DNA of 38,058 nt, taken from positions 1-38,058 of the forward strand of contig JAKAIL010000004.1 of assembly GCA_021825235.1 (NCBI GenBank). The letters are read 5' to 3'. The stretch comes from Bacteroidota bacterium (GTDB lineage Bacteria; Bacteroidota; Ignavibacteria; Palsa-1295). Within the stretch, counting starts at the first letter, position 1. Each line of letters starts with the position of its first letter. Below the pieces are notes generated by a model. It ran no database searches and was not told the DNA's origin. It was given only the letters and a program-made list of their open reading frames with translations. The position numbers and the translations under genes are program-made. This document shows, in pieces, positions 1-38,058 of the stretch.

Positions 1-606
<606 letters not shown>

Positions 607-627
607 AAACGCATCCGTAACGTCCCC

Positions 628-2187
628 ATGGAAGATAAAGGCGTGCTTGCGCCAGTCACTCCGGAACCGGTTCCCGCAACGGGACCCGGCATCGCGTCTC
701 GCGCGGTGCGCGGTGCGGCACTGCTTACGGGCGCAACCTACGTTTCGATGCTGCTCGGCATTGTGGCACGGAAAGCGCTGGCACTTTTGCTTACCCCGGA
801 ACAGGTCGGACTGTATCAGGCGGCGATGAGTTTTGTCGATCTTGTTATCAGCTTTGCCGCCTTCTCTTTTACGAGCGCGATCATCAATGTCCGCGATAAT
901 TTAGTTACCGAGCCCCTGCACAATCTCAAAGAGAATATTTTTATTCTCACGGTCGTGGTCCATGGTTTCTTTGCATTGCTTGCGATGGCATTAGGACTGA
1001 TTGTGTTGCCCAAAGTCCACGGTACTATTTTCGCGGGGATCGTTGGAATGTACGCGGTCCAACGGTTTACAGCGTCCCTGGACACGTTTTATACCCAGAT
1101 TCTGGAGCGGGAACTCTCCTATTCCAAAGTCTCCCGCGTTACATTGCTGGTCAATATTCTTTTGCACCTATCCTCCGTGGGCTTTGCCGTGCTCGGTGGT
1201 GGAGCATGGGCAATACCGATTGCTACCATTCTCTCGACCGTTGTAGGGTACGCGCTCGATCGGCACTATGTGCGCACGTCGGGGCTTGAAACGCTTCGCA
1301 AACATCCGTGGAAATATTACGACCGGGATACTACGCGATGGCTCTGGAAGTTCGGTACAAAAGTTCTCTTCAACCGCGTGTTCGAAAGCTGGCTGTTCAA
1401 GATCGATAATATTCTTGTAGCCTATCTTTTTGGCTCATTCTACCTGGGATATTACGCGCAGGCGTTTTCCATCGCGCTGCTTCCGGCCACGGCTGTTGCA
1501 CCCATTGTCGCACGGGTTTCCATCGCGACCTATGCGGAAATCCAACACGACCGGGCAATGCTCGAACGGGCCTTTGCGGTCACAAACTTCTTCCTCGTGC
1601 GAATGCTCATTCCCGCCGCAATATTCGTTGCCTTCGAAAGTAAGGATATTGTTCGCGTGTTTCTATCTTCCAATTGGGGTGGCGTTGCGGAGCCTCTTGC
1701 TGCCCTGACCGGACTGGTACTTACCGTTCCGTTATTCGAAAATGCGAAAATGATTCTGGGCGCGACGCTTCGCCTCACGGAAATATCGGTCGTACGCGGG
1801 CTGCAATTACTAACGCTGGTCGTGCTCATCGCAGGGTTTCGATGGGGCGGAATTTTATACATTGCGCTCGCCGTCTCCTTCGTAAACGTTGCAGGCTATA
1901 TCGGACTTATGATTTATTTGAAGCGCATTCTTCATCCTCGCTGGCGCGAGAACTATTTGTGGCCTGTTGCGATCGGAATCTGCGTTTCGCTGCTTGTCGG
2001 CTTTATCATGGAACCCGCCTCGGTGCATGCACTGCCACCGGCTGTAGGAATTACGGTTCCCATTATTCGGCTGATCGTGTTCGCATTTCTCATCGCAATC
2101 CTTTGCGTACTCCCGGAACTCGCCATTCAACCGCATCTCTTCCAGGAGCGCCTCGCCGAAGTTGCCAATAAATTCCGACGGCAATGA
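628..2187 (+). CDS. Polysaccharide/lipid flippase-like multi-pass membrane protein (MOP/Wzx type)
   Basis: 519 residues with about 12-14 hydrophobic segments and a short hydrophilic N-terminus. The opening 'RAVRGAALLTGATYVSMLLGIVARK' pattern and the repeated pairs of helices resemble the oligosaccharide flippase / polysaccharide biosynthesis family (Wzx, MurJ-like MOP exporters), which move lipid-linked sugars across the inner membrane. The start is ATG 22 bp after the livF stop. No good Shine-Dalgarno is visible. The stop overlaps the queA start as ATGA, so the two are probably translationally coupled. No glycosyltransferases are nearby, so the transported lipid cannot be inferred. Confidence 0.75.
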   Translation: MEDKGVLAPVTPEPVPATGPGIASRAVRGAALLTGATYVSMLLGIVARKALALLLTPEQVGLYQAAMSFVDLVISFAAFSFTSAIINVRDNLVTEPLHNLKENIFILTVVVHGFFALLAMALGLIVLPKVHGTIFAGIVGMYAVQRFTASLDTFYTQILERELSYSKVSRVTLLVNILLHLSSVGFAVLGGGAWAIPIATILSTVVGYALDRHYVRTSGLETLRKHPWKYYDRDTTRWLWKFGTKVLFNRVFESWLFKIDNILVAYLFGSFYLGYYAQAFSIALLPATAVAPIVARVSIATYAEIQHDRAMLERAFAVTNFFLVRMLIPAAIFVAFESKDIVRVFLSSNWGGVAEPLAALTGLVLTVPLFENAKMILGATLRLTEISVVRGLQLLTLVVLIAGFRWGGILYIALAVSFVNVAGYIGLMIYLKRILHPRWRENYLWPVAIGICVSLLVGFIMEPASVHALPPAVGITVPIIRLIVFAFLIAILCVLPELAIQPHLFQERLAEVANKFRRQ

Positions 2188-3221
2188 GCACGCGCCTCTC
2201 CGATTACGATTATGAGCTTCCGGAGAATCTCATTGCGAAATATCCGCCTGCGCGGCGAGGGGATTCTCGCCTGCTCGTTGTCCACCGCGATACGCGTTCC
2301 TGGGAAGATCGCATCTTCAAGGATATTATAGAATATGTGAACGCTGGCGATGTCCTTGTCCTGAATCGAACGAAAGTTATTCCGGCCCGATTGGTTGGAA
2401 AAAGAGTTACCGGAGGCAAAGTGGAAGTGCTTCTGCACCAGCGGCTGGACGGCCCCGAAGAACAGTGGAAGGTGCTCGTCGCACCGGCACGAAAAGCGCG
2501 GGAAGGAGAGAAGCTGTTGTTCGATGGGTTACAGTGCAAAGTACTTCGCGATGTGGGCGAAGGCGAAAAAATAGTTCAGTTCGATAAAAGCGGTACGGCA
2601 TTTATGCAGGCGATCGAACGAATCGGGGCAGTACCATTGCCGCCGTATCTGCACCGTCCCGCCGAGGAATCCGACAAAGTGCGCTATCAAACGATATACG
2701 CTTCGGAGGCCGGAGCTGTTGCGGCACCTACAGCCGGTCTCCATTTTACCGCCGAATTACTCGAGCAACTCAAAGCCAAAGGCGTGCACATTGCCTACCT
2801 TACGTTGCATACGGGATTGGGAACATTTCGTCCCGTAGATTCCGAAGATATAACCCAGCACAAAATGCACGAGGAGTATTTTGAACTGGACGAAGCGAAT
2901 GCCACGATCATCAATAGTGCCAAGGCACGCGGTGGGAGTTGCATCGCTGTGGGAACCACGAGTGTTCGAGCATTAGAAACACTGGGCCTCGAAGATGGCT
3001 GTGTTCGCGCTGGCTCGGGCATGAGTGGGATTTTTATTTACCCGCCATATCGCTTCAAAGTCCCGGATGCGATCGTTACAAATTTCCATCTCCCGCGCTC
3101 GACACTGCTCATGATGATTTCCGCGTTCGCCGGGCGAGAATTCGTGCTCGAATGTTACCGGCATGCCGTAGAAGCCCAGTATCGCTTCTTCAGCTATGGC
3201 GATGCCATGCTGATTCTATAA
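2184..3221 (+). CDS. queA: tRNA preQ1(34) S-adenosylmethionine ribosyltransferase-isomerase
   Basis: 345 residues, the full usual length of QueA. Visible family landmarks are the N-terminal YELPENLIAKYPP, the segment LNRTKVIPARL, the central VAAPTAGLHFT motif and the C-terminal TNFHLPRSTLLMMISAF. The enzyme transfers the ribosyl part of SAM to 7-aminomethyl-7-deazaguanine in tRNA, giving epoxyqueuosine at the wobble position. The ATG lies inside the ATGA overlap with the upstream flippase gene. The last 6 bp overlap the convergent oxidoreductase gene: the final CTA leucine codon of queA is the TAG stop of that gene on the other strand. Confidence 0.96.
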   Translation: MSTRLSDYDYELPENLIAKYPPARRGDSRLLVVHRDTRSWEDRIFKDIIEYVNAGDVLVLNRTKVIPARLVGKRVTGGKVEVLLHQRLDGPEEQWKVLVAPARKAREGEKLLFDGLQCKVLRDVGEGEKIVQFDKSGTAFMQAIERIGAVPLPPYLHRPAEESDKVRYQTIYASEAGAVAAPTAGLHFTAELLEQLKAKGVHIAYLTLHTGLGTFRPVDSEDITQHKMHEEYFELDEANATIINSAKARGGSCIAVGTTSVRALETLGLEDGCVRAGSGMSGIFIYPPYRFKVPDAIVTNFHLPRSTLLMMISAFAGREFVLECYRHAVEAQYRFFSYGDAMLIL

Positions 3222-4214
3222 GTTACCTATTTCGGCTTCGATCGAGCGCAGGATCTGCTCTGCTACCTGCAACGCCTTCAGTCCATCCTCGCCGCTAACG
3301 ACCGGGACCGTATCATTTACGATTGCATCGCGGAATAATTCCAGCTCATATTTCAGGGGATTAAGCTCGGGCACATCGGGTCGCTCATAGATGATTGTCC
3401 GCGGGACATCTCCTTTATCGATTTCGCCGAGCTTCATCGTAAGCCCGGTGTGGAGCGTACCACCGTTGGCGCCCTCATCGGCCAGGCGAAAGATTTCCGC
3501 CGATTTCGTTCCAAAATCGAGCGAAAGGTAGGCGTCCTTCGCGAAGATTCGGAGCTTTCGTAGCGGTGTTTGGGAGATGCGGCTGGCTGTAACGTTCGCT
3601 ACCGCGCCGTTTTCGAATTTAATTCGAGCGTTTGCAATATCCAGTTCTTCGGAAACGACCGCGACACCGGAAGCATCGATGGATTTCACGGGAGATTTTA
3701 CCAGCGAGAGTATGACATCAATATCGTGGATCATAAGGTCCAGCACGACGGCCACGTCCGTTCCGCGCGGCTTGAACTGCGCCATCCGATGCGATTCGAA
3801 AAAGCGCGGATCGTCCAGATACGACTCTGCCGCAAGCAGCGCCGGGTTGAACCGCTCGATATGCCCAACCTGGATCTTCACATCTTGCTCGCGCGCAAGT
3901 TCAATAAGCTTATCGGCTTGTTCCGTCGTTGTCGTGATCGGCTTCTCGATCAGCACATGTTTTCCGGCAAGGATAGCAGCACGAGCGACCTCGAAGTGCG
4001 TTTGGGTTGGGGTTACAATGGAAAGCGCATCTACGCGCTCTAAGAGCGAGACGAGATCGTCCACATTTTCGATCCCCGTTTCATTGGAAACCGCGCTTGA
4101 CTCCGCACCATTGACATCGTAGATCCCTGTGACGCTAACGCCATCGACCTCCTTCCACAGCTTGGCGTGAATTTTTCCTAAATGGCCGATTCCGGCGATA
4201 CCAATACGAATCAT
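3216..4214 (-). CDS. Gfo/Idh/MocA family NAD(P)-dependent oxidoreductase
   Basis: 332 residues. The N-terminal Rossmann fold shows the dinucleotide loop GIAGIGHLGKIH. The family motif EKPITTT follows at about residue 94, and a VGHIERFNP segment at about residue 120 marks the start of the catalytic domain. Members oxidise or reduce sugars, inositols or related compounds, or act as UDP-sugar dehydrogenases. It starts 2 bp after the end of gpsA, third in the operon plsY-gpsA-this gene, so a role in envelope sugar or lipid metabolism is plausible. The substrate cannot be read from the sequence. Confidence 0.85.
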   Translation of the reverse strand: MIRIGIAGIGHLGKIHAKLWKEVDGVSVTGIYDVNGAESSAVSNETGIENVDDLVSLLERVDALSIVTPTQTHFEVARAAILAGKHVLIEKPITTTTEQADKLIELAREQDVKIQVGHIERFNPALLAAESYLDDPRFFESHRMAQFKPRGTDVAVVLDLMIHDIDVILSLVKSPVKSIDASGVAVVSEELDIANARIKFENGAVANVTASRISQTPLRKLRIFAKDAYLSLDFGTKSAEIFRLADEGANGGTLHTGLTMKLGEIDKGDVPRTIIYERPDVPELNPLKYELELFRDAIVNDTVPVVSGEDGLKALQVAEQILRSIEAEIGNL

Positions 4215-4216
4215 AA

Positions 4217-5215
4217 TTACCAGCGTTCTGCTTTGGGGTCCCGCGTCATAAGGTCGTTGGTCGCCTCGCGCGGGTCCTTGTGTTCGAACAGGATTTTGTA
4301 CGTTTCTTCCACAATGGGCATTTCGATTTTATGCAGGCGCGCCAGGCTCCGAGCCGATTCGGTGGTGGCAACTCCTTCGGCCACCGATTTCATTTCCCCC
4401 AGGATTTCCGGAAGTTTTCTCCCACGGCCTATCTGATCGCCCACATATCGGTTTCGAGAGTGCTGGCTGCCACAGGTGACAACGAGATCCCCTAATCCAG
4501 CCAGACCGCTGAAGGTATGTTCCTCCGCTCCTAATGCAATGCCCAGTCGCCGCATTTCCGCCAGGCCACGCGTCATCAGCGCGGCTTTCGTATTATCGCC
4601 GAAGCCGGCGCTATCGGTGATGCCGGCACAAATGGCGATGACATTCTTGAGCGCGGCCGCTAATTCAATTCCGACCAGATCGGAACTGGAATAAACACGA
4701 AAGTAGGGCAGAAAAAATGCACTCTGCACCTCGCGGGCAATGGAAGGATCTTCGCCGCCCACTACAATCGCCGTGGGAATTTTCTGTGCCACTTCTTCGG
4801 CATGGCTCGGCCCGGAAAGTGCCAGCGTGCGCGAGGCATCGGCCCCAAGCATTACCTGCAGAATTTCCGTCACCCGGGAAAACGTCCCTTGTTCGATCCC
4901 TTTGGAGGCGCTCACATAAATCGCGCCGTCATGCGTGATATGGCCGGCTAAGGACCGTAAGACGATTCGAGTGGATTGTGTGGGCAACGCAAACACATAC
5001 AACTGTTTTCGTTCGAGGGCCTCGGCTTCGTGCGTGATCTCGATGGAAGTGGGAATTTCTACGCCGGCAAGATAGGTCTCGTTCTTTCGGGTTTGTCGAA
5101 GTTCCTGGGCGAATTCTTCGCGCCGCGCCCAGAGCGTTACGCGATGTCCGCGTTCATCAAGGAGCCGGGCGAGTGTGGTGCCCCAGCCTCCTGCCCCGAT
5201 AACAGCCGCATTCAA
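4217..5215 (-). CDS. gpsA: NAD(P)H-dependent glycerol-3-phosphate dehydrogenase
   Basis: 332 residues, usual GpsA length. It has an N-terminal nucleotide-binding GAGGWGTTLA, the motif GPSHAEEV at about residue 137, and the catalytic helix AALKNVIAICAGI with its lysine at about residue 187. A substrate-binding SRNR segment follows later. It reduces dihydroxyacetone phosphate to sn-glycerol-3-phosphate, the substrate that the upstream neighbour PlsY acylates. The gene starts 20 bp after plsY. The two therefore form a glycerophospholipid precursor operon on the minus strand. Confidence 0.96.
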   Translation of the reverse strand: MNAAVIGAGGWGTTLARLLDERGHRVTLWARREEFAQELRQTRKNETYLAGVEIPTSIEITHEAEALERKQLYVFALPTQSTRIVLRSLAGHITHDGAIYVSASKGIEQGTFSRVTEILQVMLGADASRTLALSGPSHAEEVAQKIPTAIVVGGEDPSIAREVQSAFFLPYFRVYSSSDLVGIELAAALKNVIAICAGITDSAGFGDNTKAALMTRGLAEMRRLGIALGAEEHTFSGLAGLGDLVVTCGSQHSRNRYVGDQIGRGRKLPEILGEMKSVAEGVATTESARSLARLHKIEMPIVEETYKILFEHKDPREATNDLMTRDPKAERW

Positions 5216-5235
5216 AACACTCAGGAGAATGACCG

Positions 5236-5913
5236 CTACCGCGTGGCGGCAGAATGAAAGAGCCGGAGTTTATCGAACCGGTGCTCGCGTTTTGCAAGCA
5301 ATCGCTTGATGTTCGCGCGGTGGGTATAAATAAGGAAGGTCGAAAGACCGATGGCGAAGAAAATCAGCGTGTTGTACCCGGTAATCTGCACGCCAAAGGC
5401 ATTCTCACGTAGGAACATTGTCGTTGGAAGCATAATCGCGGCGATGATGGAGCCCAGCGATACATAGCCGCTGAGAACAACGACCAGAACAAAGATTCCA
5501 AACGCGACTGCAACTTCCACCGGCGCTACGCCAATGAGCATGCCGGCCGCCGTGCTGATTCCCTTGCCACCGCGAAATCCCGCAAACACGGTAAACACAT
5601 GGCCCAGCACTGCCGAACAGCCGGCAATCAGCCGGAATACCGTGATGTCCTGGAATGGTGTGGCATTATGAAATGGAAGCCCATTAAATAGATAGGTCGC
5701 CAGGAGGATCGAACCTAAACCCTTTGCCAGATCGAGGAGCTGCACGGCCAACCCTAATTTCCAGCCCAGCACACGGAAGGCATTGGTGGAACCAATATTT
5801 CCGGAGCCTTTCGAACGAATATCGAACCCGCGGAATTTCTTCGAAATAATTACACCGAATGGTATCGAGCCAATGAGATAGCTCGCAAGGATTACAACAA
5901 TGAGGCTTAGCAT
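5236..5913 (-). CDS. plsY: Acyl-phosphate:glycerol-3-phosphate acyltransferase
   Basis: 225 residues with five to six transmembrane segments. All three PlsY motifs are visible: GSIPFG near residue 16, KGSGNIGSTNAFRVLG at about 36-51, and GHVFTVFAGFRGGKGISTAAG at about 105-125. The enzyme makes lysophosphatidic acid at the inner membrane from acyl-phosphate and glycerol-3-phosphate. It is the first gene of the operon with gpsA. A GGAGGG Shine-Dalgarno-like stretch lies about 14 bases before the ATG, and a 15-bp palindrome sits further upstream. The C-terminus is slightly longer than average (HRFDKLRLFHSAATR). Confidence 0.95.
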   Translation of the reverse strand: MLSLIVVILASYLIGSIPFGVIISKKFRGFDIRSKGSGNIGSTNAFRVLGWKLGLAVQLLDLAKGLGSILLATYLFNGLPFHNATPFQDITVFRLIAGCSAVLGHVFTVFAGFRGGKGISTAAGMLIGVAPVEVAVAFGIFVLVVVLSGYVSLGSIIAAIMLPTTMFLRENAFGVQITGYNTLIFFAIGLSTFLIYTHRANIKRLLAKREHRFDKLRLFHSAATR

Positions 5914-5955
5914 TCTCTAAACTGAAACCCTCCGTAAGAAAGAATATGCAAATAT

Positions 5956-5970
5956 CTTGCTAATAGCAAG
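5956..5970. promoter_or_regulatory. 15-bp palindrome upstream of plsY, candidate operator
   Basis: CTTGCTAATAGCAAG is a perfect palindrome (7-bp arms around one base), about 43 bp before the plsY start in an AT-rich leader. Such symmetry fits a dimeric repressor site. No regulator is adjacent, so its role is only inferred. Confidence 0.35.
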
Positions 5971-6049
5971 CTCCTAACATGAGCGAGGGACGTTAAACAC
6001 CCCCTTATACAGAATCGTTGTATTTTTCTTAAAAATTTTTCTATAAGCA

Positions 6050-6085
6050 AAAGAAAAGCCGTTCACCTAAGCAAACGGCTTTTTT
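6050..6085 (-). terminator. Rho-independent terminator, usable in both directions
   Basis: A 9-bp perfect stem (AAAGCCGTT at 6055-6063 with AACGGCTTT at 6074-6082) has a 10-base loop. It has a T-run on the plus strand and a CTTTTCTTTT-type run on the minus strand. It lies about 20 bp past the stop of the minus-strand T9SS gene and upstream of plsY, so it probably ends that transcript. Confidence 0.8.
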
Positions 6086-6104
6086 GCAACGAAAGCAACC
6101 AGCC

Positions 6105-6416
6105 CTATCTCGACACCACTATATTAATGTAAGCAACATTTTCTCCCACACGAACCCGGCATACATAATGACCGTTGGAAAGTGCTTCTGTGCCGAGAGA
6201 GAGCGATTTCAGCCCCTGATTCGAGTAACCCGAATAGACATTTCTAACGGAATTGCCGAGCATGTCATAAAGCACGACTTGAACAAAGCAATATTCGTGA
6301 ACATTGTATGTCAGTGTCATACCGCCGCTTGATGGATTTGGAAAGACGTTCGGATTAAACGAGTCCTGTATTGAATTGCGATTACTTACTCCACTCGTAC
6401 CGCATGAACCTGAGCC
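6105..6416 (-). pseudogene. T9SS C-terminal sorting domain, 3' part of a frameshifted gene
   Basis: This frame encodes SNRNSIQDSFNPNVFPNPSSGG followed by a beta-rich domain (VQVVLYDMLGNSV..., SNGHYVCRVRVGENVAYINIVVSR). That is the usual layout of a type A T9SS sorting domain, with a xxPNP turn and a 'G.Y...V..' ending. It has no start of its own at the right place. It continues the protein encoded at 6382-6819 if one G is removed from the five-G run (minus strand) at 6415-6419. The joined product would be 237 residues. It is either a true inactivation or phase variation, or a consensus error in a homopolymer. Confidence 0.75.
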
Positions 6417-6819
6417 CCCTCGTACCTCCGAGATTCCATGCTTGCTTTATAAATGCAAATTCCTCTTGACTAGGGTCAGCTTTATACGGGTGCGGAAAAA
6501 TTCCCGCATCGTCCCAATTGTAATAGGAAAGCGGGTTATCGTCCTGTATTTGGTAGAGATTACTCGCGATTGTCTTCATCGTGTCGTTCCAAGAAGTGAA
6601 CGCTCGGAGGTAATTCAAAATCTGATAACGGTCATAGTATCTCATGGCCTCATCGAGCCAAAGATACGCTGTAGTTATCTGGGAAGGTTGGCCCGGATAG
6701 AGCGGTGGAACGGACGTGTCCGCTGGCATGGTGTAAAGCAATGGTGGTTGAGCTCGCAATGAGGAACCTGCAATTACTACCGAAATCACAAGTAGAATGG
6801 GGAAGAAGAAATGCTTCAT
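6382..6819 (-). CDS. Secreted protein of unknown function, 5' part of a frameshifted T9SS cargo gene
   Basis: 145 residues with a clear signal peptide (MKHFFFPILLVISVVIAGSSLRAQ, cleaved after AQ). The rest is a short Trp/Tyr-rich domain I do not recognise, with repeated aromatic segments such as EAMRYYDRYQILNYLRAF. As it stands it ends at RYEWSK. The sequence continues in the next frame into a T9SS sorting domain (6105-6416). The mature product is therefore expected to be exported across the outer membrane if the frameshift is not real. It is divergent from the XRE gene at 6892 and shares the upstream region holding a 16-bp palindrome. Confidence 0.7.
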   Translation of the reverse strand: MKHFFFPILLVISVVIAGSSLRAQPPLLYTMPADTSVPPLYPGQPSQITTAYLWLDEAMRYYDRYQILNYLRAFTSWNDTMKTIASNLYQIQDDNPLSYYNWDDAGIFPHPYKADPSQEEFAFIKQAWNLGGTRGLRFMRYEWSK

Positions 6820-6859
6820 ACGATTTATTCTTAAAATTATAGGAAGTTCATTACGCCAG

Positions 6860-6875
6860 ACAGCAAATTTGCTGT
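6860..6875. promoter_or_regulatory. 16-bp perfect palindrome, candidate XRE operator
   Basis: ACAGCAAATTTGCTGT lies in the 72-bp gap between the minus-strand secreted protein gene and the plus-strand XRE gene, 16 bp before the latter's ATG. XRE/Cro-type proteins often bind such symmetric sites and regulate themselves. The binding is inferred from position and symmetry only. Confidence 0.5.
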
Positions 6876-6891
6876 TGAGTTCCGCTAAATA

Positions 6892-7137
6892 ATGAATAGC
6901 TTTGGTTTTATCTTGAATTTAACTGAGCTATTCGCTAAAAACGTAATTTATTACCGCATGCTTGCAAGCAAATCTCAAGAGAAATTAGGCTTCGATAGCG
7001 GCATTCACCGAACCGATATAGGCAGGATTCAAAGAGCGGAAATAAGTACCTCAATTAGAAATATTGAGAAAATTGCAACGGCATTGAGAATTCCAGCGTA
7101 TAAGCTGCTGATGGAATTTGACTCAGAACCAATCTGA
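6892..7137 (+). CDS. XRE-family helix-turn-helix regulator
   Basis: 81 residues covering a single HTH_3 domain: FAKNVIYYRMLASKSQEKLGFDSGIHRTDIGRIQRAEISTSIRNIEKIATALRIPAYKLL. The pattern 'SQEKLG...DIGRIQRAE...NIEKIATAL' matches the Cro/CI fold, with the recognition helix at about residues 43-52. There is no second domain, so it is a small DNA-binding protein of the solitary or restriction-control kind. No restriction or toxin gene is adjacent. A short N-terminal extension (about 12 residues) comes before the domain; a later start is possible. It probably acts on the palindrome at 6860-6875. A similar small XRE gene is at 37618-37887. Confidence 0.8.
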   Translation: MNSFGFILNLTELFAKNVIYYRMLASKSQEKLGFDSGIHRTDIGRIQRAEISTSIRNIEKIATALRIPAYKLLMEFDSEPI

Positions 7138-7148
7138 AGACTTCATCC

Positions 7149-7868
7149 CTACTTGCTTCTCTGTGAGCCACCTACTATCAGCCGTGCCCGGTCCAGATCG
7201 ATAGGGTACGTGATTTTGAAGTTCAGGTTACTGCCCGGGACCAGCCGTGGCTGCTCGCCAATGCGTTCCAGGAGCTGAGATTCGTCCGTTCCCTGGAATT
7301 CTGAATCCCGCGCCGCAGCGAAAGCTGCACGTAGCAGCTCAATTCGGGCACCTTGCGGCGTTTGGGCTCGCCATAGGTTTTCGCGTGGAACTGTTTCTAC
7401 GATATCGCCCTCCACCACGCGTTTTATGGTATCGACAATTTCCACGGCTGGAACGGCACTACCAAATTCCCGCACCGCGCCGATTACGCCGAGGATTACT
7501 ACGTCATCCACCAGCGGCCGTGCGACATCATGGACCAGTACGATCTTGATTTCCGGATCATCATGCACCGCCCGCAACCCATGTCCGGCGGATTCTTGTC
7601 TCGTAGCACCCCCAGCTACGACTTTCCATTTGATGGGCAAATTCAGCGTTTGCATGCCTTTTTGAACCGCAGGGAGATCGCGCTCCGGCGCAACCACCAC
7701 TACCGTATTCATGGATTCGATGAGCGAAAAAGTTCTTGCCACGTATTGGTACATCGGAAGATCGCCAAGCATCTCCAGGTGCTTTGGTCTGCCAAAACGA
7801 ACAGAGGATCCCCCCGCAACCAGAATGGCGGCGACATCACGGACGGATAAGCCTTTATTGTTCTGCAC
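7149..7868 (-). CDS. ispD: 2-C-methyl-D-erythritol 4-phosphate cytidylyltransferase
   Basis: 239 residues. The N-terminal AAILVAGGSSVRFGRPKHLEMLG is the nucleotide-binding signature of IspD, with a glycine-rich loop and the Arg and Lys that contact CTP. VLVHDVARPLV at about residue 108 and the AQTPQGAR motif near residue 168 are further hallmarks. The enzyme makes CDP-methylerythritol, the third step of the MEP isoprenoid pathway; ispE, the next step, is at 24254. The start is GTG and overlaps the end of the upstream permease gene by 14 bp. No other suitable start is close. Confidence 0.94.
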   Translation of the reverse strand: MQNNKGLSVRDVAAILVAGGSSVRFGRPKHLEMLGDLPMYQYVARTFSLIESMNTVVVVAPERDLPAVQKGMQTLNLPIKWKVVAGGATRQESAGHGLRAVHDDPEIKIVLVHDVARPLVDDVVILGVIGAVREFGSAVPAVEIVDTIKRVVEGDIVETVPRENLWRAQTPQGARIELLRAAFAAARDSEFQGTDESQLLERIGEQPRLVPGSNLNFKITYPIDLDRARLIVGGSQRSK

Positions 7869-9726
7869 GCGCTACCTCTTCGGCTTTTTCTTCCGAGCCT
7901 TCGTATTCAATCACGAAACTATATGCCGGAAATCGTTTCGGCAACCGCATCAGAGAAAAGACCATCACACCAGTGGAAAAACGGTCCATCCAACTCGAGG
8001 TCGGCCAGCCAAGATGGAACACAATACTTCGTTCCGCAAAATCGTACTGCAGCATACGGATGAGCGTCATCATCCGGTGCGCCATGGATTCTCGAAAGAT
8101 CGTGAGCAAGTAATGATTTTGGCCGAGTTTGGGAGGAGAACCGGAGCGCGGAGAATAAAACGTCACATAGGAAATATTCGGGTCCTGGTTTAGCGGCGTT
8201 TCGTCCTTCGGGCGGCGGAAATAAACATGGAATGGTTTCTTATCGTCGGACTCTGCAATGCGGAACATCAGTTCCATTGGGTTATCCGTCTTGCGAAATT
8301 GCTCGATCTCCGGTGCGCGCCGCTTTGCAACGCGGAAGCCTATGATCTGGAAAACGGTTACCGTCACAAGCCACAATAAAAATCCCTGCCACTTATGGTA
8401 TGCTATGAAGCTAAAGCACGCGAGCAGGATGAGGAAAATGATAAACGTTCCCATCCGCGAGGTGTGGTAATCCGGAATCTCCTCGCTTCCACGGGAGTAA
8501 CGGTAATACACTAGCGCTCCCATGTTGATCGTGAAGCTCGCTACGAGTCCCACGGCATACATGTGCGCCAGCATTTCCTGGCTTCCGGCCGTGACCGCAA
8601 TGATGATGGTAAAGAACGTCGCATTCATAATGTGAATGCGATACAGCGAGTCCGCCTTGTTCGTCTTAATGAGCCAGTTGAACCCGTATCGGTGCGCGAC
8701 GCGCTCCAAAAGTTCGCTCGACGCCACGAACGCCGTATTGACGGCCATGAGCAGCGTAAAGCTTGCGAGCCCGCCTACTAAATACGCGAACCATTTGCCA
8801 TTAACGACCTGCGCAAAATAGGTGATAAGATCATTTTCGTGTGCAGGGAAATTAATGTCCGTCCGCGTAAGAACCAACATCGTGATAAGCGGCGTAACAA
8901 TGCCGACCGTCACCGCGAGGAAGATGTACGCTTTGCGGATATCCTTCCAGGTCTTAACCAAGCCTGCGGTTTGGATGACACTTTCGATCCCGGAATATGC
9001 GAGGATAACACCGGCGAAACCGAAGATAAAGAAATTCGCTCCACCGAATAATCCACGCATCGTTAGGCCCGACCACGTATCGGAGAAGCCTTGCGTCGCC
9101 CGGGCAAACTGACCTGCGCTCGGGCTAAGCACCGCCGAGAGAATCAACGTCAGAAGGATCATCGCAGCCGCCACGAAGACCCAGAATGTGAACCGTGCAT
9201 TCTCCCGAATACCGATGATGTTCAGGAACGCTACGAACCAGATCGATGCGAAAAACAACCCATAAATTACTACTGGGGAAATCGAAAAGAATGAGCTACC
9301 ATTATAGACCGCCGAAACCGTAGAAATTGCCGCAGTCAGAACATAGTCCACCATGATCGAGGCAACCGCGGCAAATGACATCGTGGGACCGAGCACCAAA
9401 TAGCTAAAGCTATAGACACCGCCCCCGCGAATACCGTGGTGCTCCAGGATATGCGCAATCTCCACCATCCGACTCGAAAGGAACCGGATAAACAGCGAGA
9501 CAACAATGATAAATACGAACGCCGCAATGCCGACGAGCAGGTAGGACTCCGCTGCGACGTAGAAGACACTCGTCAGCTCGTCCATCAGCGTAATGATGGC
9601 TACCGCGAGCCAGGTGAGCCACCATTTCCCACCATCCAGGAAGGACAGCAGGTTTTTCTTTTTGGCGAGGTAAATGAAGAGGCCAACGAGGCCAGCATTC
9701 AGGACCCCTATCAGAATCCATTTCAT
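7855..9726 (-). CDS. APC-superfamily amino acid permease with C-terminal soluble extension
   Basis: 623 residues. About 12 transmembrane helices occupy residues 1-480. Their features fit the amino acid-polyamine-organocation superfamily: an early GGGVYSFSYLVLGP segment, an IGIRENARF loop and AYSGIESVIQTAGLVKTWKDIRKA. The last 130 residues or so are soluble and include FHVYFRRPKDETPLNQDPN and a block with several Met and Arg residues. This domain is not part of a minimal APC transporter and I do not recognise it. The gene is followed by ispD with a 14-bp overlap. The substrate is not known. Confidence 0.85.
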   Translation of the reverse strand: MKWILIGVLNAGLVGLFIYLAKKKNLLSFLDGGKWWLTWLAVAIITLMDELTSVFYVAAESYLLVGIAAFVFIIVVSLFIRFLSSRMVEIAHILEHHGIRGGGVYSFSYLVLGPTMSFAAVASIMVDYVLTAAISTVSAVYNGSSFFSISPVVIYGLFFASIWFVAFLNIIGIRENARFTFWVFVAAAMILLTLILSAVLSPSAGQFARATQGFSDTWSGLTMRGLFGGANFFIFGFAGVILAYSGIESVIQTAGLVKTWKDIRKAYIFLAVTVGIVTPLITMLVLTRTDINFPAHENDLITYFAQVVNGKWFAYLVGGLASFTLLMAVNTAFVASSELLERVAHRYGFNWLIKTNKADSLYRIHIMNATFFTIIIAVTAGSQEMLAHMYAVGLVASFTINMGALVYYRYSRGSEEIPDYHTSRMGTFIIFLILLACFSFIAYHKWQGFLLWLVTVTVFQIIGFRVAKRRAPEIEQFRKTDNPMELMFRIAESDDKKPFHVYFRRPKDETPLNQDPNISYVTFYSPRSGSPPKLGQNHYLLTIFRESMAHRMMTLIRMLQYDFAERSIVFHLGWPTSSWMDRFSTGVMVFSLMRLPKRFPAYSFVIEYEGSEEKAEEVARAEQ

Positions 9727-9739
9727 GTGGTAAAAGCGC

Positions 9740-9762
9740 CACCGGCGATGAATCGCCCGGTG
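9740..9762 (-). promoter_or_regulatory. Leader hairpin just upstream of the APC permease gene
   Basis: On the minus strand CACCGGGCGAT pairs with ATCGCCGGTG with one bulged base, then comes GCGCTTTTA and the permease ATG about 14 bp later. It could be an attenuator or weak terminator. It shares the word GCCACCGGCG (plus strand) with the terminator at 9806-9838. Confidence 0.35.
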
Positions 9763-9805
9763 CGCGGGCCGTTAACACGAATTCTGCAAAAAAGTAACCA
9801 ACCAT

Positions 9806-9838
9806 AAAAAATGCCACCGGCGTAGCACCAGGTGACAT
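9806..9838 (-). terminator. Rho-independent terminator after the outer-membrane protein gene
   Basis: On the minus strand ATGTCACC pairs with GGTGGCAT, with further pairing inside the loop, and a T6 run follows. It lies about 30 bp beyond the stop of the gene at 9867-10571 and should end that transcript. Confidence 0.75.
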
Positions 9839-9866
9839 TCGAGTAAACATCAAGCAAGGATACCCA

Positions 9867-10571
9867 TTAGCGAGTAGGGGATTCTGCAGCCACTGGAGGT
9901 ACTGGCGTACCGAGCGGGGTTAAATCGAAGAGATAGTTTAATCCCAATTCCGCCGATGCCATCGGGCCATTATTCATCGTCACATTGGCACCCTGGAACC
10001 ACGCATCCCGAATGTTTCGGTAGAAGGCGTAGGAGCCTTCCGCCGTGAAGTTCAGCGTTCCGGTCTCGCTCTTGATAAGTTCGATGGTTCCACCGAGCCG
10101 TGCCTCGACGAGCGTGTTCAGGTCGCTTAACTGGATCGGAGCGACCGTGGAGCCACCATAGCCCGACGTCCCTACGTTGACAGGGAACCCGATCCCCAGC
10201 CCCAGCGTAAACCCATCGAACCGTACCTGCGGCCGCAATGCCAGGTATCCGAAATTATAATCGAACCCGGAGTTCGAATTATCCAGCAGATGGAAATTCG
10301 TAGTGCGCGCATCGTAGGCAATGCCAAGCTGGACTCCCAGGTTATTCGCGAAGGTATAATCCAGGAGTCCACCCGGAGCCCAGGAAAACGCAGGTGCGGT
10401 CTTCCAACCGCTTGCCACATTGCCCGCGTTTGTCGCGGCGCCGGCCGCAAGCGATGGCCCCAGTTTCAGATCCGTTCTATTCTCTCCACCCGGTACGACT
10501 TGCCCTTGCGCATTCGAATACATCGCGAGGCCCAAGAGCATGAAAAGCGTGACAATCTGTTTTGTTTTCAT
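9867..10571 (-). CDS. Outer-membrane beta-barrel protein
   Basis: 234 residues with a signal peptide (MKTKQIVTLFMLLGLAMYSNAQGQ). The mature part has alternating hydrophobic and polar strands with frequent Gly and aromatic residues (GLLDYTFANNLGVQLGIAYDART, YLALRPQVRFDGFTLGLGIGFPV). This is the look of an 8-10-stranded porin-like barrel (outer membrane protein beta-barrel domain). A GGAGAAG Shine-Dalgarno lies 10-15 bases before the ATG. It is transcribed alone and followed by a strong terminator. Function beyond the barrel fold is unknown. Confidence 0.75.
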   Translation of the reverse strand: MKTKQIVTLFMLLGLAMYSNAQGQVVPGGENRTDLKLGPSLAAGAATNAGNVASGWKTAPAFSWAPGGLLDYTFANNLGVQLGIAYDARTTNFHLLDNSNSGFDYNFGYLALRPQVRFDGFTLGLGIGFPVNVGTSGYGGSTVAPIQLSDLNTLVEARLGGTIELIKSETGTLNFTAEGSYAFYRNIRDAWFQGANVTMNNGPMASAELGLNYLFDLTPLGTPVPPVAAESPTR

Positions 10572-10960
10572 ACTTATACTTCTCCATTTCTGTAATATCG
10601 GCTGTTGGAACCATTATTAGAAAAACAACCGAAGTGCTACGTCCGCACGCTCAGGGTTCTAGCTTGATCATGACGGTCGCGCATACATAGTTCCGGGACA
10701 AAAAGCGAACCACATAGCAGGTTTGACCACAGCACGCAACCAAGCCCAATGCACCACAAAATAGGACAATCATGAACCAGGATGTTTACTCGCAACGTCA
10801 AGTATTTTTACGTAAAAGCGGCATAGAGCAGGTGTCTCGTCCGCTGTGAGCCTCCGCGTCTGCCTCGGAAAAGACAAAGTAGCTGCGGCCTGTAACCCTT
10901 TTGGTAAAATGGAAGTGAACAATCGCACGAGGAGCGACTGTTAGGGTGCAAGGTATGCGA
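10572..10960. other. Intergenic region between divergent genes, no gene recognised
   Basis: 389 bp between the divergent outer-membrane protein and lipoprotein genes. It must hold both promoters. I see only very short open frames, for example 25 codons from 10772, with no family features. I found no RNA gene, clear palindrome or repeat in it. Confidence 0.5.
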
Positions 10961-11530
10961 ATGAAAAAATACAGCTACCTTGCACTTGCCCTCTTCGCCG
11001 CAAGCTGTTCGAGCAATAACAATCAACCGAACGCACCGGCTACTGCGGAGTGCGGCGTGGAGCGATGGCACGTGAAGATACTGACAGACCCGGCGGTCGG
11101 GGCCATCCATTGGCAACCCGTTGCAACCACGATTGCGGACCAGAATTCCTTCCCGCAGATCAACGTCAGTGATGATACCGGCCGCATGGCGTTTGAAGAG
11201 CAAGCCGTTACCGTACCTGCTACAATCGTGGCCTTCAAGAGAGAAGATGACCAGGACATCCATCTGGTCCTGGTGGATTCCTTTCAGGATTCGATGATCG
11301 CGGAGATCCCGAGCACGAGCTGCCCGGAAGTCGCAGCGTCAGCCTATGCTCCGGATTACAATAGCGCGGCACAGTGGGTCACCGCCCACTTGGGAACTCC
11401 GACCAGTGATTTCAAGCACGTGAATGTGAATGCGACCATTACCGGAGTCCTTTTCCAAGATTTCGCGCATGGCCAAACCGGGCATGCCCGGAATTACCGG
11501 GAGGTGCATCCGGTAACGAAAATTGAATAG
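10961..11530 (+). CDS. Lipoprotein with conserved FxHGQTG-HPV domain, unknown function
   Basis: 189 residues from the ATG at 10961. A start at 10955 (ATG) or 10946 (GTG) would add a few residues. The N-terminus MKKYSYLALALFAASCSS has a lipobox-like AASC, so it is probably a lipoprotein. The rest follows a pattern I recall from many uncharacterised bacterial proteins: WHVKILTDP, then DDQDIHLVLVD, then MIAEIPSTSC, then VTGV-type ITGVLFQDFAHGQTGHARNYREVHPV. That family has no established activity; its compact beta-rich pattern suggests an OB-like fold. The gene stands alone and is convergent with the membrane protein gene below. Confidence 0.7.
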   Translation: MKKYSYLALALFAASCSSNNNQPNAPATAECGVERWHVKILTDPAVGAIHWQPVATTIADQNSFPQINVSDDTGRMAFEEQAVTVPATIVAFKREDDQDIHLVLVDSFQDSMIAEIPSTSCPEVAASAYAPDYNSAAQWVTAHLGTPTSDFKHVNVNATITGVLFQDFAHGQTGHARNYREVHPVTKIE

Positions 11531-11544
11531 GCAATAAGTCCAAA

Positions 11545-11715
11545 TCAATTTACTGGAATGGGCGAAATATCTCCGGAGTCCAACAGGATTTCTTTTTGGG
11601 GACGGACGATTCTATACACCAATACTCGATAGAATGGCTCATAACACAAGCTCCAGATAAGATAAGCAAACGCAAGGACCAAAAATCCTATTGCCATTGC
11701 AACTGGCTTCGAAAA
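11545..11715 (-). CDS. C-terminal part of the membrane protein, read in the -1 frame
   Basis: 55 codons that follow directly if the ribosome shifts back one base at 11712-11718. They encode SKPVAMAIGFLVLAFAYLIWSLCYEPFYRVLVYRIVRPQ, one more transmembrane helix and a basic cytosolic tail. The joined protein would be 276 residues. An in-frame ATG exists (MDSPFSKPVAM), so separate initiation is also possible. Without it the upstream frame loses its last helix. Confidence 0.5.
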   Translation of the reverse strand, partial: FSKPVAMAIGFLVLAFAYLIWSLCYEPFYRVLVYRIVRPQKEILLDSGDISPIPVN

Positions 11716-12374
11716 GGGAGAATCCATGAAGCAATTTCACCTGATTGTAGTATACAAATGAAGGCTGGTATCCATGCAAGGAAGGCAAACTTAAAAACAA
11801 AGCGCATGTTAGAAAGCAGTAGATCTATCCCCTCGCTTACTCCCTGCAAAGTAAATCCCTGTTCAATGACCGCCGGGCCTGCAAGAAATAATGTTAAAGA
11901 AATAATAGACTCCATAATCTGACTCGCAATATGTCCGAATGGCTTTAATAAAAGGCCCGCAGTTAAGAGCACAGCCATCGTAAATAATTGCAATCGAATA
12001 AATGGCAATAGTCGCCTCTCCTGTTTCCAGAACTCCCAATTATCAATCGCTGCAAAAGCAATTAGCATCGCCGCGCAGGAAAGTTTTGAGAAATAATAGC
12101 ACAGCCATACCATGTAGCCAATACTCACCGGAATAACGAAGAGTAGAATGGTTACGGTTTGCATCACATGCTTTGGGTCTGCTGAAATCAGATGAACGGT
12201 ATCTCCGGAGAGTCGAGAAATAGTAAACGCAATCAAGAGAATAAGCACTGGGCTTAAAGCTAAAAGAAGCCTCAAAAGCAATTGTGAGGTTTCATGTCGC
12301 TTTCCACGGGCCAGTCGAAGCATCTCTGTTAAAATCCCTTGAAGAGTGGGAATGGGTCTTGAATCCGGGATCAT
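11688..12374 (-). CDS. Multi-pass membrane protein of unknown function, frame 0 part
   Basis: 228 residues with about five transmembrane segments (RLLLALSPVLILLIAFTISRL, VTILLFVIPVSIGYMVWLCYYF, FTMAVLLTAGLLLKPFG, ISLTLFLAGPAVIEQGF, FVFKFAFLAWIPAFICIL). It starts at ATG with a GGGAG ribosome-binding site upstream. The layout of a repeated helix pair with an amphipathic linker resembles uncharacterised DUF975/YIP-like membrane proteins, but I cannot assign a family. The frame ends abruptly at FRSQLQWQ, in the middle of what looks like a helix start. The -1 frame continues the protein (11545-11715). Confidence 0.6.
   Translation of the reverse strand: MIPDSRPIPTLQGILTEMLRLARGKRHETSQLLLRLLLALSPVLILLIAFTISRLSGDTVHLISADPKHVMQTVTILLFVIPVSIGYMVWLCYYFSKLSCAAMLIAFAAIDNWEFWKQERRLLPFIRLQLFTMAVLLTAGLLLKPFGHIASQIMESIISLTLFLAGPAVIEQGFTLQGVSEGIDLLLSNMRFVFKFAFLAWIPAFICILQSGEIASWILPFRSQLQWQ
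11712..11718 (-). other. Candidate -1 ribosomal frameshift slippery heptamer C CCT TTT
   Basis: In the zero frame the codons are ctC CCT TTT, which is the canonical X XXY YYZ form. Both tRNAs can re-pair after a one-base backward slip. The -1 frame then continues for 55 codons with a transmembrane helix. A simple missing T in the T4 run would give the same picture. Confidence 0.4.
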
Positions 12375-12431
12375 ATTACAACTCCCTCTTAATTGTAGTT
12401 GGATTTAAATACTCAGCCAGCGAGTATCCTA

Positions 12432-13661
12432 TTACTCATCATCCTTTTGGACTGATATTCCATGCACACCAGTCAATAAATGTCCCAGTTTTACCCGCTT
12501 CGTTTCGAGATAGTTGGCGTTGCGGTGGTTCGGTGGGATTTCGATAGGAACTCGCTCCACGATTTCGAGCCCATAGCTCGAAAGCCCAACGACCTTCTTC
12601 GGATTATTCGTCATGAGCCGCATTTTGGTGACCCCCAGATCGGCGAGAAGTTGAGCACCCAGGCCGTAATCTCGAAGGTCGGCTTTGAAGCCCAGGGCTT
12701 CATTGGCTTCCACGGTATCCTTGCCTTCCTCTTGCAGCTTATAGGCGCGCAGCTTATTGGCAAGGCCAATACCTCGGCCTTCCTGCCGCATATAAACGAC
12801 GACTCCGCGGCCGGCCGCTTCGACCATCATCATTGCGGCATGGAGTTGGTCCTGGCAATCGCATCGTTGGGAACCCAGCGTATCGCCGGTGAAGCACTCG
12901 GAGTGAACGCGGACGAGCACTGGTTCGCCGCTGGCAATATCTCCCTTGGTGAGCGCAATGTGCTCCTTCTTATCGACTTTGTTCTCATAAAGATGGAGTT
13001 TGAACTCGCCAAACTCCGTAGGCAGCGTCACCTCGACAATTTTCTGCATTAGCCGTTCGCGCCGCATCCGATAAGCAATAAGGTCCTGGACGGTGATGAT
13101 CTTGAGATCGGATTCCCGGGCAATCTTCTTCAACTCTTTCAACCGGGCCATGGAACCATCTTCGTTGACCATCTCACAGAGAACTCCGATGGGCTTGAAG
13201 CCTGCAAGGCGTGCCAAATCAACCGCGGCCTCGGTGTGGCCAGCGCGGCGAAGAACGCCTTCTTCGGCGGCGCGGAGCGGAAAGATGTGGCCCGGCCGGG
13301 CGAAATCGCGGGCCATTGCGCTCGGTTCGGTGAGCGCGTGGATCGTCCGGGCCCGGTCCTCGGCAGAAACTCCAGTGGAAGTTCCGTGGAGATAATCCAC
13401 GCTAACCGTAAAGGGCGTACCATGCCGGGCAGTGTTCATCTCGACCATCATCGGGAGGTCCAGTTCAGCCGCCCGCGCTTCGGTCAGAGGCACACAGATA
13501 ATACCACTGGTATGCTTCAGCATGTAGGCGATCATCTCGGGCGTCACCGCTTCGGCAGCGGCAATGTAATCGCCTTCGTTCTCGCGCTCCTCATCATCAA
13601 CTACAATGACGCCGCGTCCGCGGCGAATATCTTCCAACGCTTCATCAATAGTATTCAACAT
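12432..13661 (-). CDS. ribBA: Bifunctional DHBP synthase / GTP cyclohydrolase II
   Basis: 409 residues from the ATG at 13661 (a TTG two codons upstream is less likely). The N-terminal half is 3,4-dihydroxy-2-butanone 4-phosphate synthase: [11 protein letters not shown] at about residues 22-32 carries the acidic metal site, and the [12 protein letters not shown] stretch follows. The C-terminal half is GTP cyclohydrolase [21 protein letters not shown] has the three zinc cysteines, and [10 protein letters not shown] is the GTP-binding motif. Together they supply both precursors of riboflavin. The gene lies about 50 bp after yajC. I see no FMN riboswitch upstream. Confidence 0.96.
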
Positions 13662-13712
13662 AAGCAAGTCCTATGGTATTCGATCAGTCCATCCAACAAA
13701 AATCTGCACCGG

Positions 13713-14081
13713 TTACGCTGTTTTTTCAGCTGCTTTCTCCGTATTTTTCGGATTCACGGTATTAATCGCCGATTTTTCGACTCGAATTTTGGTATTATCC
13801 GAAACCTGGAGCAGTATCGTGGCATCTTCCACCTGGGCGATGGTACCGTGAATGCCGGAAGAGGTGATAACCTTATCCCCTTTTTCGACTTGCTTTACGA
13901 GCGCCTCACGGTCCTTCTGCCGCTTTTTTTGCGGGCGATAAATGAGGAAATAGAAGATGAGCGCAATGAGAACAAGCGGCAAAAACGCCGTGATGGGATT
14001 GCCCGGCTGGCCATTAGCGCCGCTTGGCGGAGTCATAAGCAAAGTATAGTGGTGTGGTGCGAGGAATTCGGAAATCGTCAT
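13713..14081 (-). CDS. yajC: Preprotein translocase subunit YajC
   Basis: 122 residues. One transmembrane helix (AFLPLVLIALIFYFLIYRPQKKR) is followed by the classic YajC cytosolic part: QKKRQKDREALVKQVEKGDKVITSSGIHGTIAQVED. YajC associates with SecDF and the SecYEG channel at the inner membrane. The Ala/Glu/Lys tail (NPKNTEKAAEKTA) is common in this family. secDF is not in the window. It precedes ribBA on the same strand. Confidence 0.93.
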   Translation of the reverse strand: MTISEFLAPHHYTLLMTPPSGANGQPGNPITAFLPLVLIALIFYFLIYRPQKKRQKDREALVKQVEKGDKVITSSGIHGTIAQVEDATILLQVSDNTKIRVEKSAINTVNPKNTEKAAEKTA

Positions 14082-14249
14082 GTAAAACGGTTAAATGGTA
14101 CGGAAAATAGGCATTTTTACGATAGCAAGGCAAAACGTTGGAGGACCGGAAATCATTCGTGAATGCCGGGGAACTTCAAATTGTTGTACCATTTGCCTCC
14201 GGCCGGCTTATGGCCAAACAGGAGAGAAAGACCGAGCATTTTTGGGAAC

Positions 14250-14717
14250 GTGAAACTTACCGATTACCTTAAATCCAACTATGTCGAGATCGGCTTGAAA
14301 GCCGATTCCAAAGAAGATTTGCTCGACGGCGTCCTGAAACTCGCGGACAAGAATCCTCACGTTCTCGATGCGGCGAAAATGCGCGCAGCGGTCCTCGAAC
14401 GAGAGAAAATCATGTCCACCGGAGTAGGAAAGAATTTTGCCATTCCTCATGGCAAAACGGATGCGGTAGATGATATTGTCCTCGCTTTTGCGACAACAGC
14501 TGAGCCGGTCGATTACGGTTCGATGGATAACGAGCCGGTACGGCTGGTCCTGCTGCTGGTAAGCAAAGAAAACTTAGTAAGCCAGCGGCTCAAACTACTT
14601 TCCCGAGCTTCGAAGGTGATGAATTCCGAAGCAGCCCGCAATGCCCTCCTCTCGGCCAAAACTCCCGACGAAGTTATTACCATCTTCAATCAGGAAGAAG
14701 AGCGCATTGGAGAATAG
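14250..14717 (+). CDS. PTS EIIA (fructose/nitrogen type) domain protein
   Basis: 155 residues from GTG at 14250, which matches the usual N-terminus (VKLTDYL...) and length of PtsN/FruA-type IIA domains. An upstream in-frame ATG at 14163 would add 29 residues unlike the family. The phosphorylated histidine is His67 in FAIPHGKT, after the conserved REKIMSTGVG. This domain accepts phosphate from HPr or NPr. Without a membrane EIIB/C partner nearby it is probably regulatory, like PtsN. It is followed by hisS after about 60 bp. Confidence 0.88.
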   Translation: MKLTDYLKSNYVEIGLKADSKEDLLDGVLKLADKNPHVLDAAKMRAAVLEREKIMSTGVGKNFAIPHGKTDAVDDIVLAFATTAEPVDYGSMDNEPVRLVLLLVSKENLVSQRLKLLSRASKVMNSEAARNALLSAKTPDEVITIFNQEEERIGE

Positions 14718-14778
14718 GGAACCGGAAATCGGCCTTCGCGTATCGGGCATTGGGGAACCGGTTACTGAAGCCGGCTCA

Positions 14779-16068
14779 ATGCTTCCGATAGAGTCCGTTC
14801 GCGCGTTGCGTGGCACGAAGGACATGCTCCCGGCGGATGCGCCGAAGTGGCGCGAGCTGCGACACGCCGTCGATGGGGTTGCGAAAACGTTTGGATACGG
14901 GGAAATTCGCACGCCGGTCATCGAGCAAGCCAGGCTCTTCAAACGGTCCGTCGGCGAAGAGACGGACATCGTATCGAAGGAGATGTACGAGTTCACGGAT
15001 AACGGCGGTGAAGCGATTGCGCTACGGCCCGAACTCACGGCACCGGCAATACGAGCTGCGGTCGAACATGGAATGCTCACGGGCCAATCGGATTGTGTGA
15101 GACTCTATTACAATTCCGCGCCTAATTTCCGGTATGAGAAGCCGCAATTGGGCCGGCTGCGCCAGCACCATCAGTTTGGAACGGAACTATTGGGTTCGCC
15201 GCACCCGATCGCCGATGCAGAAACCATTACGTTCGCCATTTCGGTCTATCGGCGGCTGGGCCTTCGGACGTTCCGGGTGCGACTCAATTCTCTCGCATCG
15301 GCCACCGCACGAATCGAGTGGAAAAACGTACTCGTTCCCTACCTTCGGTCGCATTTTGCGGAACTCTCGAAAGAAAGCCAGCATCGGACGGACGTAAACC
15401 CGATGCGCGTGCTGGACAGCAAAGCACCGGAAGACCAGGAGATCATTCGCAACGCGCCCATTATCCTTGATTATTTGAGTGCCGACGATAGATCGCACTT
15501 CGAGGAATTACAAACGTTGCTTCATGCCGCCAATATCGAATTTGTGATCGATCCGTTGCTCGTTCGCGGCCTGGACTACTATACACGGACCGTTTTTGAA
15601 GTTACCTCACCCGACCTTGGCTCTCAAGACGCGCTTTGCGGTGGCGGACGGTACGACAATTTGGTCGAACAACTTGGCGGTCCGCCATGCCCCGCGGTTG
15701 GTTTTGGTGCCGGCGTAGAGCGCGCCTTGCTTGCGCTTGAAAAGTTACAGGGCGAAGGAGTATCGGCACCCTCGACCGCCCTCTTCGTGGTAACCCTGGG
15801 GGCGGCCGCACAGCGAAAAGGCTTCGAACTGGTGAGCCAACTCCATGCCGCGAGTGTGGAATGCATGCTCGATCTCCACGGCCGCTCGATGAAGGCGCAG
15901 ATGCGCGAAGCCAATCGGCTGGGGGCGAAATTCGTCTATATCATCGGGGAGTCCGAGCTTGCGGAGCAAGCCGGGAGCTTGAAAACTATGGCGACGGGCG
16001 AGCAGCAAAAAGTTACGTTCGATAGAATCGTTACCACCATACAGGCGTATTTTACAAAGCTATCCTGA
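14779..16068 (+). CDS. hisS: Histidine-tRNA ligase
   Basis: 429 residues from the ATG at 14779, the normal HisRS length. The open frame extends upstream but without family similarity. RALRGTKDMLP is the N-terminal landmark. Motif 2 is NFRYEKPQLGRLRQHHQFGTELLG. The histidine-specific signature LVRGLDYYTRTVFE and motif 3 GFGAGVERALLAL are both present. The C-terminal anticodon-binding domain begins near residue 330 (TALFVVTLG). It charges tRNA-His in the cytoplasm. Confidence 0.96.
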   Translation: MLPIESVRALRGTKDMLPADAPKWRELRHAVDGVAKTFGYGEIRTPVIEQARLFKRSVGEETDIVSKEMYEFTDNGGEAIALRPELTAPAIRAAVEHGMLTGQSDCVRLYYNSAPNFRYEKPQLGRLRQHHQFGTELLGSPHPIADAETITFAISVYRRLGLRTFRVRLNSLASATARIEWKNVLVPYLRSHFAELSKESQHRTDVNPMRVLDSKAPEDQEIIRNAPIILDYLSADDRSHFEELQTLLHAANIEFVIDPLLVRGLDYYTRTVFEVTSPDLGSQDALCGGGRYDNLVEQLGGPPCPAVGFGAGVERALLALEKLQGEGVSAPSTALFVVTLGAAAQRKGFELVSQLHAASVECMLDLHGRSMKAQMREANRLGAKFVYIIGESELAEQAGSLKTMATGEQQKVTFDRIVTTIQAYFTKLS

Positions 16069-16093
16069 ATTCTTAATTCATCATTCTTAATTC
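16069..16093. repeat. Short direct repeat after hisS
   Basis: ATTCTTAATTC occurs twice, at 16069-16079 and 16083-16093, between hisS and the next gene. It is AT-rich and may be a slippage product. Confidence 0.5.
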
Positions 16094-16102
16094 TTCCTTG
16101 TC

Positions 16103-16990
16103 ATGGAGCCGTTACCACCCGTAAAAGAAGTAGAGTACCGCTGTTATATCAGCAAGATTTTCGAGGAACTTTCCGGAAGCGAATACATGACGTTCGCCTT
16201 CGAAACCGCGAAGGAATTCTCGAGCTTCCGGTATGAGATTGCCGTCCGCTACCGGATTCAGCCGGGGCTGCTCGAATTCAAAGTGCTCGGTATGACAGCC
16301 ACGCGCACGATGATGCCGGCCTATGGGACGGCCCGGTCCGTCTTGAAAATTCCGGTGCTCCCCTTAGGGGTCTATGCCGTTAAAATGATCAAAAGCGATG
16401 GCATCGAAAATATTTTTTCGATCGAAGTGTCCAAGCGCGGGTTCCAGATTTTACAGCCCATACCGCGCAAACGCTTTATCGATCTCATTATCGAAACGAA
16501 GGCGGCTGCACCTGGCGCACGACATACGTCCACGGTTTCCAAAGCACCACCGGCACCGCTTGTCCCACGGACTATCCAAAAACGGCAGGTAACCGAGATT
16601 ACTCCGGAAGAACAAGCAATACTGGACTCACTCAAGCCGGAAACGCCGGAAGAACGCGAAGCCCGCGAAGAACGCGAGGCATTCGGTACCGTGTCGCGCT
16701 CCAGCGCAAAACGTGCCATTGCGGAGGTGGAAGAAGTTCCCATGAATGAGAAGCACTCAGATAAGCACGCCGCGAAGCCTCCGAAAGATGCACCGAAACC
16801 TACTAAACTCGCGGTGAAACAAGTCGAACACAAGCCGGCCAAAGCGGAAAAGAAAACGGCACCGAAAACGAAGCCGGCGACGAAAATGCATGCCACCGCT
16901 AAGAAAGCTCCAACGAAAAAAGCGGTAGCAAAACCAATACCCAAAGCCAAAGCGAAACCGGCTCCAAAGAAACACGCAAAGAAAAAGTAA
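16103..16990 (+). CDS. Protein with unknown N-terminal domain and Lys/Ala/Pro-rich histone-like tail
   Basis: 295 residues. Residues 1-130 form a compact beta-rich domain I do not recognise (YRCYISKIFEELSGSEYMTFAFETAKEF...). A charged linker (TPEEREAREEREAF) at about 190-205 follows. Then come about 75 residues almost entirely of K, A, P and T, with repeats such as KKAPTKKAVAKP and PKAKAKPAPKKHAKKK. The tail resembles eukaryotic H1 tails and bacterial Hc1/AlgP-type nucleoid proteins, so nucleic acid binding is an inference. It lies between hisS and a cupin gene with only 3 bp to the latter, probably one operon. Confidence 0.65.
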   Translation: MEPLPPVKEVEYRCYISKIFEELSGSEYMTFAFETAKEFSSFRYEIAVRYRIQPGLLEFKVLGMTATRTMMPAYGTARSVLKIPVLPLGVYAVKMIKSDGIENIFSIEVSKRGFQILQPIPRKRFIDLIIETKAAAPGARHTSTVSKAPPAPLVPRTIQKRQVTEITPEEQAILDSLKPETPEEREAREEREAFGTVSRSSAKRAIAEVEEVPMNEKHSDKHAAKPPKDAPKPTKLAVKQVEHKPAKAEKKTAPKTKPATKMHATAKKAPTKKAVAKPIPKAKAKPAPKKHAKKK

Positions 16991-16993
16991 GCG

Positions 16994-17365
16994 ATGAGTT
17001 CCGAACGACTGCCCTACGATCTCCATTTGGATGTAAAGTTCGCGCCACTCGAAACGATTGACCTGAACGAGATTGTGGCCGCGAATAAGCCATGGTTCAA
17101 TCAGACACTGTCCAAAATCAACGGAAGCGTGCGGCGCGTGGGTATTGTGGAAGGCGAGTTCCACTGGCACAAGCACGAGGAGGACGACGAGCTATTCTTC
17201 GTCCTCTCCGGCAAGCTCTTCGTCGATACCGAGCGTGGTAATTACGAGATGGGACCGAACCAGGGAGTAACCGTTCCCAAGGGCGTCCTCCACCGCACCC
17301 GCGCACTGGAAAAGACCGTGATGCTGATGGTCGAGAACGCCGGGATTCAGCCGGCGGGGGATTAA
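16994..17365 (+). CDS. Single-domain cupin, metal-binding
   Basis: 123 residues. Cupin motif 1 is GEFHWHKHEEDDELFFVLSG (metal ligands His57/His59/His61 region and the downstream acidic residue). Motif 2 is GPNQGVTVPKGVLHRTRA (His100). The N-terminal 50 residues form the strand and helix typical of small cupins of unknown substrate, often sugar- or small-molecule-related. From residue 56 on, the gene has a second truncated copy at 19964-20168. It is convergent with the T9SS gene at 17367, with only 1 bp between stops. Confidence 0.88.
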   Translation: MSSERLPYDLHLDVKFAPLETIDLNEIVAANKPWFNQTLSKINGSVRRVGIVEGEFHWHKHEEDDELFFVLSGKLFVDTERGNYEMGPNQGVTVPKGVLHRTRALEKTVMLMVENAGIQPAGD

Positions 17366-17366
17366 C

Positions 17367-18740
17367 TTACTCTCCAACCAGAATCACTCGTCCTGCTGGG
17401 ATCATCACTCCATCCTTCTCCAGCATGATTATATAGACTCCACGCGGAAGGCGGGAGACATTGAGCGTGAGCATCCCCGCGGCCGATGTTTTGGCCCGTA
17501 GTACCTCACGGCCCAGTATATCAAGAAGATATACGGTACTTGCTGGGGCTGCGCCAGCTATCTCAAGAAATAAAAAAGCTGGATTTGGGTAGAACTGCAA
17601 GGCATTCGAACTCGGAAAAGCAGAACCAACAGATAGCGATAGATTGCGTCCGACGATAAGCGATGAGTTAAATCCATCGTTAAAGCTGAGGATTAGATTA
17701 CCAGAGTGGCTAAAGCCCACACCGCTATTCCCGGCATCTAAGAAACCCGAATCATTGCAAATCAGGGAATCGGGACTCCATGTTTCGCCACCATTCGTAC
17801 TCAGGAGAACTTGATTAAGAAGATTCCCGGACGCAACAATCGTGTCACGTTCGATACTGGAGAGATAATAGATCATACCCGAGTGCCACATCGAACCGGA
17901 ATCATCGTATACCGTCCTCCATTCCTTGCCACCATCAGCGCTCATGGAGATGTAAGGCGCCGGCAAATGTGCGGTATGATGCACTCCGAACGCGAAAATG
18001 GTCTCACCCAATCCAAAACTGCATCCGCGAAATCCATATTGTGCAGCATTGCTCGGATCCGCAATTACCCAATCGGAATCGATCGTTTTCCAATTATCTT
18101 TCGTCGCATAAAGGATTCCGGTCCCTATTACGAAAACTCGGTACATTCCATTTCCATCTGCATGACATCTCCACGCATAACTGCGCGTAAAAGGCACTGG
18201 AGTCCATTGGGAACCTCCATCCGTGGTTACATAAGTGCCGTGCGTGGTATCTGCTGCGACAAAGATGCCATTCAGCGAATCGGAAAAGCTGATGTCTTCA
18301 ATCGAGTGTGTGGTCGGAACCGGCAGGACGGACCAGGTCGCACCGTTGTCCGTGCTGCGGACAAGTAACCCCGAATCACCAGCCGCCATGATGTCGGACG
18401 AGTCAATTTGGTCGATCGCATTGACCATTGGTTCGTGGCTCCAGGTAGGACCTGGAAGACCTTGCGTTTCAACACTCCAAGATCTGCCTCCATCTCGCGT
18501 AACAAGAAACGCAAGGTAATAACCCGGCTGCCCTGTAAGAGACTCGGCAGTTGCAGCGACAATCACATTATTTCCTCGGCAGGAAAGTGTAGTGTACCAA
18601 TAGTCGCCATACGTCGGCGTTCCTTGTCCAAGAGTCCCATTTTCAGCAACATGACAAACGAACTGCGCTCGCGCGGGCAGAGCTATGGCTGCCCACGCGA
18701 GAAAATGAAACAGCAAGTACTTGAATAATAACTTTATCAT
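17367..18740 (-). CDS. Secreted BNR/YCF48-like repeat protein with T9SS sorting domain (copy A)
   Basis: 457 residues from the ATG at 18740. A signal peptide ends at ALPARAQ. Sialidase/YCF48-like repeats follow, each with a (S/T)xDGGxxW box: VTRDGGRSW, STDNGATW, TTDGGSQW, SADGGKEW, STNGGETW. The last 80 residues are a T9SS domain (LQFYPNPAFL ... VYLLDILGREV ... LPRGVYIIMLEKDG). It is predicted to be secreted and possibly cell-surface attached. The start overlaps the stop of the upstream Cys-rich gene as ATGA, so the pair is co-translated. The paralog is at 20171-21550. In one 100-residue N-terminal stretch I counted 66 identities. Confidence 0.85.
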   Translation of the reverse strand: MIKLLFKYLLFHFLAWAAIALPARAQFVCHVAENGTLGQGTPTYGDYWYTTLSCRGNNVIVAATAESLTGQPGYYLAFLVTRDGGRSWSVETQGLPGPTWSHEPMVNAIDQIDSSDIMAAGDSGLLVRSTDNGATWSVLPVPTTHSIEDISFSDSLNGIFVAADTTHGTYVTTDGGSQWTPVPFTRSYAWRCHADGNGMYRVFVIGTGILYATKDNWKTIDSDWVIADPSNAAQYGFRGCSFGLGETIFAFGVHHTAHLPAPYISMSADGGKEWRTVYDDSGSMWHSGMIYYLSSIERDTIVASGNLLNQVLLSTNGGETWSPDSLICNDSGFLDAGNSGVGFSHSGNLILSFNDGFNSSLIVGRNLSLSVGSAFPSSNALQFYPNPAFLFLEIAGAAPASTVYLLDILGREVLRAKTSAAGMLTLNVSRLPRGVYIIMLEKDGVMIPAGRVILVGE

Positions 18741-19426
18741 TTTAAGGTGCCACACGGCGCGACGTCATAGCATGTATTGGGCTGCCATTGGTCGGGGTTC
18801 GGCAACGGAGTACATGAGCCGTCATCGCTTCCCGAATAAGTGCAGGTCGTGGTATAGGTGCCGTCCGCGTTTTGGCAAACCTGGCAATTAGCTCTGCAAT
18901 TGCCAGCAGTGCCACAAGATTGGTAAGCGGGATACCATTTCCCATCGGTCCATAGGAAGGGAACATCTTCCCAGCAATCCGGAGCTATGTTTACGACATA
19001 AGTTGTACCATTGGTGCAAGGACCAACGGTGGTACCATTTCCTATTGTCTCGAGCTGCTGATAAAGGAGCTTAATCACTTGGTCGGGTGGTAAGTTCGAA
19101 CAATCGGATCCGGGAACTGGGGTCACTGACTCGAGAAAAGTCGCCCAAAAAAAGCCAAAAACTGGATCCGAACCCTCTCGTGAACAATAGATATAAGTGA
19201 CATAGCAGTTAGTTCCAGTCAGCTGAATTGTTTTCGAATAAGGGCCTACCCAATTACCTACCCATGGATCTTGACCGGGGGGAGCTGGATCATTCGGTGG
19301 GCATTGCGCCAGGGAGATCATCGGTAATGTGCCAAGTGTAAGTACTGTCAGGAACGTTAGGAGTCCAAAAATACGTATTAACCTATTGCGATAGGTTGCG
19401 AACCGTTTTGTATTAAGATGTGCCAT
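18737..19426 (-). CDS. Cys-rich secreted protein of unknown function (copy A)
   Basis: 229 residues from the ATG at 19426; an in-frame TTG at 19459 would add 11. A basic leader (MAHLNTKRFATYR) precedes a hydrophobic segment ending ISLAQC, so it is exported either by signal peptidase or as a lipoprotein-like form. The mature part has 14 cysteines spread along it, several as CxxC (NCRANCQVC), plus Pro- and Gly-rich linkers, so multiple disulfides are likely. I do not recognise the family. It is the first gene of a pair with the T9SS protein and is repeated as copy B at 21547-22242 with the same leader. Confidence 0.75.
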   Translation of the reverse strand: MAHLNTKRFATYRNRLIRIFGLLTFLTVLTLGTLPMISLAQCPPNDPAPPGQDPWVGNWVGPYSKTIQLTGTNCYVTYIYCSREGSDPVFGFFWATFLESVTPVPGSDCSNLPPDQVIKLLYQQLETIGNGTTVGPCTNGTTYVVNIAPDCWEDVPFLWTDGKWYPAYQSCGTAGNCRANCQVCQNADGTYTTTCTYSGSDDGSCTPLPNPDQWQPNTCYDVAPCGTLK

Positions 19427-19514
19427 GGCTTTTAGAATGAAATGAGCACGTTTTGACAAGCGGCGCTGAGTATGAGCACCTCACTGCACATGCTCAGCAC
19501 GCGCCTGTCGTTTC
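19389..19514. repeat. 126-bp identical leader block, copy A
   Basis: This stretch is identical base for base to 22205-22330. It covers the 5' leader of the Cys-rich gene and its first 12 codons. After one mismatch another 10 identical bases follow. Sequence on both sides diverges strongly between the two units. Confidence 0.85.
19465..19498 (-). promoter_or_regulatory. Conserved 10-bp-stem hairpin in the Cys-rich gene leader (also 22281-22314)
   Basis: GCTGAGTATG pairs with CATGCTCAGC (one G-T wobble) around a 14-base loop, 38 bp upstream of the ATG. It is identical in both units. There is no T-run after it, so it is not a usual terminator. An mRNA-leader or protein-binding role is possible. 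Confidence 0.45.
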
Positions 19515-19715
19515 GGTTGATTAATAGATCCGCTTCAACGTTCTTCGAAAGCGGGGTGGGCTGGATGCTAAATTAATAGAGCTGGCTCCAAAAGCAGCAG
19601 GAAGTCCAGAGCGCTACTCGATTTTATCGAAGCACTGGAGTGAACGGCTTCTCATTCGCTAAAATTTCCATTAGCAAAAAAAAAAAATCGGCTTCCAATA
19701 GAAAACTTAATATTC

Positions 19716-19961
19716 CTAATACACCCTCACGCTCAACTCCTTAAGCTGCCCGCGAATAATATTGAGACCAATTGTCAGCTCGTCGCGCGTGATATTAAGC
19801 GGCGGCCGGAACCGGATGGAGCGGTCGCCGGCGCCAATGAGTATCAGCCCTTCATCGTAGCATTTTTGCTTGAGGAGATCGCGCATCCGGGCTTCGGCGA
19901 GATCGAAGGCACACATAAGCCCGCGTCCGCGTGCTTCGAAAACGAGCGTTGGGAACTCGGA
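19716..19961 (-). pseudogene. 3' fragment of a lysine 6-transaminase gene (lat remnant)
   Basis: 82 codons equal to the C-terminus of the intact lat at 22525-23976 (SEFPTLVFEARGRGLMCAFDLAEA ... NIIRGQLKELSVR). The fragment lacks the PLP lysine and most of the fold, so it cannot be active. In it 12 codons differ from lat, 10 of them synonymous. Nearly all differences fall in the last 27 codons, while the 55 codons before them carry only one. It marks the right end of duplication unit A. Confidence 0.85.
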
Positions 19962-20168
19962 TTCCACTGGCACAAGCACGAGGAGGACGACGAGCTGTTC
20001 TTCGTACTATCCGGCAAACTGTTCGTCGATACAGAGCGCGGCAATTTCGAGCTGGGCCCGAACCAGGGCGTAACGGTGCCGAAAGGCGTCCTGCACCGCA
20101 CCCGCGCGCCGGAGAAGACGGTGGTGCTCATGGTCGAAAATGCGGGTATTCAGCTAGAGGGGAATTGA
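19866..20168 (+). pseudogene. Chimeric cupin fragment with a new N-terminus
   Basis: A 100-codon frame. Codons 1-32 are the antisense of the lat fragment. From 19962 on it is the cupin from residue 56 to the stop (FHWHKHEEDDELFFVLSG ... VPKGVLHRTR). Both cupin metal motifs remain, but the N-terminal strands are replaced. Against the intact cupin I counted 23 synonymous and 7 amino-acid-changing codon differences in 67 codons. That is an unusual bias for a dead fragment. It could be a remnant or a new functional fusion. Confidence 0.6.
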
Positions 20169-20170
20169 AG

Positions 20171-21550
20171 CTATTCCGATGTTAATATAATTTTTCCGAG
20201 CGGGAGCATCGTATTGCCATGCTCCATTATCGCCACATAAACTCCGCGCGGAAGGCTGGAAACATTGAGTGTGAGCGCGCCAGAGGATGGAACTTTACCA
20301 TTCAGTACCTCTCGTCCGAGAATATCGAACAAATGTATCGTGTTGCCACCAAAGGCATTTGTTAGGGTTAGTGAAGTTGTGGCCGGGTTTGGAAATAGCT
20401 TCGCATACAAGTAGAGTCCAATGTTTGAAGAAACTCCCGCCACTTCATGCTGGCCGATGATTAACGCGGGTGCCAGTGCCAATGAACTAGAAAGAGTATA
20501 AGCGCCAAGTAACTCTCCTTCGGAATTTAACCCGATTCCCCAATTGCCACCCGCTCCCGGATAGTTCGAATCGTGAAAGATCAAGGTATCATACCGCCAT
20601 GTTTCGCCGTTATCCGAACTCCAAAGGACAATGTTGGGAAAGCTCCCGCCTACCCCGGCAATGATCGTATCTCGATTTATGTCAGAGAGAGCAGAAACCC
20701 AACCGGAGCGGAAGAAGGAACTGGTATCGTCATATACGGAGACCCACCGCTTGCCACCGTCTGTTGTCCGTGCAATGCAAGGGTATGGATTACCCCTCAA
20801 ACTATACCGATTCCCGTATGCCAGCATCGTATCACCCCCGCCGAAACTACACGAGGCATATACATACTGCGGCGCCGGGCTATCGCTGATAATGGGCCCG
20901 GTCGAATCGATCGTATTCCAACCATCTTTCGTCGTGTAAACGATGCCGGAGCCATAGGTAAAGATTCGGTACATTCCATTGCCGTAATCGTGGCATTGCC
21001 AGCCATAATCGCGAGTGAAAGGGGCCATCCTCCAATCCGCGCCGCCATTGGTGGTAATGTAGGTTCCGTGAGCGGTATCCGCTGCGACGAGGATGCCATG
21101 CATCGGATCGGAAAAGCTGATTCCTTCGATAATATGATTCGTCGGGCTAGTTAACACCTGCCAGCTTGCTCCCGCGTCGGTGGTTCGCACGAGCAGATCC
21201 GAATCGCCAAATGCGATGATATTTAACGAGTCGATTTGGTCAATGGTGGTAATGATCGGCCGATGGTCCCAAGTCGGGGCAGGCAGCCCTTGATTCCCCG
21301 AGCTCCATGAATGCCCACCATCCCTGGAAACGAAAAAAGCGAGGTAATAGCCACCGAGTGTATCGACGTCCGATGCAGCTATGGCATTATTCCCCTTACA
21401 GGATAACGCTGTGTACCAGTAAGAGCCAGAACTCTGACCAAAGTTAGCGCTATCCGTAATGTTACATATCCACTGCGCCTGCGCGGGTGACACCAAAGTC
21501 ACCCACGCGACGCAGAAAATAGGGATAAATAAGTTGCGCATGACGGTCAT
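20171..21550 (-). CDS. Secreted BNR/YCF48-like repeat protein with T9SS sorting domain (copy B)
   Basis: 459 residues from the ATG at 21550, chosen because it overlaps the upstream stop as ATGA exactly as in copy A; an in-frame ATG at 21565 is possible. The signal peptide ends at SPAQAQ. The (S/T)xDGGxxW boxes are SRDGGHSW, TTDAGASW, TTNGGADW, TTDGGKRW and SSDNGETW. The C-terminal T9SS domain is LYAKLFPNPATTSLTL ... IHLFDILGREVL ... LPRGVYVAIMEHG. Conserved positions (YWYT.LSC.GNN, IDQIDS, NGMYR) show the same fold as copy A, but surface loops differ widely. Confidence 0.85.
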   Translation of the reverse strand: MTVMRNLFIPIFCVAWVTLVSPAQAQWICNITDSANFGQSSGSYWYTALSCKGNNAIAASDVDTLGGYYLAFFVSRDGGHSWSSGNQGLPAPTWDHRPIITTIDQIDSLNIIAFGDSDLLVRTTDAGASWQVLTSPTNHIIEGISFSDPMHGILVAADTAHGTYITTNGGADWRMAPFTRDYGWQCHDYGNGMYRIFTYGSGIVYTTKDGWNTIDSTGPIISDSPAPQYVYASCSFGGGDTMLAYGNRYSLRGNPYPCIARTTDGGKRWVSVYDDTSSFFRSGWVSALSDINRDTIIAGVGGSFPNIVLWSSDNGETWRYDTLIFHDSNYPGAGGNWGIGLNSEGELLGAYTLSSSLALAPALIIGQHEVAGVSSNIGLYLYAKLFPNPATTSLTLTNAFGGNTIHLFDILGREVLNGKVPSSGALTLNVSSLPRGVYVAIMEHGNTMLPLGKIILTSE

Positions 21551-22242
21551 CTGTTTACTTCGCATGGCACTACATCATAGCACGTTCCCACGACCCACAC
21601 ATCGGGCGTCGGCAGCGGATTGCAAGTCCCATCATCATGGCTGGTGGATGTACACGTCGTACTCCACGACCCGTCTGGGTTTTTGCAATATTTGCAATCC
21701 ATCTCACAATAATCGTTTGCATCGCCACAGGCAACATAGGAAGTATCGCCATTGTTAACTTGCTCTTCCCAGCAGTCATTGGCGTATGTGACAACATAAG
21801 TAAAACCATCGGTGCATGGAGGTGGCCCACCTAAGCCTATACCACCACTACCAATCGTCTCTAACTTTTGCAAGAGAAGCTTAATCATTTGATCGGGTGT
21901 AAGCCCATCACATGCCACACATCCGGGCACTGGTGAAATCGACGCTATGGCTATGGAAGTATATGAGGGGGGCCAACCCGTAAGGTCTATATAGCAAGTC
22001 CGTGAACAATAGGTGTATGTCACCTGACAACCTCCGGGCAAAGTTACCGGTCCAGCAGAACCAGGCCCAGTCCAGGGATCACAGCTAATTGTTGGTGGCG
22101 ACCACGTATTCGCAGGGCACTGAGCCTTGCTGACCCCCGGCAGCGTGGCAATCGTAGCGAAAGTAAGGAACATTAAAAGACCAAACGAGTGTATAAACGC
22201 ACTTCGATAGGTTGCGAACCGTTTTGTATTAAGATGTGCCAT
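21547..22242 (-). CDS. Cys-rich secreted protein of unknown function (copy B)
   Basis: 231 residues from the ATG at 22242. The first 12 codons are identical in DNA to copy A, and the leader peptide MAHLNTKRFATYR is the same. The export signal ends VSKAQC. The mature part has 17 cysteines, three more than copy A. Shared landmarks are LTPDQMIKLLLQKLETIG, DCWEE, CKYCKNPDGSWSTTC and TCYDVVPC. Elsewhere the sequence and loop lengths differ. It is paired by an ATGA overlap with the downstream T9SS gene. Family unknown. Confidence 0.75.
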   Translation of the reverse strand: MAHLNTKRFATYRSAFIHSFGLLMFLTFATIATLPGVSKAQCPANTWSPPTISCDPWTGPGSAGPVTLPGGCQVTYTYCSRTCYIDLTGWPPSYTSIAIASISPVPGCVACDGLTPDQMIKLLLQKLETIGSGGIGLGGPPPCTDGFTYVVTYANDCWEEQVNNGDTSYVACGDANDYCEMDCKYCKNPDGSWSTTCTSTSHDDGTCNPLPTPDVWVVGTCYDVVPCEVNR

Positions 22243-22330
22243 GGCTTTTAGAATGAAATGAGCACGTTTTGACAAGCGGCGCTGAGTATGAGCACCTCAC
22301 TGCACATGCTCAGCACGCGCCTGTCGTTTC
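22205..22330. repeat. 126-bp identical leader block, copy B
   Basis: This is the identical partner of 19389-19514. It includes the hairpin at 22281-22314 and the first 12 codons of the Cys-rich gene. Confidence 0.85.
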
Positions 22331-22467
22331 AGTTGATTAATTGGCTTCAAGTATTTTGAGGCCAGAGAGGGCTTGAGGATGGGTCGGAGAACTATCTCCG
22401 AAAGCCACGAGAAGTCCAAAGAGAACTCAAATTGATTCGAAGTTGTCAAGTGAACAGCTTCTAATTT

Positions 22468-22497
22468 GCTAAAATTTCTTTTAGCAAAAAAAAAAAA
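22468..22497. repeat. Hairpin beside a 12-A run downstream of lat, also at 19658-19687
   Basis: GCTAAAATTTCTTTTAGC is a 7-bp-stem hairpin next to A12 (plus strand). In unit A it is GCTAAAATTTCCATTAGC with a 5-bp stem and the same A12. On the lat strand the T-run comes before the stem, so it is not a standard terminator. It may mark the 3' end of lat mRNA in another way. Confidence 0.35.
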
Positions 22498-22524
22498 TCG
22501 CTTTCCAGGAGCAACAATAACGTT

Positions 22525-23976
22525 TTAGTATCCCCTCACGCTCAGTTCCTTTAGCTGGCCGCGAATGATATTGAGACCAATCGTCAGCTCGTCGCGCGTA
22601 ATGTTGAGCGGCGGCCGGAACCGGATGGAGCGGTCGCCGGCGCCAATGAGTATCAGCCCTTCATCGTAGCATTTTTGCTTGAGGAGATCGCGCATCTGGG
22701 CTTCGGCGAGATCGAAGGCACACATAAGCCCGCGTCCGCGTGCTTCGAAAACGAGCGTTGGGAACTCGGATTGTAGTTTCTCCAATTCCGAAAGCAAATA
22801 TTCGCCCCGCACGCGCGCATTTTCGACCATTCCTTCTTCCTCGATAATTTCGAGATAGCGTTTGAAGCGGAGCATGTCAACCAGGTTCCCGCCGAAGGTG
22901 GAATTGATGCGGCTGGACTTCTGGAATACATTCTCTTTTACTTCGTCCACCCGTTTGGATGCAAGAATACCGCAGACCTGCGTTTTTTTGCCAAAGCTCA
23001 TCACGTCCGGCTGAACGAAATGCTGGTGCGCCCACATCTTTCCTGTTAGTCCAACCCCCGTCTGTACTTCATCGAGGATGAGCATGGCCTCATTTTCATC
23101 GGCCAGCTCGCGGAGCGTGAGGAAAAATTCCCGGCTAAAATGATGGTCGCCGCCCTCCGCCTGAATGGGCTCGATAATAATCGCTGCAATATCATCCGGA
23201 TTATTGATAAATGCTTCCTTCATTTGCTGCACGGCCGCCGCCTCTTCCTTCTTCGAGCGCTCGATGTTTTCCGGAGTGCGCGGAAAATGGAGATATGGCG
23301 AGTCGATGCGCGGCCAGTCCTTGAATTTTGGGTAGTACAGCGTTTTGTTCGGATCCGTGTTCGTAAGCGACATCGTATAACCGGAACGGCCATGAAAGGC
23401 GTAACGGAAGTGCATGATAAGCTTTCCACGTTCGGCCGTGTAACCGCGCGTGAAATTCTTGCGGACTTTCCAATCGAACGCAGTCTTAATCGCATTCTCC
23501 ACCGCCAGCGCTCCACCTTCGATGAGGAAAAGGTGCGGCAAATAATCCGGCATCGCAATCCGCGCGAAGGTTTCGATAAACTCCGCCATTTCCACCGTAT
23601 AGGCATCGGAACTCGACGGTTTGTTTATGGCCGCTCGTGTGAGCGATCCCATAAACCCTGGCTCGAACATTTTCGGATGATTGAGTCCGATAGGAGAGGA
23701 ACCAAAAAACGTAAAGAAATCGAGATACCGTTTGCTGCTGCGCGCATCCTCGATCCAGGAACCTTTCGATTTCTGAAGATCGACAACCAGGTCCAGCCCA
23801 TCGGCAAGGATATGTCGCTCCAGGCTCTCATGCACTTTGGCAGGAGCTATGTGGATAGGCTCGAATTTTGGCTTCGCTGGAGCTTTCGAAACAGCGTCAT
23901 GCCCATTCGTCTTGTGACCATTGGTGGGCAGGATAGCTTGTGCCTTTTCGTCGGCTGTTATTCGGGAGTTTGTCAT
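22525..23976 (-). CDS. lat: L-lysine 6-transaminase
   Basis: 483 residues, class-III PLP aminotransferase. The N-terminal 35 residues are a low-complexity tail (Lys/Thr/Asn/Ala). The family then shows IHIAPAKVHESLERHILADGLDLVVDLQKSKGSW, LFLIEGGALAVENAIKTAFDWK, LILDEVQTGVGLTGKMWAHQHF and the PLP-lysine region SFGKKTQVCGILAS. These match L-lysine epsilon-aminotransferase, which converts lysine to alpha-aminoadipate semialdehyde for catabolism or osmolyte and antibiotic precursors. It is the intact parent of the fragment at 19716-19961. It is divergent from ispE across a repeat-rich spacer. Confidence 0.92.
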   Translation of the reverse strand: MTNSRITADEKAQAILPTNGHKTNGHDAVSKAPAKPKFEPIHIAPAKVHESLERHILADGLDLVVDLQKSKGSWIEDARSSKRYLDFFTFFGSSPIGLNHPKMFEPGFMGSLTRAAINKPSSSDAYTVEMAEFIETFARIAMPDYLPHLFLIEGGALAVENAIKTAFDWKVRKNFTRGYTAERGKLIMHFRYAFHGRSGYTMSLTNTDPNKTLYYPKFKDWPRIDSPYLHFPRTPENIERSKKEEAAAVQQMKEAFINNPDDIAAIIIEPIQAEGGDHHFSREFFLTLRELADENEAMLILDEVQTGVGLTGKMWAHQHFVQPDVMSFGKKTQVCGILASKRVDEVKENVFQKSSRINSTFGGNLVDMLRFKRYLEIIEEEGMVENARVRGEYLLSELEKLQSEFPTLVFEARGRGLMCAFDLAEAQMRDLLKQKCYDEGLILIGAGDRSIRFRPPLNITRDELTIGLNIIRGQLKELSVRGY

Positions 23977-24033
23977 GATTATACCTCGGATTATTGAACA
24001 AACTTTGTACCCCGAATCGTTTTGAACCGGGAT

Positions 24034-24059
24034 TACGCGAATTGGATGGATTTTCTGGA
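24034..24059. repeat. Left arm of a 26-bp perfect inverted repeat
   Basis: The 26 bases at 24034-24059 (core GCGAATTGGATGGATTTTCT) are the exact reverse complement of 24331-24356. The two arms enclose the MITE-like element and the start of ispE. Confidence 0.85.
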
Positions 24060-24097
24060 CACTATCATAGTAAATAAATGCACTATCAAAAGCATAT

Positions 24098-24244
24098 TTA
24101 AGGAAACTCTGATTAAGTCTGGATTCCCGTTTTCGCGGGAATGACAGAATTTGAAATCATGGCGCAACGCGCACAAATCGACACATTCCTGTCATTCCCG
24201 CGAAGGCGGGAATCCAGATTCAGACTTGTTCCAAGTTTCCTTAA
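24098..24244. mobile_element. MITE-like nested inverted repeat (147 bp)
   Basis: The ends are TTAAGGAAACT and AGTTTCCTTAA, perfect 11-bp terminal inverted repeats. Inside, each arm carries a REP-like palindrome of the type GGATTCCCG-n-CGCGGGAAT (24120-24143 and 24194-24215). The arms are long imperfect inverted copies of one another. There is no open frame for a transposase. The structure fits a non-autonomous palindromic element. It ends 9 bp before the ispE ATG, so it must form the leader of that gene. Confidence 0.65.
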
Positions 24245-24253
24245 TAGAGCGCG

Positions 24254-25234
24254 ATGGATATTTTAAGTATTAAGAAACCGAAATCGGAGGAATTTTCCGA
24301 AAGTGAATTTTCTGAAAGTGGCAATAGTAATCCAGAAAATCCATCCAATTCGCGTACTCCAAGTTCTGCTTCGGCTAAAATCAATCTTGGCCTCGAGGTG
24401 CTCTACGAACGGCCGGATGGTTACCATGAACTTTCCACGCTATTTCTGCGCGTCGACGAGCCGCACGATATTATTTCGATTTCCGCCGGCGAAGCATTCC
24501 AGCTCACCTGTTCCGATCCATCGCTCCCCACGGACGATCGGAACCTCATGATGCGTACTGCGCGCGAATTCGAACGAATGACCGGCGAGGCGTTACCACC
24601 GCTCCACGTCCACCTCGAAAAAAGGATTCCCATGGGCGCGGGATTGGGCGGCGGTTCCAGCGATGCCGCTATGATGCTCACAATATTGCTGGAACATCGA
24701 AAGAACTCCACCCCCCAACCCCCTCCTCTTTCAGAGGAGGGAGAGTTTATGCTTGCTGCTAAAATCGGCGCGGATGTACCATTTTTTTATTCTGGGGTGC
24801 ATGCTGCTGCAGCGACCGGCATTGGAGAAAAGTTAACACCAATTGACGTTCACATTCCGGGGAGCATTCTGATCGTGGCCGATCCTACCATCCATGTTTC
24901 GACGAAAGAGGCCTACGCTTCGCTTTCGCCATCGGTTAAATCGCCCAGCGTGGACTACACGAAGTTTTTCCAGACTCCACCACAACTCAAGACCTGGAAA
25001 GAAGACTTGAATAACGATTTCGAGCCGGGAATTTTTCGGCGTTTTCCACACCTTGCGGAAATTAAACACGCACTCTATGCCCGCGGCGCGGACTTCGCGC
25101 TGATGAGTGGATCAGGCTCTGCGCTTTATGGCATATTTAGGGATGCAAATACAGCCCAAGAGGCGAAGCAGTCATTCGAATCGGAAAGATTGCTTACTTT
25201 TTTGAATATGGGTCATTCTGTATCGAAAAAATAG
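24254..25234 (+). CDS. ispE: 4-diphosphocytidyl-2-C-methyl-D-erythritol kinase
   Basis: 326 residues. The GHMP-kinase ATP loop is IPMGAGLGGGSSDAAMML at about residue 130. The substrate motif SAKINLGLEVLYERPDGYHEL normally starts the protein but here begins near residue 39. The first 38 residues (Ser/Glu/Asn/Pro-rich) are an extension, part of it encoded by the inverted-repeat arm 24331-24356. A second insertion-like stretch, STPQPPPLSEEGE, precedes AAKIGADVPFF. The enzyme phosphorylates CDP-ME, the step after ispD (7149-7868). No Shine-Dalgarno is evident. Confidence 0.92.
   Translation: MDILSIKKPKSEEFSESEFSESGNSNPENPSNSRTPSSASAKINLGLEVLYERPDGYHELSTLFLRVDEPHDIISISAGEAFQLTCSDPSLPTDDRNLMMRTAREFERMTGEALPPLHVHLEKRIPMGAGLGGGSSDAAMMLTILLEHRKNSTPQPPPLSEEGEFMLAAKIGADVPFFYSGVHAAAATGIGEKLTPIDVHIPGSILIVADPTIHVSTKEAYASLSPSVKSPSVDYTKFFQTPPQLKTWKEDLNNDFEPGIFRRFPHLAEIKHALYARGADFALMSGSGSALYGIFRDANTAQEAKQSFESERLLTFLNMGHSVSKK
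24331..24356. repeat. Right arm of the 26-bp inverted repeat, inside ispE
   Basis: It matches 24034-24059 as a perfect reverse complement and encodes part of the Pro/Ser-rich N-terminal extension of IspE. Confidence 0.85.
24721..24741. repeat. Palindromic repeat-like insertion within ispE
   Basis: CCCTCCTCT-ttc-AGAGGAGGG is a perfect 9-bp-stem hairpin, preceded by a C-rich tract (ACCCCCCAACCCC). It encodes the QPPPLSEEGE stretch, which has no counterpart in typical IspE proteins. This suggests that a small REP-like unit has been absorbed in frame. Confidence 0.55.
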
Positions 25235-25238
25235 CTGC

Positions 25239-25751
25239 TTATTTAATATTGAAGAAGTTGTGAAGCGTCGAATCTCCAGTCGGATCGAGAAACGCACTTT
25301 CATCTGCAATCCAATGAGATTTCCCATCGCTTAGAAGCATGATTCCGGAGGACGTCATTTCCGAAGTATCCAGTAGCTTGTCCCTATCGAGGAAAACAGA
25401 GCGCTCCGGAAAATTTAGTCGCACATACTGCAGGTTGGACGTTTGATTTGGAATATGCATACTATCCAACCATTGTGAACAAATGCCTGCATACCATGAG
25501 TCATCATCCAAGGATGTATAGGTTTCCTCCGAATCTGTTGAAGTGTCGGTCGAGAACCAATGCGTTAGCTCAGAGTCTGTAGGCATAAAAATAATTGCTG
25601 CCTTACCGATGACATCCAGGGTATCGTGGTTCTTGACAAATTGAGTCGAATCTTTTCGAATGGAGGACCTCGTCGTGGGGGGTAGTCGTTTGCAGGCAGC
25701 GAAGCTAATCACAATGGCAATGCAGGCCAGAACTTTGAGGTATCTATTCAT
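25239..25751 (-). CDS. Lipoprotein of unknown function
   Basis: 170 residues from the ATG at 25751. The export signal has a lipobox (ISFAAC) with the cysteine near residue 20. The mature part is acidic and Ser/Thr/Asp-rich (FSTDTSTDSEETYTSLDDDSWY), with a possible beta domain ending in SHWIADESAFLD. I do not recognise a family. It is convergent with ispE, with only 4 bp between the ends, and it lies downstream of purB on the same strand. Confidence 0.6.
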   Translation of the reverse strand: MNRYLKVLACIAIVISFAACKRLPPTTRSSIRKDSTQFVKNHDTLDVIGKAAIIFMPTDSELTHWFSTDTSTDSEETYTSLDDDSWYAGICSQWLDSMHIPNQTSNLQYVRLNFPERSVFLDRDKLLDTSEMTSSGIMLLSDGKSHWIADESAFLDPTGDSTLHNFFNIK

Positions 25752-25787
25752 TACCAATATGAAGCGATTCTTAGAAGAAATTATATC

Positions 25788-27101
25788 CTATAGTCCTACT
25801 CGCTCGAAAATTCTATCCACATGACGCACAGCGGCGCTGGGATCGAAGGCGTGGTCCAGATCGGCTTTCGAAAGGCGGCCTTTAATATCGGGATCCTGTT
25901 CGATAAGTGAACGGAACGTTATCTCCGGCTGCGCTCCGCTGGCTGCAAGTTCCCACACGCGCATGGCATTGCGCTGGACAATCTTGTAGGAGTCTTCCCG
26001 TGTCAGTCCGCTCTTAGCCAGCAGAAGTAGAATCGGCTGGCTGAAAACAAGCCCGCGTGTAAGCTGAAGATTTCGTTGCATGGCTTCGGGATAGACAAAC
26101 ATTGTGCTCACGGTGCGCGTCATGAGATCGAGCATATAATCGAGCGCGATCGTGGCATCGGGGCCAATCACTCGCTCGGTGGAAGAATGAGAAATATCTC
26201 GCTCGTGCCAAAGAGCAACATTTTCCATTGCGGTAACGGCGTAACCGCGCAGGAGCCGCGCAAGGCCAGCAACACGTTCCATCGTGATCGGATTACGTTT
26301 GTGCGGCATGGCACTCGATCCTTTCTGTCCTTTCGAGAAATACTCCTCCGCCTCCCGAACTTCCGTCCGCTGCAAATGCCGAATTTCAGTGGCCAGCTTT
26401 TCCAGGCTCGCACCGACGAGTGCAATCGTAGTAAAAAATTCCGCATGGCGGTCGCGTTGCACGATTTGCGTGGAAATCGGCGCCGCTTCCAGCCCCAGCT
26501 TTTCGCAGACGTATTCTTCCACGCTGGGATCGAGGTGTTCGAAAGTCCCAACGGCACCGGAAATCTTGCCAACAGAGATCGTCTTTACGGCATGTTCCAT
26601 TCGGTCTCGGCACCGCTTCATTTCTGCATAATGAACGGCCAGCTTCAGCCCAAAAGTGGTCGGCTCTGCATGAATGCCGTGCGTCCGGCCAATGATTGGC
26701 GTGTGCTTGAATTCTTTTGCCCTCGCGCCCAGCGCCTCGATTAACCTGGAAATTCCTTCCAGAATTAACTTCCCGGCCTGCATGCATTGCACCGAAAAGG
26801 CGGTGTCAACGACATCGCTGGAAGTCATACCGAGATGAATGAATCTTGAATCCGGCCCTACGGACTCCGCCACGTTCGTGAGAAAAGCAATTACATCGTG
26901 CTTTGTCTCTCGCTCGATTTCGTCAATTTTGGCAACTTGAAAGGTAGCTTTCTGCTTAATTTTTTTACAGGTACCTAATGGAACGTTGCCCAATTGCTCC
27001 TGCTTCTCAATAGCGAGGAGTTCTATTTCGAGCCAGATTTTGTATTTGTTCTCGTCGGTCCAAATCGCTCCCATTGCGGGGCGGGTGTAGCGAGGGATCA
27101 T
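25788..27101 (-). CDS. purB: Adenylosuccinate lyase
   Basis: 437 residues, full length. The fumarase/aspartase-superfamily signature GSSAMPHKRNPI is at about residue 265. The N-terminal IPRYTRPAMGAIWTDENKY, FIHLGMTSSDVVDTA and GRTHGIHAEPTTFG (catalytic His) segments are all typical of PurB. It removes fumarate from SAICAR and adenylosuccinate in purine synthesis. The start is ATG at 27101. Confidence 0.96.
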   Translation of the reverse strand: MIPRYTRPAMGAIWTDENKYKIWLEIELLAIEKQEQLGNVPLGTCKKIKQKATFQVAKIDEIERETKHDVIAFLTNVAESVGPDSRFIHLGMTSSDVVDTAFSVQCMQAGKLILEGISRLIEALGARAKEFKHTPIIGRTHGIHAEPTTFGLKLAVHYAEMKRCRDRMEHAVKTISVGKISGAVGTFEHLDPSVEEYVCEKLGLEAAPISTQIVQRDRHAEFFTTIALVGASLEKLATEIRHLQRTEVREAEEYFSKGQKGSSAMPHKRNPITMERVAGLARLLRGYAVTAMENVALWHERDISHSSTERVIGPDATIALDYMLDLMTRTVSTMFVYPEAMQRNLQLTRGLVFSQPILLLLAKSGLTREDSYKIVQRNAMRVWELAASGAQPEITFRSLIEQDPDIKGRLSKADLDHAFDPSAAVRHVDRIFERVGL

Positions 27102-27211
27102 GTATGGATAGGTTCGTTAAGCGGTATATGGTTATCTTAGAAATAACACCATCGCGCCATGCTTAGTGACACTGGACAGAATAGTTCTCAATAGAAGGAG
27201 ACCCGTTCTTT

Positions 27212-27481
27212 ATGTTACATATATTTGCGCTCGCCGCAGCCTTACTGACTGCATCCCCAGCGCCTAAACATCTTTCAACTTCAGCCATGCCTGCGGTAAC
27301 GCAATCGCCGCGGATCGCGGTAACGCTGCATTCGATGACGCCGGAGGACCAGCGCATGTATCCTGGCCGCCAGAATTGGGATAAGACGGAATGGTATGAA
27401 TCGCAATTTAAAAGCGCGATGATCCTGCTCATTCCAGACCACGTACCGGAATGGCACAACGGCGGACTGGACATGGCCTAA
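27212..27481 (+). CDS. Small secreted or periplasmic protein of unknown function
   Basis: 89 residues. A perfect AAGGAGA Shine-Dalgarno lies about 10 bases before the ATG. The N-terminus (MLHIFALAAALLTASPAPK) is a short signal peptide. The remaining 65 residues include YPGRQNWDKTEWYESQFKSAMILLIPDHVPEWHNGGLDMA, with several Trp and His. I see no known domain. It has its own Rho-independent terminator about 40 bp after the stop, so it seems to be a separate transcript. Confidence 0.6.
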   Translation: MLHIFALAAALLTASPAPKHLSTSAMPAVTQSPRIAVTLHSMTPEDQRMYPGRQNWDKTEWYESQFKSAMILLIPDHVPEWHNGGLDMA

Positions 27482-27521
27482 GAGTATTCTGAATGCCAAA
27501 CGATTGCCATGCAATCGTAAG

Positions 27522-27549
27522 AGGCCCTTCCTTACGGGAGGGCTTTTTC
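27522..27549 (+). terminator. Rho-independent terminator after the small secreted protein gene
   Basis: GCCCTTCC-ttac-GGGAGGGC (27524-27543, one G-T pair) is followed by a T5 run and further T bases. It is 40 bp past the stop at 27481. Confidence 0.85.
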
Positions 27550-27570
27550 TTTGCCGTAATTTTGTGACAA

Positions 27571-28287
27571 ATGGCTGAACAAAAATTAGTATGGATTATC
27601 GGCGGCTCCGGCGCCATCGGTTTTGCCTGCGCAACGCTCCTTGCCGAACATGGTTACTCGCTCGCGCTCTCAGGCCGCGAGGAGAAGAAGCTAAACGATA
27701 CGGTCTCTTCCAATTCGATAAAAAATACGTCAGTCTTAGCTGCTCCGTGCGATATTGCTTCAATCGAACAGGTTGCTGGGGCCTATAAAGCGATTGTGGA
27801 TCATTTTGGCAAAGCCCCGGACGTACTTATCAACAGTGCCGGTATTTCTCCCTGGAGTACGTTTTCGGAGACTACCACCCAGGAATTCGATGCGGTGATG
27901 AATGTCAATCTTCGCGGCATGTTTCTTACCACAAGCACCGTGCTGCCCGATATGTATGCCCGCCGTTCTGGAACGATTGTTCAAGTCTTATCCGTGGCCG
28001 CAATACAGCCATTCAAAAAGGGGGCCGCATACATAGCCAGTAAATATGGCGCGCGTGGACTTACGAATGCGCTACGCGAAGAAGCGCGTGCATACGGCGT
28101 GCGCGTGATCGGCATAATTCCCGGAGCGACAGAAACGGAAATCTGGAGCGAAGATGACCGGGCACGCTATCACTCCCGAATGATGCAGCCGGAGGACGTA
28201 GCCCAGGCGATTTTGGCCGCTATTCTGGAACCTATCAGGGCAGTCATGGAAGAAATTATATTGCGACCATTGGAAGGCGATATTTAA
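27571..28287 (+). CDS. Short-chain dehydrogenase/reductase
   Basis: 238 residues, classical SDR. The N-terminal cofactor motif is GGSGAIGFACA, the INSAG segment is at about residue 86, and the catalytic Tyr/Lys pair is in YIASKYGARG, with the preceding Ser in VLSVAA. The post-catalytic IIPGATETEIW is also typical. The substrate is unknown; FabG-like or sepiapterin-reductase-like activity is possible. It begins about 22 bp after the terminator and is convergent with the giant T9SS gene. Confidence 0.88.
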   Translation: MAEQKLVWIIGGSGAIGFACATLLAEHGYSLALSGREEKKLNDTVSSNSIKNTSVLAAPCDIASIEQVAGAYKAIVDHFGKAPDVLINSAGISPWSTFSETTTQEFDAVMNVNLRGMFLTTSTVLPDMYARRSGTIVQVLSVAAIQPFKKGAAYIASKYGARGLTNALREEARAYGVRVIGIIPGATETEIWSEDDRARYHSRMMQPEDVAQAILAAILEPIRAVMEEIILRPLEGDI

Positions 28288-28297
28288 TTGGAGATTG

Positions 28298-31200
28298 TTA
28301 TCGCTGCACGACAAACGGCGCCGAAGCATGCCAACCCATCGAATTGATTTGGAGCATATACCGCCCCGAGGCAAGCGACGTGGTTGGTATGCGTAGCTGA
28401 TAGCTCCCTTGCTGGAGCGTCTCCTGCAGTATATTTTCAACTAAGTGGCCGGTCATATCATAGATCGTGGCTTCTACATAACCATCGCCGCCGAGCTGCA
28501 TCGTAACCGATGCGGCCTCGGAAGCGGGATCTGGTGTGATCGTTCCCAATGTATAGCTACCGCCGGAAGCGAGTTGGCCTTCGAGCCCATGGCACTCCGT
28601 AAGCGTCACAGACCCATTTTGAACCTGGACATTTACGAAGGTATCCAGCACCGATACCGATAAATCCACTGGGGAGACGCTGCGCGGTCCCGCAAGCGTA
28701 TTCCAGGTCAGGGATTCAATCGACTCACCCATGGAAGACTTGCTAAAGTCAAGTGCGGGATCCGAAAACGTCACCGAATCGGCTCTAACCGGTGTTGCAA
28801 TCGGACCGAAGGAACTAACCAGTGAAAGTACCGTGGGATCGAATGTAACAATGGCTTTAATCGGATGCTTTCCGGTAAGCGATGAGGAATCGAGCCGAAT
28901 CGAAATTATCGCCTGAGTATCCAGCGGAACGGTTGTGCTCGAAACAGTGAAATGTGCCCACGGATTTGCACGAATAATTCCCACGCCGGAAAGCACATCG
29001 GCAATCCGCACCCCGGAACGAAACACCAGTGTTGCTGTATCCATGTCCATTCCAGCATGGCTCGGGCAAAATTGAATCGTGAGCCGCGCACCCTGCGGCG
29101 AATAAACGGTATCTGGGAATGTGGAAATGATGGTAAAATCTTTGTTCGCAAGAATTGCGGTATCGAGAATGGCCGTTGGACCGCACGGATTCCCAATCAC
29201 GATGGAATCATTTTTACATTTGCCAACCAGCACCGAATCGAACGACAATGGCTCCGCAGCGAGGCCGCTATCGAGCCCACTCCCGCTTACCGGTATCGCA
29301 ATCGCAGAATCGCAGCCATTAACGGTTGCAGTAAAAAAGAACGTGTCGGTCTGCATCACAGTATCCGCAGGTTGCGGTCGAAATTCGAAGAGCAGAGAAT
29401 CCACTGCACCCGGCGGAAGCGAACGGATTGAATCGAGTAATCGGAATGGTAACTGAATGCTAAAATTCGACAGTTCTAAAGTATCCTGGCCCGTGGAAGT
29501 GATCGTTAGACTTCGGAACAGGCTATCGCCGATACATGCATAATCGAATGAAACGGACGAATGATTCAAGAATAGCGAGGCACCGGAAACTTGATATACG
29601 ATTATGGTTGAAAGGACAGAATCAGGCAACAGAATTGAAACAGTATCCGCGAATTTGCCTAAGGTATCCGCAGGAACCATAATCGGAATGATAACAAAGC
29701 TATCAGGCCGTAAAATATTTCCAAGGAGCCGTTTTGGAATATGATGACCTTCGATCGATATAATTGAAATCGTATCGTTTCCCAGGTTCTGCACCGTATC
29801 AAAAACGACTGTGGAGTGCCCCATACAAATAGTTCCAACCGAGTCGAATATCATGCTCCGGGCTCGCCGCAGGATGCCGTGGCCAACAATAGAAAGGGTA
29901 TCGCCGCGCCCATCGAGGACCGGAGCATAATAGAACGTGCCAGTGTCAGCCGGGCAGAATGTAACGAGAAGCTTTGCCATAGCGCCAGAATCCAGCGCGG
30001 TGTCCGGTGGCACAAGCCGCAAGCTAAACGGTGGATGGCTCCACGTGCTCTGAGTCAGAAACAGAGTATCATGACCAACGGATTTTAAGAGCACCGTATC
30101 CGTTGCACAATTATCGATCCGAACGCGAGAGAAGTCAAGGCGCGCGGGGCTTATTACGAGGGAATCGTGAATCGCGGAACCATTGCCAATCAATGTAATT
30201 AATTTAGGAAGATTGGTTGAATCATTCGAAACAAAAGAGAGCGTAGCATCTGCTGCTCCGGTATCGGTGGGACAGTATTCCACCTCTAACGTATCGGCAT
30301 GGTACGCGGGAATAGTAACCGTTGTATCCGGCAAAATCGAAAAATGCGTTGAATTGGGAATGGTGCCACCCTTCAAAATAAGGGGATCTTCTCCTTCATT
30401 GGCAATGCGTAGCAAAAGCGTTTTGCAACGCCCGACGCGGACGGTGCCAAAATTCAGTGTATCCACGCTCACCAAAAATGCCGAGGCGGGATGACGGATA
30501 AGGCCAATACTTACATTCGACATCAGCCACGGCGGTTCGTAATCGTACGTGGAGCCTGAGGAAGCGGGGTTATACACTTGCACCATGGCTGCAACAAAGA
30601 GCAGTGAATCGTGCGCGAGCGGTAACCATTTAGACCACGATCCATCCGAGGCACGAATGGTATCGACCACCTGCACTGCGGAATGCCGCGTCCAATAATA
30701 AATCTGGATGCTGTCCGTGGTATTGATCGTATCGGGTGCAACACCGCTAATCTTAACAAAACCCAACGCAGGCGCCTGCACTATCGGCGAAAGTGAGATG
30801 CCTTCGCTCCAGACGGGCACAAGTGTTGGCGTGGGAACAAGATTCGATGGCCCGTCTATCCGCACACGCCCCAGACCACCAGAACCACCAGCCAAACCGC
30901 TCATAGCACCCTGACCGGAATCGCCTCCTTCTACGCGGACACTGGTTTGCTGAGTTTGAACCCCATCCGTGGCTTCCAGATAGATTGACCCACCGGAGCC
31001 GCCGCCACCGCCCGCGGCGATCTTATATCCGGTCGTGCCCGAATCGCCGCGCGCAGACAAAACCGAGCCTTTGCAAATAATCGAATCGAACGCGGTAATT
31101 TCGAGCGCCCCCCCACCGCCGCCACCGGAGCCACCAATGGTAGAGTTATCTGCGACTGCGTTGGCCTTGCCAGCAGCACCGCCAGAACCACCCGCAAGCG

Positions 31201-32320
31201 GAACTAAAAAACGACCGCCATTCGGGTTCCCCCCGTTTGGCCCGGGGCCATTGAGGGCTAACCCACCGGTTCCAGCAGTACCAAAGCCCCCACCTCCACC
31301 GCCGAATTCCAGCGTAAACGGCTGGAGTTGTTCGCCTGCGCCCGACCCTCCACCATAACCACCCGCCCGAGTTGTGGTTTGAGCACTGACGCCGGCTGCT
31401 CCGCTCAATCCAAATGGTGCACCCGTTCCACCCCCGCCGCCAAGATCATCGGCAAAAACAGCACTTTGCCCACCAATAACGCCGGTCGCCGCACGCCCGC
31501 CCGCCGCAAGAGTTGCGGAGGAATCCGAGCCACTATTGCTAAGGGAATCGGCTGGGCAGCTTCCACCACCCGTAAAACCAATTCCGCCTGACCCCTGGAA
31601 TCCATGACCACCTCCGCCACCGCCTGGACCACCTTTTACCCCGCTGGCATCCACTGAAAGAGTGCTATTCGTAAGGCGAACTGGACCTTTCGAGAGTATG
31701 ACCACGGGCAAAAGCCGCGGATTGCTCGGAAGCGTGTCCGGGTTCTGTTCCGAGAAATGAATTGTGGCGTTCGTGGCTATGAGTGAATCCACAAGCAAGG
31801 TATTCTCCTGCGAAAGCTGGCCGAGTCCGCCGCCAATCGTTATGGGGCCGGACAATCTGCCAAGATGCTGCGGGGTATCGATAGAAAAGTCGATCGTATC
31901 CGAAAATTGCCCCACTTTAATACTATGTACAAGGAATGGAACCGTTCCCAATGCTGCATTCGGAAGAATGTAGGCCGGTACTTGCAAAAGCCTCCCGTTC
32001 CAACTCACTTCGATCGGCCCAAACACCACTCGATCACTATCCTCCGGATGGACAAGTACTATTTGCGAAAGCGAAGCAAGGCCATCGGTTCCGAACGGAC
32101 GAAGAGAATCTCGAGCAAGGATTTCGAGGACTACGTTCATTCCCGGCGCTGCCACGTCCGGGCGCACGGTTGCAATCGGAATCGTTTGATTAAACTGCGC
32201 GCTGCATGGTGCGGCGAAAGCGAGTAAGAACCAAAGGAAAACAAGATGGCGACTACGGAACACCGTTCCAGCCAAGTGCCAGCCTCTCCTGTTCATACTC
32301 CGAATTTTGCTCTTCCTCAT
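28298..32320 (-). CDS. Giant secreted choice-of-anchor D / Gly-rich protein with T9SS sorting domain
   Basis: 1340 residues. After a signal peptide (…FAAPCSAQ) come a beta region to about 215 and a Gly-rich, low-complexity block to about 480 (GGPGGGGGGHGFQGSGG...). Several choice-of-anchor D/ASH-type repeats follow, for example DTLNFGTVRVGRCKTLLLRIANEGED, SFDYACIGDSLFRSLTITSTGQDT and SFDSVLVGKCKNDSIVIGN. A cohesin-like segment is at about 1150-1260. The T9SS type A domain is at the end (ITPDPASEAASVTM ... IYDMTGHLVENIL ... YMLQINSMGWH). It is expected at the cell surface or outside. The ATG overlaps the upstream OmpA-gene stop as ATGA. Confidence 0.85.
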   Translation of the reverse strand: MRKSKIRSMNRRGWHLAGTVFRSRHLVFLWFLLAFAAPCSAQFNQTIPIATVRPDVAAPGMNVVLEILARDSLRPFGTDGLASLSQIVLVHPEDSDRVVFGPIEVSWNGRLLQVPAYILPNAALGTVPFLVHSIKVGQFSDTIDFSIDTPQHLGRLSGPITIGGGLGQLSQENTLLVDSLIATNATIHFSEQNPDTLPSNPRLLPVVILSKGPVRLTNSTLSVDASGVKGGPGGGGGGHGFQGSGGIGFTGGGSCPADSLSNSGSDSSATLAAGGRAATGVIGGQSAVFADDLGGGGGTGAPFGLSGAAGVSAQTTTRAGGYGGGSGAGEQLQPFTLEFGGGGGGFGTAGTGGLALNGPGPNGGNPNGGRFLVPLAGGSGGAAGKANAVADNSTIGGSGGGGGGALEITAFDSIICKGSVLSARGDSGTTGYKIAAGGGGGSGGSIYLEATDGVQTQQTSVRVEGGDSGQGAMSGLAGGSGGLGRVRIDGPSNLVPTPTLVPVWSEGISLSPIVQAPALGFVKISGVAPDTINTTDSIQIYYWTRHSAVQVVDTIRASDGSWSKWLPLAHDSLLFVAAMVQVYNPASSGSTYDYEPPWLMSNVSIGLIRHPASAFLVSVDTLNFGTVRVGRCKTLLLRIANEGEDPLILKGGTIPNSTHFSILPDTTVTIPAYHADTLEVEYCPTDTGAADATLSFVSNDSTNLPKLITLIGNGSAIHDSLVISPARLDFSRVRIDNCATDTVLLKSVGHDTLFLTQSTWSHPPFSLRLVPPDTALDSGAMAKLLVTFCPADTGTFYYAPVLDGRGDTLSIVGHGILRRARSMIFDSVGTICMGHSTVVFDTVQNLGNDTISIISIEGHHIPKRLLGNILRPDSFVIIPIMVPADTLGKFADTVSILLPDSVLSTIIVYQVSGASLFLNHSSVSFDYACIGDSLFRSLTITSTGQDTLELSNFSIQLPFRLLDSIRSLPPGAVDSLLFEFRPQPADTVMQTDTFFFTATVNGCDSAIAIPVSGSGLDSGLAAEPLSFDSVLVGKCKNDSIVIGNPCGPTAILDTAILANKDFTIISTFPDTVYSPQGARLTIQFCPSHAGMDMDTATLVFRSGVRIADVLSGVGIIRANPWAHFTVSSTTVPLDTQAIISIRLDSSSLTGKHPIKAIVTFDPTVLSLVSSFGPIATPVRADSVTFSDPALDFSKSSMGESIESLTWNTLAGPRSVSPVDLSVSVLDTFVNVQVQNGSVTLTECHGLEGQLASGGSYTLGTITPDPASEAASVTMQLGGDGYVEATIYDMTGHLVENILQETLQQGSYQLRIPTTSLASGRYMLQINSMGWHASAPFVVQR

Positions 32321-34524
32321 GGCTCACGCTCGATAGTAATGTTAACTGTACGGGAGAAGAAACGTCCCTCGGGTAAACTATTATCATAAAGTATATCTCG
32401 CGAGCCATGACCCTCGATATGAATATCGGAAGGAATCGTTGCTCCTTCGGACTGAAGCATTTGGTCAAGCCTATCGCGGACCGCATCGGCACGGGCGGTG
32501 CTGAGTTCGTCATTATGGACCGGTTCGCCGGTCTCATCGGTATAGCCCTGGATGAGCACGCGGCGCACCGGAATTTTCGGGATCATTTCTGCGGCACTTC
32601 GAATCGAACGCTCATTATTGGAATTGAGTGACGCTTCATCGAAGCCAAACAAAATAAGGCTGAACCGCTCGATGCGCTCCGGTCGATTACCCTTGATATG
32701 AATAACGTCAAGGGGAATGCTGGAATGCGCATGAGCATGATTGCCGGTAGAATCCCAGACATCGTAATCTATCTCGAGCGAATCCCGGAGCTTTTTGAGG
32801 ATGGCCTCCGTCGGTGCCCACACCTTTTCTTCCTGTTGCGATGTAGCGGTCGTGCTAAATGTTTGAAGTTCCACTCCCCCAGCACTGATCGCCGCGAAGG
32901 TCCGAAGAATATCCGATTCCGACACAGTGGGAATTAATCGGATTTGGTCCGGAGTTGCAAGGTGCTCGATATTGGTAACGATTACTGGGTCCAATACGTG
33001 AAGATTGACGGCGCTGTTAGATACCAATCGCATCTCCACACGGCGGTCCTCGGCACGGCCAGCTTCGTTCGAGACTGGGCTCGGCTTTCCCGGCAAAAGC
33101 ATAGCCTCGACTTTCAATCGAGTAGGTTCGATTTTCCAAATGTTTACCAGGTAATTCTTCACTGCTTCTGCCCGTGCATGTGCCAGTGCAAGCAATGCTT
33201 TCGTGGTGCGGACCTCATGCACGTTCGCTGTTTTATCATCGGTGTTATCCGTCGTGCCGGTAAGGATAAGTTTAGCCTCCGGATATTTACGCAGGCGATC
33301 GCCAATGATATTCAACGTCTCTCGATAGAGGGCCATGAGCGAAATATCGTGCCGGTCGGTGGAACCTTGAAACTCCTGCTCCGCCGCTTCTGCAGAGGCA
33401 TAGGTCACATAACGGCTCGGGAATTTATCCGATCCCGGATCGAAAAAGATATAATTGAGAATGGGATCTGCATTGCGTGTACGAACTTCCTCGACCGTCA
33501 TTCGCACGACATTGGATTCGACTCCGGACCTTGAAACCGCGACGGCACGGATAGAAGCGTTCAGTTTCGGTGCTGGCGGCGGTAGAACAGGCGGTGGAGC
33601 TGGAACTCGAATTTCCCGCTTCACAAAAACGGGATAGGCTTCCGTTCGTGGTGTGAGATCGAATAAAAGGGCAAGGTTCGCATGCAATTCCACTGCGTGC
33701 CAATAACTCATGCTTCCGAGCCAACTTGGGCTTGTGGCAGCATCGCCACCGAATGGAATGCTAAAGCTTATTCCGGGCCGCGCATGGAGCGTCCTGGAAA
33801 GCGGCACCTCGTAGCTTGCGCCAATCGAAAGCGTTGGGAACACCGCAAGATGATTGAAAAGCTTCCCGGTCGAGAGAATGGTATCGAGCTTGCCACTTTC
33901 AAGCAATGGGCCGGCTTCTGCGTGGCTTACAGAATTGACATAGTGTTGTAAGAATAGAATTCCCAGATCCAGTCCCGCTTCAAATCGGAAATTATTTGCT
34001 GCTTGGTACTCGAAAGATCCGCCAAAGCCAACTTCATCTAAGGTCGTCGCAATCTCGTACCGAATGCTGTCCGGCCCGAGGGTATTCGTCTGTGAGTTAT
34101 AGCGCTTTATGGGAAGGAACCACTGGAAATCAGGCCGGTGTAGATTCCAAAAGAGGCTGGGCTTAACTGAGAACGGCGAAGCATCACCCCAAAGAGGCAT
34201 ATCTGCAAAGGTGCGCAACGAAGAAAATCCGTTCCAGGAGCCCGTCGAATAAAAATCGCACCCCTTCGGTGCAAGCCACTCAGGAAAATTCGCGCCTGAG
34301 TACCATCCCCAGGTAAAGCTGCCTTCAAGCCCCACCTGAAGCGGTTTATGATGGAGAAGGTACATCGTTTGGACTAATGTATCGCGAGTGATATATCCGG
34401 TTCCATTTTCGCCAGGCTGCGCAACTGCCGCAGAAGGGACAAACCAGACCAACCAACTTATACTAAACGCGAGGAGCGCTTCGTATCGGAGAAGTAATGT
34501 TCGGCCCTTCATTCTCAGCAACAT
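32317..34524 (-). CDS. Envelope protein with beta-barrel and two OmpA-like domains
   Basis: 735 residues from the ATG at 34524; a GTG at 34536 is possible. It has a signal peptide (…VPSAAVAQ), a beta-barrel-like region to about 300, a Pro-rich linker (VPAPPPVLPPPAPK), and then two OmpA/MotB-type peptidoglycan-binding domains. The first is near residues 400-500 (LILTGTTDNTDDK ... HARAEAVKNYLV ... GRAEDRRVEMRLV). The second is at the C-terminus (VLIQGYTDETGE ... ARADAVRDRLDQML ... RTVNITIE). It would anchor the outer membrane to the wall. It is co-transcribed with the giant T9SS protein (ATGA overlap). Confidence 0.85.
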   Translation of the reverse strand: MLLRMKGRTLLLRYEALLAFSISWLVWFVPSAAVAQPGENGTGYITRDTLVQTMYLLHHKPLQVGLEGSFTWGWYSGANFPEWLAPKGCDFYSTGSWNGFSSLRTFADMPLWGDASPFSVKPSLFWNLHRPDFQWFLPIKRYNSQTNTLGPDSIRYEIATTLDEVGFGGSFEYQAANNFRFEAGLDLGILFLQHYVNSVSHAEAGPLLESGKLDTILSTGKLFNHLAVFPTLSIGASYEVPLSRTLHARPGISFSIPFGGDAATSPSWLGSMSYWHAVELHANLALLFDLTPRTEAYPVFVKREIRVPAPPPVLPPPAPKLNASIRAVAVSRSGVESNVVRMTVEEVRTRNADPILNYIFFDPGSDKFPSRYVTYASAEAAEQEFQGSTDRHDISLMALYRETLNIIGDRLRKYPEAKLILTGTTDNTDDKTANVHEVRTTKALLALAHARAEAVKNYLVNIWKIEPTRLKVEAMLLPGKPSPVSNEAGRAEDRRVEMRLVSNSAVNLHVLDPVIVTNIEHLATPDQIRLIPTVSESDILRTFAAISAGGVELQTFSTTATSQQEEKVWAPTEAILKKLRDSLEIDYDVWDSTGNHAHAHSSIPLDVIHIKGNRPERIERFSLILFGFDEASLNSNNERSIRSAAEMIPKIPVRRVLIQGYTDETGEPVHNDELSTARADAVRDRLDQMLQSEGATIPSDIHIEGHGSRDILYDNSLPEGRFFSRTVNITIEREP

Positions 34525-34585
34525 AACGGGCCGCACCGCGAATTATTTCCTGCAACACATCCAGAACAGAGCCTTGCCGGAAATT

Positions 34586-34646
34586 AAAAGCCCGCCTTGG
34601 ATCGGAGGAGAACTTCTCCGTCCTATAGTCCGTCCAAGGCGGGTTT
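34586..34646 (-). terminator. Two-stem terminator or attenuator between the anti-sigma and OmpA genes
   Basis: An 11-bp outer stem (CCCGCCTTGGA 34591-34601 with TCCAAGGCGGG 34633-34643) encloses a smaller stem (CGGAG...CTCCG). The minus-strand product ends in CTTTTAA. It can end the sigma/anti-sigma transcript. Because it lies upstream of the OmpA-type gene it could also attenuate read-through into it. Confidence 0.7.
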
Positions 34647-34666
34647 CGAGATGAGATGTGTTAGAT

Positions 34667-34686
34667 ACACATGGATTCCCATGTGT
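34667..34686. promoter_or_regulatory. 8-bp-arm palindrome upstream of the OmpA-type gene
   Basis: ACACATGG-attc-CCATGTGT, a perfect hairpin or operator-like element. It touches a TGTAAC hexamer (minus strand, 34685-34690) that resembles the -35 box of ECF-type promoters. Confidence 0.3.
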
Positions 34687-34721
34687 TACATTCATGCAAG
34701 CAGGTCGTCCCAAATAATCCC

Positions 34722-35384
34722 TTACGGCTGTTTTACAATGGTCGGCGGCACGATGCTGACGTTTCCGCCACCTGCCGTTCCTACGATCTGTTTTTGCGCT
34801 GTCGCCGTATGATTAACGTTCTTGACAGCAGAGCGCTGTAGGTGGCTCGCATGATGAACCGCCGGAGCGGATGAAGCAGATATACTTTGTACTACGGGTG
34901 CCGGTGCAGCAACCGCTGGTTCGGTAACTGTGGACACCGTCGTTGCCGGGGCTGGAATACCCCCAGGATTCCTTACCTGAACCATGGCGGCTTTTGCAAC
35001 TGGTGCGGCTGGTTCTGTAAGGGAGTGAACGCCATAGCCTGCAAGCGCCGAGATTGAGATGCCTGCCGCTGTAATGAGCGTGCTCATCTTCGTCGCAAAA
35101 AGCGACTTAACGAATGAACGTCCGGCAAGCCGCGGAGCGGCGCTGGATTTACTCGCCGTGCTGGCCGCTATGCCAAGACCGATCGTCGCAAAGACGGTGG
35201 AGCGCAGCCGATGGGGCGGATTCATCGTCACCTCGTCGTGGTGTAATACCTTCTTGAGCACAAGCTCCGAGCGGAAGGACTTCCGAAGCCCTTCGCTGGC
35301 CGCCAGCGAAATCAGGAATTCCTGCTCCTGCTCGGCATTCAGCTCGTTATCGATATAAGAACTAATACGTTCGTCGTGTGTCAT
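34722..35384 (-). CDS. Probable transmembrane anti-sigma factor
   Basis: 220 residues. The N-terminal 70 residues (MTHDERISSYIDNELNAEQEQEFLISLAASEGLRK) match the pattern of short anti-sigma domains. One transmembrane segment (TLITAAGISISALAGYGVHSL) is near residue 115. The C-terminal half is outside the membrane and Ala/Pro/Val-rich (EPAVAAPAPVVQSISASSAP). The gene starts 8 bp after the ECF sigma gene, the standard sigma/anti-sigma pairing. I see no His/Cys zinc motif. Confidence 0.75.
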   Translation of the reverse strand: MTHDERISSYIDNELNAEQEQEFLISLAASEGLRKSFRSELVLKKVLHHDEVTMNPPHRLRSTVFATIGLGIAASTASKSSAAPRLAGRSFVKSLFATKMSTLITAAGISISALAGYGVHSLTEPAAPVAKAAMVQVRNPGGIPAPATTVSTVTEPAVAAPAPVVQSISASSAPAVHHASHLQRSAVKNVNHTATAQKQIVGTAGGGNVSIVPPTIVKQP

Positions 35385-35392
35385 AATCTCAT

Positions 35393-36058
35393 CTATTCGG
35401 TAGAATTCTTCAGATCCAACCAGGCGCCAATCACCTTTCGAAGCCGCTCGCGGGCTCGCCAGGCTCGCGTTTTTGCGGTCACCATTACCGTCCCGGTAAT
35501 GGCGGCTACCTCCTCATAGGAATAGCCGAAATATTCCCTAAGTACGAAGGCTTCCCGCTGTTCGATCGGGAGCTTCATCAACGCCCGTTCGACCATATCC
35601 CGCATATCAGCCTCGTCCACCTCGTGGCTTCGGGCCACCAGCTCGACCTCGAACGGCGCATCGTCCGTAGAAAGGCTCGGCAGCAGTTTCCTGTCCCTAA
35701 TGGCATTTATCGAAAGATTTCGCGCCACCGTGAAGAGCAGGCCAGAAAAACGCCGGACTGCCTTCATTTCGCCACGGAGCCGATACATCCGGATCCACAC
35801 GTCCTGAAATACATCCTCAGCGTCGCTTTTCGACCCCATAAGGCGCACGATATACAGGTAAAGTGGCCGCTCGAATGTGTCGTACAAGGCCCGGAATGCA
35901 TCATCGTTTCCATTCAGAAAGCTTATGAAAGCTTCCGTATGGGTATCGATTTTAGCGGAATCAGATCCATTGTCAAAAGGAAAAATACCGGCTGCAAGAT
36001 CCAGCGGATCCGCAGGCGGAATTCCATGGGAAACCTCTTTAGTCCGATCTTCAGGCAT
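35393..36058 (-). CDS. ECF-family RNA polymerase sigma factor
   Basis: 221 residues from the ATG at 36058 (a TTG at 36070 adds four). The N-terminal 45 residues are non-conserved and acidic. Region 2 is FRALYDTFERPLYLYIVRLMGSKSDAEDVFQDVWIRMYR, with the AEDVFQDVW signature. Region 4 is LMKLPIEQREAFVLREYFGYSYEEVAAITGTVMVTAKTRAWRARERL. It redirects RNA polymerase to envelope-response promoters. It is followed at 8 bp by its probable anti-sigma factor. Confidence 0.93.
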   Translation of the reverse strand: MPEDRTKEVSHGIPPADPLDLAAGIFPFDNGSDSAKIDTHTEAFISFLNGNDDAFRALYDTFERPLYLYIVRLMGSKSDAEDVFQDVWIRMYRLRGEMKAVRRFSGLLFTVARNLSINAIRDRKLLPSLSTDDAPFEVELVARSHEVDEADMRDMVERALMKLPIEQREAFVLREYFGYSYEEVAAITGTVMVTAKTRAWRARERLRKVIGAWLDLKNSTE

Positions 36059-36129
36059 ATCAAATCGCAACCACCGAATAGGCTTATATAATGCCCTCTA
36101 GACGGCTGACTTCTTCCCTTTATGGGAGC

Positions 36130-36156
36130 GACACATGAACCACCCCAAAAGTTACA
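36130..36156 (-). promoter_or_regulatory. ECF-type promoter candidate upstream of the sigma gene
   Basis: On the minus strand TGTAACTTTT (36147-36156) precedes a TGTC (36130-36133) after about 13 bases. This resembles known ECF promoters (TGTAAC ... CGnC), and it is 72 bp from the sigma ATG. Autoregulation is common in this family. The call rests on pattern only. Confidence 0.4.
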
Positions 36157-36183
36157 AGAGGTCATAAAAAAATACTATACAGC

Positions 36184-37452
36184 CTAAAGAGCCTCGGATT
36201 TTCTGCGAAGCCGCGCCGCAAAAAATCCATCGCAGCCTTTCTCGTCGGGACGGGTACGAAGGATTTCCTCCAATGTGAATTCAGGGTATTTGCCGGTTAA
36301 CCATTCTACCTGATCTTCTCCTTCTTCACGGAGCAGAGAACACGTCGCATAGAGGAGGGTGCCGCCCCGCTTTACAAAATGCAGGTTCTCTTCCAATATC
36401 GCTCGTTGCTTGGAAATGAGTTCCACAATCATTTGTTCCGTCAGCAGCCATTTAATTCCAGGATTCCTTCGTAGGGTTCCCGTTCCCGTGCAGGGCGCAT
36501 CAACCAGAACAAGATCGAACCAGGCAGCTTTATCGCTGAATGCCTTCTCCTTATCATCGGGTAGCACAACTCGAATATTTTGCGCGCCACTCCGGCTTGC
36601 GCGCTGCTGCAATGCGTCGAGCTTGCGAGGATCGACATCGGTGGCAAAAATCTCTCCCCGGTTCTTCATCAGCACCGAAAGATGGAGGGTTTTTCCGCCC
36701 GCACCGGCACAGGTATCGAGAACTTTTATTGCCGTCTTGCGAATCTCCGCAAAGGGCGCAATGAGCTGGCTGGCCTCGTCCTGCACTTCGAAAGCACCGC
36801 GTTTGAAGGCCGGTAAACTAAAGACGTTCACGCGGCGCTCCAGTACCAATGCTTCCGGCGAAATAAGCGAAAGCGACGTTTTACATCCCTCGCTCCAAAG
36901 TTCGTCTTGCAATGCATCTCGGGAAGTGAGGAGTGTATTCGTGCGCACCGTAGTCGGAGCTTCTTCATTGAGGGCCGCAAGAATCGGTTCCACGCGATCC
37001 GGGCCGTATTCTTCCGCCACACGATGGACAAACCACTCAGGGAACGAATACAAAACACCGAGGCGCTCCGCAACCGGTAATGGCTCCAGGCGAGCCGTCT
37101 CGCAAGTGCGGTCCGCTAAACATTCGAGCGCGGTGAGTGCCAGATCATACTTGCCGAAAATATACTGCGCCGTAGTGGGATCGGTTCCCTTATAAAGGAT
37201 GGCATACGCGGCTATGAGACGCTCGGAGGTAACGCTTTTATCGTCGAAGCAATGTTGTACGAGCGATTCGAGCCTGCGCCAATTCTTGATAGTTCCAAAA
37301 TACGCTTCGGCAATAAAGCGCCGATCTTTGGCTCCCAAATATTTTCGGCCCATGTAAAACCTCCGGATAAGCGCATCCGCCGGGATAGCCGGATTCGCCC
37401 GGAATTGAGAAAATGCCTCAATGGCATGACCGTACAGGCTCGATGGCAGCAT
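36184..37452 (-). CDS. rsmB: RsmB/NOP2-type 16S rRNA cytosine-C5 methyltransferase
   Basis: 422 residues from the ATG at 37452; a TTG at 37500 is less likely. The N-terminal NusB-like helical domain (residues 1-130) is followed by a SAM-dependent methyltransferase fold: VLDTCAGAGGKTLHL, FATDVDPRKLDALQQR and LVLVDAPCTGTGTLRRNPGIKW with the PC cysteine. The catalytic-cysteine block is LLYATCSLLREEGEDQVEWL (TCS motif). This gives m5C at position 967 of 16S rRNA in E. coli RsmB. RsmF-like targets cannot be excluded. Confidence 0.9.
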   Translation of the reverse strand: MLPSSLYGHAIEAFSQFRANPAIPADALIRRFYMGRKYLGAKDRRFIAEAYFGTIKNWRRLESLVQHCFDDKSVTSERLIAAYAILYKGTDPTTAQYIFGKYDLALTALECLADRTCETARLEPLPVAERLGVLYSFPEWFVHRVAEEYGPDRVEPILAALNEEAPTTVRTNTLLTSRDALQDELWSEGCKTSLSLISPEALVLERRVNVFSLPAFKRGAFEVQDEASQLIAPFAEIRKTAIKVLDTCAGAGGKTLHLSVLMKNRGEIFATDVDPRKLDALQQRASRSGAQNIRVVLPDDKEKAFSDKAAWFDLVLVDAPCTGTGTLRRNPGIKWLLTEQMIVELISKQRAILEENLHFVKRGGTLLYATCSLLREEGEDQVEWLTGKYPEFTLEEILRTRPDEKGCDGFFAARLRRKSEAL

Positions 37453-37617
37453 AGCGCACCCGAACAACTCCAACTGCCATTTTGATTGCGAAAATGGCAA
37501 ATGTCGATCTTATCCACAAAAATATGTGGATAACCTACTTTTCTGTACGGAGCTTTTATGGTGCCCCAATTGGGCTATTTTCAGCATCTTGGGAACTATA
37601 CGATTTTCTTTTTGAAA

Positions 37618-37887
37618 TCAATCCAATTGCAGCAATTTGTTTCGCTCCTTAATGCTTTTCTTATAGGCGCCTTCAATCAGAAATAAATATGGTCTTACTT
37701 TCAAAGCGCGGGCAATTTCAATAAGCTTATTAACTGTAACGTTGCGCTCTCCTCTTTCGATATAGCCGATGTAATTCGGATGCAGTCTCGCCTCTTCACC
37801 TAATCTGGCTTGGGACCAGCCACGCTTCATTCGAAAGCCCCGGACATTATCGCCGATGATTGCACTGATCCTCATCTTAAGTGTCAT
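37618..37887 (-). CDS. XRE-family helix-turn-helix regulator
   Basis: 89 residues with one HTH_3 domain: GDNVRGFRMKRGWSQARLGEEARLHPNYIGYIERGERNVTVNKLIEIARALKVRPYLFL. The helix-turn-helix is at about residues 24-45. A short charged C-terminal tail (KKSIKERNKLLQLD) follows. It is of the small C.AhdI-like size seen in restriction-control proteins, but no restriction gene is visible before the window ends. The first XRE gene at 6892 is of a similar size. Confidence 0.85.
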   Translation of the reverse strand: MTLKMRISAIIGDNVRGFRMKRGWSQARLGEEARLHPNYIGYIERGERNVTVNKLIEIARALKVRPYLFLIEGAYKKSIKERNKLLQLD

Positions 37888-37941
37888 TTCATTGCAAATC
37901 TCCGACCCGCGCTGGAAGTCTAAAATTCAATTTCTGTAGCC

Positions 37942-37984
37942 GCACAATAGAAATGTCATGGTTTTAGGCACAATAGAAATGTCA
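37942..37984. repeat. Tandem 17-bp direct repeats near a possible IS end
   Basis: GCACAATAGAAATGTCA occurs at 37942-37958 and 37968-37984, 9 bp apart. Repeated short motifs of this kind are found at the ends of some IS21-like elements. No transposase is visible inside the window. Confidence 0.5.
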
Positions 37985-38019
37985 GGGTTTCTGTATGCCT
38001 TGATGTGTGTGCTCGACCG

Positions 38020-38058
38020 GTCTAAACGCTGGAGGCCGTAGGCCGACAGCGTTTAGAC
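38020..38058. repeat. Long hairpin at the right edge of the window
   Basis: GTCTAAACGCTG and CAGCGTTTAGAC are perfect 12-bp complementary arms around an inner GGCC-gta-GGCC. The structure ends on the last base of the window, so it may be longer. It could be a REP-type repeat or part of a mobile element. Confidence 0.6.

Follow-up and report, generated by a model that had tools for sequence, protein, structure and literature searches.

The locus raises the question of how two neighbouring pairs of genes for secreted proteins can share an identical leader while their mature products have diverged strongly, and whether such pairs form a two-gene secreted module with a fixed leader and a variable payload, as the original prediction proposed. 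The window analysed here was the whole stretch of 38,058 nucleotides (contig JAKAIL010000004.1) from a genome of the class Ignavibacteria.

Organization of the Tandem Region

Along the forward strand, the gene order was cupin, BNR1, CR1, leader, joined aminotransferase/cupin fragments, BNR2, CR2, leader and complete aminotransferase. The left flank was a cupin-like gene (16994..17365, + strand), the 3′ part of which was repeated at ~19952-20166. BNR1 (17367..18755, - strand; likely start ATG 18740) encoded a predicted T9SS-tailed beta-propeller with YCF48/Sortilin-like Asp-box repeats and a Por_Secre_tail. CR1 (18737..19426, - strand) encoded a Cys-rich protein with 14 Cys, predicted to be Sec-exported, whose signal peptide ended in SLA before QC; its stop overlapped the start of BNR1 in the sequence ATGA, and its ORF was readable back to a TTG at 19459. 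The 126-bp identical block occurred first at 19389..19514 (- strand), where it comprised the hairpin, the start region and the first CR1 codons.

Between the two pairs, an aminotransferase 3′ fragment (19717..19963, - strand; 95% identical to 22526-22772) met a cupin 3′ fragment (19952..20166, + strand; 84% identical to 17149-17363) at a junction at ~19952-19963. The second unit consisted of BNR2 (20171..21565, - strand; likely start ATG 21550), another T9SS-tailed beta-propeller, and CR2 (21547..22242, - strand), a Cys-rich Sec-exported protein with 17 Cys, a signal peptide ending in SKA before QC and the same ATGA overlap with BNR2. The second copy of the block was located at 22205..22330 (- strand), and a complete lysine-aminotransferase-like gene (22525..23976, - strand) formed the right flank. 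The block was enclosed in a tandem unit of ~2.8 kb, which the original prediction had overlooked and the ends of which were fragments of the neighbouring cupin and lysine-aminotransferase-like genes.

Two further features were observed. The fusion of the aminotransferase and cupin fragments gave a 100-aa ORF (19866-20168) that kept the cupin core with a pN/pS of ~0.12 and may still be expressed. Nested inverted repeats at 24024-24366, upstream of an ispE-like gene (24098-24244 self-inverted at 71%; 24024-24059/24331-24366 at 92%), looked like a small repeat element.

Divergence of the Two Units

The two copies of the block showed 0 differences over 126 bp, and this identity, which had been predicted, was exact and not extendable on either side. 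The proteins behind it had diverged as claimed. The Cys-rich proteins were 75% identical over the N-terminus and signal peptide and 48% identical in the mature part, and their cysteine counts were indeed 14 and 17. The BNR proteins were 49% identical overall, with 67 identities in the best 100-column stretch (66 of 100 had been claimed).

The divergence between units 1 and 2 was distributed unequally: the aminotransferase fragment had a pS of 0.18 and a pN of 0.011 over 81 codons, the cupin fragment a pS of 0.52 and a pN of 0.06 over 71 codons, the Cys-rich genes a pS of 0.70 and a pN of 0.35, and the BNR genes a pS of 0.77 and a pN of 0.34. The payload pS was saturated, so that with a pN of 0.34-0.35 no dN/dS ratio was reliable for positive selection. 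Because selection on the proteins alone cannot make the synonymous sites of the middle look older than those of the ends, the unit, judged from these substitution patterns, must be a mosaic and not one drifted tandem duplication, formed either by recombination of diverged alleles or by conversion of its ends.

The flanking fragments had pN/pS values of about 0.06-0.12, i.e., they showed purifying selection, though they were apparently truncated. Such low values suggest that the fragments diverged as parts of intact genes, and therefore that two diverged alleles were joined, which is favoured over duplication in place. Conversion of the unit ends is a possible alternative source of part of the mosaic. 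As the leader lies in a segmental tandem repeat, its identity here is as much a product of recent recombination or conversion as of a dedicated fixed leader; it was much less well conserved at the other locus of this genome, on contig C192.

The same architecture recurred at an independent tandem locus in a genome of the same genus (G001 C10), where the flank fragments had pS values of 0.18-0.22, the payload had a pS of about 0.78 and 50% amino acid identity, and the BNR tails had a pS of 0.38. At a locus of another family (G338, L118 2893-11949), three Cys-rich/propeller pairs stood in tandem, with the last propeller cut off by the locus end; the upstream and signal-peptide blocks were repeated in this array and the T9SS tails were 88% identical. 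Adjacent BNR genes with common tails (pS 0.29) were also found in genome G003.

These loci bear on a rival explanation, a plain ancient tandem duplication in which the leader and flanks stayed alike by functional constraint or gene conversion, with no foreign alleles and no biological role for variability. It would account for the two pairs of the window being mutual nearest relatives in both trees, for the peaking of identity in blocks, as from conversion, and for the common T9SS tails of adjacent copies elsewhere. However, the synonymous divergence of payload and fragments was too unequal for a single age, the truncated-looking fragments had pN/pS values as if they had evolved intact in separate genomes, and the congener had reached the same architecture independently. 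We regard a plain duplication as rather unlikely.

The Leader Element

The leader was ~180 nt long with three predicted hairpins and ended at the ATG of the Cys-rich gene (unit 1, ~184 nt, 19424..19607; unit 2, ~178 nt, 22240..22417; both - strand). The main hairpin was a 55-nt imperfect palindrome (19455..19509 and 22271..22325, - strand). A hairpin had been proposed from the sequence, and it proved stable: the folding energy was -42.7 kcal/mol over 131 nt (z -3.8), equalled by 0 of 200 shuffles, against a background of 12 of 400 random window segments with local folds of -35 kcal/mol or lower. In a hairpin model of four sequences, 96% of the cells were paired and three pairs had changed on both sides. 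The covariation beat every slid version of the alignment, but 66 of 500 column shuffles were as good, which makes it a weak signal from four sequences. Selection on the hairpin structure is plausible from this alignment, and the leader probably represents a structured 5′ UTR. No Rfam match was obtained over 16900-24300 up to an E-value of 1, and the Bacteroidota-type promoter motif (TANNTTTG) was not found in the leaders.

The leader occurred four times in the genome, twice in the window and twice on contig C192 (73-79% identical to the window copies), in each case before a different payload, and was not confined to one copy per genome. BLASTN over 60 relatives matched it in its own genome only. 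A leader model built without the congener copy found a place just upstream of a Cys-rich gene in G001 (contig C2; E 0.009), and the model that included this copy found the same place again (E 1e-14). Over 12 other genomes, the leader model matched before a Cys-rich gene in one only, and many Cys-rich genes had no leader.

Other matches of the hairpin model (G004 C11, G004 C33, G000 C129 and G003 C36) were other inverted repeats, coding sequence or too weak, and none of the three examined preceded a Cys-rich gene. Two inverted repeats were noted separately. A 54-bp near-perfect one (GGATGAGTAATCATCTTGAGATGAGC...; L009 588-641) lay upstream of the second C192 leader and was missing from the other leaders; a dispersed one (GTAGGGACGTGCTGTGCACGTCC...; L146 4842-4918 and L127 ~3758-3924) lay before unrelated genes in the same-genus genome G004 and is a separate repeat family.

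The 4573-bp contig C192 contained two Cys-rich genes with a common leader and signal peptide (about 80% identity), and the homology between them ended about three codons after the predicted cleavage site between A and Q. The first of these genes was followed by a BNR/T9SS gene, and its mature part (L009 2336-2779) matched no other member by HMM; among 149 genomes, it found only itself and one weak match, in G003 C24, which lay in an unrelated frame and was rejected. Two further Cys-rich genes of this genome were located on contigs C33 and C181. A dedicated cassette exchange might be envisaged, in which whole Cys-rich/propeller payloads are swapped and stacked between fixed recombination ends, formed on the 5′ side by the structured leader and signal-peptide start and on the 3′ side by the T9SS tail or a flanking gene. 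We give this only a small chance; if true, it would mean a population-variable repertoire for self-recognition or adhesion on the cell surface.

The Cys-Rich Proteins and Their Propellers

Members of the Cys-rich family that were scanned (CR1, CR2 and relatives) had a signal peptide and no T9SS tail, as no C-terminal T9SS sorting domain matched above the Pfam or NCBIfam cut-off. The cleavage predicted before Gln in both proteins fits the Q-rule of Bacteroidetes (PMC5837995). The profile and structure comparison that had been suggested for the Cys-rich protein returned no relatives in Pfam, NCBIfam or PDB. The AlphaFold2 model of CR2 was mainly beta (pLDDT 72, pTM 0.69; the other four models had pLDDT 51-58), and Foldseek gave no significant match with it. 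Given the moderate confidence of the model and the lack of matches, no biochemical function was indicated. Similarity to RNase K6/7 sequences was seen only at E > 0.02 and was judged to be chance.

Both BNR proteins carried the signals of T9SS cargo. BNR1 and BNR2 matched Por_Secre_tail (PF18962) at 31.1 and 37.1 bits (cut-off 27) and the sorting domain TIGR04183 at 34 and 32 bits (cut-off 23), and they also matched Asp-box propeller families, PF15902 in part only. The genome encoded the secretion machinery, with SprA above the cut-off, and at least 150 Por_Secre_tail matches. The AlphaFold2 model of BNR2 (pLDDT 74) matched 5ojr_B in Foldseek (E 3e-12, prob 1.00), although the TM-scores of the top matches by query length were only about 0.3-0.5. 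As YCF48 in 8am5 and the dispase-autolysis-inducing protein (DAIP, 5fzp) were among the best fits, BNR2 is, according to this model, a propeller nearest YCF48 and DAIP.

Pairing and Divergence in Related Genomes

A Cys-rich profile was built from nine proteins and searched in the genomes of the class. Of the 391 genomes, at least 35 contained members, a lower bound because scoring was limited to the top 8 candidates of each genome. The pairing was conserved: 52 Cys-rich ORFs had 1.2 kb or more of downstream sequence, and a T9SS/BNR ORF lay within 250 nt downstream of 45 of them, compared with 7 of 132 control ORFs at the same loci, and several of the unpaired Cys-rich ORFs were ORF fragments or Cys-rich/Cys-rich tandems. 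Because the tail model used in this count had been derived from the partners, the independent support comes from a Pfam scan of ten partners, in which those with a weak or missing Asp-box signal could still have a Reg_prop propeller (L107) or a Por_Secre_tail. For profile scans of public genomes, the full Cys-rich and BNR alignments offered no conserved stretch; a scan with a smaller BNR alignment found four loci, in MAGs of uncultured Ignavibacteriae or Bacteroidota. The two-gene organization therefore recurred in the genome and the class, as proposed, but the ATGA overlap, claimed to be invariable, held for both pairs of the window and gave way elsewhere to spacings from overlap to about +200 nt.

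Among 22 pairs, the nearest relative in another genome was at most 51% identical for the BNR protein and at most 49% for the Cys-rich protein. The same-genus identities of the comparison genes were 78-82% for the aminotransferase, 71-83% for the cupin and 65-69% for a HisS-like gene, so the pairs were more diverged between species of one genus than these genes and did not appear to evolve at the ordinary genome rate. Two pairs of loci shared neighbour genes, with payload identities of 24-35% between them: in G000 C181, the pair had the opposite orientation to the one in G001 C10, whereas two shared genes had the pair on one side in G003 C6 and on the other in G001 C3. None of the intervals and genes examined in G006, G001 and G005 showed an orthologous site left empty between the cupin and aminotransferase genes. 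In G006 (L156 1892-11810), this interval held three other large T9SS genes, two of them with BNR matches, so that T9SS cargo may have a hot-spot here. The cupin of G001 and that of G005 were located elsewhere.

The distances of the Cys-rich and BNR proteins were correlated (Mantel r 0.66, reached in 0 of 5000 permutations), with similar groupings in the two trees. This co-divergence is expected from linkage alone and is no proof of contact. It would also follow if the Cys-rich protein helped its own propeller to fold, as a periplasmic chaperone or partner, and its variation only mirrored that of the propeller, a role compatible with allele exchange and with a protein that has a signal peptide, lacks the T9SS tail, is encoded upstream and often overlaps its partner at the stop and start. 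On the other hand, many T9SS proteins of this genome have no such partner, the genome containing only a handful of Cys-rich genes beside its many tails, and some arrays (L116 and L119) have two Cys-rich genes ahead of one propeller. We consider the chaperone role possible, though we lean against it.

Proposed Origin and Role of the Pairs

The explanation that we prefer, with somewhat better than even confidence, is that the two proteins of a pair are exported together as a surface complex and that allele exchange through recombination has diversified it. Each unit would produce one surface module, in which a T9SS-anchored propeller and a Sec-exported Cys-rich partner are most likely subunits of one complex. 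The complex might bind a ligand that varies and that could be a glycan or a protein, carried by a substrate or by other cells. The window would then contain two old, diverged alleles of the module, stacked in tandem by recombination through conserved neighbours. These would be the flanking genes, the structured leader together with the start of the signal peptide and, at other loci, the T9SS tail. We infer that these alleles were imported from other lineages, rather than that their ends were converted in place. The original prediction as a whole was partly supported.

As far as our literature searches reach, the Cys-rich/T9SS propeller pair is undescribed, in line with what had been supposed. 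Its Cys-rich members would represent a widespread family of exported proteins that are small, rich in disulfides and linked to T9SS propellers, and the saturated payload between near-identical ends, found at independent loci, offers a genetic signature of recombination-driven surface-protein diversification in an uncultured lineage. Testable questions are thereby raised about variable surface repertoires and about T9SS cargo that needs a dedicated Sec-exported partner.

Comparison with Known Systems

The BNR proteins resemble T9SS type A sorting-domain BNR/YCF48-like proteins (TIGR04183/PF18962 plus PF14870/PF15902/PF02012) in their signal peptide, Asp-box propeller and C-terminal Por_Secre_tail; they differ in that the propeller here has a Cys-rich gene upstream as its partner and varies with it as a unit. 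With YCF48 itself, BNR2 appears from its model to have only the fold in common, and a role in photosystem II assembly would not be expected in this organism. Sortilin/SorLA Vps10p proteins likewise combine an Asp-box propeller with a disulfide-rich partner, but the Cys-rich part here is a protein of its own, encoded upstream, and has no detectable relation to them; no 10CC module was found by Pfam C-terminal to the BNR propeller, where the T9SS tail lies instead.

Displaced effector-immunity arrays are known from the T6SS of V. cholerae and from CDI orphan modules. By analogy with their tandem diverged two-gene alleles, conserved ends and truncated leftovers, the pairs might be a polymorphic competition module, with a secreted effector and its partner or neutraliser, whose old and new alleles are stacked; the low identity between congeners would agree with this. 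However, the export signals on both proteins leave no cytoplasmic immunity protein visible, no toxin family was matched in Pfam or NCBIfam, the export system is a different one, and propellers such as the second protein usually serve as binding scaffolds. A competition module therefore seems hardly probable.

Conotoxins combine a conserved signal peptide and precursor start with a variable Cys-rich mature part (PMC11860864). The Cys-rich proteins described here share the conserved precursor start and the strongly diverged mature part, and they differ in being bacterial, about 200 aa long and partnered by a T9SS propeller; the diversity of their mature parts appears to be old and recombined.
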